In this document: piece by piece, positions 1 to 64,000 of the stretch
How the letters are laid out: every line of letters starts with the position of its first letter
Numbering within the stretch: position 1 is the stretch's first letter
Assembly: GCA_902547925.1 (NCBI GenBank)
Contig: CACCQD010000007.1
Coordinates: 1 to 64,000 of the forward strand
Reading direction: 5' to 3'
Length of the DNA stretch: 64,000 bases
From: an uncultured SAR116 cluster alpha proteobacterium
Lineage (GTDB): Bacteria > Pseudomonadota > Alphaproteobacteria > Puniceispirillales > Puniceispirillaceae
Made by a program: the position numbers and the translations under genes
The notes under the pieces: model-generated
What the model was told of the DNA's origin: nothing
Seen by the model: only the letters and a program-made list of their open reading frames with translations
Database searches by the model: none

Positions 1-1423
1 CTTTCGCGGCAAGCGCATTGGCCTCATTTTTCAAGACCCGCAAACCTCGCTGAACCCGGTGATGACAATTGGCGAGCAGCTGATTGAGACCATCCAGACC
101 CATCTTCAGCTGGACGCCAATGAGGCCCGCAAACGCGCGGTCGCGTTGTTGGACGATGTCGGCATCATTAATGCTGATGCCCGGTTTAACGATTATCCGC
201 ACCAGTTTTCAGGGGGTATGCGCCAACGGGTCGTGATTGCCCTCGCGCTCTGCGCTGACCCGGATATCCTGATCGCAGATGAGCCGACAACAGCGCTTGA
301 TGTCTCCATCCAGTCGCAGATTCTGGCATTACTGCAGAAGCTGAAGGCAGACCGTAATCTTGCTGTCATCCTTATCACCCACGACATGGCCGTGATCAGC
401 GAGGTTGCCGACAGGGTTGTGGTGTTAAAGGACGGGCGGATTGTCGAGATGGGCGCCCCAGCTGCGGTGCTTGGCACCCCCTCGCAGACCTATACGAAAA
501 GTCTTGTCAGCTCAGTCCCGCCGACTGACCGCCGCATTGACCGTTTCCCGATCATGGGTGCCGAGCAGAACCATGCGGCTGACCACAATCTGAAAATTCT
601 CAACCGCTGGCAGCTGCAGAAAAACACCGGTGCCTCGCTGGTACGCGTTGAGGCTCTCAGCAAGAGTTTTTCCGGTGAGGGATTCATGCGCATTGGCACA
701 AATGAACCCGTCCATGCGGTCAGGAATGTCTCGTTCGAGATCAGGGAGGGTGAATCCTTTGGTCTGGTTGGTGAGAGTGGCAGTGGCAAATCGACCATCG
801 CCAAGATGATCGTCAGATTGATTGAACCAACGTCCGGCGCAATCTTCTTTGAGCAGGACGATATCACAACGCTTGACGGGCCGGCGCTGCTCGCCTTTCG
901 CCGCAAGATACAAATGGTTTTTCAGGATCCCTATTCATCACTGAATGGCCGTATGAAAATCAAAAACATCATCGCCGAGCCAATTCTCCATCACAATGCG
1001 CGGCTGGAACGGGCAGATATCGATCATTATGTCGATGATCTGCTTGCCGCGGTCGATTTGCCAACGTCAAGCAAGGAGCGCTACCCCCATGAATTTTCCG
1101 GCGGGCAGCGACAGCGCATTTCGATTGCTCGTGCCCTGGCAACGCAGCCAAAATTGCTTGTCTGTGATGAACCAACTTCGGCGCTTGATGTGAGCATTCA
1201 GGCACAGATCCTGAATTTGTTAAAGGATCTGCAGGAAAAACTCGGATTGACGATATTGTTTATCAGCCACGATCTGCCGGTTGTCCGGCAAATGTGTGAC
1301 CGCATCGCCGTTCTGAAAGACGGGGCGGTGTGTGAAATTGCCGCCGCCGAACAGCTATTCGCATCGCCAGAGCATAGCTACAGCCAGCATCTTCTCAACT
1401 CGATGCCAAAATTCCAGCCCTAG
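1..1423 (+). CDS. Peptide ABC transporter ATPase with two fused ATP-binding domains, 5' end outside window
   Basis: This is a cytoplasmic ATPase of an oligopeptide/dipeptide-type ABC importer in which both nucleotide-binding domains sit on one chain, as in YejF and GsiA. The frame is already open at base 2 and starts inside the first domain at the Q-loop ([10 protein letters not shown]), so the first Walker A lies upstream of the window. The first signature (SGGMRQR) and Walker B (ILIADEPT) lie near 205-295. The second domain has Walker [10 protein letters not shown] near 770-795, Q-loop [10 protein letters not shown] near 920, signature SGGQRQR near 1100 and Walker [13 protein letters not shown] near 1155-1190. 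A GTG-ATG pair at 59-64 is internal and not the start. The C-terminal oligopeptide extension is short. The cognate permeases and binding protein are presumably upstream. Substrate cannot be told from the sequence. Confidence 0.93.
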
Positions 1424-1430
1424 AAGGAGG

Positions 1431-1871
1431 TTATCCCAGCGTTGGATATAGCAGCAGGATCACCGCTGCCGACCCACCCATCTGGAGCAGATAAAGCCCG
1501 ACAGACAAGCCATGCAGGCGGCTAAAACGCGATTTTGCCGCTTGTGCAGCCGGTGCCGCCACGTCACCAGCCAGCATCAGATCACGCTGGGTGTTGATCT
1601 TGGGTGTCAGGACCAGCCAATTGACCAGAAAGAAAAGAGCTGAGGTCAGGGAAATGAGACGGGCTGGACTCGGAGGGGCCAGAAATGCGGTGAAGGTGGC
1701 CGCTGTCGCGACAACAAAGCCAAAGGCAAAAATCCGTGGAAACACATAACGCAGAAATTTGCTGGCCGACGGCATATCCAGTGCTTTGAGCGCAGAGGGT
1801 GAAATCACCGCCACAAAAAACACCATGAAGCCTAGCATGGCAGCGTGAATCAACAGCGTGGCAACAAACAT
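1431..1871 (-). CDS. DUF4149-type small integral membrane protein
   Basis: A 146-residue, strongly hydrophobic protein with about four predicted membrane segments, near residues 2-24, 45-66, 70-90 and 120-142. The layout and the motif around LVNWLVLTPKIN resemble the DUF4149/TMEM205-like family, whose function is not established. I place the start at the ATG at 1871, which follows a GAGAGGA ribosome-binding site, and not at the GTG directly before it. It is convergent with the peptide-transporter ATPase and only 7 bases separate the two stop codons, so nothing links the two functionally. Family assignment is by general resemblance only. Confidence 0.7.
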   Translation of the reverse strand: MFVATLLIHAAMLGFMVFFVAVISPSALKALDMPSASKFLRYVFPRIFAFGFVVATAATFTAFLAPPSPARLISLTSALFFLVNWLVLTPKINTQRDLMLAGDVAAPAAQAAKSRFSRLHGLSVGLYLLQMGGSAAVILLLYPTLG

Positions 1872-1963
1872 CACTCTATCCTCTCAAAAACAACCTGTCG
1901 TCACCCTGATATGGGTAGACCACCCAGCCAAGAAAAGGGGGACGATTAGGTCAACCCGCACCG

Positions 1964-2051
1964 CCATGACCCCGCCATGACCAGTTTATGATCACGACAA
2001 GAGCGCGCCATGACCAAGACATGACCAAGACCAAGACAAGACTGGGCCAAG
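1964..2051. repeat. Low-complexity CATGACC / CCAAGAC direct repeats
   Basis: The gap between the DUF4149 gene and the next plus-strand gene holds short imperfect tandem copies of two related words, CCATGACC (about five copies) and ATGACCAAGA / CCAAGAC (about four copies). No convincing reading frame covers them. They look like replication-slippage products; a role as a binding-site cluster for the divergent promoter region is possible but has no other support. Confidence 0.6.
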
Positions 2052-2144
2052 AGGGCATCAAGAGAGCGGTGAAAGTCGCCAACACCCTTGACCAGTGCCA
2101 ATTTTCTGGCAAGGTTTGGGAAAGCAAAATGAGACTGTTCATCC

Positions 2145-2630
2145 ATGCGTAAGTTTTTTCTGATTGCCCTGATACTGGGGTGTGGAACGCCAGCCTTCGC
2201 CGCCGCACCTGACGGCAAGGGGCTGTTCTGCACTGATCAGACGATTGCCGATGAAACGGCTGACATTGACCTCGTCATTGGCGCCAAATTCATCGCGTTC
2301 TGGTTTGATCAGGGCCGTGCCTCGACAACAAAATGGCAGCGGCGCAATGACGAGATTATCCTCCGCTCATCGCCAACCGGCAGCAATTATGTGACCAGCA
2401 GCGATGAAATTGGATGGATTTCCACCACCCATACAAAAGATGGAACCCGCGAGGAAACCTATAATATTGATCGCAAGACCCTTGTGGCAAAGGGAATAAA
2501 CCCCAGACGCACACAGGAATTTGCCTGTGAAATCATGCCTGAGAAAAAACAATACAAACAGAAATTAGCCACAACGCGTGAGGCTCTGCAGGATCGATAT
2601 GATGAGAGGCTAAAGGCCAACCAGTTCTAA
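2145..2630 (+). CDS. Hypothetical small secreted protein
   Basis: A 161-residue protein that I do not recognise. It begins with a clear Sec signal peptide (basic MRK, hydrophobic core to about residue 18, cleavage likely after AFA). The mature part is about 140 residues with two cysteines, one near its start (LFCTDQ) and one near its end (FACEIM), which would suit a single disulfide closing a compact periplasmic domain. The alternation of charged and beta-type residues in the middle suggests a beta-rich fold. It stands alone on its strand with its own upstream gap, so context gives no function. Confidence 0.7.
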   Translation: MRKFFLIALILGCGTPAFAAAPDGKGLFCTDQTIADETADIDLVIGAKFIAFWFDQGRASTTKWQRRNDEIILRSSPTGSNYVTSSDEIGWISTTHTKDGTREETYNIDRKTLVAKGINPRRTQEFACEIMPEKKQYKQKLATTREALQDRYDERLKANQF

Positions 2631-2710
2631 CAGCAAGTTTTATCAAAAGCCCAGCTGGTGACTATGTCCCAGCCCAGCTCGAAGAAAACAGACTAAAACA
2701 AGGGGAAGAG

Positions 2711-3511
2711 ATGGGCAATCTGGACATCGACAATATCGTAGCAAACTATGAGACGAATGGATATGTCACGCCGGTCCGGCTGCTCTCAAAGGCGGATGCG
2801 GCGCATCATCGGGGTCTGTTGGAGGCGGCGGAAACATCGTTCGGCAACATGCATTATCGCAGCAAGCTGCACACCATTCACACCTCACCATTGACGCTGG
2901 CCACCCTGCCATCGGTGCTGGATATCGTTGAGCGGATGATCGGACCGAATATTCTGCTCTATAACGTCACCTACATCATCAAGGAGCCAAAGACCCAAAC
3001 GCATGTCAGCTGGCATCAAGATCTGACCTATTGGGGGCTGAGCCATGATGATCAGGTATCCATGTGGCTGGCGCTGTCACCGGCGACATTGGAAAGCGGT
3101 TGTATGCGAATGATTCCTGGTTCGCATCTGGGGGGACGAATGGAGCATGCCGCAACAGAGGACAGCAACAATGTCCTGTTGCAGGGCCAGACGGTTTCAG
3201 GGGTCAACGAAGATGAGGCTCACGCTTGCCCGCTGGCACCTGGCGAGGCGACCTTTCATCATGGCTGGACGTTGCACGCCTCAATGGCAAACCAGAGTGA
3301 TGAACGGCGGATTGGGCTGAATGTGCAATATCTGGCAACGCATGTCCGGCAGACAAAACATGATCTGGACACGGCCATGCTGGTCAGGGGACAGGATGAT
3401 TATCGTCACTTCGACTATGACAGGCCGGCCACATCCGACCTTGACCCGGCGGCGATTGCGCATCAGGCGCTGCTTGAGAACCGCTATGTCAGCATCGCCG
3501 GCAAGCAGTAA
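2711..3511 (+). CDS. Phytanoyl-CoA dioxygenase (PhyH) family Fe(II)/2-oxoglutarate oxygenase
   Basis: A 266-residue soluble enzyme of the PhyH family, which hydroxylates unactivated carbons using Fe(II), O2 and 2-oxoglutarate. The iron ligands are visible: the HxD pair in SWHQDLTYWG (about residues 98-105) and the distal histidine in HHGWTLHAS (about residue 180-190), followed by the 2-oxoglutarate-binding arginine region DERRIGLN. The strand between them (GCMRMIPGSH) is typical for the family. The start is supported by a good ribosome-binding site (GGGGAAGAG) just upstream. Substrates in this family range from phytanoyl-CoA to ectoine, phosphonates and small amines, so none can be named. It is a single-gene unit. 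Confidence 0.88.
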   Translation: MGNLDIDNIVANYETNGYVTPVRLLSKADAAHHRGLLEAAETSFGNMHYRSKLHTIHTSPLTLATLPSVLDIVERMIGPNILLYNVTYIIKEPKTQTHVSWHQDLTYWGLSHDDQVSMWLALSPATLESGCMRMIPGSHLGGRMEHAATEDSNNVLLQGQTVSGVNEDEAHACPLAPGEATFHHGWTLHASMANQSDERRIGLNVQYLATHVRQTKHDLDTAMLVRGQDDYRHFDYDRPATSDLDPAAIAHQALLENRYVSIAGKQ

Positions 3512-3628
3512 ACGCGTGTGCCGCCATTTTTTCAGACGGCAGAGCGACATCTCCGGGTGAGCCTGAACGGCCAATCGGACTGGAGTGAACTGGTTGGGCT
3601 AAGCTGGTTGGGCTGGACTGGCTGGCGC

Positions 3629-4087
3629 TCAAATCCCTAGATGCAGCTTCGGCTTCCAAAAGGGGCGGAACAGCTCAATCTTCGGGCAGCGGTTCATCAC
3701 CACCTTGAGGCCGGCCTCCTCGGCGAGACGCGCAGCGTCATGATTGATCACACCGATCTGCCCCCACAGCACCTTGGCACCGATGGCGATCGCCTCTTCA
3801 GCAATGCCATATAGATCCTTGGGCTTTCTGAACACCTCAACCATATCAACCGGACGGTCGATCGCGGCAAGGCTTGGATAGACCTTGAGACCACGGATTT
3901 CCTCAAGCCCCGGGCGCGGATTGATAGGAATCATATCATAGCCGGTTTCATGCAAAACACGCAGCACACCATAGCTGAACTTCGTCTTGTCCGGGCTAGC
4001 ACCGACCATGGCAATCGTCTTGACCGATGTCAGAATGCCTTGAAGATATTCATTGCTATAGGGCTCTTCATGGTTCATGAGGGTCAT
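3629..4087 (-). CDS. CoA-binding (YccU-like) Rossmann protein
   Basis: A 152-residue protein of the CoA_binding_2 family. The N-terminal Rossmann signature IAMVGASPDKTKFSYG (about residues 24-40) and the C-terminal VVMNRCPKIE motif are characteristic. Members bind CoA or act in CoA disulfide/acyl-CoA handling; the exact reaction of single-domain members is not established. It is the last gene of a four-gene minus-strand operon: its ATG overlaps the stop of the ferredoxin gene (ATGA). Co-translation with a ferredoxin and an SBP56 protein suggests a joint role, possibly in thiol or thioester metabolism, but this is inference. Confidence 0.85.
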   Translation of the reverse strand: MTLMNHEEPYSNEYLQGILTSVKTIAMVGASPDKTKFSYGVLRVLHETGYDMIPINPRPGLEEIRGLKVYPSLAAIDRPVDMVEVFRKPKDLYGIAEEAIAIGAKVLWGQIGVINHDAARLAEEAGLKVVMNRCPKIELFRPFWKPKLHLGI

Positions 4088-4449
4088 TTTTCAGTATCCA
4101 ATGGTGTTGCGATATCAGCCTTGAGCTCATGCGGGGCGAGCGGATCACGGAACGGATTGCGATAGAGCCTATCATGGCTGTCGACGCCAATCTCCAATGT
4201 GCAATCTGATTTGGCCCGCGCCACGCACAAAATTACATAGCCGTCATTGATCTGCCTGTTGTTGAGAGCGACCTGCGCGCGCTGGTCTATGTCGCCGTCG
4301 ATGAGCTTTGCCGCACAGGTGATGCAGCCGCCATATTGGCAGCCATAGGGAAGATCAACGCCCTGCGCCCGCAACTCATCAAGCAGCGGCTTGCGCCCCT
4401 TCACTTCATATTCCGCATTGTCGCGATTGGCGAGAGTGATTGTCATCAT
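4084..4449 (-). CDS. [2Fe-2S] plant-type ferredoxin
   Basis: A 121-residue electron carrier with the plant-type cluster motif: Cys37, Cys42, Cys45 (CQYGGCITC) and a fourth cysteine at residue 75 (ILCVARAKSD). Single-domain ferredoxins of this type pass electrons to oxygenases or reductases in the cytoplasm. A C-terminal extension of about 40 residues follows the cluster domain (YRNPFRDPLAPHELK), which is not part of the standard fold. The start ATG overlaps the stop of the SBP56 gene and its own stop overlaps the start of the CoA-binding gene, so the three are translationally coupled. A reductase partner is not encoded nearby. Confidence 0.9.
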   Translation of the reverse strand: MMTITLANRDNAEYEVKGRKPLLDELRAQGVDLPYGCQYGGCITCAAKLIDGDIDQRAQVALNNRQINDGYVILCVARAKSDCTLEIGVDSHDRLYRNPFRDPLAPHELKADIATPLDTEK

Positions 4450-5795
4450 AGCCAGATATCACTTGTGCAATCGCCACCGGGGTAGCGCGCTTCATGGCAG
4501 CGGCTCGGGCCATTTGGCTCCTTGCCAAAATCAACAATGAAGTTCTTGTTGATCTCCATGCCGCCATTGGCCGGATCACAATCAATCATCACCATAACCC
4601 CGCCCTGTTCGCGGATTTCGGGGTAGAACTGATTGTCCCATGTGCTGAAAAGCGATGTTGTCACATAGAGCCGCGTGCCATCCAGGCTGAGCTGGAACAT
4701 CTGCGGCCCACCCGCCATTTTGACGCCATTGACCTCTGGTGCCTTGCCCAGCAGTCCACCCATCCAGACCTGACCGGTCAATTTCGGGTTATGCGGGTCG
4801 GAGATATCATATTGCCGCATATCGCCATGCAGCCAGTTATTCAGATAGAGATATTTGTCATCCATCGAGACGAGGATGGCTGACATCACGCCAGGGACCG
4901 GAATGGGCCATTCGGGATGTGGCTCATTCTCGACATCAATGATTTTTTCCCACTGCCATTTGCCGTCATCATTCTTCCACCAGTGAATGACGTTGGAGCT
5001 CAGCGCCGCCCCGCAAAAGCCGTGCGTGCTGTCCGGGTTGTGATGGAATTTGACTTCCAATGGCACAAGACCATCTTCACCAAGATAGAATGTCTCGACA
5101 GGTTCCCGCTTTTCAAAATCCCAGAAATGCAGCTCGCGCCCATATTTGAGGTGACCTACCTCCTCCAGATCGAAGCCGGGCATGAAGGTGTTGGGCGCTG
5201 CCCATTCGGATGAAACCATCACATTATGGCGTGGCTGATACCAGAAATCATAACCAAATTTGATATCGCCCATCGAGTTTTCCCACCGCCCAACAATCTC
5301 AAAATCCTTGTTCAGATGCAGATAGCCGCCCGGTGCCTCACCCTTGGCGTTGCCCAAAAATGAAATGATGATCTCTGATCCCAGACAATGCACCGTATGC
5401 GGGCCGGAAAGATCAGCCTTGGCCTTGATCTCAGTACCATCAATCACTTTGTGAAGGCGCGGCGCCCGCGGGTCGGTGGCGGTATCAACAACATGAATGT
5501 TGTTTGACCGCACCCCGGGAAGCAACAGATAGCGGCGTGCCATGCTCTCATCATCAAAACAGGAGGAACAGGCGTTCCAGCCCATATGGTGAAGCTCATC
5601 CCCAATCCCCGGCATATCCAACCGGTGAATGACCTCGGAATATGTCGGGCTATCCGGGTCGACATCAACCGTCGCCAGATAATCCGGCTTCTGAATGCCG
5701 GTGCCAGTATAGATCGCAATGGTGTAAAGCAATGTCTCACAAGGAGCCTTGATTGCTTCTGCGGGACTTGCGTAACCCGGACCACAACATTCCAT
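4446..5795 (-). CDS. mtoX: Selenium-binding protein 56 family, probable methanethiol oxidase
   Basis: A 449-residue protein of the SBP56/SELENBP1 family. Family hallmarks are the N-terminal CCGPGYASP, the motif DELHHMGWNACSSC (about residues 80-95), a histidine-bearing metal-site region (VKFHHNPDSTHGFCG, near residue 250) and the C-terminal SRCHEARYPGGDC. Bacterial and human members characterised so far oxidise methanethiol to formaldehyde, hydrogen sulfide and hydrogen peroxide with copper. I use the ATG at 5795, behind GAGGGAGAATTAGG; a GTG lies just before it. No signal peptide is visible, unlike the periplasmic Hyphomicrobium enzyme. The usual neighbours (SCO1/SenC and MauG genes) are absent; here it sits between a CitE-like lyase and a ferredoxin. 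The symbol rests on family membership only. Confidence 0.82.
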   Translation of the reverse strand: MECCGPGYASPAEAIKAPCETLLYTIAIYTGTGIQKPDYLATVDVDPDSPTYSEVIHRLDMPGIGDELHHMGWNACSSCFDDESMARRYLLLPGVRSNNIHVVDTATDPRAPRLHKVIDGTEIKAKADLSGPHTVHCLGSEIIISFLGNAKGEAPGGYLHLNKDFEIVGRWENSMGDIKFGYDFWYQPRHNVMVSSEWAAPNTFMPGFDLEEVGHLKYGRELHFWDFEKREPVETFYLGEDGLVPLEVKFHHNPDSTHGFCGAALSSNVIHWWKNDDGKWQWEKIIDVENEPHPEWPIPVPGVMSAILVSMDDKYLYLNNWLHGDMRQYDISDPHNPKLTGQVWMGGLLGKAPEVNGVKMAGGPQMFQLSLDGTRLYVTTSLFSTWDNQFYPEIREQGGVMVMIDCDPANGGMEINKNFIVDFGKEPNGPSRCHEARYPGGDCTSDIWL

Positions 5796-5823
5796 CACCT
5801 AATTCTCCCTCTTTGAAATTCTT

Positions 5824-6687
5824 CTATAGGCCCATTCTGTCAGCGATCGCCCTGATCCGATACATTTCACGCAATACAGGTTTTTCGATGAGCTTGCCAT
5901 CAATCACCACAAGGCCCGTATCCGCAGCCTCAAATTCCGAGATGATTCGCCGTGCCCGGGCAATCTGGTCTGCCGATGGGGTGAATACCTCATTCAGTGC
6001 GGCGATCTGTTTCGGGTGAATGGACCCTTTACCGGAAAAGCCGAGCGCGCGCGCCTGTTCGGCGGCAACGCGCATCCCGTCCGGATCCTCAAGATCAAGA
6101 TAGGGCACATCAATCACATCAAGACCGGCCGCCGCCGCCGCATGCACCACACGAGACCGCGCATAAAGCAACGGCTCCCACGTAAGCTGGCACCGCAATT
6201 CGGCGGCCATATCAACCCCGCCAAAAAATATCGCATCAATGCGGGAGCTGCACCCGGCAATGTCATAGGCGGCTTCAAGCCCCTCATTTGTTTCAATGAT
6301 TACATGAAGGCGGGTATCATGACCGGCCTCGGACAGCAGCTGATCAAGTGTGATTACCTCATCCGGTGTGCGGACTTTCGGCATCATCAGCGCCGGTGGC
6401 GGCGTATCACTCGCCAAAATGGCATTCACATCCTGAATGCCAAACCGTTCGCGCATTGAATTGATCCGGACAATCCGCTCAACCCCGTCATCAGCCTGCG
6501 GCTCGGCAAACAGTGCCAGCGCCTTGTCCCGGGCCTCGGCCTTGTCCTTGGGCGCAATGCCATCCTCCAGCTCAACGCAGACAATGTCGGCACCGCTGGC
6601 CAGCGCCTTTGGGAACATGTCCGGGCGCAGACCGGGCGTGAAAATGAAACTGCGGCGGGGACGAATATTTGTGGATGTGGAACTCAT
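5824..6687 (-). CDS. HpcH/HpaI aldolase family, citrate lyase beta-like protein
   Basis: A 287-residue CitE-like enzyme with a TIM-barrel fold that cleaves or forms C-C bonds in acyl-CoA or acyl-carrier substrates (malyl-CoA, citramalyl-CoA, citryl-ACP). Visible motifs are RSFIFTPGLRPDMF at the N terminus, the metal and substrate loop VELEDGIAPKDK (about residues 35-46), EAAYDIAG, and the C-terminal GKGSIHPKQI. I use the ATG at 6687; an in-frame extension to 6777 is possible but lacks family resemblance. It heads the operon with the SBP56, ferredoxin and CoA-binding genes, 28 bases before SBP56. No CitD or CitF genes are present, so a stand-alone (methyl)malyl-CoA or related lyase is more likely than citrate lyase. 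Confidence 0.85.
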   Translation of the reverse strand: MSSTSTNIRPRRSFIFTPGLRPDMFPKALASGADIVCVELEDGIAPKDKAEARDKALALFAEPQADDGVERIVRINSMRERFGIQDVNAILASDTPPPALMMPKVRTPDEVITLDQLLSEAGHDTRLHVIIETNEGLEAAYDIAGCSSRIDAIFFGGVDMAAELRCQLTWEPLLYARSRVVHAAAAAGLDVIDVPYLDLEDPDGMRVAAEQARALGFSGKGSIHPKQIAALNEVFTPSADQIARARRIISEFEAADTGLVVIDGKLIEKPVLREMYRIRAIADRMGL

Positions 6688-7049
6688 GTCTCGGTCTTTC
6701 GAAATCTCATATGTTTTACCCCGAAAGGGTATATGACGCCGTCGCAAATAGTGCCCATTACTTCTCACAGGACGCAACCGTCATCTTCACCTATCGCGAA
6801 ATCTTACTCTTAGTCAAATTAAAGTACAATCGGTCAGAAAATGTTGTCTTTCCTTATTAACATCATCCATCTTTTTATTTTGTGTTGCATGTGGGACGAT
6901 GGCATGCCGGAGGATGGGGATTTGTTAATCCCAACAATCAGCAGACATAGTCCCTGCTCCCGGGAAATGCGGACGCTTTTGCCAACAACATGAGTCGCCA
7001 ACCAGAAAAAATGCCAAAACCAAAAAGACCAAGAGCTTCGGAGTAAATA
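6688..7049. other. Divergent intergenic region, no gene
   Basis: A 362-base gap between the CitE-like operon and coxG, which point away from each other, so it should hold two promoters. The centre is AT-rich (around 6780-6890). One small perfect hairpin is present, GGGATT-TGTT-AATCCC at 6917-6932. I see no confident promoter boxes, RNA gene or reading frame with codon bias. Confidence 0.4.
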
Positions 7050-7505
7050 ATGGAACTCGCAGATGAAATAGTGATCCCCGCCACACGAGACATGGTCTAT
7101 AAGAGCCTCAATGATATCGAAATTCTGAAGAAATGTATCCCGGGCTGTCAGGAGCTTGTGGCGACAAGCGACACCGAGCTAGCCGCCCTCGTCGTTTTGA
7201 AAATCGGGCCCATCAAGGCCAAATTCAACGGCACGGTCACACTTGACCAGACACGCGCTCCCCAGTTTTTCAGCCTCAGCGGCCAGGGTGATGGCGGCGT
7301 CGCAGGCTTTGCAAAGGGCGGAGCCGATGTCGAACTGGTCGCGGACGATGCCAGCACAATCCTCAAATACACCGCCAAGGCCGAAACTGGCGGCAAGATT
7401 GCCCAGCTTGGCAACCGGCTGATCACCAGCACCGCCAAGAAGCTGTCAAAACAATTCTTTGGAAATTTTGAGACAGAAATGACTGGGGATGAGACTGGCG
7501 ACTGA
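7050..7505 (+). CDS. coxG: CoxG family SRPBCC protein, carbon monoxide dehydrogenase accessory subunit
   Basis: A 151-residue protein with the START/SRPBCC fold typical of CoxG: N-terminal MELADEIVIPATRDMVYKSLND, the family stretch LKKCIPGCQEL (about residues 25-36), VVLKIGPIKAKFNG, and a C-terminal helix. CoxG helps attach or mature aerobic CO dehydrogenase and related molybdenum hydroxylases at the inner membrane. This copy is short and lacks the hydrophobic C-terminal tail seen in membrane-anchoring versions, so it would be soluble. The start follows a GGAG site 8 bases upstream. It is transcribed alone, convergent with the mocA-like gene, and lies 3 kb from coxS and coxM. Confidence 0.85.
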   Translation: MELADEIVIPATRDMVYKSLNDIEILKKCIPGCQELVATSDTELAALVVLKIGPIKAKFNGTVTLDQTRAPQFFSLSGQGDGGVAGFAKGGADVELVADDASTILKYTAKAETGGKIAQLGNRLITSTAKKLSKQFFGNFETEMTGDETGD

Positions 7506-7530
7506 TCTGTTTGCGCACAGGCCTGTGGCA

Positions 7531-8199
7531 TCAGCTCAATTTTCGGCACTTTTCATTTATCGCCATTCTTTGGAAACGCCTTTTTTGGGACGCCAGAGCC
7601 TCCGGTGTATCTATATCGAGGTGAATGCTGTCATCAGGCCAACTAAGGCTGTTTAACGCATTCCTGTTTTCCGCAAAAATAATGCGCCCGCCAGCATCAC
7701 CGGTTAGCGCCACCAATTCATCAAAAAAGCCACGTCCCCAAATCACCGGATTGCCAAGCCTGGCATCAAAGACAGGCAGCGTGATCCGATCCGCTGCATC
7801 AGGCAGGCTGCTATGCTCCCGCAGCAGAGCCGCAATCAGCTCTGGCCTTACCAGCGGCATATCACCCAGCGCGATCAGCACCGCCGCTTGCGAGCCTTTT
7901 TGATGATGACGCACCCCGCAGACCACCGAGGATGCCTGACCTGACTGATAATAATCATTGTAAATACAGGTGACATGCAAATCATCAAGAGCAGCTGCAA
8001 CAAGGCGATGCTCATGGCCGGTGACAATCACCAGATCATTCAGCCCACCATCAAGGAGTGCCTTCGCTGTTCGCCGAATGATCGGCACACCATCAATCTC
8101 TGCCAACAATTTATTCTGCGCGCCCATGCGCTGTGATTGTCCGGCCGCCAGTATCACCCCGCCAATGGTTGCATTCGATATCTGCCACCGCTCTACCAT
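7531..8199 (-). CDS. mocA: MocA-like molybdenum cofactor cytidylyltransferase (NTP transferase)
   Basis: A 222-residue MobA-like nucleotidyltransferase. The N-terminal nucleotide-binding loop VILAAGQSQRMGAQNKLL (about residues 15-32), IVTGHEH, the metal-binding ALGDMPLV (about residues 107-114) and the acceptor region LPVFDARLGNPVIWGRGFF match MocA, which links CMP to molybdopterin to make the cytosine dinucleotide used by CO dehydrogenase and other xanthine-oxidase-family enzymes. The start overlaps the end of the upstream molybdopterin-binding gene by 7 bases, so the two are coupled. It is the last gene of the xdhC - molybdopterin-binding - mocA operon. Confidence 0.85.
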   Translation of the reverse strand: MVERWQISNATIGGVILAAGQSQRMGAQNKLLAEIDGVPIIRRTAKALLDGGLNDLVIVTGHEHRLVAAALDDLHVTCIYNDYYQSGQASSVVCGVRHHQKGSQAAVLIALGDMPLVRPELIAALLREHSSLPDAADRITLPVFDARLGNPVIWGRGFFDELVALTGDAGGRIIFAENRNALNSLSWPDDSIHLDIDTPEALASQKRRFQRMAINEKCRKLS

Positions 8200-8996
8200 C
8201 CCGGATCAACCGGCAGGCCGAAATAATCGATGCGGCCACCCGCGGCGATCACTGCCATCGGCACCTCATCGCGCTTGTCGGCGATTGCCGAACCACCAGC
8301 AATCAGCATGACAGCCGGGCCATTCGCACGGGACGCCGTGATGGCTTGATTTATCGCGGCTGCCTCATGCGCCACAACGCGGCTGTCAACCAAGGCACAT
8401 CCAAGCTGGTTCAGACGCTGCTTTGCCGTCTGTTCAGTTGCCTTGAGGATTTTGTCAGCCATTCCGGGAATACTGGTCTGGATCAGGCAAAAGGACCGTG
8501 GATGCAACGCGTGAAATGAGATAACAGGCTCACCCGCCCCCAGCCCAATGACGGTGGCAACGGCCGTTTCAGCGGCGCTGTAGGGAATGATCGCCAGCGT
8601 GGCGATCAGATCGCCAGCCTCGACAAGTTGATTATGCTGCATGGTTGAGAGCGTGATACCCTCATCAACCATGTTGATATCACGCAGCCTCAGCCTGTCA
8701 ACGCGCAGCAAGCCACGTTGTGTTGCACATATATCGTCGCGTCCGATGGCGGCAACAGACAGCCTGACATTGGCAGGCATCATCGCTTTGGCGATCATAT
8801 CGACGGCTGCATCCTCGCCCAGATCACCATCTTCAGCCCTTGCAACGATAATATCATCAATCCCGTTTGCACGCAGGCGGGACAGATGATCCGATGTCAA
8901 GCAGGTGCCCTTGGCGATCCGCCCATCGGGCAAATAGACGGCGTGAACCAATATCGCGTCCAGACAATCAGACAATGCGCAGGGGCCAAATTTCAC
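8193..8996 (-). CDS. Molybdopterin-binding domain protein
   Basis: A 267-residue protein resembling the molybdopterin-binding half found fused to MocA-like transferases in many alphaproteobacteria. The N-terminal part (about residues 1-100, LSDCLDAILVHAV, GTCLTSDHLSRLRANG) corresponds to the AIR/MoeA-like start of that family, and the C-terminal half (residues about 170-267) to the MogA/MoeA pterin-binding fold with VMLIAGGSAIADKRDEVP. It probably presents the pterin cofactor to the transferase encoded by the next gene; here the two halves are separate but overlapping genes. The start is a GTG that overlaps the stop of xdhC (GTGA). Confidence 0.78.
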   Translation of the reverse strand: MKFGPCALSDCLDAILVHAVYLPDGRIAKGTCLTSDHLSRLRANGIDDIIVARAEDGDLGEDAAVDMIAKAMMPANVRLSVAAIGRDDICATQRGLLRVDRLRLRDINMVDEGITLSTMQHNQLVEAGDLIATLAIIPYSAAETAVATVIGLGAGEPVISFHALHPRSFCLIQTSIPGMADKILKATEQTAKQRLNQLGCALVDSRVVAHEAAAINQAITASRANGPAVMLIAGGSAIADKRDEVPMAVIAAGGRIDYFGLPVDPGW

Positions 8997-9991
8997 CCTG
9001 ACATCTCCCCCAGCATACGCTCGGCAGCGATCATTTCAGCCAGAATTGACACCGCAATCTCAGCCGGTTTTAGCGCTCCGATATTCAGTCCGGCTGGACC
9101 GTGAAGCCGATTCATTTCATCCGCGCTGATACCGGTTCCCTGCAGCCGCGCGCATCTGGCCGCATGGGTGCGGCGAGACCCAAGACAGGCGACATAAAAA
9201 GCATCGCTCGACAGCGCGGCGTGGAGCCCCGGATCGTCAATTTTCGGATCATGTGTTAGCGTGACAATTGCTGTGTGTGCATCGAGGCCAAGGGTGCGCA
9301 TTGCCTCATCCGGCCAGCCGGTGACGCATTCAATATCGGGGAACCGCGCAGCCGCCGTAAACACCGCACGGGGGTCGATGATTGTGACATCATAGCCAGC
9401 CAATTTTGCCATCGGGGCCAGAAACTGGCTGATATGGACACCGCCAACGATAACCAGACGCCGCGCCGGTGGCTGCACTAGATAAAACAGATTGGACGCC
9501 TCATCAAGATAGCTGGCCTCTGGCATCAAAGATGATGAGGATGGCTCAAGCGTTCCGGACGCGGCATTCAAGCAGAGCGTGACCGGACGCCGGGCCCGCA
9601 GGTCCGATGACATGCTGGCCAGAGTCTGTGGCGTGATCCCGCCAGATCCAACCGGCGATATCAGAACAGCAATCCGGCCACCGCAAGACAGGCCAACTTC
9701 CCACGCCGTTTCATCGGCAACGCCAAAATCCAGACGTTTGCCACCGCCGGTGGAGATTGCATCGCCGCCTGCCTCGATCACGGCGCCCTCAACACAACCG
9801 CCAGATACCGATCCCTCAACCAACATATCGTCCCGGATGATCATCACACTGCCAACAGGCCGCGGTGACGAACCCCATGTCTGGATGACAAAGGCAAGCG
9901 CCACACCACGACCGGCGGCATGCCACTCGGCCGCACTGGCGATCAATGAGCTGTCTGTAGGATTGCTGTCAAACATGGTCCTGCTGTCCAT
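8993..9991 (-). CDS. xdhC: XdhC/CoxI family molybdenum hydroxylase maturation protein
   Basis: A 332-residue member of the XdhC/CoxI family, which binds the molybdenum cofactor, helps sulfurate it and inserts it into xanthine-dehydrogenase or CO-dehydrogenase-type apoenzymes. The N-terminal domain shows TWGSSPRPVGS and SVSGGCVEGAV (about residues 38-75), including the conserved cysteine; the C-terminal domain is Rossmann-like (RRLVIVGGVHIS near residue 180, TLTHDPKIDDPGL, VACLGSRRTHAAR near residue 270, HGPAGLNIGA). It is the first gene of the accessory operon, divergent from coxS across about 250 bases, which suggests joint control with the enzyme subunits. Confidence 0.88.
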   Translation of the reverse strand: MDSRTMFDSNPTDSSLIASAAEWHAAGRGVALAFVIQTWGSSPRPVGSVMIIRDDMLVEGSVSGGCVEGAVIEAGGDAISTGGGKRLDFGVADETAWEVGLSCGGRIAVLISPVGSGGITPQTLASMSSDLRARRPVTLCLNAASGTLEPSSSSLMPEASYLDEASNLFYLVQPPARRLVIVGGVHISQFLAPMAKLAGYDVTIIDPRAVFTAAARFPDIECVTGWPDEAMRTLGLDAHTAIVTLTHDPKIDDPGLHAALSSDAFYVACLGSRRTHAARCARLQGTGISADEMNRLHGPAGLNIGALKPAEIAVSILAEMIAAERMLGEMSG

Positions 9992-10240
9992 CCTGCCTTA
10001 TCTTAATACCCATTGGCGGGTTATGCTAGCCACAGGTTGTGATATGCTGTGCCTCATGCAGACGTCTTAACCGCTGCGGCATTGTATAGTAGGTCATGGC
10101 ACGGGCCGCTGGTTGCATCTCGGCATGAATGAAAACAAATAAGGTTCCCAGAGGTTAATTGACCACAAGATTAAAGGTTTCAAATAGCGCATGATGCACA
10201 AAATGCCGAAGAGGGAAAAACGCAGCAAATGGGGGAAAAC

Positions 10241-10711
10241 ATGGCCAATGTCAGCTTTACGTTTAACGGCGGATCTGTCGGCGCAGAGGTGCCCGACAAC
10301 ACCTTGCTCGTTGAGTTCATCCGCGAGACACTTGGCAAAACTGGCACTCATATCGGGTGTGATACCAGCCAATGTGGCGCCTGTGTGATCCATATCAATG
10401 GCGAGTCGGTAAAATCCTGTACGATGCTGGCGGTCATGGCCAATGGCCAGGACGTCACAACAATCGAGGGTATTGCCGATGGCGATAAAATGCACCCCAT
10501 GCAGGCAGCCTTTCACGAGAATCACGGTCTGCAATGCGGTTTTTGCACCCCGGGCATGGTGATGAGTGCCATTGAGCTGGTGACCAGGAACCCGGCCGCA
10601 AGTGAGCAGGAAATTCGTGAGGGTCTGGAGGGCAATATCTGTCGCTGTACCGGGTATCACAACATTGTGAAATCAGTACAGGCAGCCGCACAGGTCATGG
10701 CAGAAAAGTGA
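10241..10711 (+). CDS. coxS: CO dehydrogenase-type [2Fe-2S] small subunit
   Basis: A 156-residue iron-sulfur subunit of the xanthine oxidase family. The N-terminal plant-type cluster ([13 protein letters not shown] and VKSC, about residues 40-62) and the C-terminal four-helix cluster (CGFCTPGM and CRCTGYHNI, about residues 101-140) are both complete. In CoxSML enzymes it carries electrons from the molybdenum centre to FAD. I use the ATG at 10241, behind a GGGGGA site; an in-frame ATG at 10229 is less well placed. The next gene downstream is coxM. No gene for the molybdenum-binding large subunit follows or precedes it in this window. Specificity for CO cannot be inferred from this subunit. Confidence 0.92.
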
Positions 10712-10776
10712 CATGTCGGCAAATCCGGCGGGCCATAAATGACGCACTGACCAAAGCTGCGGAATAGGAGGAAATC

Positions 10777-11562
10777 ATGTATCAGACAAACTATGTCAGA
10801 GCCTCAAGCATAGACGGTGCCGTGGCAAAACTGGACGATGAGGCAAAGCTTCTTGCCGGCGGCATGACCCTACTTCCAACAATGAAGCAACGTCTTGCCA
10901 GCCCGGAAACGCTGATTGACCTTGCTGATTGCGGCCTTGCCGGCATTGAGGATCTAGGTGACGCCCTCAAAATTGGGGCGATGACGCGTCATGTCGATGT
11001 CGAAACGTCAGAGATTGTGGCAAAGAGCATTCCCGCTCTGGCAGTGCTTGCAGCAAAAATTGGCGACCGGCAGGTGCGCAATCGTGGTACCATCGGCGGA
11101 TCAATCGCCAACAACGACCCATCGGCCTGCTATCCTTCGGCTGCTTTGGCACTTGATGCGACGATCCACACCAACAGCCGTGACATCGCCGCAGATGATT
11201 TTTTTGTGGGTATGTTTGAAACGGCGTTAGAGGAAAATGAAATCATCATCGCGATCAGCTTTTCAAAGCCGACCGCCGCCGCCTATGCCAAATTTCCCAA
11301 CCCGGCGTCACGCTATGCCATGGTTGGTGTGTTTGTTGCCAAAGGCGATTCGGTTAGCGTTGCCGTTACTGGTGCAGGTGAGGATGGTGTTTTCCGCCAT
11401 GCGGGGCTGGAGGCAGCACTCACCAGTTCCTTTTCGCCAGAGTCTGTTGAGCCTGTCACGGTGAGCGGCGATGAGATGATCAGCGATATGCACGCGGCAA
11501 GTGACTACCGCGCTCACCTCGTCAAGGAGATGACACGGCGGGCTGTGGCGGCATGTGGCTAG
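10777..11562 (+). CDS. coxM: CO dehydrogenase-type FAD-binding medium subunit
   Basis: A 261-residue flavoprotein subunit of the molybdenum hydroxylase family. The FAD-binding motifs LLAGGMTLLPTMK (about residues 27-39) and RQVRNRGTIGGSIANNDP (about residues 99-116) are intact, followed by the C-terminal CO dehydrogenase flavoprotein domain. It passes electrons from the iron-sulfur subunit to quinone. A strong AGGAGG ribosome-binding site precedes the ATG. It lies 65 bases after coxS. A terminator-like hairpin starts about 20 bases after its stop, indicating that the transcript ends here and that coxL is not further along the same unit. The protein is slightly shorter than the usual 280-290 residues. 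Confidence 0.9.
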   Translation: MYQTNYVRASSIDGAVAKLDDEAKLLAGGMTLLPTMKQRLASPETLIDLADCGLAGIEDLGDALKIGAMTRHVDVETSEIVAKSIPALAVLAAKIGDRQVRNRGTIGGSIANNDPSACYPSAALALDATIHTNSRDIAADDFFVGMFETALEENEIIIAISFSKPTAAAYAKFPNPASRYAMVGVFVAKGDSVSVAVTGAGEDGVFRHAGLEAALTSSFSPESVEPVTVSGDEMISDMHAASDYRAHLVKEMTRRAVAACG

Positions 11563-11582
11563 CCATGATCGGGATACAATTG

Positions 11583-11611
11583 AAAAAGCCGGATCAAAGA
11601 TCGCCTTTTTG
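11583..11611 (+). terminator. Probable Rho-independent terminator after coxM
   Basis: An imperfect stem-loop (AAAAAGCCGGATC, short AAA loop, GATCGCCTTTTT) ending in a run of five T residues lies just after the coxM stop codon. The stem has one bulge and one mismatch. It marks the end of the coxSM transcription unit. Confidence 0.5.
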
Positions 11612-11872
11612 CACCCATATTAGGGCCGAGGAAGGCAAGCCCCCATGGCACGACCCTGGCCAGAGATGCGCCTGTGCGCTAAGGCGCCAGCGTGCGACAG
11701 GATCTACGCGATTGCAGATTGACCCGAAGCCCTTGGGCATGCCAGCTCAAATATGCCAGTTGCGGCGATGCCGTGATGATTTTTTTGTTGAAGTGGTGGA
11801 TAAGTGGCGGTCAACTAATGAGGAGACCACGTTAACGGATAGTGGCATCTCTGTTCTGTCTGGCAGGTTTTT
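11612..11872. other. Intergenic region, no gene seen
   Basis: About 260 bases between the coxM terminator and the MBL-fold gene. I looked for the start of a coxL gene or a remnant of one and found none. The only open frame across it lacks recognisable protein features. The region should hold the promoter of the MBL/cyclic-nucleotide-binding pair, but no clear boxes are visible. Confidence 0.4.
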
Positions 11873-12670
11873 ATGAGAGTTACATTTCATGGTGTTCGCG
11901 GATCCATTTCGGCATCTGGCGCTGACTTTTCCGAATATGGTGGACACACCATATGCACTGAGATTATGGCTGATGCTGCCCAAATCATCATTGATGCAGG
12001 AAGCGGATTTCAGAATGTTGCGCTAGCCGATGACCGGCCCGTTGTCGTTCTGCTAAGCCATTTTCATCATGATCACATTCAGGGACTTGGCTTCAACCCG
12101 AGCCTTTTTGCTGGCCCGTCTGACGTTTTCATAAGCTCTGCACTGTGTTCACATGACGCCACACATGATCAACTGCAGCGATACTATAGCGGCAGATATT
12201 TTCCGATCAAGCTGCTATCTGAAATTTCCAGACTGAGGGTCGTGTCCTTTGCCGAAGTGCAGTCGATTTTTGCCCGTGATCTGACGCTTGAGACTTATGG
12301 TTTGAATCATCCGGGAGGTTCCGCCGCATATGGTGTTGCGACAACAAACGCCAAACTCTGCTGCCTGCTCGACAATGAATATAAGGCCAGCCAGCTCGAC
12401 AGCCTGTGTGGGCTCACCGATGATGCAGATTTGACAATCTGGGACGGTATGTTCACGGCGGATGAGTTGCCGCAGTTCAAAGGTTGGGGGCATTCATCAA
12501 TGGAGCAGGGTGTGGCGTTTATGGAAAATTCCAATTGCCGGCGCCTTGCCATTGCGCATCATGCGCCGCACCGAACGGATACTCAGCTAAATGAGATACA
12601 GAAGACGATGGGCGATCCTGCGACTTTTATCGTCAAAGCAAACCATACAGAAATTTTAACCCGGGATTAG
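11873..12670 (+). CDS. MBL-fold metallo-hydrolase, candidate cyclic-nucleotide phosphodiesterase
   Basis: A 265-residue metallo-beta-lactamase-fold hydrolase. It begins with MRVTFHGVRGSIS, as in PhnP- and RNase Z-like branches, and carries the dinuclear metal motif SHFHHDHIQG (about residues 62-71), a further histidine in LNHPGGSAAY, an aspartate near WDGMF and a terminal histidine in AIAHHAPHR. It has no signal peptide, so it is cytoplasmic. Four bases separate it from a cyclic-nucleotide-binding protein gene, and both converge on three class III cyclases. That context suggests cyclic-nucleotide hydrolysis, as in class II phosphodiesterases, but the substrate is an inference from neighbours alone. 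Confidence 0.75.
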   Translation: MRVTFHGVRGSISASGADFSEYGGHTICTEIMADAAQIIIDAGSGFQNVALADDRPVVVLLSHFHHDHIQGLGFNPSLFAGPSDVFISSALCSHDATHDQLQRYYSGRYFPIKLLSEISRLRVVSFAEVQSIFARDLTLETYGLNHPGGSAAYGVATTNAKLCCLLDNEYKASQLDSLCGLTDDADLTIWDGMFTADELPQFKGWGHSSMEQGVAFMENSNCRRLAIAHHAPHRTDTQLNEIQKTMGDPATFIVKANHTEILTRD

Positions 12671-12674
12671 AGCC

Positions 12675-13016
12675 ATGAAAAAAGAGACTCTCTCGCAACA
12701 TCGCACCATTTTCAAAGCTGGCGATACAGCGGGAAACATCTTTCTCCTTGTGCGCGGTTCAGTGGGCATTTTTCTGCCCAACAATGAAACCAAGACGCCC
12801 GATTTCGTGATCGGCGCAAATGAAATCTTTGGCGAAATGGGCGTCATTGATGATGAGCTGCGTATGGCGGATGCCAGATGTATGGAAGAGTGTGACATCA
12901 TCGCGGTATCAAAAGATGAGTTCAATACCTATTTGGACGAGTCGAACATCTTTGTCCGAGGAGTGGTGGGCATTCTCTCCGAGCGCTTGCGAAAAATTCA
13001 GAAATCATCCCGTTAA
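12675..13016 (+). CDS. Stand-alone cyclic nucleotide-binding domain protein
   Basis: A 113-residue single-domain protein of the CRP/CAP_ED fold. The phosphate-binding cassette is visible as FGEMGVIDDELRMADARC (about residues 54-71), keeping the glutamate that contacts the ribose and the arginine that contacts the cyclic phosphate. There is no DNA-binding helix-turn-helix, kinase or channel domain, so it would act as a small receptor or regulatory subunit. It starts 4 bases after the MBL-fold gene, suggesting that the pair forms a two-chain enzyme in which nucleotide binding controls hydrolysis. It faces the cyclase cluster, whose product is its likely ligand. Confidence 0.82.
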   Translation: MKKETLSQHRTIFKAGDTAGNIFLLVRGSVGIFLPNNETKTPDFVIGANEIFGEMGVIDDELRMADARCMEECDIIAVSKDEFNTYLDESNIFVRGVVGILSERLRKIQKSSR

Positions 13017-13068
13017 CAGCCCAGAGACTGCACGGGGGAGTGCCCTGAACCAAGCCTGACATTGCGGG

Positions 13069-14226
13069 CTAGTTGACACGTTCCCACCAGCGATCAATTT
13101 CCGGCACGTCAGAGATATCAACGAGCTGGCCCAGGAGAGGTGTCAGAACATTCACATCCAGTCTTGCCGCCTCAGCAAGTACCCGCACGGGTGGTTCAAA
13201 CCAATCATGCATCGACAAGGTGAACATGCCCCAATGGATGGGAACAAGCAGTTGGCCCTTGATATCCAAAACCGCCTGTACGGCTTCTTCGGGCATATTG
13301 TGAACGTGCCGCCAGCGCGTGTTGTACTGACCTGAATCCATGAAAACCAGATCGACAGAGCCATAGCGTTCACCAATCTGCCGGTAATGATCCGCATAGC
13401 CGGAGTCACCACTGAAATAGACCGACTGGTCGGGTGATTTGATCAGCCATGACGCCCATAATGATCGCTTTTCCCTGTATGGGCCCCGCCGTCCAGAAAA
13501 ATGCTGCGATGGGGTGCAGATCAGAGTCAACCCATCAAGCTGGGTCTCCTCCCACCAATCAAGCTCAGTAATTTTTTCCGCTGAAACGCCCCAATGTTCG
13601 AGATGCGCGCCCAATCCCAACGGCACGACAAAGCTGATGTCATCATCGCGCAGCTGCTTGATTGTTTCCATGTCGAGATGGTCATAATGATCATGTGAAA
13701 CCACGACAATGTCAATTTTTGGCAGCGATGCGAGGTCGATCACCGGCGGCTGAAACCGCTTCACAACAAGGCTTACGGGTGACGCCGCATTGGAAAATAT
13801 CGGATCAAACAAAATCACCTTGCCGCCCATGGACACAAGGATCGTCGAATGGCCCAGCCAGACAAATTTGATTGTGTTGGAGCTCTCATGAAAATCATAA
13901 GGCAGGGGAATTTTGCTCTCCGGCATCAAGTCTTCAGGCCGGGTCTGATTGCCGTTGAAGAAGAAATTGTTATTCCAGTTCTCCCCCGGATTATCCCAGA
14001 AACCGGGCCCCGTAAGGATAGGTTTTTGCTGAAGATTGACGAATTTGTCATTAGCCGCATCATAATTGTCAGATTTCTGAATCTTCAGATAGCTGTCGCC
14101 GGATGGCAACGCGCCGAATTGCTCACATCCAGATAAATGGAAGAACACACCAAACAAGCCTGCGATCAGGACAAAGGTTGCGCGGCGCATCGTCTTTGCC
14201 TTCTTTTTTCTGCGTCGACTCACCAT
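13069..14226 (-). CDS. NAPE-PLD-like MBL-fold lipoprotein
   Basis: A 385-residue metallo-hydrolase of the NAPE-PLD/RomA branch of the MBL fold. After a basic start there is a hydrophobic segment ending in a lipobox (HLSGC, about residues 30-34), so the protein is probably a membrane-anchored periplasmic lipoprotein. The fold motifs are FVWLGHSTILVSMGGKVILFDP (split here as FVWLGHSTIL and GKVILFDP, about residues 123-145), the metal site VVSHDHYDHLD (about residues 177-187), YFSGDSGYA and PIHWGMFTLSMHDW near residue 340. Relatives cleave N-acyl-phosphatidylethanolamine or related phosphodiesters. It is the last gene of the minus-strand cyclase run, 36 bases after the 7TM cyclase gene. Confidence 0.82.
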   Translation of the reverse strand: MVSRRRKKKAKTMRRATFVLIAGLFGVFFHLSGCEQFGALPSGDSYLKIQKSDNYDAANDKFVNLQQKPILTGPGFWDNPGENWNNNFFFNGNQTRPEDLMPESKIPLPYDFHESSNTIKFVWLGHSTILVSMGGKVILFDPIFSNAASPVSLVVKRFQPPVIDLASLPKIDIVVVSHDHYDHLDMETIKQLRDDDISFVVPLGLGAHLEHWGVSAEKITELDWWEETQLDGLTLICTPSQHFSGRRGPYREKRSLWASWLIKSPDQSVYFSGDSGYADHYRQIGERYGSVDLVFMDSGQYNTRWRHVHNMPEEAVQAVLDIKGQLLVPIHWGMFTLSMHDWFEPPVRVLAEAARLDVNVLTPLLGQLVDISDVPEIDRWWERVN

Positions 14227-14262
14227 TACTCCACCCTCGCTCCGAAACAGACTAAACGTCGA

Positions 14263-16533
14263 TCAATTCGTCTCCAGCCTCTCAACCCCGTCCCACGTCT
14301 CGGGGTTCCAACCACCTTCCAGTAGTTTCTCGCACCGTTCCACATACAGCCTTGCAACATTATCATTTTCGCTCTCGGACAAAACGGCTTTGAACAGGTC
14401 CCGAGCCTCGGCAAATTTCTGACCCTTGTAAAGCGACATGGCCTCGCTGAACTGTGCCAGACTGCTGCGCTTCAATCTGGCAACCTCGGGTGGCTCACCA
14501 TCAATCACCTCAAAAATTCTAACCGGCCTGTCCTTGCCTTTTACGACAACACTGTCGATTAAACGGCAGTCAAATTTGCCCTTATCAAGGTGCCTGTATG
14601 TTTGTTCAGAGATAATGACCTTGGATGCGTAACGTTTTGTGAGCCCCTCCAAACGCGAGGCCAGATTGACAGCATCGCTGATAACAGACCCCTCCATCCG
14701 ATCCGCCTCACCCAGCGTGCCAAGCATCATCCTGCCAGTATTGATCCCAACGCCGACATTGATCCGTGGTTTGCCGGCACGATCCTGCTCTTCATTGTAG
14801 CGATATAGTTCCCTTTGCATCTCGACTGCAGCAAGGACGGCATCATTTGCCGACAGGGGAAACAGCGCCATAACCCCGTCACCCATGAATTTGTCAATAT
14901 AGCCCCGGCGCGCCCTGATGATAGGGCCCATGCGACTGAGATACGCATTCACAAAAGCAAAATTTTCGCTGGGGGACATCGTTTCGGAGATAGAGGTGAA
15001 AGATCTTATGTCTGAAAAAACGATACTCATCTCGACATCGACCTGATCACCCAACTGCACATCAAGGATGCTGTCCCGGCCCAGATTCTGTAGCAATTGC
15101 GATGGCACAAAACGCTGGTAGGCCTCGGTAACTCTTACCTGCTGCGCCAGCGCCAGCGCCTTCATATCATTCAGCTGCTGCGCAACAGCAAACCCAAAAG
15201 TGACAAACATGGCAAGAAAGAGGATCCCCACCGCCGTCGACACAACGAACCAGAACACCCAGGAAAAATCAAAAACGAGATATGCAAACCCGGAGATTGG
15301 CACCGCCAAAAAGGGAAGCGAGAACGATATCAGCAGAAATTTTGCATAGGTGCTGCCGCGCCGCCACAGAACAAATGACAATATCGCGGACGAAAGAAGC
15401 AGAAGGACAAAGGGAATCATGATGCTGTCAATTTTGACGATACCAGGCCCGGAACGATCTGGCGGGTATGCAACAAGATCCAGATTTGCATCGTTAGGCC
15501 AGCCAAGCGTCAAATAGAGATTTAGCACTACCATGCTGGCAAAAAAGAAAAGCGCCGCCTGAAACAGCTTGTGAATTCTTGGAAAGGTCTGTTTCAGATT
15601 GAGGGAGTTCTGAAAGAATCTGGTAAGAAACAGAAACATCAATGACAGGGAAGCAAGGGTAAATTCACTGTTCACCAGCCAACCGGGAAGCTTCATCACC
15701 CAGCCAATCGACAGGGAAGTAGAGGAAGCGAACGCTATCTGGAAAAGGCTTGCAGAGAGCCATAGATAGTTGCCCCGTGACACCAGAAACATGAATAGAT
15801 AATAGAGCCCAAAAGCCAGCGAGATGGCAATGATCGCTACATTCGCAACGAGCCCAAGAAACTGCAGCGAGTGAATGTCCTTCCACGGGCCGATGGTCAT
15901 CCTATCGAGGCCGTTTACCTTGCTCATAAACCGATCAAAGGGCTTGTTGCGGAAATAATTGTAAATTGTGGTGATCTCACCCGCCGGCATGATGACCCGG
16001 TGGTGCGCGAGGAGTCTGCCATCGCCAATCCAATCACCTTCCCGCTGTTTCCAGTAGGGATATTCGGTGAAACCATTGCTGTTAACCGTGAAAAGTTTCT
16101 TTTCGCTGTTGTAATTATGCTCAATCCCTATTTCATCGGTTGAGATTTTGTTCTCGACCCGAAACCGCACCCAATACCCATCGACTAGAGATTGGTCCGC
16201 GATGAGGGTTTTGGTCCAGTCAGCAACACTGAGTGTTTGGAGAGACACGGTATGATTATAACCCTCCAGGAACTCCAGATGAGTGCTTGGGATTGTTTCA
16301 AGCCCTTCATCTGATATAATGAAAACGTCAGCATGAATGGCATTTTCATCAGCACGCGCCTCCGATAGTGACAATGTAAATAAGAGGGGAATAGAGGGAA
16401 AAAGCGAGAGTGAGAGAGGAGATGAGCCAAGTAAGAGCGCGACCGCCAGCAACGGAACCCGCGGATATCTGAAACTGCAAAAATTGCAAATGTTTCGAAT
16501 CCATACAGAAGCTCGGCTCACAAAAAAATCCAT
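14263..16533 (-). CDS. Receptor-type class III adenylate/guanylate cyclase with 7TM-DISM sensor
   Basis: A 756-residue membrane cyclase (794 if the in-frame ATG at 16647 is used). A long signal sequence ends near SEARA. An extracytoplasmic 7TMR-DISM-type sensor domain follows (about residues 65-225), then about seven membrane segments (about residues 235-445), and a class III cyclase domain (about residues 480-660). The catalytic set is complete: metal aspartates in VFSDIRSF and FMGDGVMALF, base-selecting YIDKF and SVISDAVN, and the transition-state Asn/Arg pair in NLASRLEG. A short TPR-like tail (about residues 675-750) closes it. DISM receptors usually sense small ligands. The start at 16533 gives the better signal peptide; the one at 16647 overlaps the upstream gene and would be coupled to it. 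Confidence 0.85.
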   Translation of the reverse strand: MDFFVSRASVWIRNICNFCSFRYPRVPLLAVALLLGSSPLSLSLFPSIPLLFTLSLSEARADENAIHADVFIISDEGLETIPSTHLEFLEGYNHTVSLQTLSVADWTKTLIADQSLVDGYWVRFRVENKISTDEIGIEHNYNSEKKLFTVNSNGFTEYPYWKQREGDWIGDGRLLAHHRVIMPAGEITTIYNYFRNKPFDRFMSKVNGLDRMTIGPWKDIHSLQFLGLVANVAIIAISLAFGLYYLFMFLVSRGNYLWLSASLFQIAFASSTSLSIGWVMKLPGWLVNSEFTLASLSLMFLFLTRFFQNSLNLKQTFPRIHKLFQAALFFFASMVVLNLYLTLGWPNDANLDLVAYPPDRSGPGIVKIDSIMIPFVLLLLSSAILSFVLWRRGSTYAKFLLISFSLPFLAVPISGFAYLVFDFSWVFWFVVSTAVGILFLAMFVTFGFAVAQQLNDMKALALAQQVRVTEAYQRFVPSQLLQNLGRDSILDVQLGDQVDVEMSIVFSDIRSFTSISETMSPSENFAFVNAYLSRMGPIIRARRGYIDKFMGDGVMALFPLSANDAVLAAVEMQRELYRYNEEQDRAGKPRINVGVGINTGRMMLGTLGEADRMEGSVISDAVNLASRLEGLTKRYASKVIISEQTYRHLDKGKFDCRLIDSVVVKGKDRPVRIFEVIDGEPPEVARLKRSSLAQFSEAMSLYKGQKFAEARDLFKAVLSESENDNVARLYVERCEKLLEGGWNPETWDGVERLETN

Positions 16534-16621
16534 TCCCTGACCATTTGGGCCAAATTCACAGCCTGAAGGCGATACCTGTTTTGTTCTTTCCAGCAAAGTG
16601 TCTGCTTTTACAAAGAGTGCC

Positions 16622-18385
16622 TCACGCCGGCATTCCAGCCTTTTCAAGCCCGCTCATGACGTAGTCTTTGGCGAGTGTCGGAACGACCTTTTCATAATCG
16701 CGCAAGGTCTTGATCTCTGGTCGCTTTTCGAGAAACACGGCTAAGGATTTTTCCGCCTCTTCCATATTACCTAGGTGCGCCTCAACAGCCGCCAGCCACC
16801 CATACCATCGACTATGGCCACTTTTGTCCCTAAAGAGTGTTACCCACCGTTTCGCATTTTCAGCATCTTTCATCCCCAGATAAATAAGCGGCAAAAAGCC
16901 CTCATATTTGCTTCGTCCTGACGGGTCCAAATCAATCGCCTTTTGGAGATAACTCAGGGCTTCATCATACCTACCAAAACTGGTGATTGCCATCGCAAGA
17001 TCTTGATTGGCCGCAGAATTGCTCGGGTTCAATTCAAGAGCCAGCTCGGCAAATTCAACCCGCTTTTCATAATCACCGCGCAGATTGAAAGAGCGGCTCA
17101 GCATAATCACGGCTTCTGGGTTATTAGGATTTAAATCATATGCCTTTTGCGACAGACGATGAAAAAGCTGTTCATGCTCACTGCGCTTTCCAGGTTCTCT
17201 CTGATCAAAAATCCAATTTGTCAATGAGCGACATTGCAGCGTGTAGGCTTCACAAAAATTTGGGTCTAGTGCGACCGCGGATTCACATTTTGACGCAATT
17301 TCGGGATATTTTGGTTCAAAGTCGTTAAAGAGGCTCAATGCCTGTAGATATAAATCCCAGGCAGACAGATCAGTAGTTTTTTTGGACAACGACCCACGGC
17401 TATGCTCCTGGCCTTTCAGGGCAGGCACAATCAGCACCGCAACGGATTGGGACACCTCATCCTGAACCTCGAAGATATCATCCAACGGACGGTCCCATCG
17501 CTGTGACCAGATTTGTTGATCGTCAATCGCATCAATCAAATTAGCGGTGATCCTGACCTTATTGCCACCTTTGCGAATGCTTCCCGTCACCAGGTAGCGG
17601 GCACCCATTTCCTGAGCGATCATTGATGATTTCAGGCTGGAATCCTTATAAGTGAAGCTGGTGTTACGGGCAATGACGGGGAAGGTTTTCCAGCTTGAGA
17701 GGTTGGCTATGATATCTTCAGAAATGCCATCCGCAAAATAATCCTGATCAGGGTCGTTGCTTTGATTCACAAACGGCAGCACAGCGATTGTCGGCGGCTT
17801 TGATAATGCACCTTTTGCATCGGCTTTCATTTCAGGCGCATTTTTGGCACGCTCGCTGGTGCCGTCCAACATCATGTCATAGGCCCTAACCATCGTGTTC
17901 TTGACCTGTTGATCACCGATATCTGTGAAATTCAATTCGACCTTTTGGCTCACGAAATCATGAACACCCTTTGACAGGCACACACTATCCGGTTGCGCCA
18001 GCGCCTCCAACCGGGCGGCGACATTGACACCATCACCATAAAGATTCTGATCTTCGACAATCACATCACCCATGTTGATGCCGATACGAAATCTCATTTG
18101 CGCGTCTTCGTTATCCAGGGATGCGTTCCTTTGCTTGATTAGCTTTTGAAATTCTGATGCACAAATCACCGCAGACACAGCGCTTTGAAACTCCGCAAGG
18201 ACAGAATCTCCAGCAGTGTTAAAAATTCTGCCGCCATGTTCTTCAAAAAGATCGTCTAAAATCTCTTTGCAAGCTCTAAAACTGCGGAGCGTTTGCTCCT
18301 CATTTTTTTCCATGAGTTTGCTGAAACCAACAACATCCGTCACAAAGATGACTGCTATTTTTCTAACTATGTTGTCCTCTGACAT
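16622..18385 (-). CDS. Soluble class III cyclase with TolB-like domain and TPR repeats
   Basis: A 587-residue protein with three parts. The N-terminal class III cyclase domain (about residues 5-170) has both metal aspartates (VTDVVGFSK, NTAGDSVLAEF) and the catalytic Asn/Arg (LYGDGVNVAARLEAL). A TolB-N-like domain (COG5616 type, about residues 200-330) follows, with IAVLPFVNQSNDPDQDYFADG and a VTGSIRKGGNKVRI strand. The rest is TPR repeats (about residues 350-575). Unlike its neighbour and the copy at 48.9 kb it shows no membrane segment between the cyclase and the TolB-like part, so it should be cytosolic. I use the ATG at 18385 (MSEDN), which aligns with the MSDDQ start of the paralogue upstream. 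It overlaps or adjoins the downstream 7TM cyclase gene. Confidence 0.88.
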   Translation of the reverse strand: MSEDNIVRKIAVIFVTDVVGFSKLMEKNEEQTLRSFRACKEILDDLFEEHGGRIFNTAGDSVLAEFQSAVSAVICASEFQKLIKQRNASLDNEDAQMRFRIGINMGDVIVEDQNLYGDGVNVAARLEALAQPDSVCLSKGVHDFVSQKVELNFTDIGDQQVKNTMVRAYDMMLDGTSERAKNAPEMKADAKGALSKPPTIAVLPFVNQSNDPDQDYFADGISEDIIANLSSWKTFPVIARNTSFTYKDSSLKSSMIAQEMGARYLVTGSIRKGGNKVRITANLIDAIDDQQIWSQRWDRPLDDIFEVQDEVSQSVAVLIVPALKGQEHSRGSLSKKTTDLSAWDLYLQALSLFNDFEPKYPEIASKCESAVALDPNFCEAYTLQCRSLTNWIFDQREPGKRSEHEQLFHRLSQKAYDLNPNNPEAVIMLSRSFNLRGDYEKRVEFAELALELNPSNSAANQDLAMAITSFGRYDEALSYLQKAIDLDPSGRSKYEGFLPLIYLGMKDAENAKRWVTLFRDKSGHSRWYGWLAAVEAHLGNMEEAEKSLAVFLEKRPEIKTLRDYEKVVPTLAKDYVMSGLEKAGMPA

Positions 18386-18457
18386 CAAATCAAATACCCC
18401 GCATCCAATATGGAATTGAAAATCCTTTTTTCTTATTCTGGTTACATCCCACACTTA

Positions 18458-21400
18458 TCAATTTAATTTGGGCAAGCCCAAGTCTGTCAATTCGATAAAA
18501 ATTTTATCCAAAAACTCTTTTTCGTTTATTGCCGCCATTTGTTGATAAAAATTGCCTTGATTCACTGGATTTGCAAAATCGAGTTGATCATAAATATATC
18601 TTCTGGCTTTTTCTCTATCCCCTATCATCACTTCGGCATAGGCGAGCAGCGTGTAGACCATCGAGTTTTTACGAGGCAGGCTAAGCTCCCCGAGTTCCAC
18701 AACCTCATCAAGACGATTAGCGAGCAAATATGCGGACATCAGGTTTTTCGTAATCCTTAAATCTGTATCATTTGGCGTCATTTTGAGAGATTTTTCTAAA
18801 GCTGATATTCCGGGTGTTAACTCGCCACAATTAGTAAAAGCTAAACCCAAAAACTGATAATCTTGGCCAGAGCGAGCAAGTGGTTCTAATTGCCCCGCGT
18901 GGTAAAGGGCTTTTTCGCAATTTTTGAAAATATTTGCCTCCACAAATGCTCTTGCTGCATGAGATACCGCGTCAGGCTTTATCTCCAATGCACGATCCGA
19001 GAACCTTATTATATCAGCCATGTCCTGTTGTTTATCCTCAGACAAACCAACAAATAATTTCACTGCACGGTGCCAAAGTGACATATTCATTTTCAAGTGC
19101 TCAGAGGCGTCTGACTTCAGAAGTTCACGTAGCAGAGTGTCGCCACGATACCACCCATCCTTTGTCAAGGTTCGCAAATGTCTTCTAGTGTTGAGCATGA
19201 TTGTATGTGCAGTCGCACTCTCCTCATGAAAAGAAGGCTGCTCACCCATCACGACGTTTATCTGCAAAGCAGATAGAATAGCGTCACCAACTCGGTCCTG
19301 AGCCTCGAACAAATTCTCATCCAAAAAATCAAACTTTTTGGCCCATCGAACCCGCTCCGTGGTGACATCGATCAGTTCTGCCGTCACCCTGATCGCTTTT
19401 CCTGATTGCTGGACAGTCCCCCCTACGACATAGTCCACATCATAAAGTTCTTTGATCTCTTGATTGCTTAGACCTGCGTCAACTACATGATAGCTGGTAC
19501 TGCTAGACAACGTCACAATCTCTTCATAGCGTTGCAGTCCGATGAGAAGTGTTTCGGTGACCGAGTCACTGATCGAGAAATCATTGCCGGTGGTTGTGTT
19601 GAGATTTTTTAGAGGCCTGACCAGTACAACAGGTACATTTGCGATAAATTTATCGGCTTTAGTTATTGGTGACTGGGATACTCGGACTTTGTCATTTTTT
19701 TTACATAAATTACCACAGGCCTTGGCTGCTATTTCTAAAGCCTCTAGAGAAATAGCATCAAAACCAGCAAGATCAGGTGACACTCTCTTTGCGGCATCAA
19801 AATCATCGTTAAGCAAATAAAGATGTGCCATCAAGCGTCGCGTCGTTTTGTCCCTCAAACCCTTCGCGACAAAATTCTCAGCAACCTTGATCGCATTAGC
19901 AATATCGCCCGACAACATATGCGCTGCAATGATTAGGGTCTTTATTTCGTCATTCTTAGCATTGGGCTCCAACCTCATGGCAACATTCAGCGTGTCGATA
20001 GCCTCTTTTTCCATGCCACATTGAATATAGACATACCCCGCTTGGCGCATCCGATTGGTGTTCTTGCCAGCCTCGACAAATTTGTTGATATGGTGGCTGG
20101 CCTTTTTACAATCCTGGTCGATGAACAACGCAGTCAAGCCAACCAAATTTTGCGCATACCCCGGACTTACCGCCATAGCCTTTTTCATGTATCCATCAAG
20201 ATTAGATCGTTCTCCCACCACATCTGTGCTTAGTTTTCTGTTCAATCTCGCAAAACTCATCCACCCTGGCACCAGATGATAATAGACGTTGGTTACGGGC
20301 AAATTTTGAAGAAGTTCACGCTCTAGCTTTTCGGCCCTCAAGAAGCTTTCTTGTGTTCTCTTGAGGAAATTTGAGCGCCAGTTCATAAAGGTAAGAAAAT
20401 TCTCCGCGCTGGCGAAAAGCTCTCGGTCAAGCGCCGCATCCTCACCCATCGTGACTTTAGTCATTGTCGAAGCTAAGACTTCATTGGCTACATTATCCTG
20501 AATTACGAAATCATCTGAAATTTCAAAATCCAAATTCTGGGACCAGATGATTTTTTCTGACAGATTGTCGATCAGACTGAAAGTGACCCTCGTGGATTGA
20601 GCTGAAATTTGAACAGTGCCTGAGACTTGATATTTAATGTTCAGCTTGCGCATCAAATCCATGTCAGGGCGATCATTCGATAGAATGTCACTCCTGAATT
20701 CTTCGGGAGGCAGACTGACCTCATCATAATTATTCAGCTTGGTCTGAACAGCGCGCGTTACCCCCTCGGACAAGCTTTCCGCCTTTTGACCCCCACCAAG
20801 AGTTTTGAACTCATTGACCATCATCTTGATTGCCTGGGAGTCTGAAAATAGTTGCTCTGGCTCCTGCTGCGATGGGGCAAGAGACAAATAGAACAGACCC
20901 GCACCGATCAGCGTAAAAAAAATAACCGCCGCAGCAACCATTGGTAATTTGGAGGAAAGCGGTTTTGACAAACTGCGCTTCTGAGACGGGTCCAGCACAA
21001 CGTCATAGACATGAAACCTGTTCTCTTTGACCTGCTGCACGCCGAGATCTTTGAAGACCAGATCCGTCTTGGCCTGAACAAATTCATAAACCGGTTTGGA
21101 AATGCTGATTCCATTTGGCTGCGCCAGAGCCTCGAGCCGTGCGGCAATATTAACCCCATCTCCATATAGATTTTCGTCTTCAATGACGACGTCACCCATA
21201 TTTATGCCGATGCGAAACTCCATGATTTCAGCTGTGGCTGAGGATTGGTTTCGCTGTTTTAAAACTCTCTGGAAATCAGCTGCGCATTCCACCGCCAAAA
21301 CGGCGCTGGAAAATTCAGCAAGAACAGAGTCACCGGCAGTGTTGAAAATACGGCCATCATATTGTTTGAAGGATTTATCCAAAAGCCTGCGGCAGGCCCG

Positions 21401-21508
21401 AAGGTTCTTGATTGTCTGGGCTTCGTCCTGCTCCATTGATTTGCTGTAACCAACAACATCCGTCGCAAAAATTACCGCAATCTTTCTGTCAATCTGGTCG
21501 TCAGACAT
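18458..21508 (-). CDS. Membrane class III cyclase with duplicated TolB-like/TPR sensor module
   Basis: A 1016-residue protein. The N-terminal cytoplasmic cyclase domain (about residues 5-175) is complete: ATDVVGYSK, NTAGDSVLAEF and LYGDGVNIAARLEAL. One membrane segment (about residues 185-210, AAAVIFFTLIGAGLFYLSLA) places the remainder in the periplasm. That remainder contains two successive copies of a TolB/FlgO-like plus TPR module: copy one about residues 220-620 (YQVSGTVQISAQSTRVTFSL) and copy two about residues 640-1010 (YVVGGTVQQSGKAIRVTAEL). The two copies share the order of strands and the IWSQ/RWAK and VIQDNVAN/EAQDRVGD positions. It is the first gene of the cyclase operon; an AGGA site precedes the ATG. 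The ligand is unknown. Confidence 0.88.
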   Translation of the reverse strand: MSDDQIDRKIAVIFATDVVGYSKSMEQDEAQTIKNLRACRRLLDKSFKQYDGRIFNTAGDSVLAEFSSAVLAVECAADFQRVLKQRNQSSATAEIMEFRIGINMGDVVIEDENLYGDGVNIAARLEALAQPNGISISKPVYEFVQAKTDLVFKDLGVQQVKENRFHVYDVVLDPSQKRSLSKPLSSKLPMVAAAVIFFTLIGAGLFYLSLAPSQQEPEQLFSDSQAIKMMVNEFKTLGGGQKAESLSEGVTRAVQTKLNNYDEVSLPPEEFRSDILSNDRPDMDLMRKLNIKYQVSGTVQISAQSTRVTFSLIDNLSEKIIWSQNLDFEISDDFVIQDNVANEVLASTMTKVTMGEDAALDRELFASAENFLTFMNWRSNFLKRTQESFLRAEKLERELLQNLPVTNVYYHLVPGWMSFARLNRKLSTDVVGERSNLDGYMKKAMAVSPGYAQNLVGLTALFIDQDCKKASHHINKFVEAGKNTNRMRQAGYVYIQCGMEKEAIDTLNVAMRLEPNAKNDEIKTLIIAAHMLSGDIANAIKVAENFVAKGLRDKTTRRLMAHLYLLNDDFDAAKRVSPDLAGFDAISLEALEIAAKACGNLCKKNDKVRVSQSPITKADKFIANVPVVLVRPLKNLNTTTGNDFSISDSVTETLLIGLQRYEEIVTLSSSTSYHVVDAGLSNQEIKELYDVDYVVGGTVQQSGKAIRVTAELIDVTTERVRWAKKFDFLDENLFEAQDRVGDAILSALQINVVMGEQPSFHEESATAHTIMLNTRRHLRTLTKDGWYRGDTLLRELLKSDASEHLKMNMSLWHRAVKLFVGLSEDKQQDMADIIRFSDRALEIKPDAVSHAARAFVEANIFKNCEKALYHAGQLEPLARSGQDYQFLGLAFTNCGELTPGISALEKSLKMTPNDTDLRITKNLMSAYLLANRLDEVVELGELSLPRKNSMVYTLLAYAEVMIGDREKARRYIYDQLDFANPVNQGNFYQQMAAINEKEFLDKIFIELTDLGLPKLN

Positions 21509-21869
21509 GACTCAAGTCCTATGTGCCATCTGGAACAAAATCAGGAAGTCAGAGCATTCAAATAAGGCGCGAGCTGAATTTCACATCGCGTTAAGGTTAC
21601 GCAGATATAACAACACTCTAATTTAGGGTCGCAGTTTTATGCGCCTGAGGTCAAGGGCCTGTCTGGCGTAGTCACTCACTTTTTGCCAATATAACGACTG
21701 ATGGTTGCCTCAATGCCATTTTGGTAGATACTGGCGAGCCATTTCTCAAACGCTGCCACAAAGCGCTCATGTCGCAACCACTATTAACGCGTGTAAAGTT
21801 AGGCGCACGTCAACTTTGCAGGCTGAACCAAAAAACGCACGAAAAAAGCCCTTTTCAGGATACTATACA
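21509..21869. other. Divergent intergenic region with a possible gene remnant
   Basis: A 361-base gap between the cyclase operon and the sugar-kinase pair, expected to hold promoters for both. On the minus strand at 21676-21780 there is a 34-codon open stretch with protein-like composition (ERFVAAFEKWLASIYQNG, ending in RYIGKK and a stop), closed upstream by a stop codon. It could be the C-terminal remnant of a lost gene, but I do not recognise it. The rest shows no structure. Confidence 0.3.
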
Positions 21870-22550
21870 ATGTCAACCAACCAAACAGTACAAATCCCTG
21901 ATGCTGCCCAATTGGCCTCAGATATTACCGCGCTTGTAACGCCTGCAAAAATAGTGGCTGTAGCCATCGCTGGACCTCCTGGAAGCGGCAAATCCACCCT
22001 TGCCGCCGATCTGGCGCGCCGCATCGGACCGTCCTGTTGTCTGATTCCAATGGATGGCTTTCACCTTGACAATGCCACTCTGTCCGCGCGGGGTCTGCTG
22101 TCGGTTAAGGGCGCGCCCGAGACATTTGATCTTGCGGGTTTTGAAAATTTGATTGAGGCGCTGCAGACAGGCCGGACGACACAATTTCCTACCTTCGACC
22201 GGGATTTAGACAGCGTCATTGAAAAGGGTGGATCCGTACCTGATAAGCTGTCGATCCTTCTTTTTGAAGGCAATTATCTATTGTTTGACGAGCCTGGCTG
22301 GGCTGGGCTGGCTGAGACATGGGACGCCGCCATTTGGCTGGATGTGCCACATGAAATCCTGGAGACACGCCTGATCAAACGTTGGCTGGGTCAGGGCATG
22401 CCAGAAGCAGAAGCAAGGCAACGGGCAAAGGCCAATGACCTTGTGAATGCCCGGCGTGTTAACGATAGAGCGTTACCCGCAACATGGACCATGCGATATG
22501 AGTCAGTAGATAAGGGATCAGGCGATAAGGTATCATCAGTGAGTGTATGA
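21870..22550 (+). CDS. P-loop sugar/nucleoside kinase, FrcK/YfdR-like
   Basis: A 226-residue kinase of the uridine kinase/pantothenate kinase-like P-loop family (PRK09270 type), often annotated as fructose transport system kinase FrcK. The Walker A motif AGPPGSGKST (about residues 37-46), the catalytic IPMDGFHLDN (about residues 62-71), FDLAGF, FPTFDRDLD and the LFEGNYLL strand (about residue 132) are all present. It phosphorylates a small sugar or nucleoside in the cytoplasm; which one is unknown. I use the ATG at 21870, behind a CAGGA site, and not the in-frame ATG at 21705. A PfkB-type kinase follows 135 bases later on the same strand. Confidence 0.82.
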   Translation: MSTNQTVQIPDAAQLASDITALVTPAKIVAVAIAGPPGSGKSTLAADLARRIGPSCCLIPMDGFHLDNATLSARGLLSVKGAPETFDLAGFENLIEALQTGRTTQFPTFDRDLDSVIEKGGSVPDKLSILLFEGNYLLFDEPGWAGLAETWDAAIWLDVPHEILETRLIKRWLGQGMPEAEARQRAKANDLVNARRVNDRALPATWTMRYESVDKGSGDKVSSVSV

Positions 22551-22571
22551 GGGCGCGGCGCAGAAACCATC

Positions 22572-22603
22572 CCATCCGGCCAAAAGGCGTAAGGGCCGGA
22601 TGG
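22572..22603 (+). terminator. Strong hairpin between the two sugar-kinase genes
   Basis: A perfect 10-bp stem (CCATCCGGCC and GGCCGGATGG) closes a 12-base loop just after the FrcK-like stop codon. No T run follows, so it could be a Rho-assisted terminator, an attenuating hairpin or an mRNA-stabilising element between the two kinase genes. Confidence 0.45.
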
Positions 22604-22685
22604 CAGTTATATCGAGATAACGGTTTTAACGGGGTGCCACTTTCAGCAGAGTTGCAGGGGCGCCCAATGATTCGGAGTGATGAGC

Positions 22686-23627
22686 ATGATTGCGGTTGGC
22701 GGTGAAAATCTGATTGACCTTGTTGCCAGAAACCAGAGAGACGGTGAACAGTCGGAATTCATCGCAGCAGAGGGTGGTGGGCCTTTCAATGTCGCGATGG
22801 CGGCTGGCAGGCTGGGGGTTGATGTGTCCTACCTCACGCCAATCTCATCTGACAGATTTGGCGATCTCCTGAGTGACCGTCTGCTTCAGAGTCATGTCAC
22901 CATCGCCGGCGCGCGCGTAGAGCAGCCCACCTCGCTTGCAGTGGTGTCTGTTGATGCCAACGGGGTGCCATCCTACGGCTTTTACCGCAACGGCACAGCC
23001 GAACGTCAGGTAAACGTCCAGACGCTGGCCAGCACAATGCCACAAGAAACAGCGATCTTTCATGTTGGCGGCGTGGCGCTCATTGATGGCGATGATGCCG
23101 AGGCTTGGAAACAGCATTTCAAAGACTGCAAGGCCAATGGCATCCTCACATCCCTTGATCCCAACATACGTCCGGCCCTTGTCAGCGACAGGGACAGCTA
23201 TGATGAACGGTTGCGTCAGATGATGGCCATTGCTGACATCGTGAAGCTGAGCGATGAGGACATCGTCTGGCTGTATCCTGACCGCCCTCTTGAACAGGCG
23301 TTGGCCGAGTGCCGGGCTGATTGCAATGCCGCGCTGTTCATCCTGACCCTTGGGGCCGATGGCGCCCGTGGTTTTGTTACCGCTGGCGAGGTGCATGTAC
23401 CCGCGGCACAAACAGACCAGATCATTGATACTGTTGGCGCAGGTGACACCTTCATGGCCAGTATTCTGGCGTGGATCATTGAAACAGGTCGTGATGATCT
23501 GCGGAGCCTCGACGCAACCGACACCGAATCGCTGACGGCATCACTTGCCAGGGCAGCCACGGCGGCCGCATTGAATTGTGAGCAGAGCGGTTGCAACCCG
23601 CCATGGCGTGACCAGCTTGATGGGTGA
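22686..23627 (+). CDS. PfkB family carbohydrate kinase, probable fructokinase
   Basis: A 313-residue ribokinase/PfkB-family sugar kinase. The N-terminal MIAVGGENLIDLV, the substrate-binding GGGPFNVAMAAGRLG (about residues 30-44) and the C-terminal signature DTVGAGDTFMASIL with its catalytic aspartate (about residues 250-263) are typical of bacterial fructokinases. It would phosphorylate a free ketohexose using ATP. The ATG at 22686 is preceded by CGGAG at a good distance; a GTG and an ATG a few codons earlier are in frame but too close to that site. It pairs with the preceding FrcK-like kinase. No transporter or regulator is adjacent. Confidence 0.87.
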   Translation: MIAVGGENLIDLVARNQRDGEQSEFIAAEGGGPFNVAMAAGRLGVDVSYLTPISSDRFGDLLSDRLLQSHVTIAGARVEQPTSLAVVSVDANGVPSYGFYRNGTAERQVNVQTLASTMPQETAIFHVGGVALIDGDDAEAWKQHFKDCKANGILTSLDPNIRPALVSDRDSYDERLRQMMAIADIVKLSDEDIVWLYPDRPLEQALAECRADCNAALFILTLGADGARGFVTAGEVHVPAAQTDQIIDTVGAGDTFMASILAWIIETGRDDLRSLDATDTESLTASLARAATAAALNCEQSGCNPPWRDQLDG

Positions 23628-23707
23628 GGACATCACTTCCGCAAAACATCTACGCTGAACAACCGCACAAAATTGAGGTTGGCATGCCACTGGCGCACAT
23701 GACGTTT

Positions 23708-24913
23708 TTACCAAGGGTCCGGACCTGATGGCGGATCAGTGACCCGCCCACGGACAATATCACCGGCAGCATCATACATGGGCAAACCACACAACACCGC
23801 CTCATATGTCTTTTGGTCATTTCCCAGAACACGCACCTCGGTCCCCGGGCCGATGGCCGGATCATCCACACGAACAAGCGCCACGCCACATTCCTGAAAT
23901 GGCGACCAGCTGGAAGAACAGACCTGCCCGACAATTTTGCCGTCGATGGACATTGCTCGGCCCCGTTCCGCGATCCCGCCACGCACGCGCATGCCAAAGG
24001 TCCGGTTTCGTTTATCTGCCGTCTGAAGCGCGGCCTTGCCGATGAAATCACGGTCATCAATTTTCACAAAATGACCAAGACCCGCGTCATAGGGTGTCGT
24101 CGTCTCGTCAAATTCTGCCTGAGACATCAGGCCGGCCTCAATTCTGCGGGCCCGGAACACCGGCGTTCCGGTGAGAACTATGCCATGTGCCTGCCCGGTC
24201 TGCCAGATACGGTTGCCAACCGCCTCTGCATTATTTCTTGGCCGAAGATAAAACTCCCAGCCCAGCTCATTAGAAAAACCTGTTCGGGTGATGATCACTT
24301 CCTCACCGGCGATCCTGACCGTCGCGATATCAAAATAGCGCCAAGATTCCGGAAAATCAGCATCGATGCTGTCCCGCAATACATCCATTGATTTTGGTCC
24401 CTGTATCTGGCTAACCCAGACATTCGGATCTGATATTGTCACATCAAAGCCGTGCGAATGGGCCCTATACCATTTGATCAGCTCCCCATCGGCCTGCGCC
24501 ATCCAGAACCGGTCCCGGGCAAGACGAAGCATCACACCATCAGTGATCATGCCACCATGATGATAGAGAACAAAATTATAAATGCAGCGACCAACCTCAA
24601 CGGCGCTTACGCCCCGGGCAAACACATGGTTGATATAGGCCTCGGCATCTGGTCCAGAAATTTCCACGGGAAATTCCCCGGTATTGCGGAAAATGACTTT
24701 CTGGCGCACCGCCCAATATTGCTCATCATCGGTGACGTTGTTCAAACTCTCCGGCGTCATGCGGTTGTTATAAAGAGAATATTCAGGGTCAAAGGGCAGC
24801 TCCATATAAGACAATGGATGCGGCTTCATGATTGAAGACAACTCTATGGGGCGCCGCCCTTCCAACGGCAGGGCTTTGATCGTGTAACGCCTATCAAGAA
24901 TTGAGTTGTGCAT
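23708..24913 (-). CDS. GcvT family tetrahydrofolate-dependent aminomethyl/methyltransferase
   Basis: A 401-residue protein with the GcvT fold: N-terminal folate-binding domain (about residues 45-280) with the strand YNFVLYHHGGMITDGVML, GFSNELGWEFYLRP (about residues 233-246) and FRARRIEAGL, then the C-terminal beta-barrel domain (TTTPYDAGLGHFVKIDDRDFIGKAAL begins it, cited in parts: TTTPYDAGLG and DDRDFIGKAAL). Such enzymes move a one-carbon group from an N-, O- or S-methyl substrate to tetrahydrofolate. The motif DmdA uses in place of GFSNELGWE is not present, so it is not an obvious DMSP demethylase. It is the last gene of an operon with an aldehyde and an alcohol dehydrogenase. An AGGA site supports the start. 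Confidence 0.82.
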   Translation of the reverse strand: MHNSILDRRYTIKALPLEGRRPIELSSIMKPHPLSYMELPFDPEYSLYNNRMTPESLNNVTDDEQYWAVRQKVIFRNTGEFPVEISGPDAEAYINHVFARGVSAVEVGRCIYNFVLYHHGGMITDGVMLRLARDRFWMAQADGELIKWYRAHSHGFDVTISDPNVWVSQIQGPKSMDVLRDSIDADFPESWRYFDIATVRIAGEEVIITRTGFSNELGWEFYLRPRNNAEAVGNRIWQTGQAHGIVLTGTPVFRARRIEAGLMSQAEFDETTTPYDAGLGHFVKIDDRDFIGKAALQTADKRNRTFGMRVRGGIAERGRAMSIDGKIVGQVCSSSWSPFQECGVALVRVDDPAIGPGTEVRVLGNDQKTYEAVLCGLPMYDAAGDIVRGRVTDPPSGPDPW

Positions 24914-24964
24914 GACATCTATCCTGAATTGGGTTTGTAGGGCGGTTGCGGGCTGGTTAAGAAC

Positions 24965-26443
24965 TCAGCGCATGATGAAGGGGTTGGCTGGTGAAGTCTC
25001 TTGGGCAATCCAGACGGATTTGACCTGCAGAAATTCCTTGATCGCCTCCTGCCCACTCTCACGTCCTTGCCCGGACCGCTTGTACCCTCCAAAAGGTGAC
25101 ATGAAGCTCACCGCCCGGTAGGTGTTGACCCAGACCGTGCCTGCCTTCAGCTTTTCAGACATGCGCAGAGCGCGGCCAATATCCGAGGTCCAGACCCCAG
25201 CGGCCAGACCAAAGACGATATCATTGCCGATGCTGAGCGCTTCCGCCTCATCCTCAAACGGGATAACGGACAGGATCGGGCCAAAAACCTCTTCCTGGGC
25301 GATGCGCATATGGTTCTCGACATTGGTGAAAATGGTCGGTTCAACGAAGCGATTGCCCTTAACGCCGTCACCTTTATACGGCCCGCCTCCAAGAACGCAT
25401 GTCGCGCCATCTTCGCGCGCGACGTTCATGTAATGCAGAATTTTTTCATATTGCGGCTGGGTGGTAACCGGCCCCACATGGGTGTCTGACAACATCGGAT
25501 CACCAATTTTTGCCGCGCCTGCCACCTCCAGCAGACGTTTTACAAACCCATCGTAAATCGACCGCTGCACAAGAAGACGCGAGCCCGCGATGCAGGTCTG
25601 GCCTGTTGCCGCAAAAATTCCAGAAATCGCGCCCATCACTGCGGCCTCAAAATCCGCATCCTCAAAAACGATATTGGGAGATTTGCCCCCAAGCTCCAGT
25701 GTGACTGGCATGATCTTTCGCGCCGCACTCTCATAGATTTTCTGACCGGCGAAATCAGATCCGGTGAAGGCCACCTTGGCCAGATCAGGATGATCGACCA
25801 TCGGTTGGCCAACCTCAATCCCCATGCCGGTGATGCAATTCACCACACCATCCGGGATGCCGACTTCTTTAATGAGCTCCATAAATTCAAGGCTAGAAGC
25901 CGAGGTGAATTCAGATGGTTTGACCACCGCCGTGTTTCCCGCCGCCAGTGCTGGTGCCAGTTTCCACGCCAGGAGGAGCAGAGGGGAGTTCCATGCCGTG
26001 ATCATCCCCACCACGCCCAGAGGCTCATAACGGGTGAAGTTAAATATTCCCGGCTTGTCGGACGGCAGGACCGCGCCCTCTATTTTGTCAGCAAGACCAC
26101 CGTAATAGCGATACCACTCGGCGAGATATTTTGTCTGCGCGCCCATCTCGGCGATCAGTTTACCATTGTCGCGCACCTCAAGCTCACCAAGACGAGTGGC
26201 TTCACGCTCAATAATCTCAGCAAGCCGGACCAAGAGCTTGCCACGCTGGGTGGGGCGCATCTGTCCCCACTCGCCATCATCAAACGCAGCCTTGGCTGAT
26301 CTTACCGCCTGATCGGCATCCGCTGCATTGCCGCGCGCAATTTTCGCCCAGACCTCTCCGGTGTAGGGATTGTCCGTCTCAAAATATTCGCCAGACGCAG
26401 GTTCAACCCACGCGCCATTAATAAAGTGATTATAAGTTTTCAT
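24965..26443 (-). CDS. NAD(P)+-dependent aldehyde dehydrogenase
   Basis: A 492-residue aldehyde dehydrogenase of the usual family length. The active-site glutamate region VTLELGGKSPNIVF (about residues 245-258), the catalytic cysteine in GQTCIAGSRL (about residue 283), the cofactor-binding AWNSPLLL and the C-terminal FGGYKRSGQGRE are complete. The closest resemblance is to betaine-aldehyde/general aliphatic aldehyde dehydrogenases. It lies 51 bases before the GcvT-family gene and 15 bases after the alcohol dehydrogenase stop, so the three form one operon in which an alcohol could be oxidised stepwise and a methyl group passed to folate. The real substrate is unknown. Confidence 0.92.
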   Translation of the reverse strand: MKTYNHFINGAWVEPASGEYFETDNPYTGEVWAKIARGNAADADQAVRSAKAAFDDGEWGQMRPTQRGKLLVRLAEIIEREATRLGELEVRDNGKLIAEMGAQTKYLAEWYRYYGGLADKIEGAVLPSDKPGIFNFTRYEPLGVVGMITAWNSPLLLLAWKLAPALAAGNTAVVKPSEFTSASSLEFMELIKEVGIPDGVVNCITGMGIEVGQPMVDHPDLAKVAFTGSDFAGQKIYESAARKIMPVTLELGGKSPNIVFEDADFEAAVMGAISGIFAATGQTCIAGSRLLVQRSIYDGFVKRLLEVAGAAKIGDPMLSDTHVGPVTTQPQYEKILHYMNVAREDGATCVLGGGPYKGDGVKGNRFVEPTIFTNVENHMRIAQEEVFGPILSVIPFEDEAEALSIGNDIVFGLAAGVWTSDIGRALRMSEKLKAGTVWVNTYRAVSFMSPFGGYKRSGQGRESGQEAIKEFLQVKSVWIAQETSPANPFIMR

Positions 26444-26458
26444 CGGTTGCTAAAGCCC

Positions 26459-27535
26459 CTATTTGTCAATTTCGTCTGGCTGGAAAACAATTCTACCAGT
26501 CACCCGACCATTTTTAAGATCCTCTAAGGCGTCATTGATCTGAGAAAGTGGGCGCCGTTCAATCGGCATCTGTTTGATCTCGCCAGCTCTCACCATTTCT
26601 ATGAGCTTACGCAACTGTGGTGAGTTGCCAACGTGGCTGCCCCGCACCGTCATCGCCTTTTGTGGCAACCAAACCTGCGGCATATGGAAGTCCCCACCCG
26701 CCTGACCAACGAGCAGATATCGGCCTGCCTTCGACATAGCGCGCACTGCGATGCGCCCCGTAACAGCGCCACCAAAGGTGTCAAGAACGCCCATAAGCCG
26801 CCCATCTGCCATTTTTTGCAATTCTTTAACAGCGTCTCTTCGTTGGCTGTTCATTGCCTTGGCCGCACCCATTTCGCGCGCCGCATCGAGTTTGGCGTCA
26901 TCTATGTCAACTGCTATGATATTCTTGAACCCCATGGCGCAAGCAATCGAAATGGCATTCATGCCTAGGCCGCCACAGCCCATTATAGCCATCCATTCGT
27001 CCTCGCGAAGGGCACCCATCTTCTCTAGAGCATTGAAAACAGTTATGCCAGAGCAGGAATGCGGAACCACATCAGCCGCGTCCAAACCTTCAATATCAAC
27101 GAGGAATTTTTCATGTTCGACCAAACAATGGCTGGCAAATCCACCCTTTTGTTTCAGGCCGATGATGCGCATAGCCGAACAATCACTTTCGCGGTCCTCG
27201 TGACACGCATTGCAGTTGCCACATCCAATCCAGGGAAAAACCAAAACCTGCTGACCACATTGCACATTCGTAACATCGCCACCGACAGCCTCCACGATAC
27301 CTGCAATTTCATGTCCAAACGTCATCGGCAGGGTGGCACCGCGCTCGGCAAAAGTCAGACGGCCCTCCTGCCCCAGATCCATATAGCCCTTTTGAACATG
27401 CAAATCGGAGTGGCACAGCCCAGCCGCTGTGACTCGAACAAGCACTTCATTACCTGTTGGTTGTGGCAGATTATTTCGACGCTTTTCAAACGGCTTACCC
27501 CACTCAGTGAGGTCAAAACTTATATATTGCCTCAT
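26459..27535 (-). CDS. Zinc-dependent alcohol dehydrogenase
   Basis: A 358-residue medium-chain dehydrogenase. Catalytic zinc ligands are Cys in GLCHSD (about residue 38), His in FGHEIAGIVE (about residue 73) and a later Cys; the structural zinc site is CGNCNACHEDRESDC (about residues 110-124). The Rossmann nucleotide motif is GCGGLGMNAISIA (about residues 192-204), followed by an aspartate (AVDIDD) that favours NAD+. It is the first gene of the ADH-ALDH-GcvT operon. The AT-rich leader upstream includes the inverted repeat TTCAAT-TCATT-ATTGAA at 27640-27656, a possible operator. Confidence 0.92.
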   Translation of the reverse strand: MRQYISFDLTEWGKPFEKRRNNLPQPTGNEVLVRVTAAGLCHSDLHVQKGYMDLGQEGRLTFAERGATLPMTFGHEIAGIVEAVGGDVTNVQCGQQVLVFPWIGCGNCNACHEDRESDCSAMRIIGLKQKGGFASHCLVEHEKFLVDIEGLDAADVVPHSCSGITVFNALEKMGALREDEWMAIMGCGGLGMNAISIACAMGFKNIIAVDIDDAKLDAAREMGAAKAMNSQRRDAVKELQKMADGRLMGVLDTFGGAVTGRIAVRAMSKAGRYLLVGQAGGDFHMPQVWLPQKAMTVRGSHVGNSPQLRKLIEMVRAGEIKQMPIERRPLSQINDALEDLKNGRVTGRIVFQPDEIDK

Positions 27536-27772
27536 GTGAACTCATTTTGATTGAAACAATTTTTCTACTTATTCACCAAACTGGGTGGGTTCGTTTTTGG
27601 AGCGTCACAAAAATTCAATTTGATCGCAATAAAAAATTTTTCAATTCATTATTGAATCGTTTAATTACTCTTCTCACCAGAGTTGCTAAGTCCAAGGTCA
27701 GGCATCATGAGGCTTAACCGGAAAACCGTGTTTCATTTTTGCGCCACGCCAGCAGAACCGTCCAGCCTTGGT

Positions 27773-28780
27773 TTATTTGGCATCCATTTTCTTATTTCGA
27801 TCACGTGTATTGCGAGTGTTTTTGTCGATACCATCATGATACGTCAGAAACCATTTATCCCAGGGCATTTCAGGCGTGCCATAATTGCATTCGAAGTACC
27901 TGTGATGTAGTTGATGAAAAAACTCACCCAGTTCTAGACGACGTTTATCGCTAATTAAAAGTGCATCGAAACCCGAATGCGAAAGCGCGGGATTTAAAGA
28001 CAACGCGTAGACGTGGAACAGAAAATGCGCAGGGTGTGACGGAACAATCAAATGGATTAGTAGACCTGAAAAATAGGGCAGTGTTTCTAGAGGATGCATC
28101 GACAACCCACTCCAGGGCCCCGTATTAATATTTCGGTGATGCACTGAATGGGCAATTCGGTAATAGAGTGGTTGATGCAACAAGCGGTGCACCCAGTAAA
28201 AATGAAACCCCTTCCAGAGCAATATAAACCAGAAAAACAGGATAAACCAAATCGGGTTATCATTAAACTTCAACGTCATTACTAGGCCGGTATCAACCCC
28301 GCGAAAATACAACACTTCGTAGAGAGTCCAGATTGGCACCCCCCAGGCAAGGGACCAGAACATATTATCCAGAACTTGATTTCGAAAGGTGAACTTACCG
28401 TTGTTGCGCGCCATGGCGCGGCTGTCGTATTTCAATTTATCACCCTGGCATCGCATGACCCAGAGCCATGCATGCAACCCCCCTGCCACGATAACAATCA
28501 AAGCTAGATTTCTTAGAAACATTAGCCCAACTGCTTGCAGGCTCAAATCTGTTAAGGAGGGCTGAAACCAGTTGGAGATCGCGAATGCTAACGCCACCCA
28601 AAGCGTTGCCCCGCTGACTGTCATCCAACCACGCCTAAACCAGTTCAACACAAACAAACTACGTGGGCGCAAATGAAAAACGGGTGAATTTGGTATAGGG
28701 AGATTGGGAAAATAATTCCAGATCCTGCTCTGTCCTTCAGCTACAAGAACCTCATCGCCTTCAGCATTTTTCATTTTCAT
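27773..28780 (-). CDS. Sterol desaturase/fatty acid hydroxylase family membrane enzyme
   Basis: A 335-residue integral membrane di-iron enzyme. Membrane segments occur near residues 50-72, 80-105, 150-172 and 180-200. The histidine clusters that bind the di-iron centre are HRLLHQP (about residue 217), HSVHHRNINTGPWSG (about residues 229-243) and HQLHHRYFECNYG (about residues 305-317). The family hydroxylates or desaturates lipids such as sterols, carotenoids and fatty acids. Its ATG overlaps the stop codon of a decayed second copy of the same family (ATGA at 28777-28780), so the two were once a coupled pair. Substrate is unknown. Confidence 0.87.
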   Translation of the reverse strand: MKMKNAEGDEVLVAEGQSRIWNYFPNLPIPNSPVFHLRPRSLFVLNWFRRGWMTVSGATLWVALAFAISNWFQPSLTDLSLQAVGLMFLRNLALIVIVAGGLHAWLWVMRCQGDKLKYDSRAMARNNGKFTFRNQVLDNMFWSLAWGVPIWTLYEVLYFRGVDTGLVMTLKFNDNPIWFILFFWFILLWKGFHFYWVHRLLHQPLYYRIAHSVHHRNINTGPWSGLSMHPLETLPYFSGLLIHLIVPSHPAHFLFHVYALSLNPALSHSGFDALLISDKRRLELGEFFHQLHHRYFECNYGTPEMPWDKWFLTYHDGIDKNTRNTRDRNKKMDAK

Positions 28781-29060
28781 GGGGTCACCATGCGTTGACC
28801 TTTCATCCGCTCGTGCATTCTCTTGGTGGTCGAACAGGTGCCGACGGGAAAAGTGCCATAAATATTGTCAAGCGACACATCCGGATTTCCATAATTGCAT
28901 TCAAAGAACCGATTATGCAACTGATGAAAGAAATCACTTCAACGCGGATACTTACCACCGCAAAATGACACTGCCCCAAAACGGAATGAGAATGAAGGGC
29001 GCAACACACCAGACCACTCCATCATCCCAACCCCATTGAAGCATCTCCCCTTGGGACTAA
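28777..29060 (-). pseudogene. Remnant of a second sterol desaturase-type gene
   Basis: Reading the minus strand from 28932 to the stop at 28777 gives a 51-codon tail whose start, FFHQLHNRFFECNYGNP, matches the di-iron motif FFHQLHHRYFECNYGTP of the intact neighbour. Further upstream the same frame shows FRFGAVSFCGGKYPR in the position of GFDALLISDKRR in the intact copy, but an in-frame TGA at 28939-28941 interrupts it, and no longer frame is open. The earlier part of the gene is missing or scrambled. Its stop still overlaps the start of the intact gene. About 190 more bases up to the aldo/keto reductase start hold no recognisable gene. Confidence 0.72.
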
Positions 29061-29254
29061 ATCCGGAAAATTATGTTTGCTCGCGTAATTCTCTCTCAAT
29101 CGTCTTTCGGTGGTTTTTGTTTTTACAAAGAATCTCAATCTGACTTGCCCTTTGATCAGAAAATATTCCGACACTGGCATATATCCAGAGCCATTGAAAT
29201 TGTTCGTTCCAAACAGCATAGTAAAGGGCCATAAACGCAAAAGGATTAAGCGCT

Positions 29255-30337
29255 GTGAAATACAATCTCCTCGGAAATACTGGGCTGAAAGTATCCGCCA
29301 TCACAATGGGCACTTTCAGCTTTGGCGGTGAAGGTCCATTTGGGCTTGTGGCCAATCAGGGCGTCAAGGAAGCAAAACGTCTGACGGACCTTTGCATCGA
29401 CCACGGCGTCAATCTGTTCGATACCGCTAACATGTATTCCACTGGTTTGTCCGAGGAAATCGTCGGCGAGGTTCTGGGTGACAAATCAGATCATATCCTG
29501 CTGACATCGAAAGCCCGCATGCGCATTGGTGAGGGGCCGAATGACGAAGGAGTATCGCGCTGGCATCTAATTCGGGAATGTGAACGCTCTCTTAAACGGT
29601 TACGGCGCGATCACATCGACATCTATTACATGCATGAATGGGACGGCACCACCGCAGTCGAGGAAAAGATGGCGGCGCTGGATACGCTCGTACAGCAGGG
29701 TAAGGTGCGCTATGTGGGCTGTTCGAACTACTCCGCCTGGCATATCATGAAATCACAGATGGCAGCGCAGGCTGCCAGCGGTGTTAAATTTTCAACACAG
29801 CAGATTCATTATACATTGGAGGCGCGGGAGGCCGAATATGAACTCCTGCCTTTGGCTGTTGATCAAAAGCTAGGGGTTCAGGTCTGGAGTCCTCTTGCTG
29901 CCGGTCTTTTGACAGGCAAACACAAGCGTGGCGGCGCAGCACCGGAAGGTAGCCGTCAAGCTGCGGGGTGGAATGAGCCACCTATCCGCGATATCGAGCG
30001 CCTTTGGAAAATTGTTGATTGTTTGGTCGAGATCGCACACGCGCGCGCCGCGACACCAGCGCAAGTGGCACTTGCCTGGCTGTTGACACGTCCAGCCATC
30101 AGCTCGCTTGTTGTTGGCGGGCGCACCGAAACCCAATTCACTGAGAATTTTGGAGCCTTGTCCCTGACACTGACCGAAGACGAGATGACCAGGCTGAATG
30201 ATGCCAGCAGGCTACCACTCATATATCCCTATTGGCACCAACATAATTTTGCACTGCCGCGGTTCGGTGATGCAGACAAGGCGTTGCATGACAGCTATCC
30301 CGACCGGCATTATGGCGGCGAGGACCCGCTGATCTGA
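29255..30337 (+). CDS. Aldo/keto reductase
   Basis: A 360-residue NADPH-dependent oxidoreductase of the AKR superfamily with a TIM-barrel fold. The N terminus (YNLLGNTGLKVSAITMGTFSFGG), the catalytic region DTANMYSTG with Asp and Tyr (about residues 50-58), the lysine in LTSKARM, the histidine in YYMHEWDGT (about residues 126-134) and the cofactor-binding VWSPLAAGLLTGKH are present. The start is a GTG with AAGGA nine bases upstream. The closest general resemblance is to AKRs of the YdjG/MocA (rhizopine) type acting on small ketones and aldehydes. It borders the sugar island and converges with dhaL, so a role in that island is possible. Confidence 0.9.
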   Translation: MKYNLLGNTGLKVSAITMGTFSFGGEGPFGLVANQGVKEAKRLTDLCIDHGVNLFDTANMYSTGLSEEIVGEVLGDKSDHILLTSKARMRIGEGPNDEGVSRWHLIRECERSLKRLRRDHIDIYYMHEWDGTTAVEEKMAALDTLVQQGKVRYVGCSNYSAWHIMKSQMAAQAASGVKFSTQQIHYTLEAREAEYELLPLAVDQKLGVQVWSPLAAGLLTGKHKRGGAAPEGSRQAAGWNEPPIRDIERLWKIVDCLVEIAHARAATPAQVALAWLLTRPAISSLVVGGRTETQFTENFGALSLTLTEDEMTRLNDASRLPLIYPYWHQHNFALPRFGDADKALHDSYPDRHYGGEDPLI

Positions 30338-30354
30338 TTTATGTTGTGGACAGG

Positions 30355-30376
30355 GACGCGCTAGTCGGGGCGCGTC
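30355..30376. terminator. GC-rich hairpin between convergent genes
   Basis: A perfect 7-bp stem (GACGCGC and GCGCGTC) with an 8-base loop lies between the stops of the aldo/keto reductase and dhaL and touches the dhaL stop codon. No T run is present. It may end transcription from both sides. Confidence 0.35.
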
Positions 30377-30989
30377 AGACGCTTCGCCCGGCAATCGCAT
30401 AGACGATGAACTTCATCGCCAGCATGCCGGGATCATCAAGGCCAATGCTTTTCTCGCCAAACATGCGCGCCCGCCCCATGGTCGCGGGCTTGTCACGAAA
30501 CGCGGCAAGCGCCTCATCAACCGCCACAACGGCTGCTGTCCTGATGTCTTCAAGATCAACCATGCCCATCGTTTGTTTGGCGATCGCATCAAGACTGTCG
30601 AGGACAGTCTTGCCGCCAATCTCGGCCTTGCCCCGTGTTTGAATCTGGTCACGCGCCACCGCAACCAGCGCAGTGAGTTCAGAGGGCTCCACAGCCGTCT
30701 GACCCTTTATCTGTTTGGCGATGGCCATCATCCCAAGGGCCATCAGCGTGCCATAGGACGATCCTGATGATTTGGTGAATGCCTGTGAGCATTTCAGCAT
30801 GGCAAGACCAAGATCCTCAGGCAGATCATCCCTCACCGCGGTAATTTCTGCCATGCCGCGAGTCATGGTGATGCCCAGATCACCATCTCCCAATTTGCCA
30901 TCTGCTGCATTCAGCGTGTCAAAATGCGTGGGCATTTTCTCATGCAAGCGTTCAATCGCGCCAAGCAAGGCAGACCGATCAAGTCCCAT
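30375..30989 (-). CDS. dhaL: DhaL-type dihydroxyacetone kinase ADP/ATP-binding subunit
   Basis: A 204-residue helical subunit that holds the nucleotide in split dihydroxyacetone kinases. The magnesium/phosphate loop KLGDGDLGITMTRG (about residues 29-42), SSGSSYGTLMALG (about residues 78-90) and the C-terminal DPGMLAMKFIV are typical. The start ATG at 30989 overlaps the dhaK stop (TGATG), giving tight coupling; GGAGAG precedes it. No DhaM phosphotransfer subunit is encoded nearby, so the nucleotide is presumably used as free ATP. It ends the transporter-dhaK-dhaL operon. Confidence 0.88.
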   Translation of the reverse strand: MGLDRSALLGAIERLHEKMPTHFDTLNAADGKLGDGDLGITMTRGMAEITAVRDDLPEDLGLAMLKCSQAFTKSSGSSYGTLMALGMMAIAKQIKGQTAVEPSELTALVAVARDQIQTRGKAEIGGKTVLDSLDAIAKQTMGMVDLEDIRTAAVVAVDEALAAFRDKPATMGRARMFGEKSIGLDDPGMLAMKFIVYAIAGRSV

Positions 30990-31987
30990 CAAACTCTCCA
31001 GAAAGCACAATCGCAAGGTGCCGTGAGCAAGGTTTCAAGCTCTTCATCCAGCTTGCATAATGTAAAGGAAACCCCTGCCATTTCCATGGATGTGGCATAA
31101 CGGCCAACCAACGGCATGACGATAGTGGCACCCGTGGCCTCCAGCGCGGCCTTGACCTCGTTATAGAGGATGTAAAGCTCCTCGGGTGGGGTGGCGCCAA
31201 GGCTGTTCACCATGATCGAGACACGATCGCCGCCGGCCAGCGGAATATCGGCCAGCAACCGCTCCATCATCTCGGTAGCAATTTCATCGGCGGTCCGCAG
31301 TTTGCCGCGCCAGATCCCGGGCTCTCCATGGATGCCCATTCCCATCTCAATCTCGTCATCGGCGATTTCAAAGGTGGGTTTGCCAGCCTGTGGTACGGTA
31401 CATGAGCTCAGCGCGACACCAATGGACCGACAGGAATCGGCAGCTTTCTGGGCAATTGCCGTCACCGCCTCAAGATCACGCCCGTCCTCGGCCGCGGCGC
31501 CAGCCATCTTGAAGGCATACACCATGCCGGCGACACCGCGGCGTTTCTCATGTTCTTCCGGTGGGGCCGAAGCGATATCATCGGTGAGCAGCACGGTCGT
31601 ACAGGTGATTTCATCGAACTCAACAAGGTCGCCTGCCATATCGAAATTCAGAATATCTCCACCGTAATTTCCATACAGGCGAAGCACCCCGGCACCCTGA
31701 TCAGCAGAGCGGATGGCATCAGCCATCTGTTCGGCCGATGGTGAGGAAAACACATCGCCGATCGCACACGCATCAAGCAGGCCTCCACCGACATAACCAG
31801 TGAAAACCGGCAGATGTCCGGATCCACCGCCAGTCACGATCCCGACTTTGCCTCTCGTTCCTTCCCTGGCACGAGCAACGACTTTGCCGCTGTCACCATG
31901 GAGCCGGTAATATTCGGGATGGGCGGCCACCAGTCCGGCCAACATCTCGTCAACATAATCTGCTGCGGAATTCAGAATCTTTTTCAT
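30989..31987 (-). CDS. dhaK: DhaK-type dihydroxyacetone (or related ketose) kinase substrate-binding subunit
   Basis: A 332-residue DhaK subunit. It has the N-terminal MKKILNSAADYVDEML, TGGGSGHLPVFTGYVG (about residues 48-63), NYGGDILNFDMA and the motif GMGIHGEPG (about residues 215-223), whose histidine forms the covalent bond to the keto group of the substrate. Partnered with DhaL it phosphorylates dihydroxyacetone to DHAP; homologous pairs also act on erythrulose and other short ketoses. I use the ATG at 31987, behind a GAGGAG site. It follows two sugar permeases by 26 bases, which suggests that the imported sugar or one of its cleavage products is its substrate. Confidence 0.9.
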   Translation of the reverse strand: MKKILNSAADYVDEMLAGLVAAHPEYYRLHGDSGKVVARAREGTRGKVGIVTGGGSGHLPVFTGYVGGGLLDACAIGDVFSSPSAEQMADAIRSADQGAGVLRLYGNYGGDILNFDMAGDLVEFDEITCTTVLLTDDIASAPPEEHEKRRGVAGMVYAFKMAGAAAEDGRDLEAVTAIAQKAADSCRSIGVALSSCTVPQAGKPTFEIADDEIEMGMGIHGEPGIWRGKLRTADEIATEMMERLLADIPLAGGDRVSIMVNSLGATPPEELYILYNEVKAALEATGATIVMPLVGRYATSMEMAGVSFTLCKLDEELETLLTAPCDCAFWRV

Positions 31988-32013
31988 CTCACATCTCCTC
32001 TTTGGAAATTGTT

Positions 32014-33021
32014 TTAGTGACCGGATCTGGCTTTGCCAAACCGGCTCCAATCAGTCGTGTTGACGACCATTACAAAAATCAACAAGGCACCCCAGATCAG
32101 CTCACGCGCGAAGTTGGACACCTGCAACATATTCAGGCCGCTCGACAGGAACTGCATGGACAGCACGGCAAGCACGACACCCATTACCCGCCCATAACCG
32201 CCATAAGGGTTTACCCCGCCAAGCACAGCGATCAGAACGGCCAGAAGCAGATAGCTTGACCCATAATCTGCCTTGGCAGAATTGGCACGACTCATGACCA
32301 CCATGCCGGCAACGGACGACAAAACGCCAGAAATAACATAAACACGGATCAGCAGCTTGTTGATGTCGATGGCTGCAAACAGTGCGGCCAAAGGGTTGGC
32401 ACCGTACATTGTCGCTTTCAACCCGAAGCTGGTCTTTGTCAGGATTACATGCAACGCGGCGGCCAGAAGCACAAAAATCACAAGCGGAACAGGCACAAGC
32501 AGCAGCTGCGCATTGCCGATCCAGGCGACCACGTCTGGAAAACCCATCACCGCGCTGCCACCGGTCATGGCCACAGCGATGCCAGTAAAAACCAAGCCTG
32601 AGCCAAGGGTCGCCAAAATGGGAGGTAAGCCCAGCCGCGCCACAAGGATGCCGTTGAACAGCCCGGCCAGAGCGCCAACACACACAGCCACACCCAAGGC
32701 AGCAAAGAGCCATAGCAGTGCCACAGCCCCGGTCGCATCAGCGCCTGCGAAATTTACCAGTATCAATGCCGAGATCACCGCAGTGAGGTTGGCAACACCA
32801 ACCACCGACAAATCGATACCGCCCGTCATCATGGTGATCGTCATGGCAAGAGCCAGAATGGCAAATTCGGGGAATTGAAATGCCATGGAAATGATATTCT
32901 GTGACGAGAGAAACCTGTCCGGCGACAGGGCTGCCATTGCCAGAAACACGACGACGGCAATGATGGCAAGCCGGAACTCCGGTGTCGATGTCCCTTGTTT
33001 TGACAGTAAGCGCAAAACCAT
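32014..33021 (-). CDS. Sugar ABC transporter permease (RbsC/LsrC-like), second
   Basis: A 335-residue BPD_transp_2-type permease with about eight to ten membrane segments. The family motif GGIDLSVVGVANLTAV (about residues 66-82) and the conserved GLPPILATLGSGLVFTG and ANPLAALFAAIDINK loops, the latter contacting the ATPase, are present. It imports sugars such as ribose, xylose or rhamnose together with the permease encoded 12 bases upstream. The ATG follows GGGGAAACAG. It is the fourth gene of the binding protein-ATPase-permease-permease-dhaK-dhaL operon. Confidence 0.92.
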   Translation of the reverse strand: MVLRLLSKQGTSTPEFRLAIIAVVVFLAMAALSPDRFLSSQNIISMAFQFPEFAILALAMTITMMTGGIDLSVVGVANLTAVISALILVNFAGADATGAVALLWLFAALGVAVCVGALAGLFNGILVARLGLPPILATLGSGLVFTGIAVAMTGGSAVMGFPDVVAWIGNAQLLLVPVPLVIFVLLAAALHVILTKTSFGLKATMYGANPLAALFAAIDINKLLIRVYVISGVLSSVAGMVVMSRANSAKADYGSSYLLLAVLIAVLGGVNPYGGYGRVMGVVLAVLSMQFLSSGLNMLQVSNFARELIWGALLIFVMVVNTTDWSRFGKARSGH

Positions 33022-33033
33022 CGCTGTTTCCCC

Positions 33034-34035
33034 CTACGCCGATTTCGCTGCAGCGCGTTTTGCCTGCCATGCTGGCAGGCCGGTTCCAAGCAGGATCAAC
33101 AGACCAATTGTCACAAACTGCCAGGTGGATGGAATGCCGACGACAATAAGGCTGTTTTCGACAAGCACGATCAGCGACACACCAAGCAGCGTTCCGGTCA
33201 GCGTTCCATAGCCACCGATCAATCTGGCTCCGCCCAGCACCACCGCTGCAATCACCGACAATTCAAGACCAACCAGAGAAAACGGATCGGCCATCCGGCC
33301 CATGGCGCCGTGGATAATACCGGCAAGCCCGGCCAAAGCACCGACATAGCAATATACGAAGAACTGCGCACCACGCACATTGATCCCAATGCGGCGCGCG
33401 CTTTCAAGCGAACCACCAATCGCAAAGATCGATCGGCCCAGCATGGTCTTGTGAAGGATAAAGAGGGTCAGGAGCACGACGATAGCAAGCGCCGCAACGG
33501 CCCAGGGAATAGCATAGAAGCTGCCAGCCTCTGTTGTGCCACGGGCAATCATCATACGGGAAAATCCACGCATTTCCGGTGGCAGCGCCGAAATCCGCTG
33601 GGACCCGATGAATGTCAAAAGGAAGCCGCGAAACACCGAAAGGGTGCCAAGCGTGACGATCAGGGTCGGCAGGCGGCAGATCACCACAAAAAACCCGTTG
33701 ATCGCACCAAGACATGCGCCAATCCCGATAGAGATTGCGAAAATGAAATACCACGGCATGTCCGGCATTACCGCCAATGTCAGCACGGTCGTCGAATACA
33801 TCGCAAACACCGCAATGGCTGTAAAACTCACATCAATCCCGCCGGAAATCAGCACCATCATCGCAGCGACCGCCAAAATGCCGATCACAACAGATGCGCG
33901 CATCAGATCGGTCAGCGTCGTGACCGACAGGAAAAGTGGATCGGAAAAAGTGGCCAAAAGACAGAAGGCGACAATCACGACAGCGACCAATGTCTCGTTT
34001 CTTGTTGCCAGATTTTTCAAAGACAGCCTGTTCAT
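33034..34035 (-). CDS. Sugar ABC transporter permease (RbsC/LsrC-like), first
   Basis: A 333-residue inner-membrane permease of the BPD_transp_2 family with repeated hydrophobic segments throughout. Family motifs are SGGIDVSFTAIAVFAM (about residues 66-81), RLPTLIVTLGTLSVFRG and SLESARRIGINVRG, the cytoplasmic loop facing the ATPase. It pairs with the permease gene downstream to form the membrane channel, as two different permease subunits do in LsrCD and RhaPQ systems. Its start overlaps the ATPase gene stop by 4 bases. Confidence 0.92.
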   Translation of the reverse strand: MNRLSLKNLATRNETLVAVVIVAFCLLATFSDPLFLSVTTLTDLMRASVVIGILAVAAMMVLISGGIDVSFTAIAVFAMYSTTVLTLAVMPDMPWYFIFAISIGIGACLGAINGFFVVICRLPTLIVTLGTLSVFRGFLLTFIGSQRISALPPEMRGFSRMMIARGTTEAGSFYAIPWAVAALAIVVLLTLFILHKTMLGRSIFAIGGSLESARRIGINVRGAQFFVYCYVGALAGLAGIIHGAMGRMADPFSLVGLELSVIAAVVLGGARLIGGYGTLTGTLLGVSLIVLVENSLIVVGIPSTWQFVTIGLLILLGTGLPAWQAKRAAAKSA

Positions 34036-35528
34036 GACGCCAACTTTGCCGCAAGTTCAATTTCATCCATCTCGCCAGCCATCACTATGCTGTCAATCCG
34101 GCCATCCTTCATCATCAATATGCGCCCACATGTGGTCAGTAATTCGGGCAGATCATCAGAAATGACCACAATGCCGATCCCGGAGTCTGCCAGCTCGCGG
34201 ATGATCGCATGTATATCGGCCTTTGACCCGACATCGACGCCGACGCTGGGACCATTCAACACCAGAACTCTGGGTGTCTGCGACAACCACCTGGCAAGGG
34301 CCACCCGTTGCTGATTGCCGCCAGACAGCGACTTGACCTCGGCATCATAATCGGGTGCTTTGATTCGAAGTCTTTCGATCCATCCGCGCGCCTCGTCAAC
34401 AAGCGAGGTAAGGTTGAGAAACCCACCTGAACGATGATGATCAAACCGGCCGACCGCTACGTTGCGAATGATCGACTGGGTGAGAAACAGCCCTTCGGTC
34501 AGGCGGTCCTCGGGCACATAGCCAATTCCAGCCTGCGTCGCAGCAATGGGATTACCAAGGGGAATGTTTTTGCCGGACAGGGTGATGCTGCCCTTGCTGG
34601 GTGCAACCAATCCAAATAGCGCTTTCGCCAACGATGTCCGGCCACTCCCCAACACGCCGGAAATGCCAAGCACCTCTCCTGCTTTCAGCTCAAAATTTAT
34701 GTCCTCAAAGGCCCCTTCCTTGCCAAGCTGATTCACAACAAGCAAAGTTTCAGCCTGATCAATATTGAGTGGTGGCTTGGCCTCAGGAACATCGCGCCCC
34801 GTCATATGACGGGTCAATGAGGCCGCGTTAAAGTCGCGCGCCGGGCCCTCTGCCACGTTCCTGCCATTGCGCAGGGCAAAAACCTCCTCACACACTTCAA
34901 GCACCTCTGCAAGTTTGTGGCTCACAAAAACAACCGCGATACCACTATCCTTGAGTTTGCGAATGATACCCAGAAGCGCCTGCACCTCGCGCCCTGTCAG
35001 CGCGGTTGTTGGCTCATCCATGATGATTAACCGCGCGTTCGAGGCGAGGCCCCGACAGATGGCAACCAGTTGCTTGTGTGCAACAGGTATGGTCTCCACC
35101 CTTGCATCCAGATCAATATCGACACCGATGCGATCAAGCGCTTCCTGCGCTATCCTCCGGGTTGCACCGCGGTCGAAAAGCCGTTTCTTTCCACTGAGCT
35201 GCGTGGCGAAGGCAATATTCTCTGCCACCGTGAGGTTGCTGAAGAGCGAAAAATCCTGGAAAATCACGGAAATGCCGCTGGCTGCCGCCTGACGGGGGTT
35301 GACGTGGCTGTAAGGCTTGCCATCTACAAAAATCTGCCCTGATGTGGGCTGTTCCACCCCAACAAGAATCTTGATCAATGTCGATTTTCCGGACCCGTTT
35401 TCTCCAGCCAGACAGATGGCCTTGCCGGTCTTTACCCGGAAATCAACGCCATCCAGAGCCGTCACGCCGCCATATTGTTTTACAATGCCCTTCAACTCGA
35501 TGAAGGTGTCATCATCATCTTTGGACAT
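34032..35528 (-). CDS. Sugar ABC transporter ATPase with two ATP-binding domains (RbsA/LsrA-like)
   Basis: A 498-residue double-domain ATPase powering the sugar importer. Domain one (about residues 8-235) is canonical: Walker A GENGSGKST, signature region and Walker B IIMDEPTTALTG. Domain two (about residues 258-490) has a relaxed Walker A (GVLGSGRTS), a good signature (SGGNQQRVALARW) but a Walker B that reads LVLNGPSVGVDVG, so the usual Asp-Glu of LDEPT is Asn-Gly. ATP hydrolysis at that site is probably lost; asymmetric sites are known in this family. I use the ATG at 35528; an earlier in-frame ATG at 35594 gives an unrelated extension. Confidence 0.92.
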   Translation of the reverse strand: MSKDDDDTFIELKGIVKQYGGVTALDGVDFRVKTGKAICLAGENGSGKSTLIKILVGVEQPTSGQIFVDGKPYSHVNPRQAAASGISVIFQDFSLFSNLTVAENIAFATQLSGKKRLFDRGATRRIAQEALDRIGVDIDLDARVETIPVAHKQLVAICRGLASNARLIIMDEPTTALTGREVQALLGIIRKLKDSGIAVVFVSHKLAEVLEVCEEVFALRNGRNVAEGPARDFNAASLTRHMTGRDVPEAKPPLNIDQAETLLVVNQLGKEGAFEDINFELKAGEVLGISGVLGSGRTSLAKALFGLVAPSKGSITLSGKNIPLGNPIAATQAGIGYVPEDRLTEGLFLTQSIIRNVAVGRFDHHRSGGFLNLTSLVDEARGWIERLRIKAPDYDAEVKSLSGGNQQRVALARWLSQTPRVLVLNGPSVGVDVGSKADIHAIIRELADSGIGIVVISDDLPELLTTCGRILMMKDGRIDSIVMAGEMDEIELAAKLAS

Positions 35529-35600
35529 GGTGCACTTTCCAAGAAACACAAAATCAGGGGCGGCAGCCAGTGCCTGCCGCCCCCAGAGTTTCATCCACCC

Positions 35601-36590
35601 TTAGAAGGGGTAGTCAGCCATGTTGTCAGCGTTCACATTCACCCATGCTTGGCCATAAATGACCTTGCCATCGAGCTTGACCGCCTCATAGCCGGGAAGG
35701 CCAAGGTCCATGCCGTCAGAGACGGTCTGTCCATCCATCACCATAGTGGCGAGCTTGTTCATCGCATATCCGGCAACAGACGGGTCCCAGAAACCAATTC
35801 CATCAACGGCGCCGATTTCCAGATATTGGCCTGCGATAGATGGCAGCGATGTTCCAAAGACACAAGTTTTACTCTCCATGCCACGCTCTTCAATGGCAAG
35901 ACCGATGCCGGCAACGTCAGTCGAAGCTGACCCCTGCATGCCCTTGATGTTTGGATAGGCGCGGAGAACTTCCTGAGCTTTCGCGTAAGCCTTTTCAGCA
36001 TCATCGAAAGTCTCGTTCTTGTCACCAACAAGGGTCATGTTCGGATAGTTTGCCTTCTGATGGGCAATACCACCGTCGACCCACTGGTTATGAGTCTGTG
36101 AAGTCAGTGATCCGACAAAGACCGCATATTCACCTTCGCCACCCATGCACTGAGCCATCTGTTCCATCAGATTGGCACCGAAATCCTCGTTCTTGAAGGC
36201 TTCGATGTCATAATGAACATTCTGCTGGCTTGCTGCTTCGTGGGTGATCACGGCAATGCCCTTATCCATTGCGCGCTTTAATACAGGCTCAAGCGCTTCT
36301 GGAGACATTGGCACAACAGCCAATGCATTCACGCCTTGCGCAATCATATCTTCAATCAGCGCAGCCTGCTGCTGCGGGTCTGCCTGTGCCGGGCCAACCT
36401 GGAACGCGTTGACATTGTTGTCCTTGGCGTACTGATTCACGCCCTCTTCCATGCGGTTGAACCACTGAATACCTGCAATTTTAACGACGGTTGCAATTGA
36501 GGTGTCAGCAGCCTGAACAAACGAGCTGCCTGCCATCAGTGCCGAACCAACCAATGCTACACCACCAAGATATTTTATGTGCTTTCTCAC
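35601..36590 (-). CDS. Periplasmic sugar-binding protein, rhamnose/autoinducer-2 receptor-like
   Basis: A 329-residue periplasmic binding protein of the Peripla_BP_4 class. The start is a GTG at 36590 preceded by a textbook AAGGAGG; the resulting N terminus is a clean signal peptide cut after SFVQA. The mature protein shows the family layout [40 protein letters not shown] and the C-terminal [10 protein letters not shown], similar to the end of LsrB. Of the autoinducer-2 contact residues of LsrB as I remember them, the lysine seems kept (TVVK) but the Asp-Gln pair is Thr-His (QTHNQW), so the ligand is probably another small or deoxy sugar. It is the first gene of the import operon. Confidence 0.9.
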
Positions 36591-36710
36591 AGTTTCCTCC
36601 TTCAACTGGCTTTTAGAGCATAGCTCGCACCAGCGATCCATGTCCGTGCCATACCAATGTTTGCGCTCATTGCCATCCATGACGGAGCACATATATCTGT
36701 TGATTTTCAA

Positions 36711-36844
36711 TGCTTAAGCTAATTTAATTTTTTCATGTGTGGGCGTTGCAAACGGCAACATTCAACACATGTGCATTGACTCAACAAATGTAACTATATA
36801 AGGGTCGTTTTAGTGGTCAAGAGGGATTATCAGACGCGATTGCA
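36711..36844. promoter_or_regulatory. Divergent control region of the sugar island with repeated ACATGT words
   Basis: This AT-rich region separates the binding-protein operon from the SorC-family regulator. Two related words, CAACACATGTG at 36763-36773 and CAACAAATGTA at 36782-36792, lie 19 bases apart (about two helical turns), and TTCATGTGTG at 36732-36741 is an inverted relative. TTGACT at 36777-36782 and a TATATAAG stretch at about 36794-36801 could be promoter boxes with a short spacer. The repeated words are candidate operator sites for the SorC-type regulator; this is inference. Confidence 0.45.
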
Positions 36845-37813
36845 ATGAAACAGGATTCAAATCTTGTCAAAAACCATAGTCACGACAGCATGGCACAGGT
36901 GGCATGGCTGTATCACGTTGGCAATCTTAGTCAGCAGGAAATAAGCGACAAACTTGGTATCTCACGGTTCAAAATCGTGCGGCTGCTTGCCGACGCCAAA
37001 CAACTTGGCGTGGTGCGAATCGCGATCGAGCACAACACCACCACAACCCTTGACCTGGCCGACCAATTGACCGAACGGTTTGGGCTGAAGGAAGCTCAGG
37101 TGGCACCAGCACCACAAAGTAACGGTAACGCAGAGGCACGGCGGGCTGTGGGAATAATTGCCGCAGCATTCCTGTCGCGGGTTGCACTGGCAAACCAGCC
37201 TATGACGGTTGGGCTTGGCTGGGGCCGGACCCTTGGCCATATGGCAGACAATCTTGTTGGTGTTATAAATCCCCATATTACATTTGTCTCGCTGATGGGG
37301 TTGCTGAACCGGGCAGATCCAACACAGCCTGTCGATGTATGCGTTCGTCTGGCAGCGTTGACGTCGGGAAAGGCCAATCTTCTGCCCGCCCCCTTTGTTG
37401 TCGATGACAAGGCAGCCTGTGATGTCATTCTGCAACAACGCCTTGTCAAGGAAACGCTGGAGACGGCCCGAAGAGCTAATTATGCGATAACAAGCGTTGG
37501 CGAGTGCCGCGATGGTGCCGTCCTGTTCGAGAGCAGCTTATTCACCACCGAGCAGATTGATCAGCTCCGGGATAACAATGTTGTGGCTGATTGTTGCGGT
37601 GTCTTTTTCACCGCTGACGGGACTGTTGCCGATATTCCGCTGAATGGGTGCACCCCTTGCGCCAAACCCAATGAAATGCCGAATACGGACATGACGCTGC
37701 TTGCCGGCGGCCTCAGCAAGAGGGTTGGCACACTTGCTGTGCTGCGGGCGAATTTTGTCGACAGGCTGTTCGTGGACGAAAATCTGGCGCGCGCGCTTCT
37801 GGAAAATAGTTAG
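36845..37813 (+). CDS. SorC/DeoR-family sugar-responsive transcriptional regulator
   Basis: A 322-residue regulator. The N-terminal helix-turn-helix (about residues 17-65: WLYHVGNLSQQEISDKLGIS and FKIVRLLADAKQLG) is followed by a C-terminal sugar-phosphate-binding domain typical of SorC, EryD, LsrR and CggR (VGLGWGRTLGHMAD near residue 122, DGTVADIPLNG, TLLAGGLSKRVG near 285). Such proteins usually bind a phosphorylated sugar and repress or activate their own locus. It stands between the importer operon and the catabolic genes and is the obvious local regulator. The upstream control region carries repeated ACATGT-type words. An internal start at residue 17 (MAQVAW) is possible. Confidence 0.9.
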   Translation: MKQDSNLVKNHSHDSMAQVAWLYHVGNLSQQEISDKLGISRFKIVRLLADAKQLGVVRIAIEHNTTTTLDLADQLTERFGLKEAQVAPAPQSNGNAEARRAVGIIAAAFLSRVALANQPMTVGLGWGRTLGHMADNLVGVINPHITFVSLMGLLNRADPTQPVDVCVRLAALTSGKANLLPAPFVVDDKAACDVILQQRLVKETLETARRANYAITSVGECRDGAVLFESSLFTTEQIDQLRDNNVVADCCGVFFTADGTVADIPLNGCTPCAKPNEMPNTDMTLLAGGLSKRVGTLAVLRANFVDRLFVDENLARALLENS

Positions 37814-37824
37814 GGGGCATTGGA

Positions 37825-38673
37825 ATGAGAGGATTCGGTGTACACACGAGCATGTGGACAATGAGCTGGGACAGGGACGGCTGTGAATATGCAGTGGCAA
37901 AGGCGCAGTCCTATGACATGGATTTTCTGGAAATCGCCCTGCTCAACCCGCCATCTGTTGATGCAGAACATAGCCGCAGGACACTTGAGGCCGCCAAGAT
38001 GAGATCAGTTTGTTCTCTGGGACTGCCAGAGGCGGTATGGGCATCACGGAATCCGGATGGTGCTGTTGAATTTTTGAAACTGGCGTTGGAGAAGACGGCG
38101 GCAATAGGCGCAGAGGCACTGTCCGGCGTTGTTTATGGCGGCATCGGTGAGCGCAGCGGCATACCGCCTACCGACACAGAACTTGACAATGTCACCCGCG
38201 CACTGGCGGAAGCGGCAGCGCATGCCAAATCGCTTGGACTGCTCTTCGGGATCGAGCCCGTTAACCGGTATGAGACGCATCTGCTCAACACGGGATGGCA
38301 GGCGAGAGACATGATTGAGCGCATTGGCGCTGACAATATGTTTGTTCACCTCGACACCTATCACATGAATATTGAGGAAAAGGGTGTGGCGCAGGCGATC
38401 CTCGATGCGCGTGAACATCTTCGCTATATCCATCTGTCAGAATCGGACCGTGGCACCCCCGGCTCCGGCACCGTTGATTGGGACGAGATTTTCGTTGCCC
38501 TTCGTGCCATCGACTTTCGCGGCGGTCTGGCCATGGAGAGCTTTGTAAACATGCCTCCAGAGATAGCATTCGGGCTTTCAGTCTGGCGTCCTGTTGCCAG
38601 CGGCGAAGCAGAAGTTATGGAAAACGGTCTACCGTTCCTGCGGAACAAGGCAGCACAATACGGTTTGATCTGA
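37825..38673 (+). CDS. Sugar phosphate isomerase/epimerase (xylose isomerase-like TIM barrel)
   Basis: A 282-residue TIM-barrel protein of the AP_endonuc_2 family, closest in layout to D-tagatose/D-psicose 3-epimerases. Metal-binding residues are visible: Glu in LFGIEPVNRYE (about residue 138), Asp-x-x-His in LDTYHMNIEE (about residues 173-182), His in YIHLSESDRG (about residue 200) and Glu in AMESFV (about residue 235). It would isomerise a free ketose at C3. It starts 11 bases after the regulator gene and precedes the acetoin-dehydrogenase-like genes, so it belongs to the rightward catabolic operon. Confidence 0.87.
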   Translation: MRGFGVHTSMWTMSWDRDGCEYAVAKAQSYDMDFLEIALLNPPSVDAEHSRRTLEAAKMRSVCSLGLPEAVWASRNPDGAVEFLKLALEKTAAIGAEALSGVVYGGIGERSGIPPTDTELDNVTRALAEAAAHAKSLGLLFGIEPVNRYETHLLNTGWQARDMIERIGADNMFVHLDTYHMNIEEKGVAQAILDAREHLRYIHLSESDRGTPGSGTVDWDEIFVALRAIDFRGGLAMESFVNMPPEIAFGLSVWRPVASGEAEVMENGLPFLRNKAAQYGLI

Positions 38674-38702
38674 GCATCGGAAAGCCAACACAGTTGAGGC
38701 AT

Positions 38703-39728
38703 ATGGAAACACAGACAAATTCCCGGCTTGCGGACCTCTATGCAATGATGCGGCGGATCCGTACATTCGAAGAGCGTGTGGGAGAGCTGTTCGTCCGGGG
38801 ACAATCCGCTGGCTCGATGCTGCATCTTTCTATCGGCGAGGAGGCGGCAGCTGTTGGTGTTGGCACCGCCATGCGTGATGGGGATACATTCACAACCCAT
38901 CACCGCGGTCACGGCGTGTTTCTTGCGCGGGGGGCAGATCCACGATTGATGATGGCTGAAATTGCCGGCAAGGAAACCGGATATTGCTCAGGCAAGGGCG
39001 GTTCGATGCATATCGCCGACATGAAGCTGGGTCATCTCGGCGCAAATGCCATTGTCGGCGGTGGCATCCCGTTCGTTGTCGGCGCCGGTCTGGCAGCACG
39101 CCAGAAGAGTTCAGATTCTTTATCGGTGGCTTTTTTTGGCGATGGCGCCACCGGCCAGGGCATTCTCTATGAGAGCATGAACATGGCCGCACTGTGGCGT
39201 CTTCCGGTATTGTTTGTCTGTATAAACAATCAATATGGCATGGGCACGCGCATCGACAATGCCACCGCAGATCCTGACCTTTACAAACGAGCCATTCCAT
39301 TCGGCCTGAGAGGCGCCAGTGTAGATGGCACTGATGTCGAGGCCGTTGCGGAGATTGCAGGCAAAATGATCACCGATGCCCGGGCTGGCAAACCCGGCTT
39401 TCTGGTCGTAGATTGCTATCGGTTCTATGGTCATGCACGCATGGACAAGTCGCCCTATCGCGATGATGCCGAAGAATCAGAGGGACGTCTTCGTGACCCT
39501 GTCATCAAGGCCCGGGAGACACTGATCTCGCGTGGCGAAATAGATGGCAGTTCCCTCGATGAGATGGATCAGAACATCGCTGCGGAGATGGATGCCACGA
39601 TTGATTTTGCCGCGGACGCGCGCGAGCCTCAACTCGACAGCATCTTTGACGATGTCTATGACCCCTCGACACCACCTCCCGAATCTGTTCGGGGTCGCCT
39701 CGCCCGCATCCTTGGGCAAAGACAATGA
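38703..39728 (+). CDS. acoA: Acetoin dehydrogenase-type E1 alpha subunit (thiamine diphosphate)
   Basis: A 341-residue E1 alpha of the 2-oxo acid/acetoin dehydrogenase family. The thiamine diphosphate motif begins at FFGDGATGQGILYES and ends at INNQYGMGT (about residues 140-182). HRGHGVFLARG and YGHARMDKSPYR (about residues 245-256) are family loops. It decarboxylates or cleaves a 2-keto or acetoin-like compound with its beta partner and passes the acyl group to lipoate. The ATG at 38703 starts 27 bases after the epimerase stop; a longer in-frame extension back to 38478 overlaps the epimerase and is not real. The symbol is by family; acetoin as the true substrate is doubtful in this sugar locus. 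Confidence 0.9.
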   Translation: METQTNSRLADLYAMMRRIRTFEERVGELFVRGQSAGSMLHLSIGEEAAAVGVGTAMRDGDTFTTHHRGHGVFLARGADPRLMMAEIAGKETGYCSGKGGSMHIADMKLGHLGANAIVGGGIPFVVGAGLAARQKSSDSLSVAFFGDGATGQGILYESMNMAALWRLPVLFVCINNQYGMGTRIDNATADPDLYKRAIPFGLRGASVDGTDVEAVAEIAGKMITDARAGKPGFLVVDCYRFYGHARMDKSPYRDDAEESEGRLRDPVIKARETLISRGEIDGSSLDEMDQNIAAEMDATIDFAADAREPQLDSIFDDVYDPSTPPPESVRGRLARILGQRQ

Positions 39729-39744
39729 GCATGAGGTCCAGGTG

Positions 39745-40719
39745 ATGGGTAAAACAACATATCGCGACGCACTTCGCCAGGCTTTGTCAGATAGTATGAC
39801 AACCGACCCAAACGTCGTCCTCATTGGTGAGGAAGTCGGCAGATATGGCGGTGCCTATGGGGTAACCAAAGGCTTGATTGACGAATTCGGGCCCGACCGT
39901 GTCATTGATACGCCGATTTCTGAACCTTCTATCGTCGGCGCGGCCGTGGGCGCAGCCATGTCGGGGCTGCGACCGGTTGCCGAGTTGATGTATGTCGATT
40001 TCATCGGCATGACGATGGACCAACTGGCCAACCAGGCAGCAAAAATCCGGTATATGTTTGGCGGCCAGATTGGCGTTCCAATGATCCTCAGGACTCAAGG
40101 TGGCACGGGGCGTTCAGCCGGCGCTCAACATAGCCAGAGTCTGGAAGCCTATGTCATGCACACGCCCGGCCTTCGACTGGCAATGCCGGCGACTGTCTCC
40201 GATGCCTATCATTTGCTGCGCCAATCAATGGCACAACCGGATCCGGTGGTGTTTATCGAACATAAGGCGCTCTATGCAACCTCTGGTGAACTTGATGATC
40301 AGACACCTGTCGTACCTTGGGGCAAGGCGCATGTGCCGCGTCAGGGCGACGATCTGGTCATTGTAACCTATTCCCGGCAACTCCATTACGCTATCTCGGC
40401 GGCTGACACGTTGGCGAAAGATGGTATTGAGGCGACGATCATCGATCTGCGCACGCTAAACCCGCTGGATATCGACACCATCCGAACGCATGTCGAACGA
40501 TGCGGCCACGCCATGGTTGTAAGCGAGGGGGTGATGACGGCAGGTGTTGCGGCCGAGTTGGCAGCCCGTATTTCAGAGGAATGTTTCGATTTTCTGGAGA
40601 ACCCGGTTATCCGGATTGCCGGCGAAGACATTCCTATTTCAGTATCTCCTTTACTGGAAACCAATTCGGTTCCCACACCGGAGCTGATTGTTGATGCTGC
40701 AAGGATGATGCGGTCATGA
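39745..40719 (+). CDS. acoB: Acetoin dehydrogenase-type E1 beta subunit
   Basis: A 324-residue E1 beta subunit (transketolase central plus C-terminal domains). It shows VVLIGEEVGRYGGAYGVTKGL (cited in part as IGEEVGRYGGAYGVTKGL), DTPISEPSIVGAAVGAA (about residues 54-70), RTQGGTGRSAGAQHSQSLEA and the C-terminal ITYSRQLHY-type strand with IDLRTLNPLD. With E1 alpha it forms the alpha2-beta2 thiamine enzyme. The ATG at 39745 lies 16 bases after the acoA stop. Its stop overlaps the start of the E2 gene (ATGA), so E1 and E2 are made together. Confidence 0.92.
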   Translation: MGKTTYRDALRQALSDSMTTDPNVVLIGEEVGRYGGAYGVTKGLIDEFGPDRVIDTPISEPSIVGAAVGAAMSGLRPVAELMYVDFIGMTMDQLANQAAKIRYMFGGQIGVPMILRTQGGTGRSAGAQHSQSLEAYVMHTPGLRLAMPATVSDAYHLLRQSMAQPDPVVFIEHKALYATSGELDDQTPVVPWGKAHVPRQGDDLVIVTYSRQLHYAISAADTLAKDGIEATIIDLRTLNPLDIDTIRTHVERCGHAMVVSEGVMTAGVAAELAARISEECFDFLENPVIRIAGEDIPISVSPLLETNSVPTPELIVDAARMMRS

Positions 40720-41930
40720 TAACGCTTACGCTGCCAATGCCCCGCCTTGGCGAGACGATGGACAGTGGCACCATCGCCAGCTGGACTGTGGCCCAAGGGG
40801 AGAGCTTCGCGCGCGGTGATACGCTGCTTGAACTCGAAACTGACAAGACGCTGGTGGAATATCCAGCACTTGGATCGGGCCGCCTTGTTGAGACACTTGT
40901 GGCCGAAGGCGATGTGGTCGATGTTGGCGATCCCATCGCAATCATCGAAACCGACAAAGCGTGGCCCATCGTCAGTGATCAAGATGCAGGCGCCAGCACA
41001 TCCAGCACCACTGCACCGCCGGGCATTACGCAACCACAATCTTCGCCCGTTGAAACGGTGGCAGGCGCCGAGACAGCCTCTCTGGCTGATGGCGTGCGTG
41101 CCACACCGCTCGCGCGCCGCCTCGCAACGCTTGCGGGTGTCAATATGCAGGACCTTGAAGGCACCGGCCGGCGGCGGCGTATTGAGGCAAGCGATGTGAT
41201 CGCTGCGCTTGGAGGTGGGAAGGCTGACAGGCAGGAATTCCTGTTGCTCCATGGGCTTGGCAGCAACGCATTGTCATGGGGCGCACTGATCGCCAGCTTG
41301 GAGGCCGGTGGCGCGCGGGTCACCGCGATTGATTTGCCGGGACATGGCACCAACCCGGACGACGCTGCCAAAATTGATGACCTTGTTGATTGCGCCGTGG
41401 CGCATCTACGCACCCATTCGGGAAAAGTTCACCTTGTGGGACATTCTCTTGGCGCATGGGTTGCCGCCAAGGTAGCGTCCCAGATACCAGAATCTGTCAG
41501 CGAAGTGACTCTGATTGCCCCGGCAGGATGCGGTCCAGAGGTCGATGCAGAATTCCTGAGGGGAATGGCAGAGGTGGAGGATATGGAGCAGCTACGTTGC
41601 TTGCTCACGATGCTGGGTCCGGCAGCAGAAGCGACGCCTGACGGAGCCGCGGCCGTCATGCTTCAGGACTTGTCTCGCGGCCGCTTGCATGCAGTTGTGA
41701 ACGAATTGTTGGATGGCGATGTTTCACATCTAGATATTCTTCCCATTCTGGACAGCATAAAGGACAAGCTTAATGTGTCTGCGGTGATAGGAATACAGGA
41801 CCAAATCTTTCCGAAGGAAACCCTTTTCAGATTGCCGTCCTACATCAATATCCATGTCGTGAATGCCGGCCATGTGCCACAGTGGGACACGCCAGCAGAG
41901 ATTGCCGCCTTGCTGCAAAAACCGATCTGA
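40716..41930 (+). CDS. acoC: AcoC-like E2: lipoyl domain, E3-binding domain and alpha/beta-hydrolase
   Basis: A 404-residue three-domain protein. The lipoyl domain (about residues 1-77) carries the lysine in ELETDKTLVEYPA. An Ala/Pro/Thr-rich linker leads to a peripheral subunit-binding domain (about residues 125-165, RATPLARRLATLAGV and RIEASDVIAAL). The rest (about residues 175-404) is an alpha/beta-hydrolase with LLLHGLGSNALSW, the nucleophile elbow LVGHSLGAW and a late histidine in NAGHVPQW, replacing the usual CAT-fold acyltransferase. This is the known AcoC arrangement of acetoin dehydrogenases. No lipoamide dehydrogenase (E3) gene is in the locus, so it must use the housekeeping one. 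Confidence 0.9.
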   Translation: MITLTLPMPRLGETMDSGTIASWTVAQGESFARGDTLLELETDKTLVEYPALGSGRLVETLVAEGDVVDVGDPIAIIETDKAWPIVSDQDAGASTSSTTAPPGITQPQSSPVETVAGAETASLADGVRATPLARRLATLAGVNMQDLEGTGRRRRIEASDVIAALGGGKADRQEFLLLHGLGSNALSWGALIASLEAGGARVTAIDLPGHGTNPDDAAKIDDLVDCAVAHLRTHSGKVHLVGHSLGAWVAAKVASQIPESVSEVTLIAPAGCGPEVDAEFLRGMAEVEDMEQLRCLLTMLGPAAEATPDGAAAVMLQDLSRGRLHAVVNELLDGDVSHLDILPILDSIKDKLNVSAVIGIQDQIFPKETLFRLPSYINIHVVNAGHVPQWDTPAEIAALLQKPI

Positions 41931-41961
41931 GAGCATAGTGGGATAGTCAGGGGACAGAAAG

Positions 41962-43458
41962 ATGAGCCATGTATTGACAGCCGATGGAGGCACCGAGAGC
42001 CTGCGGGTGCGCATCTATGATCTGAACGGCACATGTGTCGCATCGCATGCCGAACCTTATGAGACAAAGTTCCTCTCCGGGGCGAGAGCCGAGCAGAATG
42101 CCGGGGATTGGTGGTCGAGCCTTGTCAAGGCAACGAATATCTGCCTGAGAGAAGCGAATGTCAGCGGTGATGCCATTGAGGCCATGGCCTATGCCACCAC
42201 CTGCTGCACCGTGGTAGCCCTGGACAAGGAGGGGGCACCGTTGCGCCCCGCATTGATGTGGATGGATGTCCGCGCCGACAAGGAAGCGGAAGCGGTGCTG
42301 GAAACCGGCGACAAGCGCCTTGTTCTGAACAGCAATGGTCAGGGGCCGGTATCTGCGGAATGGATGATCCCCAAAGCGCTTTGGCTGAAGCGAAACGAGC
42401 CACAGATATTCGATGATGCGGTTACCATCTGTGAATATCAGGATTATTTGACGATGCGTCTCACCGGTGAGCGCTGCGCATCACTGAACAATGTTGGATT
42501 GCGCTGGCATTACGCCAACCGGGACGGGGGCTGGGCCACCAGCATTATCGAGGCGCTTGGCATGCCGGACCTGTTGGATAAATGGCCATCACGCGTTGTC
42601 GCCCCGGGTGAGGTGGTCGGCAATCTGAGCACTGCTGCTGCTACTGAACTCGGCCTCACCACCCGGACAAAGCTGGTTCAAGGAGGTGCCGACGCTCTAA
42701 TCGGAATGATCGGGCTTGGCGTTGCAAGACCGGGCCAACTGGCGCTGATCACCGGATCATCACATTTGCAATTTGGTGTCACTGACGCCCCCTTGCATGC
42801 GCCCGGGGTCTGGGGATCCTACGCCGACATTGTGTATCCCGGACGCTATATCGTGGAAGGTGGCCAGACATCGACCGGGTCAATCATCAACTGGTTTAAA
42901 AGGCTGCTTGGGTCGATCGATCTGGATGATCTGAATGCAAAGGCAGCGCTGCTGCCGCCCGGCTCTGAGGGGTTGATCGCCCAGGATCATTTTCAGGGTA
43001 ACCGCACACCATATACAGATGCGAATTCGCGCGGCGCCTTTGTTGGCTTGACGCTCTCACACGAGCCACACCATATCTTCCGGGCGATTATTGAGGGCAT
43101 TTGCTTTGGCACACGTACCATTCTGGACGGATTCAAAAACGGCGGTTACACCAGCACCGAAATGACGGTCGGCGGCGGCGCAACAGCATCGAGATTATGG
43201 ATGCAAACCCACGCGGATACGGCCGGCATCCCTGTGCGCATTCCAGCCTCAACGGACGCCCCATCAATGGGATCAGCCATTCTTGCAGCGCATGGCGCCG
43301 GACATTTCGCCAGCATTGATGAAGGCATCGAGGCGATGGTGAAGCCGGGAATTCTGATTGAGCCTGACCCGGCTGCGATGGCAGCTTATGAAAGCGTCTA
43401 TCAGCAATATCGTGCATTGTACCCAGCACTCAAAGATATCCGTGAACAATCCGAATAG
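41962..43458 (+). CDS. FGGY-family carbohydrate kinase
   Basis: A 498-residue sugar kinase of the FGGY family (xylulokinase, rhamnulokinase, LsrK). The N-terminal domain starts with VLTADGGTESLRVRIYDLNG, equivalent to the phosphate loop, and contains MWMDVRADKEAE. The C-terminal domain has GLTLSHEPHHIFRAIIEGICFG and MTVGGGATASRLWMQTHADTAG (cited in part: VGGGATASRLW), the adenosine-binding motif. It phosphorylates a linear or keto sugar at a terminal hydroxyl. It lies 31 bases after the E2 gene with a GGGGAC site. Together with SorC regulator, LsrB/RhaS-like receptor and double permease the layout recalls lsr and rhamnose operons. Confidence 0.9.
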   Translation: MSHVLTADGGTESLRVRIYDLNGTCVASHAEPYETKFLSGARAEQNAGDWWSSLVKATNICLREANVSGDAIEAMAYATTCCTVVALDKEGAPLRPALMWMDVRADKEAEAVLETGDKRLVLNSNGQGPVSAEWMIPKALWLKRNEPQIFDDAVTICEYQDYLTMRLTGERCASLNNVGLRWHYANRDGGWATSIIEALGMPDLLDKWPSRVVAPGEVVGNLSTAAATELGLTTRTKLVQGGADALIGMIGLGVARPGQLALITGSSHLQFGVTDAPLHAPGVWGSYADIVYPGRYIVEGGQTSTGSIINWFKRLLGSIDLDDLNAKAALLPPGSEGLIAQDHFQGNRTPYTDANSRGAFVGLTLSHEPHHIFRAIIEGICFGTRTILDGFKNGGYTSTEMTVGGGATASRLWMQTHADTAGIPVRIPASTDAPSMGSAILAAHGAGHFASIDEGIEAMVKPGILIEPDPAAMAAYESVYQQYRALYPALKDIREQSE

Positions 43459-43472
43459 GCTGGAGATCCCCG

Positions 43473-43916
43473 ATGTTGTTCAATGTAGACTCCAACTGTT
43501 CACCCGACCTTCTTTATTGTCTTGCACAAATGGGCCATGGCGACGAACTTGTGATTGCAGACCGTAATTTCCCAGCCACATCAACGGCCATCCATACTGG
43601 ATTTAAGACATTGATTTCAATGCCGGGATTTAGCGCATTAGCGGCTATTCAGACGATCACCAGCCTCTTGCCGTTAGACGGGTTTGTTGATCATGCAGCC
43701 GTGCGTATGGAAATCGACGGCGCACCAGATGAGATGAACGAGACACATACCGCCGTGTTTTCATTCCTAGAAACAAAAATCCCTGAAGGGGCTGGTCTTG
43801 GCCATATTCCCCGGCCCGAATTTTATGAGCGCGCGCGGCGAGCCTATGCGGTCGTCCAGACCAGCGAAAATATCCCCTATGGATGCTATATCCTGCGCAA
43901 GGGTGTCATATTCTAA
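43473..43916 (+). CDS. RbsD/FucU family sugar mutarotase
   Basis: A 147-residue protein of the RbsD/FucU family, which interconverts sugar anomers, mostly of fucose or ribose. Typical features are the N-terminal PDLLYCLAQMGHGDELVIADRNFP (in parts: LAQMGHGDELVIADRNFP, with catalytic histidine near residue 22 and aspartate near 30) and the C-terminal RRAYAVVQTSENIPYGCYILRKGV (in part: AVVQTSENIPYGCY). It is the last gene of the rightward operon, 14 bases after the FGGY kinase, and converges with the aldolase/dehydrogenase gene across 6 bases. FucU members favour 6-deoxy sugars, in line with a deoxy-sugar pathway here. Confidence 0.88.
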   Translation: MLFNVDSNCSPDLLYCLAQMGHGDELVIADRNFPATSTAIHTGFKTLISMPGFSALAAIQTITSLLPLDGFVDHAAVRMEIDGAPDEMNETHTAVFSFLETKIPEGAGLGHIPRPEFYERARRAYAVVQTSENIPYGCYILRKGVIF

Positions 43917-43922
43917 GCGGGC

Positions 43923-45959
43923 CTATCGAAGGCTTGCTTCGACATTGCCGCCATCGACCGTTACGACATGCCCGGTGGTGCGCTGCATCTGTGCCAACAT
44001 CAAAAATGCCTCGGCAACGTGTGCTGGCTCAACCTCCTGCTTTAGCAAATTGCCTGTCATGTAGGCCGCTTCATCAACACCTCGCGTTTTTGCCCGGGAT
44101 GCAATGAATTCATCCGTAACGATGCCTGAGCGGATTCGATCCGCATTCACACCATTCACCCGGATATGATCCCCACCCAGCTCAAGGGCGAGCTGTCGCA
44201 TCAGAAACAGCGTGGACGATTTTGGCAGGCCATAAGCCCCAAAATTGCGCCCAGGATTCACTGATTGTTTGCTGATATTGAACAACAGCTGGCCGCCCTG
44301 TCCCTGCTGGCACAGGCAATGCGCAACAGCGCGGGCAAAGCGATAGGGTGCAAAAAAATTCAGATCATAGGCAGCGGCCAATTGCTGGTCATTCAGCTTC
44401 AGCAGGGACCCTGTCTGCGCCGAACCGGCATTCGATATCAGAATATCGACACCGCCAAACCGGCTGATCGCGGCCATGACAGCGCGCTCTGCTGCGCCAT
44501 CTTCGGTAATGTCCATTTCAACCGCTAAGGCATTTTTTGAGACAGTGTTGGCAACATACTGAAGTTCGGTTTCCGGTCGGTCCACAAGCACCATTTGTGC
44601 GCCTGCTTTGGCAAACGTCTCGGCTATGGCCCGGCCAATCGCGCCAGCCGCGCCGGTGACCATCACAACTTTGCCGGTCATCACTGGCGGCTTTGATCTG
44701 CCAAGCTTTGCCTGTTCCAGGGACCAATATTCAAGGTCGAACAAATCAGCCTCATTGACCGGGTGAAATCCGCCTTGATCTTCACCGACAGCACGCACAC
44801 GTATGTTCTGCACACCGATGTCAGCGGCAATGCTCGCGGCAGTGGCATTCACCCCGACCCCGATGACGCCAACGCCCTCCATCCAAACAAGTGACGGCAG
44901 TGACGGTAGCATCGTCTTGGGGTGTGGCGAGCGAGCTGCCTCACGATCAAAATAGGTCTTGTATTCCTGTTGGAAGCTGGCGATGGCATCATTTATTGCT
45001 GTCACACCCTGTTGCCACACAGAACGCGGCAGATGCAACGGACTGCCCTTGATCCGGATGACATGGTCTGGCGAGGCAACCCCTCGGGTCGAGAGATCTG
45101 CAAGGTCACCGCGTTGGAGAAATTCCAGAATGGAACGGTCTGCCCGCAGATCAAGGATCGGCATGGATGCGGCGTCACGCCCGCTGCCCCATGCCAGCGC
45201 CCCACGAAGGTCCATGACCGCATCTGGAACGGCATCATAGTCCCGCGCTGCAATGTTAGTCGGAGCATCCAGACCCATTGCTGCCGCCGCGATATTGGTA
45301 TGCTCGACAATGCGGTCATAGCTTTGTTTTGCGGTATCACCAAAAGCGAAATGCCCATGCTGGAGAAGCAGCAAACCCTCGACATTCGGGTTCGCCTCGT
45401 AAACATCAGCCGCCGCCTTGGCAAGTGCGAAACCGGGCATGATGTAGGGCACTATACCAAGCCGGTCACCAAAGATTTCACGACACCGCTCCGCGGCATT
45501 TGGCAGATTGGCCAGAACCAGAAATGCCGTTGCATGAGTGTGATCGACATAGGTATGCGGCAGATAGGCATGCAGTAACGTCTCAACCGACGGGTTGGGA
45601 GCCGCACTATCGAGAAGATTGTTTCGCTGGACGTTGATCATATCTTCATCAGACAACACATCCAGCGTACGCAGGCGCCGCAATGGTTCCAGCCTGACCC
45701 CGGGCAGGCCAGCCGCCTCAATCACCTCGAGGTCCCACCCCGATCCTTTGACATGCATAACATCCTCCATCTCGCCAAACAGGTTCGCACGCTGAACCTT
45801 TGCCGAGGTATTACCGCCACCATGCATAACCAGATCAGGATCGGTGCCGATCAACCGGCTGGTATAAACACGAAGGGCAAGCGCCTGATCGGCAGGCGTT
45901 TGAGGCGCTGCATCGCACCATTCCTGGACTGTCTTATCGGACCACTGGTTAAATATCAT
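43923..45959 (-). CDS. Fused class II aldolase / short-chain dehydrogenase
   Basis: A 678-residue bifunctional enzyme. The N-terminal class II aldolase/adducin domain (about residues 1-400) has the phosphate loop MHGGGNTSAK (about residues 43-52) and zinc histidines in YVDHTHATAF (about residues 150-159) and LQHGHFAFGD. The C-terminal SDR domain (about residues 420-678) has the nucleotide loop TGAAGAIGRAI, ISNAG, ISKQS and the catalytic YGLPK. Fusions of this kind are known as rhamnulose-1-phosphate aldolase/lactaldehyde dehydrogenase. Here the two genes upstream in the same operon are MtnA and MtnK, so the expected substrate is 5-methylthioribulose- or 5-deoxyribulose-1-phosphate, split into DHAP and an aldehyde that the SDR part then converts. 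Confidence 0.9.
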   Translation of the reverse strand: MIFNQWSDKTVQEWCDAAPQTPADQALALRVYTSRLIGTDPDLVMHGGGNTSAKVQRANLFGEMEDVMHVKGSGWDLEVIEAAGLPGVRLEPLRRLRTLDVLSDEDMINVQRNNLLDSAAPNPSVETLLHAYLPHTYVDHTHATAFLVLANLPNAAERCREIFGDRLGIVPYIMPGFALAKAAADVYEANPNVEGLLLLQHGHFAFGDTAKQSYDRIVEHTNIAAAAMGLDAPTNIAARDYDAVPDAVMDLRGALAWGSGRDAASMPILDLRADRSILEFLQRGDLADLSTRGVASPDHVIRIKGSPLHLPRSVWQQGVTAINDAIASFQQEYKTYFDREAARSPHPKTMLPSLPSLVWMEGVGVIGVGVNATAASIAADIGVQNIRVRAVGEDQGGFHPVNEADLFDLEYWSLEQAKLGRSKPPVMTGKVVMVTGAAGAIGRAIAETFAKAGAQMVLVDRPETELQYVANTVSKNALAVEMDITEDGAAERAVMAAISRFGGVDILISNAGSAQTGSLLKLNDQQLAAAYDLNFFAPYRFARAVAHCLCQQGQGGQLLFNISKQSVNPGRNFGAYGLPKSSTLFLMRQLALELGGDHIRVNGVNADRIRSGIVTDEFIASRAKTRGVDEAAYMTGNLLKQEVEPAHVAEAFLMLAQMQRTTGHVVTVDGGNVEASLR

Positions 45960-45975
45960 GTCAAAAACTGTCCTT

Positions 45976-47070
45976 TTATGTAGCGCGCTCAGGAAAGAGC
46001 CCGGCAAGCCCAGACGCGCTGGCGTCACAAATTCCCCGTTCGGTAATCAGCCCGGTAATTAGTCTGCCCGGCGTAACATCGAAGGCTGGATTGTTGATAT
46101 CGGAAAACGCCGGGGTGATTTCGATCGTTACAACCTCGCCGTCTAATGCCTTGCCCTGGACCGTGGTGACCTCTGCGGCAGGTCGTTCTTCTATGGGAAT
46201 CTCAGACACACCATCGTGAACCGACCAATCAATCGTGGAGGATGGCAGGGCCACGTAAAACGGTATCTGATTGTCATGCGCCGCGAGCGCTTTCAGATAA
46301 GTGCCAATCTTGTTGCAGACATCACCATTTGCCGCCGTGCGGTCGGTGCCAACAATGACCAGATCAACCATCCCATGCTGCATCAGATGACCACCCGCAT
46401 TATCAACAATATACGCATGTGGGACGCCATGGCTGCCCAGCTCCCAGGCGGTGATGCCGCCCTGATTGCGCGGTCTCGTCTCGTCGGCATAGACATAAAC
46501 ATCAATACCCAACTCAGCGGCGTGATAAATCGGGCTTGTCGCGGTGCCCCAATCCACGGTTGCGAGCCAGCCAGCATTACAATGTGTGAGGACACGCACG
46601 GGTTCACCCGGGGATTTGTGCGCGGCGATATCCTTGATCAGGAACAATCCATGCATGCCCAACATCCGGTTGGTCTCGACATCTTCCTCGGCAATGTCGT
46701 GGGCCAGTTGCAATGCTGCCGCCGGCCGCGCGGCCGGCGGCATCGGTGCCAAATGGGTGCGGCAGCGGTCTAGAGCCCAGCGCAAATTAATCGCAGTTGG
46801 ACGGGTTTCGTTCAGCATGTGCCATACATCATCCAACGCCCGGTCGCTGGGGTCAGCAGCCATTTCCATCGCCACACCATAGGCCGCTGTAGCGCCGATC
46901 AATGGCGCACCCCGAACCCACATATCCCGGATCGCAGTGGCAAACTGCTCGCGTGTCTGCAGCGTGGCAATACGGAATTCAGACGGCAGCCAGCGCTGGT
47001 CAATGATGCCAACATCGCCGGACGCGTGATTGAACCAGATAGAACGATAATGTGTGCCGTCAACTCTCAT
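45976..47070 (-). CDS. mtnA: Methylthioribose-1-phosphate isomerase family
   Basis: A 364-residue aldose-ketose isomerase related to eIF2B. Substrate-binding motifs are WVRGAPLIGATAAYG (about residues 47-61), the catalytic cysteine in THCNAGWLAT (about residues 162-171) and the catalytic aspartate in VGTDRTAANGDVCNKIGTY (about residues 240-258). It converts 5-methylthioribose-1-phosphate to the ribulose form; the same enzyme also accepts 5-deoxyribose-1-phosphate in organisms with a deoxyribose shunt. I use the ATG at 47070 and not the GTG just before it. It lies 11 bases after mtnK and 16 bases before the fused aldolase. No mtnB, mtnC/mtnD or mtnP genes are near. Confidence 0.92.
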   Translation of the reverse strand: MRVDGTHYRSIWFNHASGDVGIIDQRWLPSEFRIATLQTREQFATAIRDMWVRGAPLIGATAAYGVAMEMAADPSDRALDDVWHMLNETRPTAINLRWALDRCRTHLAPMPPAARPAAALQLAHDIAEEDVETNRMLGMHGLFLIKDIAAHKSPGEPVRVLTHCNAGWLATVDWGTATSPIYHAAELGIDVYVYADETRPRNQGGITAWELGSHGVPHAYIVDNAGGHLMQHGMVDLVIVGTDRTAANGDVCNKIGTYLKALAAHDNQIPFYVALPSSTIDWSVHDGVSEIPIEERPAAEVTTVQGKALDGEVVTIEITPAFSDINNPAFDVTPGRLITGLITERGICDASASGLAGLFPERAT

Positions 47071-47081
47071 CACTCAGCCCT

Positions 47082-48326
47082 TTAAGGTTTTTGAACCACT
47101 GCCATCATCCCGCTGACATCTTCAATCCCGCGTCGTTCGATGATCAGCCGTGCGCCAGCTTGCAGATTCTGCGCCTCCAATCCGCCCCGTCGTTCCACAT
47201 CCTCAATCGTTTCAAAGTCAGCGTTATGAGCCAATGACAATGTCCGGCGGTGCATCTCGATGCCGCAGAAACCCAGCGCGTCTTCCCATATCTCGTTCAG
47301 CTTTGCCTGCAAGGGCAGGTTGGCGTCGTGGTGCTGATCTTCAAACAGGCTGCGGGGGAACAACACGCCTTCTCGCTCGCTATGCCAGAGCGCCGAGAAT
47401 TCTCCGTTAAATGTAGAGACGAGATCCTCAATCACCTCACGGATCCAGCTCTGGTAAGACACCAGCTTATCAGCACTCCGATGCGCTGGCTGGCTTATGA
47501 ACGCCATCACAAGATTGGCCAGCATCATTCCAAAATCAAACCCCATTGGCCCATAGGTGGCAAACTCAGGGTCGATGACAAATATGCTGTCCCCGGCACA
47601 CATTACAGAACCAGTGTGCAGGTCCCCATGAAGCAGGGTTTCGCTGTTAGAGACGAATTTTGTCAGCAGAGCCTGAACCTCGGATTTCAGCTGGACGTTG
47701 TCACGTAGCTCAGCTACCACGCCATCAACCGCCGGATTGTGGTGGTTCAATTCAGCATCGTAATAGGGATCGGTAAAAACCAGTGATTCAGTGATATTGC
47801 ACAAAGCGTGATTGTCCAGAAACAACTTGGTGTCGCTCTTTTTCTCAACAATTGGCAACGCCAAATCAGACCCTCTGAATGCCGTGCGCGCGATGAATTG
47901 CCCGAGGCGTTCTCCTAGGCCACTCACGTGGTCTCCAGCGATCAGCATACGGCGAAGAATGATGTGCTGATCGAGAAATTCCATTGCGATCAGCGCTTGA
48001 TCTTCATCAAAATAGAGGATTTCAGGAACAGAACCGGGGTCACGTTTGGCCTGACGGATCAGCGCGTGATATTCGAAGAATGCCCGGCTCAAGGGCAGCG
48101 GCCAACTGTCACCGACCAAACGGATGTAGGGGAGTGCCTGCTTGACGATTACAGTCCCCTTCGCACCCCTCACAAGAAAGACGAGATTGAGATTGCCATC
48201 ACCTATTTCCTCAACCCGCCAATTACCCACATCGTCGCCAAGACGGCTGGTCAAAGCCCCGAGAGCGCCAAGCCGCGAGGACAATGTTTCCGATGTCAAA
48301 GGCTCGTACTCTTCCAATTTTGTCAT
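47082..48326 (-). CDS. mtnK: 5-methylthioribose kinase
   Basis: A 414-residue kinase of the aminoglycoside-phosphotransferase-like fold. The N-terminal lobe contains EIGDGNLNLVFLVRG and VIVKQALPYIRLVGDSWPL (in part: VIVKQALPYIRLVG), and the C-terminal lobe the catalytic LLHGDLHTGSVM and the metal-binding VIDPEFATYGPMGFDFG, both specific for MtnK. It phosphorylates 5-methylthioribose, and in deoxyribose shunts 5-deoxyribose, at C1. An AGGAGC site 8 bases upstream supports the ATG at 48326; an in-frame extension to 48503 is not conserved in type. It heads the mtnK-mtnA-aldolase operon. Confidence 0.92.
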   Translation of the reverse strand: MTKLEEYEPLTSETLSSRLGALGALTSRLGDDVGNWRVEEIGDGNLNLVFLVRGAKGTVIVKQALPYIRLVGDSWPLPLSRAFFEYHALIRQAKRDPGSVPEILYFDEDQALIAMEFLDQHIILRRMLIAGDHVSGLGERLGQFIARTAFRGSDLALPIVEKKSDTKLFLDNHALCNITESLVFTDPYYDAELNHHNPAVDGVVAELRDNVQLKSEVQALLTKFVSNSETLLHGDLHTGSVMCAGDSIFVIDPEFATYGPMGFDFGMMLANLVMAFISQPAHRSADKLVSYQSWIREVIEDLVSTFNGEFSALWHSEREGVLFPRSLFEDQHHDANLPLQAKLNEIWEDALGFCGIEMHRRTLSLAHNADFETIEDVERRGGLEAQNLQAGARLIIERRGIEDVSGMMAVVQKP

Positions 48327-48528
48327 AACAACAGCTCCTAGATAGCGTGAGAAGACAGCCAACAAACCATAATTTGCTACCCGGTTGGTTGCAATGCTTG
48401 GGAGCATTTTAGTGTTCGGCTTAGGTATCCGCACTGATGGTAAAGCGGTGCAATCATCAAGGCGGTGCCGCGTTATCTTGAAGAGAAGTGTTATCTTAAA
48501 CAATGTGGCGCAGTGGAATGATCAAGCA

Positions 48529-48563
48529 CAAAAAGCCCCGTAACTCCAAAGAGTTGCGAGGCT
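48529..48563 (-). terminator. Rho-independent terminator, minus strand, probably of a lost tRNA-fMet
   Basis: A 13-bp stem with one mismatch (arms 48534-48546 and 48551-48563, loop CAAA) is followed on the minus strand by a run of five T residues. It lies 26 bases beyond the tRNA-fMet 3' end at 48589, the normal place for a tRNA terminator. Confidence 0.7.
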
Positions 48564-48588
48564 ATGGATCACTGTTTTCCATGATTGT

Positions 48589-48608
48589 TGGTTGCGGGGG
48601 CAGGATTT
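48589..48608 (-). repeat. 3' end of initiator tRNA-fMet including encoded CCA (att-like scar S1)
   Basis: On the minus strand these bases read AAATCCTGCCCCCGCAACCA, which is the T-arm end, acceptor strand and CCA of a bacterial initiator tRNA-fMet. The rest of the tRNA is missing: sequence diverges immediately upstream, and a second fragment (anticodon-stem bases CGTCAGGCTCATAA, 48680-48702) appears 70 bases away. This is what a tRNA-targeted integration leaves at the far end of the element. Confidence 0.72.
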
Positions 48609-48925
48609 ATTCAGGACCCTACGATTAGTGTTTGGGTATGAATTCATTGCGAAAGTAAGATTTGAAACTATGTTCCTGAGATTATGAGCCTGACGGAAAC
48701 CTAGAGAACCCGTTACACCAATCGGAAGGCAACCAAAAAGTAACAACACCCGCGAGAGCCTGACGAAAAATAACCAGGATTTTTAGCGTTTCGAAAAAGT
48801 CACACCGATTGGTGCGCAGGCATTTTGTTACAAGACCACCAAGCAATCCATGTTAATCTCATTTAAGTAATTCATTTTTTGTATTCCCTATATCGCTGGA
48901 TTTTTTTAACAAAGGATTACTTCAG

Positions 48926-50764
48926 ATGCCGTCAGAACGACTTAATCGGAAAATCACTGTTATTTTTGCTACTGACGTCGCTGCCTACAGCAAACATGTA
49001 GAGCAAGACGAAAGCCTTACAATAAAAACATATTCTGAGCGTGAAGTGGTTTTACTGAAGCTAATCAAGGATTTTCGTGGGCGTGTATTCAATACTGCGG
49101 GTGACTCTGTCCTTGCAGAATTTGCCAGTGCTGTTGATGCAGTTGAGTGCGCAGCAGCTTTTCAAGTCCGAATGGTTGGGATCAACAGCCAGGCAGATGC
49201 CAAGTGTAAATTGGAATTCCGCATCGGAATCAACATGGGTGATGTTGTTCAGAAAGACGGCAACTTACTTGGTGATGGTGTGAACATTGCGGCACGGCTT
49301 GAGGCACTTTCACAACCAAACGGAGTCTCTATCTCCAAATCAATTCATGACCTCGTAGCCCCTAAAACCAATCTTAATTTCAATGATCTTGGCATCCAAA
49401 AAATCAAGGAGAACGAATTTCACGCCTTTGACCTGATGATGAAACACTCAAAGAGGCGGAGCCGAAAATACGTTAAAGGTGTAAATGTTGGGACCCTGTT
49501 TGCCGCAATTGCGATCCCAGCAATAAGCATTGCTGGCGCCATATTCTTTATTTTATCTTATGAGAAGTCTGCAGAAAATCGGCAAAAGGCCGTTTTAACC
49601 TCCGTCCCATTGATTCTTGTGGAGCCGATAGCAGTTTCGGAAAACCAAAAGGAATTGCAGAAACCGTTCACTGAGAGTGTCATTTCTGGTCTTTCAGATT
49701 TTCGTGGCATCAATGTGCTCTCCGGAAACAACAGTTTTTTCATCTCTAACTCAAACCTGAGCGATACGCAGATCGCCGAAAAATTCAATGTCGACTACAT
49801 TGTGCGCGGCATGATCCAGACCTACGGCGACAAATCTAGGATGAACATTAGCCTTGCTGACCTTGAGCAGAACAAAGTGATCTGGTCGGACCAAATTGAT
49901 TTCAATTTTGAGGAAATTTTTGAACTGCAAGATCGTGTAAATGACTCAATCCTGTCTCAGCTACAGGTTGAGGCTGTTGCTGGCGACATTGTAAATGACT
50001 TACGCGAATATGCGAAAAATTTTGAATTTCTGACACTGTATCTAAACTGGAGCGCAGAACTTCAGAAGTGGAATCCAGAAAGCCATGCAAGAGCTGAGGC
50101 GTTCCTGAGTGAGATGAACGAACTTGATGCAGATAACCTGCTGCTTCATAGCGCCGCCGGATGGCAAACCTTCCAAAGGGTTGTATTTGGGCTCTCAACA
50201 AGCTTTGAAAGTGATGTTGAAACAATGAAAACTCGCAATGCACTCGCTATTCAAACAATGGGGCGTGGGGAAGATTTTGCGCAACGCGCAATGTTCGAAT
50301 ACTTCTTTTTCTCGAAAACCTGTGAGGCTGCTCTTGCAGATGTAGACGCCTCTTTAAAGCGCGGGCAAAACGTTCGTGTTTACCAAATTACCGGCGCTAT
50401 TTACGCAGCCTGTGACCGGGTCGAAGAAGCTATTATCTACAATCGAAAGGCGCTTGCTGCCACCCCCAATGATATCGGGTGGTTCCTCACTGTGGACTTG
50501 GTGTCCAACCTTTGGAAACTGGACCGATATGAAGAGATAAAAGAAATGATTGAAGCTAAAATTGACGCTGCTGATATGGATCCACGAATTATGGCAATTT
50601 TTGCAGTTGTTGAACAAAAAGCGGGAAACAAAAAACGAGCTAAAGAACTTATTGCAAGAGCCAAAATCAATGGACTTGTGCAAGATAGAATTAAAACATG
50701 GCTTCGAGGCCAACCCGCCGCATTCAGGCTAATTGAACAAATCAACGAAATCGATACTTTCTAG
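48926..50764 (+). CDS. Membrane class III cyclase with TolB-like domain and TPR, cassette-borne
   Basis: A 612-residue protein. The N-terminal cyclase domain (about residues 5-170) is complete: ATDVAAYSKHV, NTAGDSVLAEF and LLGDGVNIAARLEAL. A basic linker leads to one membrane segment (about residues 190-212, LFAAIAIPAISIAGAIFFIL). The outer part has a TolB/FlgO-like domain (about residues 225-360, YIVRGMIQTYGDKSRMNISL) and TPR-like helices (about residues 370-600). It has the same architecture as the first cyclase of the 16.6-21.5 kb cluster with only one sensor module. It stands alone between scars S1 and S2, is AT-rich compared with the sugar island, and AAGGA precedes its ATG. Product (cAMP or cGMP) is undetermined. 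Confidence 0.88.
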   Translation: MPSERLNRKITVIFATDVAAYSKHVEQDESLTIKTYSEREVVLLKLIKDFRGRVFNTAGDSVLAEFASAVDAVECAAAFQVRMVGINSQADAKCKLEFRIGINMGDVVQKDGNLLGDGVNIAARLEALSQPNGVSISKSIHDLVAPKTNLNFNDLGIQKIKENEFHAFDLMMKHSKRRSRKYVKGVNVGTLFAAIAIPAISIAGAIFFILSYEKSAENRQKAVLTSVPLILVEPIAVSENQKELQKPFTESVISGLSDFRGINVLSGNNSFFISNSNLSDTQIAEKFNVDYIVRGMIQTYGDKSRMNISLADLEQNKVIWSDQIDFNFEEIFELQDRVNDSILSQLQVEAVAGDIVNDLREYAKNFEFLTLYLNWSAELQKWNPESHARAEAFLSEMNELDADNLLLHSAAGWQTFQRVVFGLSTSFESDVETMKTRNALAIQTMGRGEDFAQRAMFEYFFFSKTCEAALADVDASLKRGQNVRVYQITGAIYAACDRVEEAIIYNRKALAATPNDIGWFLTVDLVSNLWKLDRYEEIKEMIEAKIDAADMDPRIMAIFAVVEQKAGNKKRAKELIARAKINGLVQDRIKTWLRGQPAAFRLIEQINEIDTF

Positions 50765-50846
50765 TTTTTTAGTACCAAAAGCTTCGCCAAAACCAACCAA
50801 TTGGCCCTAGTAAAAAACAAAAGTTATTAGGGTGCTAGGATGTGTC

Positions 50847-50922
50847 CGCCAAAATAAAATCGCAGCTGATTTGCGCTAATGTGCGCGGCAGCAAAGCATA
50901 AAAGCGCAAACACCCAAAAAAC
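50847..50922. repeat. Repeat A, copy 1 (about 80 bp)
   Basis: This stretch, with the core GCAAAGCATAAAAGCGCAAA, recurs in the same orientation at 56338-56417 with roughly 80 percent identity by eye. It directly adjoins the hairpin and tRNA-fMet fragment here, so it is most likely the flank that lies downstream of the original tRNA-fMet gene or the end of the integrating element. Confidence 0.75.
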
Positions 50923-50983
50923 CTCGCAAGTCCGAGGACTTGGAGTGTTGCTAAAATATTGATATATAAAGGAATTTTGTGAA

Positions 50984-51029
50984 TGGGGCAGGATTTTAAC
51001 CTGCGACCTTCAGGTTATGAGCCTGACGG
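50984..51029 (-). repeat. tRNA-fMet 3' half (anticodon stem to acceptor), att-like scar S2
   Basis: On the minus strand this reads from the anticodon stem (CGTCAGGCTCATAACCTG, anticodon CAT) through AAGGTCGCAGGTT and the T loop to CCTGCCCC. One T-loop base is changed (TTAAAAT for TTCAAAT), the acceptor end has lost the CGCAACCA, and the 5' half is replaced by GGTTTCC. It is not a functional tRNA. The same replacement sequence (GACGGAAACC on the plus strand) follows the fragment at 48680-48702. Confidence 0.78.
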
Positions 51030-51257
51030 AAACCTTCGGAAACCGGTCATCAAATCGATCTGGTGCTATGGTGGTGCTATGGCAAATTTACTTTTTATCT
51101 TGGTGCTATGGGTGTTGCTATGACAGCAATTTAGCAAATTTGATGTTCATTTTAGCAATACAGACACACAATCACACGCATCCTTGTAAAGCCCCACATA
51201 CACACGCCCGCCAAAGAAGTGGGTTTCAGGTGATTTCATTGGAACAACTGCGGATCA

Positions 51258-51944
51258 TTAAGTAACCTTTACCTTAAGACTCCCAACCCCTTCAATTTTG
51301 GCATCCACAACATCTCCACGAACTACGGGGCCAACGCCTGAAGGGGTGCCTGACATAATAAGATCGCCTGCGCCAATATCGTAGAACCGTGAGAGATAAG
51401 CGATCATCTCAGGGACTTTCCATATCATCTGATCAAGATCACCCTTTTGTTTGATTTTACCGTTTACGCTCAATTCAACTCGACCTTTTGTAGGGTGTCC
51501 AATTGAGATCACAGGTATCAGGTGTGTCATTGGTGCAGACCGTTCGAACGATTTTCCTGGCTCCCAGGGGCGACGTTGCTCTTTTGCAATGCCCTGAAGG
51601 TCCCTGCGGGTCATATCTACCCCAACACCATATCCATAAACATGATTTAAAGCATCTTCGGTAGATATGTTTGGGCCCCCACTTTTTAGAGCCACCACCA
51701 TTTCTATTTCGTGATGAACGTCAGACGATTCTGGTGGATAAGGAAACTCTCCAGACGTGTCCGCATTCTGCGCATTCTTCTGAAAGAAGAAAGGTTCTTC
51801 ACGGTTGGGATCACCACCCATTTCGATAGTATGAGCCGCGTAATTACGGCCAATGCAGTATATGCGGCGCACTGGAAATGACTTTGATTCACCCTCGACA
51901 GGCAATGTATTTAACAAAGGCTCATCAATTACGTAGGCAGTCAT
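51258..51944 (-). CDS. Fumarylacetoacetate hydrolase family protein, fumarylpyruvate hydrolase-like
   Basis: A 228-residue enzyme of the FAH family. The metal-binding core is evident: YCIGRNYAAHTIEMG (about residues 29-43), FFFQKNAQNAD, VHHEIEMVVALKSGG (about residues 72-86) and GVGVDMTRRDLQ. The pattern GRNYAAH-x-EMG plus DPNREEPFFF is that of fumarylpyruvate hydrolases (NagK) of the gentisate pathway, but this family also includes oxaloacetate decarboxylases and acylpyruvases. An AGGAG site supports the start. It is the last gene of an operon with a TauABC/SsuABC-like importer, so its substrate may come from the imported compound. No ring-cleavage dioxygenase gene is near. Confidence 0.85.
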   Translation of the reverse strand: MTAYVIDEPLLNTLPVEGESKSFPVRRIYCIGRNYAAHTIEMGGDPNREEPFFFQKNAQNADTSGEFPYPPESSDVHHEIEMVVALKSGGPNISTEDALNHVYGYGVGVDMTRRDLQGIAKEQRRPWEPGKSFERSAPMTHLIPVISIGHPTKGRVELSVNGKIKQKGDLDQMIWKVPEMIAYLSRFYDIGAGDLIMSGTPSGVGPVVRGDVVDAKIEGVGSLKVKVT

Positions 51945-51965
51945 AAACTCATCTCCTCTATAAGA

Positions 51966-52718
51966 TTATCTGCGGGCAGCATAATATTCAACGCGGCGCT
52001 CTAAATAGGCTAAAAATTCCGCTATTACAAAGGACAATGCAAAAAGTACAATTAGCACAGCCCAGAAATGGCTCATCAAAAAATTGGAGGCATAAAGTTC
52101 GAACAGAGATCCAAAGCCAACAATTGAAATTAAAAGTTGACCAATAATTACGCCCTTGACGGCGCGGATGAAGCCTATCCGGACACCCCCTAAAATCTCC
52201 GGCAAGGCTGCCCAGAAATATATCTTTGTGAAAGCCGCCAACGGCGAGGCGCCAAAAGACCGGGACATTTCAACCAAAGATTGATTTATTTGCATTACGC
52301 CTGCGCGAGAATTGAGCACGATTATCCAGATGGCAAACAAGGTCGTGGTAATTATGATTGCTTTTAGACCAAACCCAAATAATACCATCAGGACGGGCAC
52401 AAGAGCGGTTAAAGGGGCGCTGAGGAACAGGTTCACCCAAGGCAGTAGCAACTCATCAATCAAGCGACTTTTACCCATTAATATTCCTGTTGGCACCCCA
52501 ATCAAAATTGCAGATAAAGTGCCTATAGAGAAAGCGTGGGCAGTTTCCTGCAGCGCTTTGATGAAGGGTTTGGTTCCTCCAATTTCCATTAAAGTAGAAA
52601 AAATGGCCGAAAGGGGAGGTAGAAAAAAAGTCAATTCAATTTGACCAACAAATTCCCACAAAAGCCCCCAGAGGATTAAGGAAGACATGTTCGGCAAATT
52701 ATATCCAAAAATTCTCAT
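51966..52718 (-). CDS. TauC/SsuC-like ABC transporter permease, second
   Basis: A 250-residue BPD_transp_1 permease with about six membrane segments. The EAA-type loop facing the ATPase is visible as SRSFGASPLAAFTKIYFWAALPEILGGVRIG (in part: GASPLAAFTKIYFWAALPEI, about residues 150-170). It belongs to the importer family for sulfonates, nitrate, bicarbonate, thiamine precursors and aromatic compounds. I use the ATG at 52718; a TTG three codons earlier adjoins the ATPase stop. Codon and base composition are AT-rich, as in the whole block 51.2-56.3 kb. Confidence 0.88.
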   Translation of the reverse strand: MRIFGYNLPNMSSLILWGLLWEFVGQIELTFFLPPLSAIFSTLMEIGGTKPFIKALQETAHAFSIGTLSAILIGVPTGILMGKSRLIDELLLPWVNLFLSAPLTALVPVLMVLFGFGLKAIIITTTLFAIWIIVLNSRAGVMQINQSLVEMSRSFGASPLAAFTKIYFWAALPEILGGVRIGFIRAVKGVIIGQLLISIVGFGSLFELYASNFLMSHFWAVLIVLFALSFVIAEFLAYLERRVEYYAARR

Positions 52719-52727
52719 ATCAACCAA

Positions 52728-53516
52728 CTATTCGACATAAGACTTCAAAGAGGCCCAAATTCGATCAACAATGTCTAAATACTCAGGATCACGCCTTATA
52801 CTGTTCACGTCCCTATCGCGAAAACCAGATGGTCGGATCACCTCCATAACCCGACTTGGTCGAGGTAGCAAAATTGCTATCTGATCGGACACATAGACTG
52901 CTTCCTCAATAGAGTGGGTCACAAAAAGAAAAGTTTTGTTTTCATTCTGAACCAGCCCTAGTAAATCCTCTTGAAATTTTCGGCGGGTTTGTTCGTCTAC
53001 AGCTGAAAAAGGCTCATCCATTAATAAAACGTCTGCATCTACACTTAAGGCACGCGCAAGCCCAACACGCTGCCTCATTCCACCAGACAATTCGTGCGGA
53101 AAGCTATGTTCAAAACCCTTAAGGCCAACTTCAATAATATATTTTTCGGCAATTGCCTCGCGTTCTGAACGAGATACTCCCCGTAACTCAAGGCCAAAGG
53201 CCACATTACGAAGCACCGTTGCCCAAGGCATAAGCGCAAAATCTTGGAAAACAAATGCCCTGTCAGCCCCCGGTCCAGTTACTGGTGTACCGTTGATAAA
53301 AACCTCCCCACTAGAAGCTGGCAACAGGCCGGCTATTATTTTCAGCAGCGTGGTCTTTCCACAGCCCGATGGACCAAGTAACGAGGTCAACTGACCACGG
53401 GGAAAGTCTAAGCTTAAATCACGCAGTGCCTCAACATCACCGTAGCTTTTGGAGACATTGTGAACAGTCACGGCATTTTCAATTCTGCCTGTCATACCTT
53501 GGTTTGTTCCCTTCAT
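52728..53516 (-). CDS. TauB/SsuB-like ABC transporter ATPase
   Basis: A 262-residue single-domain ATPase. Walker A GPSGCGKTT (about residues 53-61), Q-loop FVFQDFALMPW (about residues 95-105), signature [15 protein letters not shown] (about residues 148-162) and Walker B VLLMDEPFSAVDEQTR (about residues 168-183) are all intact, with the H-loop in VTHSIEEA. The features match the nitrate/sulfonate/taurine subfamily. It sits between the two permease genes, so the importer would be a heterodimeric channel driven by two copies of this ATPase. Confidence 0.92.
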   Translation of the reverse strand: MKGTNQGMTGRIENAVTVHNVSKSYGDVEALRDLSLDFPRGQLTSLLGPSGCGKTTLLKIIAGLLPASSGEVFINGTPVTGPGADRAFVFQDFALMPWATVLRNVAFGLELRGVSRSEREAIAEKYIIEVGLKGFEHSFPHELSGGMRQRVGLARALSVDADVLLMDEPFSAVDEQTRRKFQEDLLGLVQNENKTFLFVTHSIEEAVYVSDQIAILLPRPSRVMEVIRPSGFRDRDVNSIRRDPEYLDIVDRIWASLKSYVE

Positions 53517-53525
53517 TTGTTCACA

Positions 53526-54293
53526 TCAGTCTGCAACGAGAGCCTTGCGGCGACCTTGAGATAAGTAGTTTTCAATGCGCTCAAGTACATTCAAGAACAT
53601 CACAGCTAAAATAATGATAGAGGCTATTGCCGCGTACATGCTTGGGTAGTCAGCAATAGAGCGGCTGTAAGTAATTATGTCTCCAACGCCCGTAGGTGTA
53701 ATCTTAAGCTCTGAAAGAATGGCACCAATAAACCCGGCGGAAACACCAAGACGCAAACCAGCAAAAATAATTGGAAATGCTGAAGGCAAAATAATTTTTA
53801 GAATGATGTCCTTTCTATCTCCAAGAAAAGACTCACCCATTTCAATCAACGAGGCCGACGTGTTACGAACTGCACCTCCCGTATTCAGAACTATGACTGG
53901 CATAGCCATTATGCAAACCACGAATACCTTTGAGGTGAGTCCTATTCCGTAAGCCATCACTAACAACGGGATAAGCGCAGCGAGTGGAGCCGTTTGCATG
54001 ACAACAAAAATTGGTGAAATTAACCAATCGAAAGCGCGACTGAGACCAATCCAAAGCCCCAGTCCAATGCCGATAAAAGCCGATATAAGCACACCGATAA
54101 CCAAAGGCTTAAGTGTTTCGATATAGGCTTTCAACATTGTGCCGTCGACCAACAATGTCCAGAACGCTGCAGATGATTCGAGAAATGTTGGAAATGCAAA
54201 ACTGACGGGAATTCTACCCGCAACCTCCCAAGCCCCGAAAACAATCATCGCTGAGAAAACTTTGAGAATGAGCGCGCGGTTGCGGGCAAACAT
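53526..54293 (-). CDS. TauC/SsuC-like ABC transporter permease, first
   Basis: A 255-residue inner-membrane permease of the same family as its downstream partner, with about six membrane segments. The ATPase-contact loop is GESFLGDRKDIILKIILPSAFPIIFAGLRLG (in part: DIILKIILPSAFPIIFAGLR). The best start is the ATG at 54293, preceded by AGGTGG at a good distance; a GTG three codons earlier is in frame. Having two distinct permease genes is less common in taurine/sulfonate systems, which mostly use homodimers, and is more like pyrimidine-precursor or aromatic importers of this class. Confidence 0.88.
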   Translation of the reverse strand: MFARNRALILKVFSAMIVFGAWEVAGRIPVSFAFPTFLESSAAFWTLLVDGTMLKAYIETLKPLVIGVLISAFIGIGLGLWIGLSRAFDWLISPIFVVMQTAPLAALIPLLVMAYGIGLTSKVFVVCIMAMPVIVLNTGGAVRNTSASLIEMGESFLGDRKDIILKIILPSAFPIIFAGLRLGVSAGFIGAILSELKITPTGVGDIITYSRSIADYPSMYAAIASIIILAVMFLNVLERIENYLSQGRRKALVAD

Positions 54294-54353
54294 CGTGTCC
54301 ACCTATGTCAAAAAAATAAAGGCCAACAGCATGGAGCCGTTGGCCCGCTCTTA

Positions 54354-55328
54354 TTATTTTGTAGCTTTTTCTAAAGGAGCAAAATACCAGAAATCATTGG
54401 GATCAAGCGTCGACATATCACCCTCCAATTGACCGGCTTTTGAATACCACTCAAGATCAGCCATCGCAGCTTGCATTCCACCACCATTCGGATGATACAA
54501 ACCACCTGCTACAGCATCAGAAAAGAAACCATCAAGCCCTTCAAGAACTTCTTTTGGAAGTTGCCCAATTGGCCCCTCTGGATCCGTTTCACGCTTGACC
54601 ATACTCGGGTCGTTATGCATATCTCGGTAAACGCTGACAAGCGCCTTCACGAAAATATCGACTGACTCGCTATTAGCCTTCATCCAATCCAAGTTTGCGA
54701 AAAGCGCCTCATCGCTAGCGTCAACTTCGAACATTGGCAACACGTTAAATTTGTCGCCTTGCAACTTTACCAATTTATTTTTATTGGAAAGATCAACAAT
54801 AGTGGCGTCAGTTTGACCCGCTATAAGTGCGGCAATTCGATTAGACGAACCTGGCACGTAAGATCTGTCACCGAATTTAATGCCAAGTTTATCTTCAATT
54901 ACGTTGGCAATCGAATCAGTGCCCCCTCCCCGGGAATGCAACATAATTGGCTCACCATTCAAATCTTCCAACTTTGAATATTTTTGCGATGAAACTGGGA
55001 AGAACTTAAGCTTGGACATCTGGAAGATGATCCTAACTGGAGCTTTGGAACGTTGCATAACTGAATAAGGCGTGCCAAAGCCGATATCCATCTGCCCGCC
55101 CAAAATGGCCTGGATAGCCAACTCTTCGTCAGCAAATGCTGTCCACTCATAGTCGAGGCCCATAGCTTTAGCGCGATCTAAAGCGACAAAAATATGCGCT
55201 AGTTCATCAGATGGTGGCTCAGCAAGCGCTATCTTAATAGTGTCTGCGTGCGCGGTGCTTGCTAAACTGATGAATGCCGTAACCATTGATGCAATCACAA
55301 ATTTATAAAGTTTCTTAATTTTTAGCAT
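54354..55328 (-). CDS. NMT1/THI5-like periplasmic substrate-binding protein
   Basis: A 324-residue periplasmic binding protein of the NMT1/SsuA/TauA type. A signal peptide (MLKIKKLYKF plus hydrophobic core) ends at TAHA. The mature protein follows the family layout: strand TIKIALAEPPSDELAHIFVAL (in part: IKIALAEPPSDELAH), the small-residue loop GGQMDIGFGTPYSVMQR, and MLHSRGGGTDSIANVIEDKLG (in part: HSRGGGTDSIANV), where the ligand would sit. It is the first gene of the importer operon and diverges from a GntR-type regulator. The ligand is unknown. Confidence 0.88.
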   Translation of the reverse strand: MLKIKKLYKFVIASMVTAFISLASTAHADTIKIALAEPPSDELAHIFVALDRAKAMGLDYEWTAFADEELAIQAILGGQMDIGFGTPYSVMQRSKAPVRIIFQMSKLKFFPVSSQKYSKLEDLNGEPIMLHSRGGGTDSIANVIEDKLGIKFGDRSYVPGSSNRIAALIAGQTDATIVDLSNKNKLVKLQGDKFNVLPMFEVDASDEALFANLDWMKANSESVDIFVKALVSVYRDMHNDPSMVKRETDPEGPIGQLPKEVLEGLDGFFSDAVAGGLYHPNGGGMQAAMADLEWYSKAGQLEGDMSTLDPNDFWYFAPLEKATK

Positions 55329-55464
55329 TTCCGTTTCTCCCCATATCTACAAACCTTTGACAACCGCTTGGGTTACCAAGGGATTAAAACCATTGCTCTC
55401 TACGCGTAAAACATCCAGTTTCCACGTTTTTGCCAATTATTAAATTGATTGCACGCTATAGTAA

Positions 55465-55494
55465 ATTGGTCAAGCATTGGTTAAGATTGGTCAA
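55465..55494. promoter_or_regulatory. Three tandem ATTGGT(C/T)AA repeats in a divergent promoter region
   Basis: Three 9-base words, ATTGGTCAA (55465-55473), ATTGGTTAA (55476-55484) and ATTGGTCAA (55486-55494), lie 10-11 bases apart, one helical turn each, between the importer operon and the GntR regulator. Spacing and position suit an operator for the regulator or an upstream activator site. No other copies were noticed in the window. Confidence 0.5.
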
Positions 55495-55568
55495 AGGTAA
55501 AGCGGCATTTGATGCTTTGTCCCGTTAAAGAAGGTGATAAACTCTTAGCCTTTTATAGGAGTATTTAC

Positions 55569-56252
55569 GTGACCACGGCTGAGGGAGCATTGATCCAACT
55601 ACGTGCTTGGCTGGCGCAACGTGACCTGCCTACAGACGGTCGCCTACCGCCAGAGCGTGAGTTTGCTGATCTGCTGGGTGTCTCACGTGGTGACCTTCGT
55701 AAGGCATTGGCAAAGCTAGAGCGCAATGGTGAATTGTGGCGCAGAGTTGGTAAGGGAACCTTTTTTGGCCCAAAACCCAGCGACGAGCTTTCAGTGGTTG
55801 AAACAGTGGCTGAACAGTCAAATCCAATTGAAGTAATGGACGCCAGAATTTTAATAGAGCCAATGCTATGTGGCGAGGCCGCAATACACGCAACAGGGAT
55901 ACATATCGAAGAACTGAATGGCTGTCTCGATGCACAACGTGCAGCAAAGACGTGGCGACAATATGAAAACGCTGATAACCGGCTTCACCGCGTAATCGCA
56001 CTTGCATCAGGCAATATTGTCTTGCTCGCACTTTTTGATCAGCTAAACGCAATCAGGCGTGCTATAGTTTGGGGCCGGCTCCGGCATAACTTGGGTGCTC
56101 CCCCGAGAGATCACCACAGTTTTGCGCAACATGATGAGATCGTTTGCGCTATTGGTCAGCGTGATCAGGAGCGGGCCACTGTAGCAATGCACAATCATCT
56201 CGCCAATGTCCGGCGCGGGTTGCTCTCTTCTGCTAAATCATCGAGTGAATAA
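55569..56252 (+). CDS. GntR/FadR-family transcriptional regulator
   Basis: A 227-residue regulator. The winged helix domain is at the N terminus (RLPPEREFADLLGVSRGDLRKALAKLERNG, in parts: LPPEREFADLLGVSRGDL and ALAKLERNG, about residues 22-52), followed by GKGTFFG. The C-terminal FCD domain (about residues 85-215) keeps the metal-binding Asp-x3-His (ENADNRLHRVIA) and later histidines (FAQHDEIVCAI, AMHNHLANV). I use the GTG at 55569 because AGGAG lies 8 bases before it; an upstream ATG at 55512 gives a 19-residue extension not typical of the family. It is divergent from the binding-protein gene and probably represses the importer/hydrolase operon. Confidence 0.87.
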   Translation: MTTAEGALIQLRAWLAQRDLPTDGRLPPEREFADLLGVSRGDLRKALAKLERNGELWRRVGKGTFFGPKPSDELSVVETVAEQSNPIEVMDARILIEPMLCGEAAIHATGIHIEELNGCLDAQRAAKTWRQYENADNRLHRVIALASGNIVLLALFDQLNAIRRAIVWGRLRHNLGAPPRDHHSFAQHDEIVCAIGQRDQERATVAMHNHLANVRRGLLSSAKSSSE

Positions 56253-56337
56253 GCCCAGTACCGCCATTACCTGACACCCCCAAAAAAACCTACCCGGAAT
56301 CGAAAAGTAATAAAGGTTATGGCGGCAGTACGATTTA

Positions 56338-56417
56338 CCCCCAAAATTAAATCGGAACTGATGTGAGCTAATATGCGCAATAATAAAGCATAAAAGCGCA
56401 AAAACCCAAAAAAACCT
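56338..56417. repeat. Repeat A, copy 2 (about 80 bp)
   Basis: Same-orientation copy of 50847-50922, sharing the core AAAGCATAAAAGCGCAAA and the flanking CTGATnTGnGCTAATnTGCGC pattern. Here the hairpin and tRNA fragment that follow copy 1 are missing; instead the sequence runs straight into the S3 repeat after CCAAAAAAACCT, which marks a recombination junction. Confidence 0.75.
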
Positions 56418-56460
56418 GACAGCAGGTAACAAAATGGGTAACAAAATGGTCGTTAGAGTA
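56406..56460. repeat. Scar S3: CCTGAC ... TAACAAAATGGGTAACAAAATGGTCGTTAG direct repeat
   Basis: This 55-base element is repeated in the same orientation at 63001-63084. Both begin CAAAAAACCTGAC, continue GGTAACAAAATGGG and TAACAAAA, and end in GGTCGTTAG. The inner TAACAAAATGGG words are tandem copies, like the arm-type binding sites of tyrosine recombinases. The CCTGAC at its start equals the anticodon-stem strand of the tRNA-fMet fragments. S3 is the left flank of the urea transporter genes. Confidence 0.75.
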
Positions 56461-56843
56461 AGCTGGTTTTGTTTTTGCGGTTAACTACAGCGCTTAAAGC
56501 CAACTTGTTAATCCTAGGCACGTAGGCCCACTTCTTATGATCCGATTAACGGACACATAAAAATTCTGGCTTGGGTTTCTCAAAGAGTAATCAGACCTTT
56601 ATGTTTAAAATCGGTGAAGGTTGAGTTTCAAATCGTGAGTAATTTGAAGCAAATTAATAGACTGGCCATAATTAAAAGAATCACAACATAGCATTCCGGA
56701 AAAGAATGGTGGTGCAAATTTTGCATCACTGATGGGAAAAAATAACCCTTTTTAACCTGCGTCAATTTGTCCACCAATAGAGGAACTGGCGCGGGCTCCT
56801 CCTGAGCAAATGCCTTTAATCAATCAACAACAGAGGTGATCTA

Positions 56844-58106
56844 ATGAAAAAAACCCTTATAGCCGCTGCGGCTATTGCAACAATGGCTACCACTGCGCAG
56901 GCTGATATCAAAGTAGGCATACTCCACTCCTTGAGTGGGACCCTAGCCATATCAGAAACCACACTTAAAGACACCATTATGGTATTAATCGAAGAGCAAA
57001 ACGCCAAAGGTGGACTATTAGGTGAAAAATTGGTTCCCGTGGTGGTTGACCCTGCATCAGACTGGCCACTTTTTGCTGAGAAGGCGCGTGAACTAATTAC
57101 CGTGCAAGACGTTGACGTTATATTCGGATGCTGGACCTCTGTTTCTCGAAAATCAGTGCTTCCGGTTTTGGAAGAGTTGAATGGATTGCTTTTTTACCCA
57201 GTGCAGTATGAGGGTGAAGAAAGCTCTAAAAACGTTTTCTATACTGGTGCAGCTCCAAACCAACAGGCTATTCCAGCCACTGACTATTATCTAGAAGAGC
57301 TCGGAGTGGAAAAGTTTGCTCTTCTGGGTACAGATTATGTTTACCCACGCACGACAAATAAGATTCTCGAGCAGTATCTAAAAGACAAGGACATCCCAGC
57401 GGAGGACATTTTTGTCAACTATACGCCTTTCGGTCATTCTGACTGGTCAAAAATTGTCTCTGATGTTGTGGCGCTGGGTGCAGATGGCAAAAAGGTTGGC
57501 GTTATTTCTACAATCAATGGTGATGCCAATGTTGGATTTTACAAGGAACTTGCGGCTGCCGGAGTTTCAGCAGACGATATTCCTGTGGTTGCTTTCTCCG
57601 TTGGCGAGGAAGAACTATCTGGCCTAGATACTACCAACCTTGTCGGACACCTGGCAGCCTGGAATTACTTCCAGTCCGCTGAAAGCGACGCCAACGATGA
57701 TTTCATTAAAGCCTGGAAAGCTAAGATGGGCGAAGACCGTGTTACTAATGACCCTATGGAGGCACACTTCATCGGCTTTAATATGTGGGTCGAAGCGGTA
57801 ACCAAGGCTAACACCACAGATGTAGATGCGGTTCGAAAAGAGATGTATGGCTTAACATTTCCAAATCTTACCGGTGGAATGGCTGAAATGCTTCCAAATC
57901 ACCATCTCTCAAAACCAGTTTTGATTGGTGAGATTCAAGCTGATGGTCAATTTGACATTATCAGTCAAACATCGGAAGTGCCTGGAGATGCATGGACTGA
58001 TTTTCTGCCAGAGTCAAAGCCACTAAAGTCTGATTGGTTAGCCTTAGGTTGTGGGATGTACAACACTGAGACAAACACCTGTGTACAGTTGAAGTCCAAC
58101 TACTAA
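56844..58106 (+). CDS. urtA: Urea ABC transporter substrate-binding protein
   Basis: A 420-residue periplasmic protein of the amide-urea binding family. A short signal peptide (MKKTLIAAAAIATMATTAQA) is followed by IKVGILHSLSGTLAISETTL, the family N terminus, then VIFGCWTSVSRKSVLPVLEE (about residues 92-111), LLFYPVQYEGEESS (about residues 117-130) and NVFYTGAAPNQQ, all characteristic of UrtA/FmdD. It delivers urea (or a short amide) to UrtBC. It is the first gene of a five-gene urt operon; an AGAGGTGAT site precedes the ATG. No urease genes are in the window. Confidence 0.95.
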   Translation: MKKTLIAAAAIATMATTAQADIKVGILHSLSGTLAISETTLKDTIMVLIEEQNAKGGLLGEKLVPVVVDPASDWPLFAEKARELITVQDVDVIFGCWTSVSRKSVLPVLEELNGLLFYPVQYEGEESSKNVFYTGAAPNQQAIPATDYYLEELGVEKFALLGTDYVYPRTTNKILEQYLKDKDIPAEDIFVNYTPFGHSDWSKIVSDVVALGADGKKVGVISTINGDANVGFYKELAAAGVSADDIPVVAFSVGEEELSGLDTTNLVGHLAAWNYFQSAESDANDDFIKAWKAKMGEDRVTNDPMEAHFIGFNMWVEAVTKANTTDVDAVRKEMYGLTFPNLTGGMAEMLPNHHLSKPVLIGEIQADGQFDIISQTSEVPGDAWTDFLPESKPLKSDWLALGCGMYNTETNTCVQLKSNY

Positions 58107-58180
58107 CCCTAAAACTTCGGCCCATCGATCCTTGCCCGGCGACGTGCCCCATGTCGCCGGACTCATTCAAACACTGTGGA

Positions 58181-60217
58181 ATGACTATTTTGCACAAATT
58201 TACGCTTTTGAGACTAGTTTTTATGTTTTTGATGATGCTAACGCCAGCTCTGGCCGATAGCAGCTTTGAACAGCTTGTCCAAACAAATGCGAAGCTGATT
58301 TCAAAGAGCTCGTCCAAGACTGTTGGACCAGTTCTCAACACGCTGCAGCAATTTGGGGGTGCCGAAGCCGAGGCCTTCCTCACTAACTGGCAAGCGAAAA
58401 AGCTCTACTTCATTAAGAAGACCGGACAGTTTGTTCTGGTTAAGAAAGCGGGAAAAGCAGCTGACGGCAAAAAGCAGATGCACATTCGTAACGCCATTAC
58501 TGGCGAGGAGATTGGACTTGTGCCGGCCAAATCTGTCAAACAGATAAAGCCAAACAGCGGCGTACGTTCGAAGATTGCCGCTACGCTGGTGCCTTTCCAG
58601 CTAAACAGCAATGACCCGGCTATTCGCGCAAAAACACTAAAAACGCTCCTTCGCAACATCGAGTCATCACATCTCTTGCCATTGAAAGCTGCGATTGCCA
58701 ACGAGTCTGTCTCGGAGCTTAAGACGCAGATGGAAAAGGCATACGTGTTTGGCATGCTCGCGCACGGCGCCGAAGAGAGCGAAGTCGAGGTTGCCATTCT
58801 CAGCCTTGCCGGCGATCTGTCGATTGACGTTCGGGCTGCACTTACCCCAGTGCTAGCGAGCACAATTGTCGTCGCAAAAGAAATTCCCTCAGAAGGAAAC
58901 TTGGCGCGGGTGATCACGCCAGGCCGCACCATCAAAAAGGCTGACGGCACAGCTGCCAGACTGAATGCCATTGGTCGCAAAGATGCTGAACTAACAGACA
59001 GCACCGCCTATGACATGATGGTGGCGAGGGGTTTAGCACCGGCTTTTGTGACACGGAACATGCGTGACGAGGCGCTGGTAGCTTCCGTTATGAACGGCCG
59101 GGTCAGCAGCTTTAGTTTGGACGACCTTGATAATGAAAATGCTCGCGATACCGCCTATCAGCATCTTGTTGACAGAGCGGCGGCGCCTCCACTTGTCTCA
59201 GAATTGCAACGCCAGAAAGCCATCCAAGGCGCCGTCTTCTTCGCCCTTTATAACAATCCCTCCTCACGCGTTACCGACGCGGCCCGTAAAGTTCTCAACG
59301 ACATACAGACAAAGGTGACACTTTACAAATATCTTGATCTGATGCTAGACGCATTGAGCCTAGCCTCCATCTATTTTCTCGCAGCCATAGGCCTTGCTAT
59401 CACATTTGGCGTGATGCGGGTGATCAATATGGCGCATGGTGAATTCATTATGATGGGTGCGTATACCGGCTACGTCGTTCAACTGTTTGTTCCAAATTAC
59501 ACATTGTCAATCGCTATTGCCGTGCCTGCAGCCTTTCTTGTGACCTTTGCTGCAGGCGTGGCAATGGAACGGCTTGTCATTCGGCATCTTTACAAGCGTC
59601 CACTTGAAACGCTTCTGGCAACCTTTGGCATCAGCATAGCGTTACAGCAGCTTGCAAAGAACATCTTTGGCACACAAGCACGCCCTCTGACAGCGCCAAG
59701 TTGGCTCGACGGCGCTTTCGCGGTGAATGACGTTCTTGCCATCAGCAACATCCGAATTGCCATTTTCTGCTTGGCACTCTCATTCCTCGGGCTTCTTCTC
59801 TATGTAATGAAGCGTACGCGGTTCGGACTTGAGACAAGAACAGTGACGCAGAACCCGGCGATGGCCGCCAGTATGGGGATCAATCCCGACCGCATCAACA
59901 TGCTGACTTTCGGATTTGGGTCGGGAATCGCCGGGATCGCCGGGGTCGCCATTGGGCTCTATTCCAAGGTCACCTCCGAATTGGGGGCCGACTATATCGT
60001 GCAGAGCTTCATGACTGTGGTTGTTGGCGGCGTCGGCAATATCTGGGGAACGCTTGCCGGTGCGGCAATGATTGGAACGCTGCAAAAAAGTATCGAATGG
60101 TTCAACCCATCAAACACACTGGCAGCACAGACCTACATGGTAATATTCATTATCTTGTTCATCCAGTTCCGGCCACGCGGCATTATCGCGCAAAAGGGCC
60201 GTGCGGTGGAGGCCTAG
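58181..60217 (+). CDS. urtB: Urea ABC transporter permease UrtB with long periplasmic N-terminal extension
   Basis: A 678-residue permease. A signal sequence (about residues 1-25, ending TPALA) and some 355 residues of extracytoplasmic sequence come first, containing an SH3-like stretch (KLYFIKKTGQFVLVKKAG) and helical HEAT-like repeats. The membrane domain (about residues 385-675) has the branched-chain/urea permease motif ITFGVMRVINMAHGEFIMMGAY (in part: VINMAHGEFIMMGAY) and the ATPase-contact loop RTVTQNPAMAASMGINPDR. UrtB proteins commonly carry an N-terminal extension, but most that I recall total 500-550 residues, so this one is long. I prefer the ATG at 58181, which gives a better signal peptide than the one at 58151. 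Confidence 0.92.
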   Translation: MTILHKFTLLRLVFMFLMMLTPALADSSFEQLVQTNAKLISKSSSKTVGPVLNTLQQFGGAEAEAFLTNWQAKKLYFIKKTGQFVLVKKAGKAADGKKQMHIRNAITGEEIGLVPAKSVKQIKPNSGVRSKIAATLVPFQLNSNDPAIRAKTLKTLLRNIESSHLLPLKAAIANESVSELKTQMEKAYVFGMLAHGAEESEVEVAILSLAGDLSIDVRAALTPVLASTIVVAKEIPSEGNLARVITPGRTIKKADGTAARLNAIGRKDAELTDSTAYDMMVARGLAPAFVTRNMRDEALVASVMNGRVSSFSLDDLDNENARDTAYQHLVDRAAAPPLVSELQRQKAIQGAVFFALYNNPSSRVTDAARKVLNDIQTKVTLYKYLDLMLDALSLASIYFLAAIGLAITFGVMRVINMAHGEFIMMGAYTGYVVQLFVPNYTLSIAIAVPAAFLVTFAAGVAMERLVIRHLYKRPLETLLATFGISIALQQLAKNIFGTQARPLTAPSWLDGAFAVNDVLAISNIRIAIFCLALSFLGLLLYVMKRTRFGLETRTVTQNPAMAASMGINPDRINMLTFGFGSGIAGIAGVAIGLYSKVTSELGADYIVQSFMTVVVGGVGNIWGTLAGAAMIGTLQKSIEWFNPSNTLAAQTYMVIFIILFIQFRPRGIIAQKGRAVEA

Positions 60218-60218
60218 C

Positions 60219-61412
60219 ATGTCCAAGCTTTTTCAGGAGACAGTCCTTGTACAGTATCTGTTTCGTAACCCATCAATCTTGATCTTCCTCGGTACTTTGG
60301 CAGGTGTTTGCCTTGCCGTCACCATCTTGGGTGAAGGATTTGGGCTCGGTCTAATCTCGACAAGCTTCATTAAGACACTTGGAAAAACCTTGTGTCTTTG
60401 CATCATCGCTATCGCGATGGATCTTGTCTGGGGATTTTGTGGAATTCTGTCACTGGGTCATTTTGCTTTCTTTGCACTAGGCGGTTACATGATTGGCATG
60501 TGGATGATGTTTGCTCGCACCAAGATTATTGTCATTGAAGCGGCAAAAAACAATGTGCTGCCGCCAACACCGGCTGAGATCAGCGAAGCCGTTGGTACAC
60601 AAATTTTTGGTGTTGTGGGTGGCGCAGAAATTCCTATGGTCTGGGCATTTGCGGACTCGCTCTGGGCACAAATTGCCTTCATTGTGCTGGTACCTGGCCT
60701 GCTAGCATATTTATTTGGCTGGCTTGCGTTTCGCTCACGCGTCAACGGGGTTTATCTATCCATCCTTACTCAAGCAATGACGCTAGCTCTTTCGTTATAT
60801 CTGCTGCAAAACGACAGCGGATTTCGAGGCAACAATGGGCTATCAGGTCTTCAAAATGTTCCAGGCCTGGACGATGTTCCGCAATCTATCCTGTCGATCA
60901 CCTTTTTTCTTGTCAGTGGTCTGGCGTTAGCCACTACTTACCTCATGGCCGCCGCTGTCGTAGGCAGCAAACTTGGAAACATCATCCGCGGCATTCGTGA
61001 TAATGAGGCTCGGGTGCGGTTCCTCGGCTACAACGTCGAGAGCTATAAGCTATTCATTTTTGTCCTCACAGCGATGGTTGCCGCCGTTGCGGGGGCTTTG
61101 TACTACCCGCAGGCAGGCATTATAAATCCAACCGAGCTCGCACCCATTGCATCGATCTATCTGGCTGTCTGGGTTGCAATTGGCGGACGGGGGCGAATCT
61201 ATGGCGCTGTGATTGGCGCCGCCTTTGTGTCCCTATTGTCGAGCTATTTCACCAGTGGCCAGGCTCCGGACATCCCACTTGGGTTTGCTACCATCATCTG
61301 GACAGATTGGTGGCTTATACTGTTAGGTTTTAGTTTTGTCGTTGTAACAATCTATGCTCCACAGGGCCTTGGCGGCTTTATAGAAAAGTTGGCCAGACAG
61401 GAAAAGGGCTGA
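60219..61412 (+). CDS. urtC: Urea ABC transporter permease UrtC
   Basis: A 397-residue branched-chain amino acid/urea-type permease with eight to ten membrane segments. Typical stretches are DLVWGFCGILSLGHFAFFALGGYMIG (in part: GILSLGHFAFFALGGYMIG, about residues 75-93), RGIRDNEARVRFLGYNVESYK (in part: IRDNEARVRFLGYN), the loop that contacts UrtD, and LAVWVAIGGRGRIYGAVIGA. A GGAGG site ending 6 bases before the ATG sits inside the end of urtB, so translation is coupled. Its stop overlaps the start of urtD (TGATG reading). Confidence 0.94.
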   Translation: MSKLFQETVLVQYLFRNPSILIFLGTLAGVCLAVTILGEGFGLGLISTSFIKTLGKTLCLCIIAIAMDLVWGFCGILSLGHFAFFALGGYMIGMWMMFARTKIIVIEAAKNNVLPPTPAEISEAVGTQIFGVVGGAEIPMVWAFADSLWAQIAFIVLVPGLLAYLFGWLAFRSRVNGVYLSILTQAMTLALSLYLLQNDSGFRGNNGLSGLQNVPGLDDVPQSILSITFFLVSGLALATTYLMAAAVVGSKLGNIIRGIRDNEARVRFLGYNVESYKLFIFVLTAMVAAVAGALYYPQAGIINPTELAPIASIYLAVWVAIGGRGRIYGAVIGAAFVSLLSSYFTSGQAPDIPLGFATIIWTDWWLILLGFSFVVVTIYAPQGLGGFIEKLARQEKG

Positions 61413-62152
61413 TGGCACCACTTCTTCAGGTCGACAACATTTCAGTATCGTTTGACGGGTTCAAGGCCATCAATAAGCTGAGCTTCGAAATTGGCGAGAC
61501 CGAGCTTCGCGCAATCATTGGACCAAACGGGGCTGGTAAAACAACCTTCATGGACATTGTCACTGGTCTGACACGACCCGACAGCGGCGATGTGCGGTGG
61601 TTAGGAACAAATATTTCGCTATTGAAACAATCAGAATCACAGATCGCGCAGCTTGGCATTGGCAGGAAATTCCAGAAGCCAACAACCTTTGAAGCTCAGA
61701 CGGTTTATGAAAACCTTCTCATGTCTCTCGCCAATAATCGCAACCCTTTTGCTGTACTGGCCTACCGACGTTCACCGCGAGACGAGGATCGGATAGATGG
61801 TATTGCGCGGCAGATCAATCTTGCCGAAAGTCTCGACCAGTTTGCAGGAGAGCTCAGCCATGGTCAGAAGCAATGGCTGGAGATTGGCATGCTACTGGCA
61901 CAGGATCCCAAGCTACTTCTGGTGGACGAACCAGCTGCTGGCATGACAGCATCAGAACGTGATGTCACTGTGGCGCTTCTCAAAGAGCTTGCCCAAATCC
62001 GGTCAGTGGTTGTTGTGGAACATGACATGGAATTCATTCGCGAACTAGATTGCCGGGTAACGGTTCTTCACGAGGGGGCTGTCATAGCGGAGGGGTCTAT
62101 GGATTTTGTCACCGCCAATCAGCAGGTGATTGATGTTTATCTTGGGAGGTAG
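61412..62152 (+). CDS. urtD: Urea ABC transporter ATPase UrtD
   Basis: A 246-residue LivG-type ATPase. Walker A is GPNGAGKTT (about residues 37-45), the Q-loop region reads GIGRKFQKPTTFEAQTVYENL (in part: GRKFQKPTTFEAQTV), the signature is LSHGQKQWLEIGMLLAQ (about residues 149-165) and Walker B LLLVDEPAAGMT. The Gly-Gln-Lys-Gln-Trp signature is the UrtD form. It works with UrtE to energise urea import through UrtBC. Confidence 0.95.
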   Translation: MAPLLQVDNISVSFDGFKAINKLSFEIGETELRAIIGPNGAGKTTFMDIVTGLTRPDSGDVRWLGTNISLLKQSESQIAQLGIGRKFQKPTTFEAQTVYENLLMSLANNRNPFAVLAYRRSPRDEDRIDGIARQINLAESLDQFAGELSHGQKQWLEIGMLLAQDPKLLLVDEPAAGMTASERDVTVALLKELAQIRSVVVVEHDMEFIRELDCRVTVLHEGAVIAEGSMDFVTANQQVIDVYLGR

Positions 62153-62154
62153 TA

Positions 62155-62850
62155 ATGCTCGACGCCACAGATTTGACCCTTCATTATGGATCATCACAAA
62201 TACTCCACGGCGTTTCCATCAAAGCCAAGGTTGGCGAAGTTACCTGTGTCATGGGTTCGAATGGCGTTGGTAAAACTTCCTTGCTTAAAATACTGTCGGG
62301 CACTCATCGTAATACCGCTGGACACTATTTTCTTGATGGTATTGACATGACGGGAGCCCGTCCGGACAAACTGGCCCATGCTGGTGTTGGATACGTGCCA
62401 CAGGGGCGTTTCATTTTCCCGATGCTGACTGTTCGCGAGAATCTGGAAACCGGCTTCTGCTGTCTTACTATTGAGGAACAATTTATTCCGAATGAAATCT
62501 ATGAGCTTTTTCCGGCTCTCAAGACAATGCTTGACCGACGCGGTGGTGATTTGTCAGGGGGGCAGCAGCAGCAGCTCGCCATAGCACGGGCATTGATCAT
62601 GAGGCCAAAGCTTCTTCTTCTTGACGAACCAACCGAAGGAGTCCAACCAAATATCATCAGTCAAATTGGCGAGGTTATAGCTTATCTTCGCGCGCAAAAG
62701 AAAATGGCCATTATCCTTGTCGAGCAATATTTTGAGTTCGCCTTCGGGCTTGCTGATCAAATCTATGCCATGACGCGCGGCGAGGTCGTCTATGAAAGTC
62801 GCACGGCCACTATCGACAAGGAACATTTACGTCAGTCTGTTGGGGTTTAA
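62155..62850 (+). CDS. urtE: Urea ABC transporter ATPase UrtE
   Basis: A 231-residue LivF-type ATPase. Walker A GSNGVGKTS (about residues 34-42), YVPQGRFIFPMLTVRENL (about residues 80-97), signature LSGGQQQQLAIARAL (about residues 131-145) and Walker B LLLLDEPTEGVQPNI are intact. It starts 2 bases after urtD. It is the last gene of the urt operon; the next 250 bases are noncoding and hold scar S4. No urease, nickel transporter or glutamine synthetase genes accompany the operon. Confidence 0.95.
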   Translation: MLDATDLTLHYGSSQILHGVSIKAKVGEVTCVMGSNGVGKTSLLKILSGTHRNTAGHYFLDGIDMTGARPDKLAHAGVGYVPQGRFIFPMLTVRENLETGFCCLTIEEQFIPNEIYELFPALKTMLDRRGGDLSGGQQQQLAIARALIMRPKLLLLDEPTEGVQPNIISQIGEVIAYLRAQKKMAIILVEQYFEFAFGLADQIYAMTRGEVVYESRTATIDKEHLRQSVGV

Positions 62851-63000
62851 TTAAAATAAAAAAGCGTTGGTCTAAATAGGTAGAGGTTTAGATGTGTAGC
62901 CTTAGCAATAGCTTTGGTGGCGGGTATAAGTATTAACTTACTACATCCAGTTTATCAGCCCAGCGACGATCAGCAGAAACTCAAACAGGCGTCGAAACTT

Positions 63001-63084
63001 CACAAAAAACCTGACGAACGGTAACAAAATGGGTAACAAAAAATTCGGGCCCTAATTTCGGGTAACAAAAAGGTCGTTAGGGTA
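63001..63084. repeat. Scar S4: second copy of the TAACAAAATGGG direct repeat
   Basis: Same-orientation copy of 56406-56460, with CACAAAAAACCTGACGAACGGTAAC at the start (cited in part: AAAAACCTGACGAACGGTAA) and GGTCGTTAGGGTA at the end. Compared with S3 it has an extra 29 bases in the middle that contain the palindromic TTCGGGCCC-type core and one more GGTAACAAAA unit. Three TAACAAAA words are present, against two in S3. It is the right flank of the urt operon. Confidence 0.75.
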
Positions 63085-63106
63085 TTAATTTTCAGGATGA
63101 GGTGAC

Positions 63107-64000
<894 letters not shown>

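Follow-up and report, generated by a model that had tools for sequence, protein, structure and literature searches.

To our knowledge, how the cAMP signal is shut off in bacteria with many class III cyclases is often unclear. The bacterial enzymes most relevant here are the atypical class II phosphodiesterases, YhfI of B. subtilis, Rv1339 of M. tuberculosis and CpdA of C. glutamicum, which have an MBL fold and are marked by the signature [T/S]HXHXDH (PMC9293780). YhfI strongly favours cAMP and cGMP over cCMP and cUMP, and the anti-Pycsar protein Apyc1, which serves phage immune evasion, is also an MBL-fold cNMP phosphodiesterase (PMC9117128). Phosphodiesterases that are controlled by cyclic-nucleotide-binding domains (CNBs) have been described as well. 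In Dictyostelium, GbpA and GbpB are single-chain MBL phosphodiesterases activated through their CNB domains (PMC11988041), and in Bdellovibrio either cAMP or cGMP switches on the c-di-GMP phosphodiesterase Bd1971, with an increase of about 8-fold (PMC6717892).

The window analysed here, meaning the whole stretch of DNA under study, comprises 64,000 nucleotides of the SAR116 contig CACCQD010000007.1. An earlier sequence-only reading had placed a six-gene cyclic-nucleotide locus at 11873-21508, and both the open reading frames and the Pfam domain matches of their products bear this out:

11873..12670, plus strand: MBL-fold hydrolase, 265 aa, a probable cyclic-nucleotide phosphodiesterase (PF12706, YhfI profile match)
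12675..13016, plus strand: stand-alone CNB, 113 aa (PF00027, Bd1971 sensor match)
13069..14226, minus strand: MBL-fold lipoprotein with a UlaG/NAPE-PLD-like domain, 385 aa (PF12706, LSGC lipobox)
14263..16647, minus strand: membrane class III cyclase, 7TMR-DISM-like (PF00211; 7TMR-DISM_7TM sub-threshold)
16622..18454, minus strand: soluble class III cyclase, 610 aa (PF00211, TolB_N; no transmembrane segment)
18458..21508, minus strand: class III cyclase with one transmembrane helix, 1016 aa (PF00211, TolB_N, FlgO)

The minus-strand run of the lipoprotein and the three cyclases is convergent to the plus-strand MBL-CNB pair. Because the MBL stop codon ends at 12670 and the CNB ATG lies at 12675, the two genes are four bases apart, as had been claimed; they occupy different frames. 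Three class III cyclases would fall within 10 kb by chance with a P of about 1e-5, a figure that rests on 7 class III cyclases in 1.67 Mb, and the cyclase/MBL/CNB arrangement is seen again in other species.

Family and likely activity of the MBL hydrolase and the CNB protein

The MBL hydrolase scores 35.6 bits against PF12706 (cut-off 27), and its metal ligands H63, H65, D67, H68, H146, D167 and H229 are all invariant among 59 relatives. The motif SHFHHDH at 62-68 conforms to the signature of the atypical class II enzymes, with which the protein also shares its fold and metal ligands. By sequence profile its closest solved relative, and its best full-length match, is YhfI (6kns), at about 20% identity; profile positions 1-256 align with YhfI 7-244 at an E value of 1.2e-14 and with no insertion. 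The hydrolase differs from this group in its score against the atypical class II equivalog NF041851 (37.7 bits over 1-254, far under the cut-off of 400) and in having a CNB partner, none being mentioned for YhfI, Rv1339 or CpdA in the available portions of the two sources (PMC9293780, PMC9117128). Its likeness to Apyc1 is confined to the fold, with lower structural similarity (Z 20), and Apyc1 has no CNB partner.

The AF2 model has a pLDDT of 94.8. In overall structure RNase Z (ZiPD) ranks slightly above YhfI (Z 28.4 versus 25.7), PhnP-type folds are also close, and RNase Z has the same metal motif and a similar GHS C-terminal motif. However, TIGR02651 for RNase Z gives 37.6 bits, over the C-terminal part only (cut-off 293), and the NCBIfam models for RNase Z and for PhnP alike give weak scores, far under their cut-offs. 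Between MBL profile positions 159 and 203 E. coli RNase Z has about 45 additional residues, where YhfI has none, and the 21 residues from H146 to D167 (motif III His to motif IV Asp) leave no room for a tRNA exosite arm. An identity as tRNase Z was thus ruled out by the absent arm and the low family score, even though the nearest fold is that of RNase Z, from which the linkage to cyclases further distinguishes this protein. Its nearest relative, motif and structure indicate that the MBL protein is probably a cyclic-nucleotide phosphodiesterase.

The neighbouring CNB protein scores 56.1 bits against PF00027 (cut-off 27.5), and the domain search found neither a DNA-binding domain nor any other. 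E54 and R63, the predicted ribose and phosphate contacts, are invariant among 39 relatives. The Bd1971 sensor is its nearest bacterial match in sequence (E 2.2e-23) and also ranks first in the structural comparison (Z 15.9, rmsd 2.1, 108 aligned), and Glu58, Met59 and Arg67 of Bd1971 correspond to E54, M55 and R63 (PMC6717892 for the Bd1971 residues). Ser68 of Bd1971 contacts guanine (PMC6717892); the CNB protein has Met at this position, and therefore cAMP should fit better than cGMP. Nearest relative, motif and structure thus point to a cNMP receptor. While the Bd1971 sensor likewise controls a phosphodiesterase, the catalytic domain there is an EAL domain acting on c-di-GMP and is fused to the CNB (PMC6717892), whereas here the candidate catalyst is a separate MBL protein. 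A Pycsar defence system, recognized by a PycC cyclase with a PycTM or PycTIR effector, was considered and rejected: no such combination is present at the locus, the CNB protein carries no TIR or TM effector domain, and the resemblance is limited to generic similarity of the cyclase and CNB domains.

Conservation of the pair and linkage to cyclases

Among 48 non-redundant MBL relatives with enough flank, drawn from SAR116 and marine Rhodobacterales, 37 have a CNB gene within 300 bp. Across a large clade the two genes are tightly adjacent and mostly point the same way, and they are separated or overlap by tens of bases. A tblastn search placed a CNB next to the MBL gene in locus L032 and 1.1 kb from it in L129; in L046 and L048 the distance is about 2 kb, and in a sub-clade (L039, L042, L050, L132, L144) the MBL gene lies beside a cyclase with no adjoining CNB of the same type. 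Since the CNB is distant in L046 and L048 and has no such neighbouring gene in the sub-clade, it is not obligatory. A second pairing, of the MBL protein with a different CNB type, occurs in Hyphomicrobiales (L193, L206, L208).

Class III cyclases are over-represented around the MBL gene, being found within 4 kb in 23/36 loci against 2.9% expected (about a 20-fold excess) and within 8 kb in 19/26 against 5.1% expected, where the expected density comes from SAR116-order genomes only and the enrichment ignores shared ancestry. They are also present in 65/69 genomes with the MBL gene compared with 42/67 without it (136 genomes of the order; Fisher P 6e-6, again ignoring shared ancestry). The architecture of the neighbouring cyclase varies while the pair stays, in SAR116 and Rhodobacterales alike. 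The earlier reading took a pair that is widespread away from cyclases as evidence against it, and this is partly what is seen: about a quarter of MBL loci lack a cyclase within 8 kb (e.g. L038, L047, L086, L104), and some MBL-CNB pairs have none nearby. The sequence-only reading had pictured synthesis, sensing and plausible degradation side by side, and the conserved pair together with the cyclase over-representation supports a functional link between the pair and class III cyclases.

Readings of the MBL-CNB pair

Starting from the computed genes, domains, metal- and cNMP-contact residues, pairing, cyclase over-representation and nearest relatives, we read the pair, with slightly less than even confidence, as a two-gene cyclic-nucleotide shut-off module, a split class II-type phosphodiesterase probably controlled by cAMP. 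The MBL protein would be a binuclear-metal class II-type phosphodiesterase hydrolysing 3′,5′-cyclic mononucleotides, most likely cAMP, that are made by class III cyclases both nearby and distant. The CNB protein would bind the same nucleotide and act on the MBL protein as a separate regulatory subunit, perhaps by direct contact, and its most likely effect would be activation at high signal, such that the signal limits itself; both this feedback regulation and a physical MBL-CNB complex are steps that we infer. The more specific proposal of a two-subunit bacterial phosphodiesterase, in which an MBL catalyst and a CNB receptor activator are exchangeable among the class III cyclases of ocean bacteria, we put forward with greater reserve.

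A precedent for such control is GbpA/GbpB (class IIb), in which an MBL phosphodiesterase is controlled through CNBs C-terminal to it, where here the CNB is the downstream gene. The Dictyostelium proteins are one eukaryotic chain with two CNBs, whereas here there are two bacterial genes and one CNB, and the likeness is one of described architecture. The sequence-only reading had suggested that the pair could be a two-subunit phosphodiesterase of a kind not known to it as described; no published report of an MBL-CNB pair was found in open-access literature, coverage of which was incomplete, although GbpA/GbpB anticipate the idea. A search of 398 genomes with a concatenated profile returned no single-frame MBL-CNB fusion, and the long open frames examined as candidates were REC-MBL fusions or reading-frame extensions.

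Because true subunits are often fused, this result lends weight to the view that the MBL protein is a cyclic-nucleotide phosphodiesterase and the CNB protein an independent cAMP effector or adaptor with other partners, the operon being shared through cAMP signalling. The CNB also makes up a whole domain by itself and has a start of its own, and at some MBL-cyclase loci it is absent or distant, all of which fits this view too. We nevertheless regard it as unlikely, though a serious contender, given the tight adjacency over a large clade, the pairing with another CNB type in Hyphomicrobiales, and the direct control of phosphodiesterases by CNBs in GbpA/GbpB and Bd1971. It is less probable still that the MBL protein cleaves some other phosphodiester or ester (RNA, a PhnP-like cyclic sugar phosphate or another metabolite) under cAMP control exerted by the CNB, as in Bd1971. 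The nearness of RNase Z and PhnP-type folds, the weak family scores to both and the pairs lacking a nearby cyclase would be accommodated by such a substrate; but the nearest sequence relative, YhfI, is a tested cAMP/cGMP enzyme, the exosite arm is absent, those scores lie far under cut-off, and the MBL gene is linked to cyclases even without the CNB. General clustering of signalling genes, with MBL and CNB as unrelated neighbours of cyclases, would be in keeping with the several cyclases and CNB domains per SAR116 genome (the partial host genome has 7 cyclases and 9 CNB domains), yet we consider it very improbable in view of the roughly 20-fold cyclase excess within 4 kb in both SAR116 and Rhodobacterales, which persists as cyclase architectures change.

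SAR116 and marine Rhodobacterales are abundant in the sea, and the recurrent, compact MBL-CNB pair offers a testable candidate for a cAMP off-switch in both. Should the two proteins make up a single enzyme, this split phosphodiesterase would parallel in bacteria the design of GbpA/GbpB in slime moulds, and cAMP turnover in bacteria would gain feedback control.

Architecture of the neighbouring cyclases and lipoprotein

The assignment of three class III cyclases stands, with PF00211 scores of 78.3 (membrane), 53.4 (soluble) and 44.3 bits (one-helix), all over cut-off, but the 7TM-DISM label attached to the first depends on a sub-threshold match (7TMR-DISM_7TM, 21.2 bits, cut-off 29). This membrane cyclase has six hydrophobic segments, one of them N-terminal, and is ordered as an N-terminal extracytoplasmic part, a 7TMR-DISM-like membrane part and a C-terminal cyclase. 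Translation probably begins at the ATG near 16533 rather than at the TTG at 16647, which overlaps the upstream gene. Aligned with CyaB (3r5g), it keeps the metal Asp, Lys, Asn and Arg positions. At the adenine-specifying positions (canonical Lys and Asp/Thr) it has K and S, present or conservative, and in the two TPR cyclases each of these positions is Asn, relative to 3mr7 and in orthologues.

The cyclase described as soluble does lack a transmembrane segment, and it too is built as an N-terminal cyclase with TolB_N (27.5 bits) and TPR. In the one-helix cyclase an N-terminal cyclase domain, aligned with 3mr7 at an E value of 3e-37, is followed by a helix at 190-208 and two TolB_N/FlgO-plus-TPR units (TolB_N 29.0, FlgO 27.0 bits). 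Its double sensor, proposed as periplasmic, is thus present as two C-terminal units, whose periplasmic location is suggested by the N-terminal cyclase, the single helix and the C-terminal position of the sensors. The MBL lipoprotein scores 159.1 bits against PF12706, with NF001911 (65.8 bits) and NF008688 (50.3 bits) each under cut-off, and it adjoins the DISM-like cyclase in loci L031-L035 as well.

The convergent locus and the conservation of the pair

All six open reading frames of the sequence-only reading are present where it placed them, and a Pfam scan assigned their domains:

11873-12670 (+), metallo-hydrolase (MBL), PF12706
12675-13016 (+), lone cyclic-nucleotide-binding protein (CNB), PF00027
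13069-14226 (-), second MBL protein, with a lipobox
14263-16647 (-), 794-aa DISM-like membrane cyclase, PF00211
16622-18454 (-), 610-aa TPR cyclase, PF00211
18458-21508 (-), 1016-aa TPR cyclase, PF00211

The spacing of four bases read between MBL (end 12670) and CNB (start 12675) is correct, as is the convergent arrangement, since the end of the minus-strand run lies 53 bases from the CNB stop. The source genome is partial (1.67 Mb, 58% complete, 66 contigs); seven class III cyclases are encoded in its known part, three of them inside this 10 kb (P about 1e-5). Upstream of MBL (window 8993-11876) are genes for an XdhC/CoxI-type protein and a CoxM-like FAD subunit; a 107-aa ORF between CoxM and MBL (11553-11876) matched no family and is perhaps not a real gene.

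MBL relatives are encoded by 69 of the 136 order genomes and also by marine Rhodobacterales; more distant ones turned up in 89 of 397 genomes sampled from the whole phylum. Flanks of 1.5 kb or more on each side were available for 48 of 56 non-redundant MBLs, and a small CNB gene lay within 300 bp in 36 of these 48, on the same strand in 33; a tblastn check added one further paired locus (L032). The SAR116 and Rhodobacterales MBLs form one clade (53 rows, support 100/100), and because CNB adjoins in 39 of these rows, the pairing looks old in the clade and lost or moved in a few branches. In one SAR116 genus (L063, L065, L066, L070) diverged MBL and CNB genes lie on opposite strands, overlapping tail to tail by 8-9 bases.

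Class III cyclases beside the pair and in the wider MBL family

A class III cyclase is found within 4 kb at 23 of 36 loci (2.9% expected) and within 8 kb at 19 of 26 (5.1% expected), with expectations that reflect how densely cyclases occur in the order's genomes and are blind to ancestry. Likewise, 65 of 69 MBL-bearing genomes encode such a cyclase versus 42 of 67 MBL-free genomes (Fisher P 6e-6, ancestry-blind). The earlier reading had taken a pair widespread without cyclases as evidence against itself; roughly one locus in four has none within 8 kb and is surrounded by unrelated genes. The pair is constant and the cyclase architecture varies: DISM-like, TPR, GAF-GAF-PAS, ferredoxin-membrane, hydrolase-fused or receiver-linked, as judged by domain scans in the window and read from the sequences elsewhere. 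In one SAR116 family (L049, L056, L058, L059, L107, L123, L143) the order is MBL, CNB, a PAS-repeat hybrid histidine kinase of 1300-2080 aa, a single receiver and then a receiver-cyclase, which looks like a full phosphorelay-to-cyclase set. Some membrane cyclases near MBL-CNB genes carry an apparent 2Fe-2S ferredoxin domain between membrane part and cyclase (L035 4882-6576; L036 4899-6920; L046 2770-4548).

At three loci probably of Hyphomicrobiales, judged by gene content (L193, L206, L208), a long ABC-transporter-like gene, a different type of CNB and MBL adjoin one another in that order, with CNB upstream of MBL; a class III cyclase lies no more than 10 kb away. In another proteobacterial family (L184, L186, L188) the start of a receiver-MBL fusion overlaps or closely trails a cyclase-AAA-TPR gene, and a Rhizobium plasmid has MBL, unaccompanied by CNB, some 4 kb from a gene annotated as a cyclase. 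Several MBL branches thus associate with class III cyclases and input domains. A GFA-family gene adjoins MBL in SAR116 (L046 7787-8149, read from sequence) and in Rhizobium (L224 7973-8347, annotated), possibly by chance.

A putative split phosphodiesterase

Against solved structures, the MBL profile gave its best match, along its entire length, to YhfI, an MBL phosphodiesterase of B. subtilis (E 1.2e-14); RNase Z matched only piecewise, its alignment shifted by some 45 residues at the site where it carries its tRNA arm. The AF2 model (pLDDT 94.8) most resembles RNase Z (Z 28.4, 242 residues, 2.5 A), followed by YhfI (Z 25.7, 229 residues, 2.7 A), PhnP-type enzymes (Z 23-24), yeast PDE1 (Z 20.1) and Apyc1 (Z 20.0). 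YhfI prefers cAMP and cGMP (PMC9117128), and the [T/S]HXHXDH signature and bridging Asp of MBL are as in the atypical class II phosphodiesterases (PMC9293780). We regard MBL as a class II-type relative; we do not call it a member of equivalog NF041851, because it scored below the cut-off. The nearest structural match of the CNB model is the sensor domain of Bd1971, also the top bacterial sequence match; Bd1971 is a Bdellovibrio EAL phosphodiesterase whose c-di-GMP turnover is raised about 8-fold by binding of cAMP or cGMP (PMC6717892). CNB has an invariant ribose-binding Glu and an invariant phosphate-binding Arg. A nearly invariant Met replaces the guanine-contacting Ser of Bd1971, which would favour cAMP as the nucleotide of CNB.

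The established genes, conservation, linkage and motifs of the pair are best read as a putative split, self-limiting phosphodiesterase, in which cAMP raised by the cyclases would be sensed by CNB and removed by MBL; we infer the substrate of MBL, its contact with CNB and the direction of control. The strongest competing explanation is that CNB serves as a separate effector, and five loci with MBL and a cyclase but no adjacent CNB (L039, L042, L050, L132, L144) fit this too. For a split phosphodiesterase, the closest precedents are GbpA and GbpB of Dictyostelium, CNB-controlled MBL phosphodiesterases (PMC11988041) that are one chain, whereas the bacterial pair is two genes; among 398 genomes we found no single-chain version. 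The suggestion that the pair is of a kind not known as described would stand for the two-gene bacterial form, of which we found no report in the open-access papers searched, but not for CNB control of an MBL enzyme.

Features of the cyclases and the lipoprotein

In the 1016-aa cyclase the cyclase domain is N-terminal; a single transmembrane helix (190-208) follows, and after it come two TolB_N/FlgO-plus-TPR units, an order that makes "periplasmic double sensor" a fair label, its periplasmic location being deduced. The 610-aa protein shares this design with one TolB_N/TPR unit and no helix, in keeping with the soluble form proposed. The third proposed topology, 7TM-DISM, is less secure: the cyclase domain of the 794-aa protein is C-terminal, and the 7TMR-DISM match of its membrane part is below the Pfam threshold. 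Catalytic positions are kept in this membrane cyclase (alignment with CyaB). In both TPR cyclases the base-recognising Lys and Asp positions are Asn (3mr7 alignment), and orthologues (L031, L034, L046, L048) have N/N or H/N there; these residues suggest that the TPR cyclases (window 16622-21508 (-)) and their orthologues may have an unusual nucleotide preference.

An envelope signal for the DISM-like cyclase may be produced or cleared by the MBL lipoprotein. The two genes (window 13069-16647 (-)) also adjoin in related loci L031-L035, and in L076 the lipoprotein adjoins another cyclase. In four genomes (G000:C20:12343-12870 (-), G073, G074, G076) the genus's top cyclase match has one in-frame TAA inside the matched stretch, which may be just the stop at the domain's end. 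The window encodes a fourth class III cyclase (48926-50764 (+), 612 aa) with an N-terminal cyclase domain and one transmembrane helix (191-209), among genes of sugar and acid metabolism.
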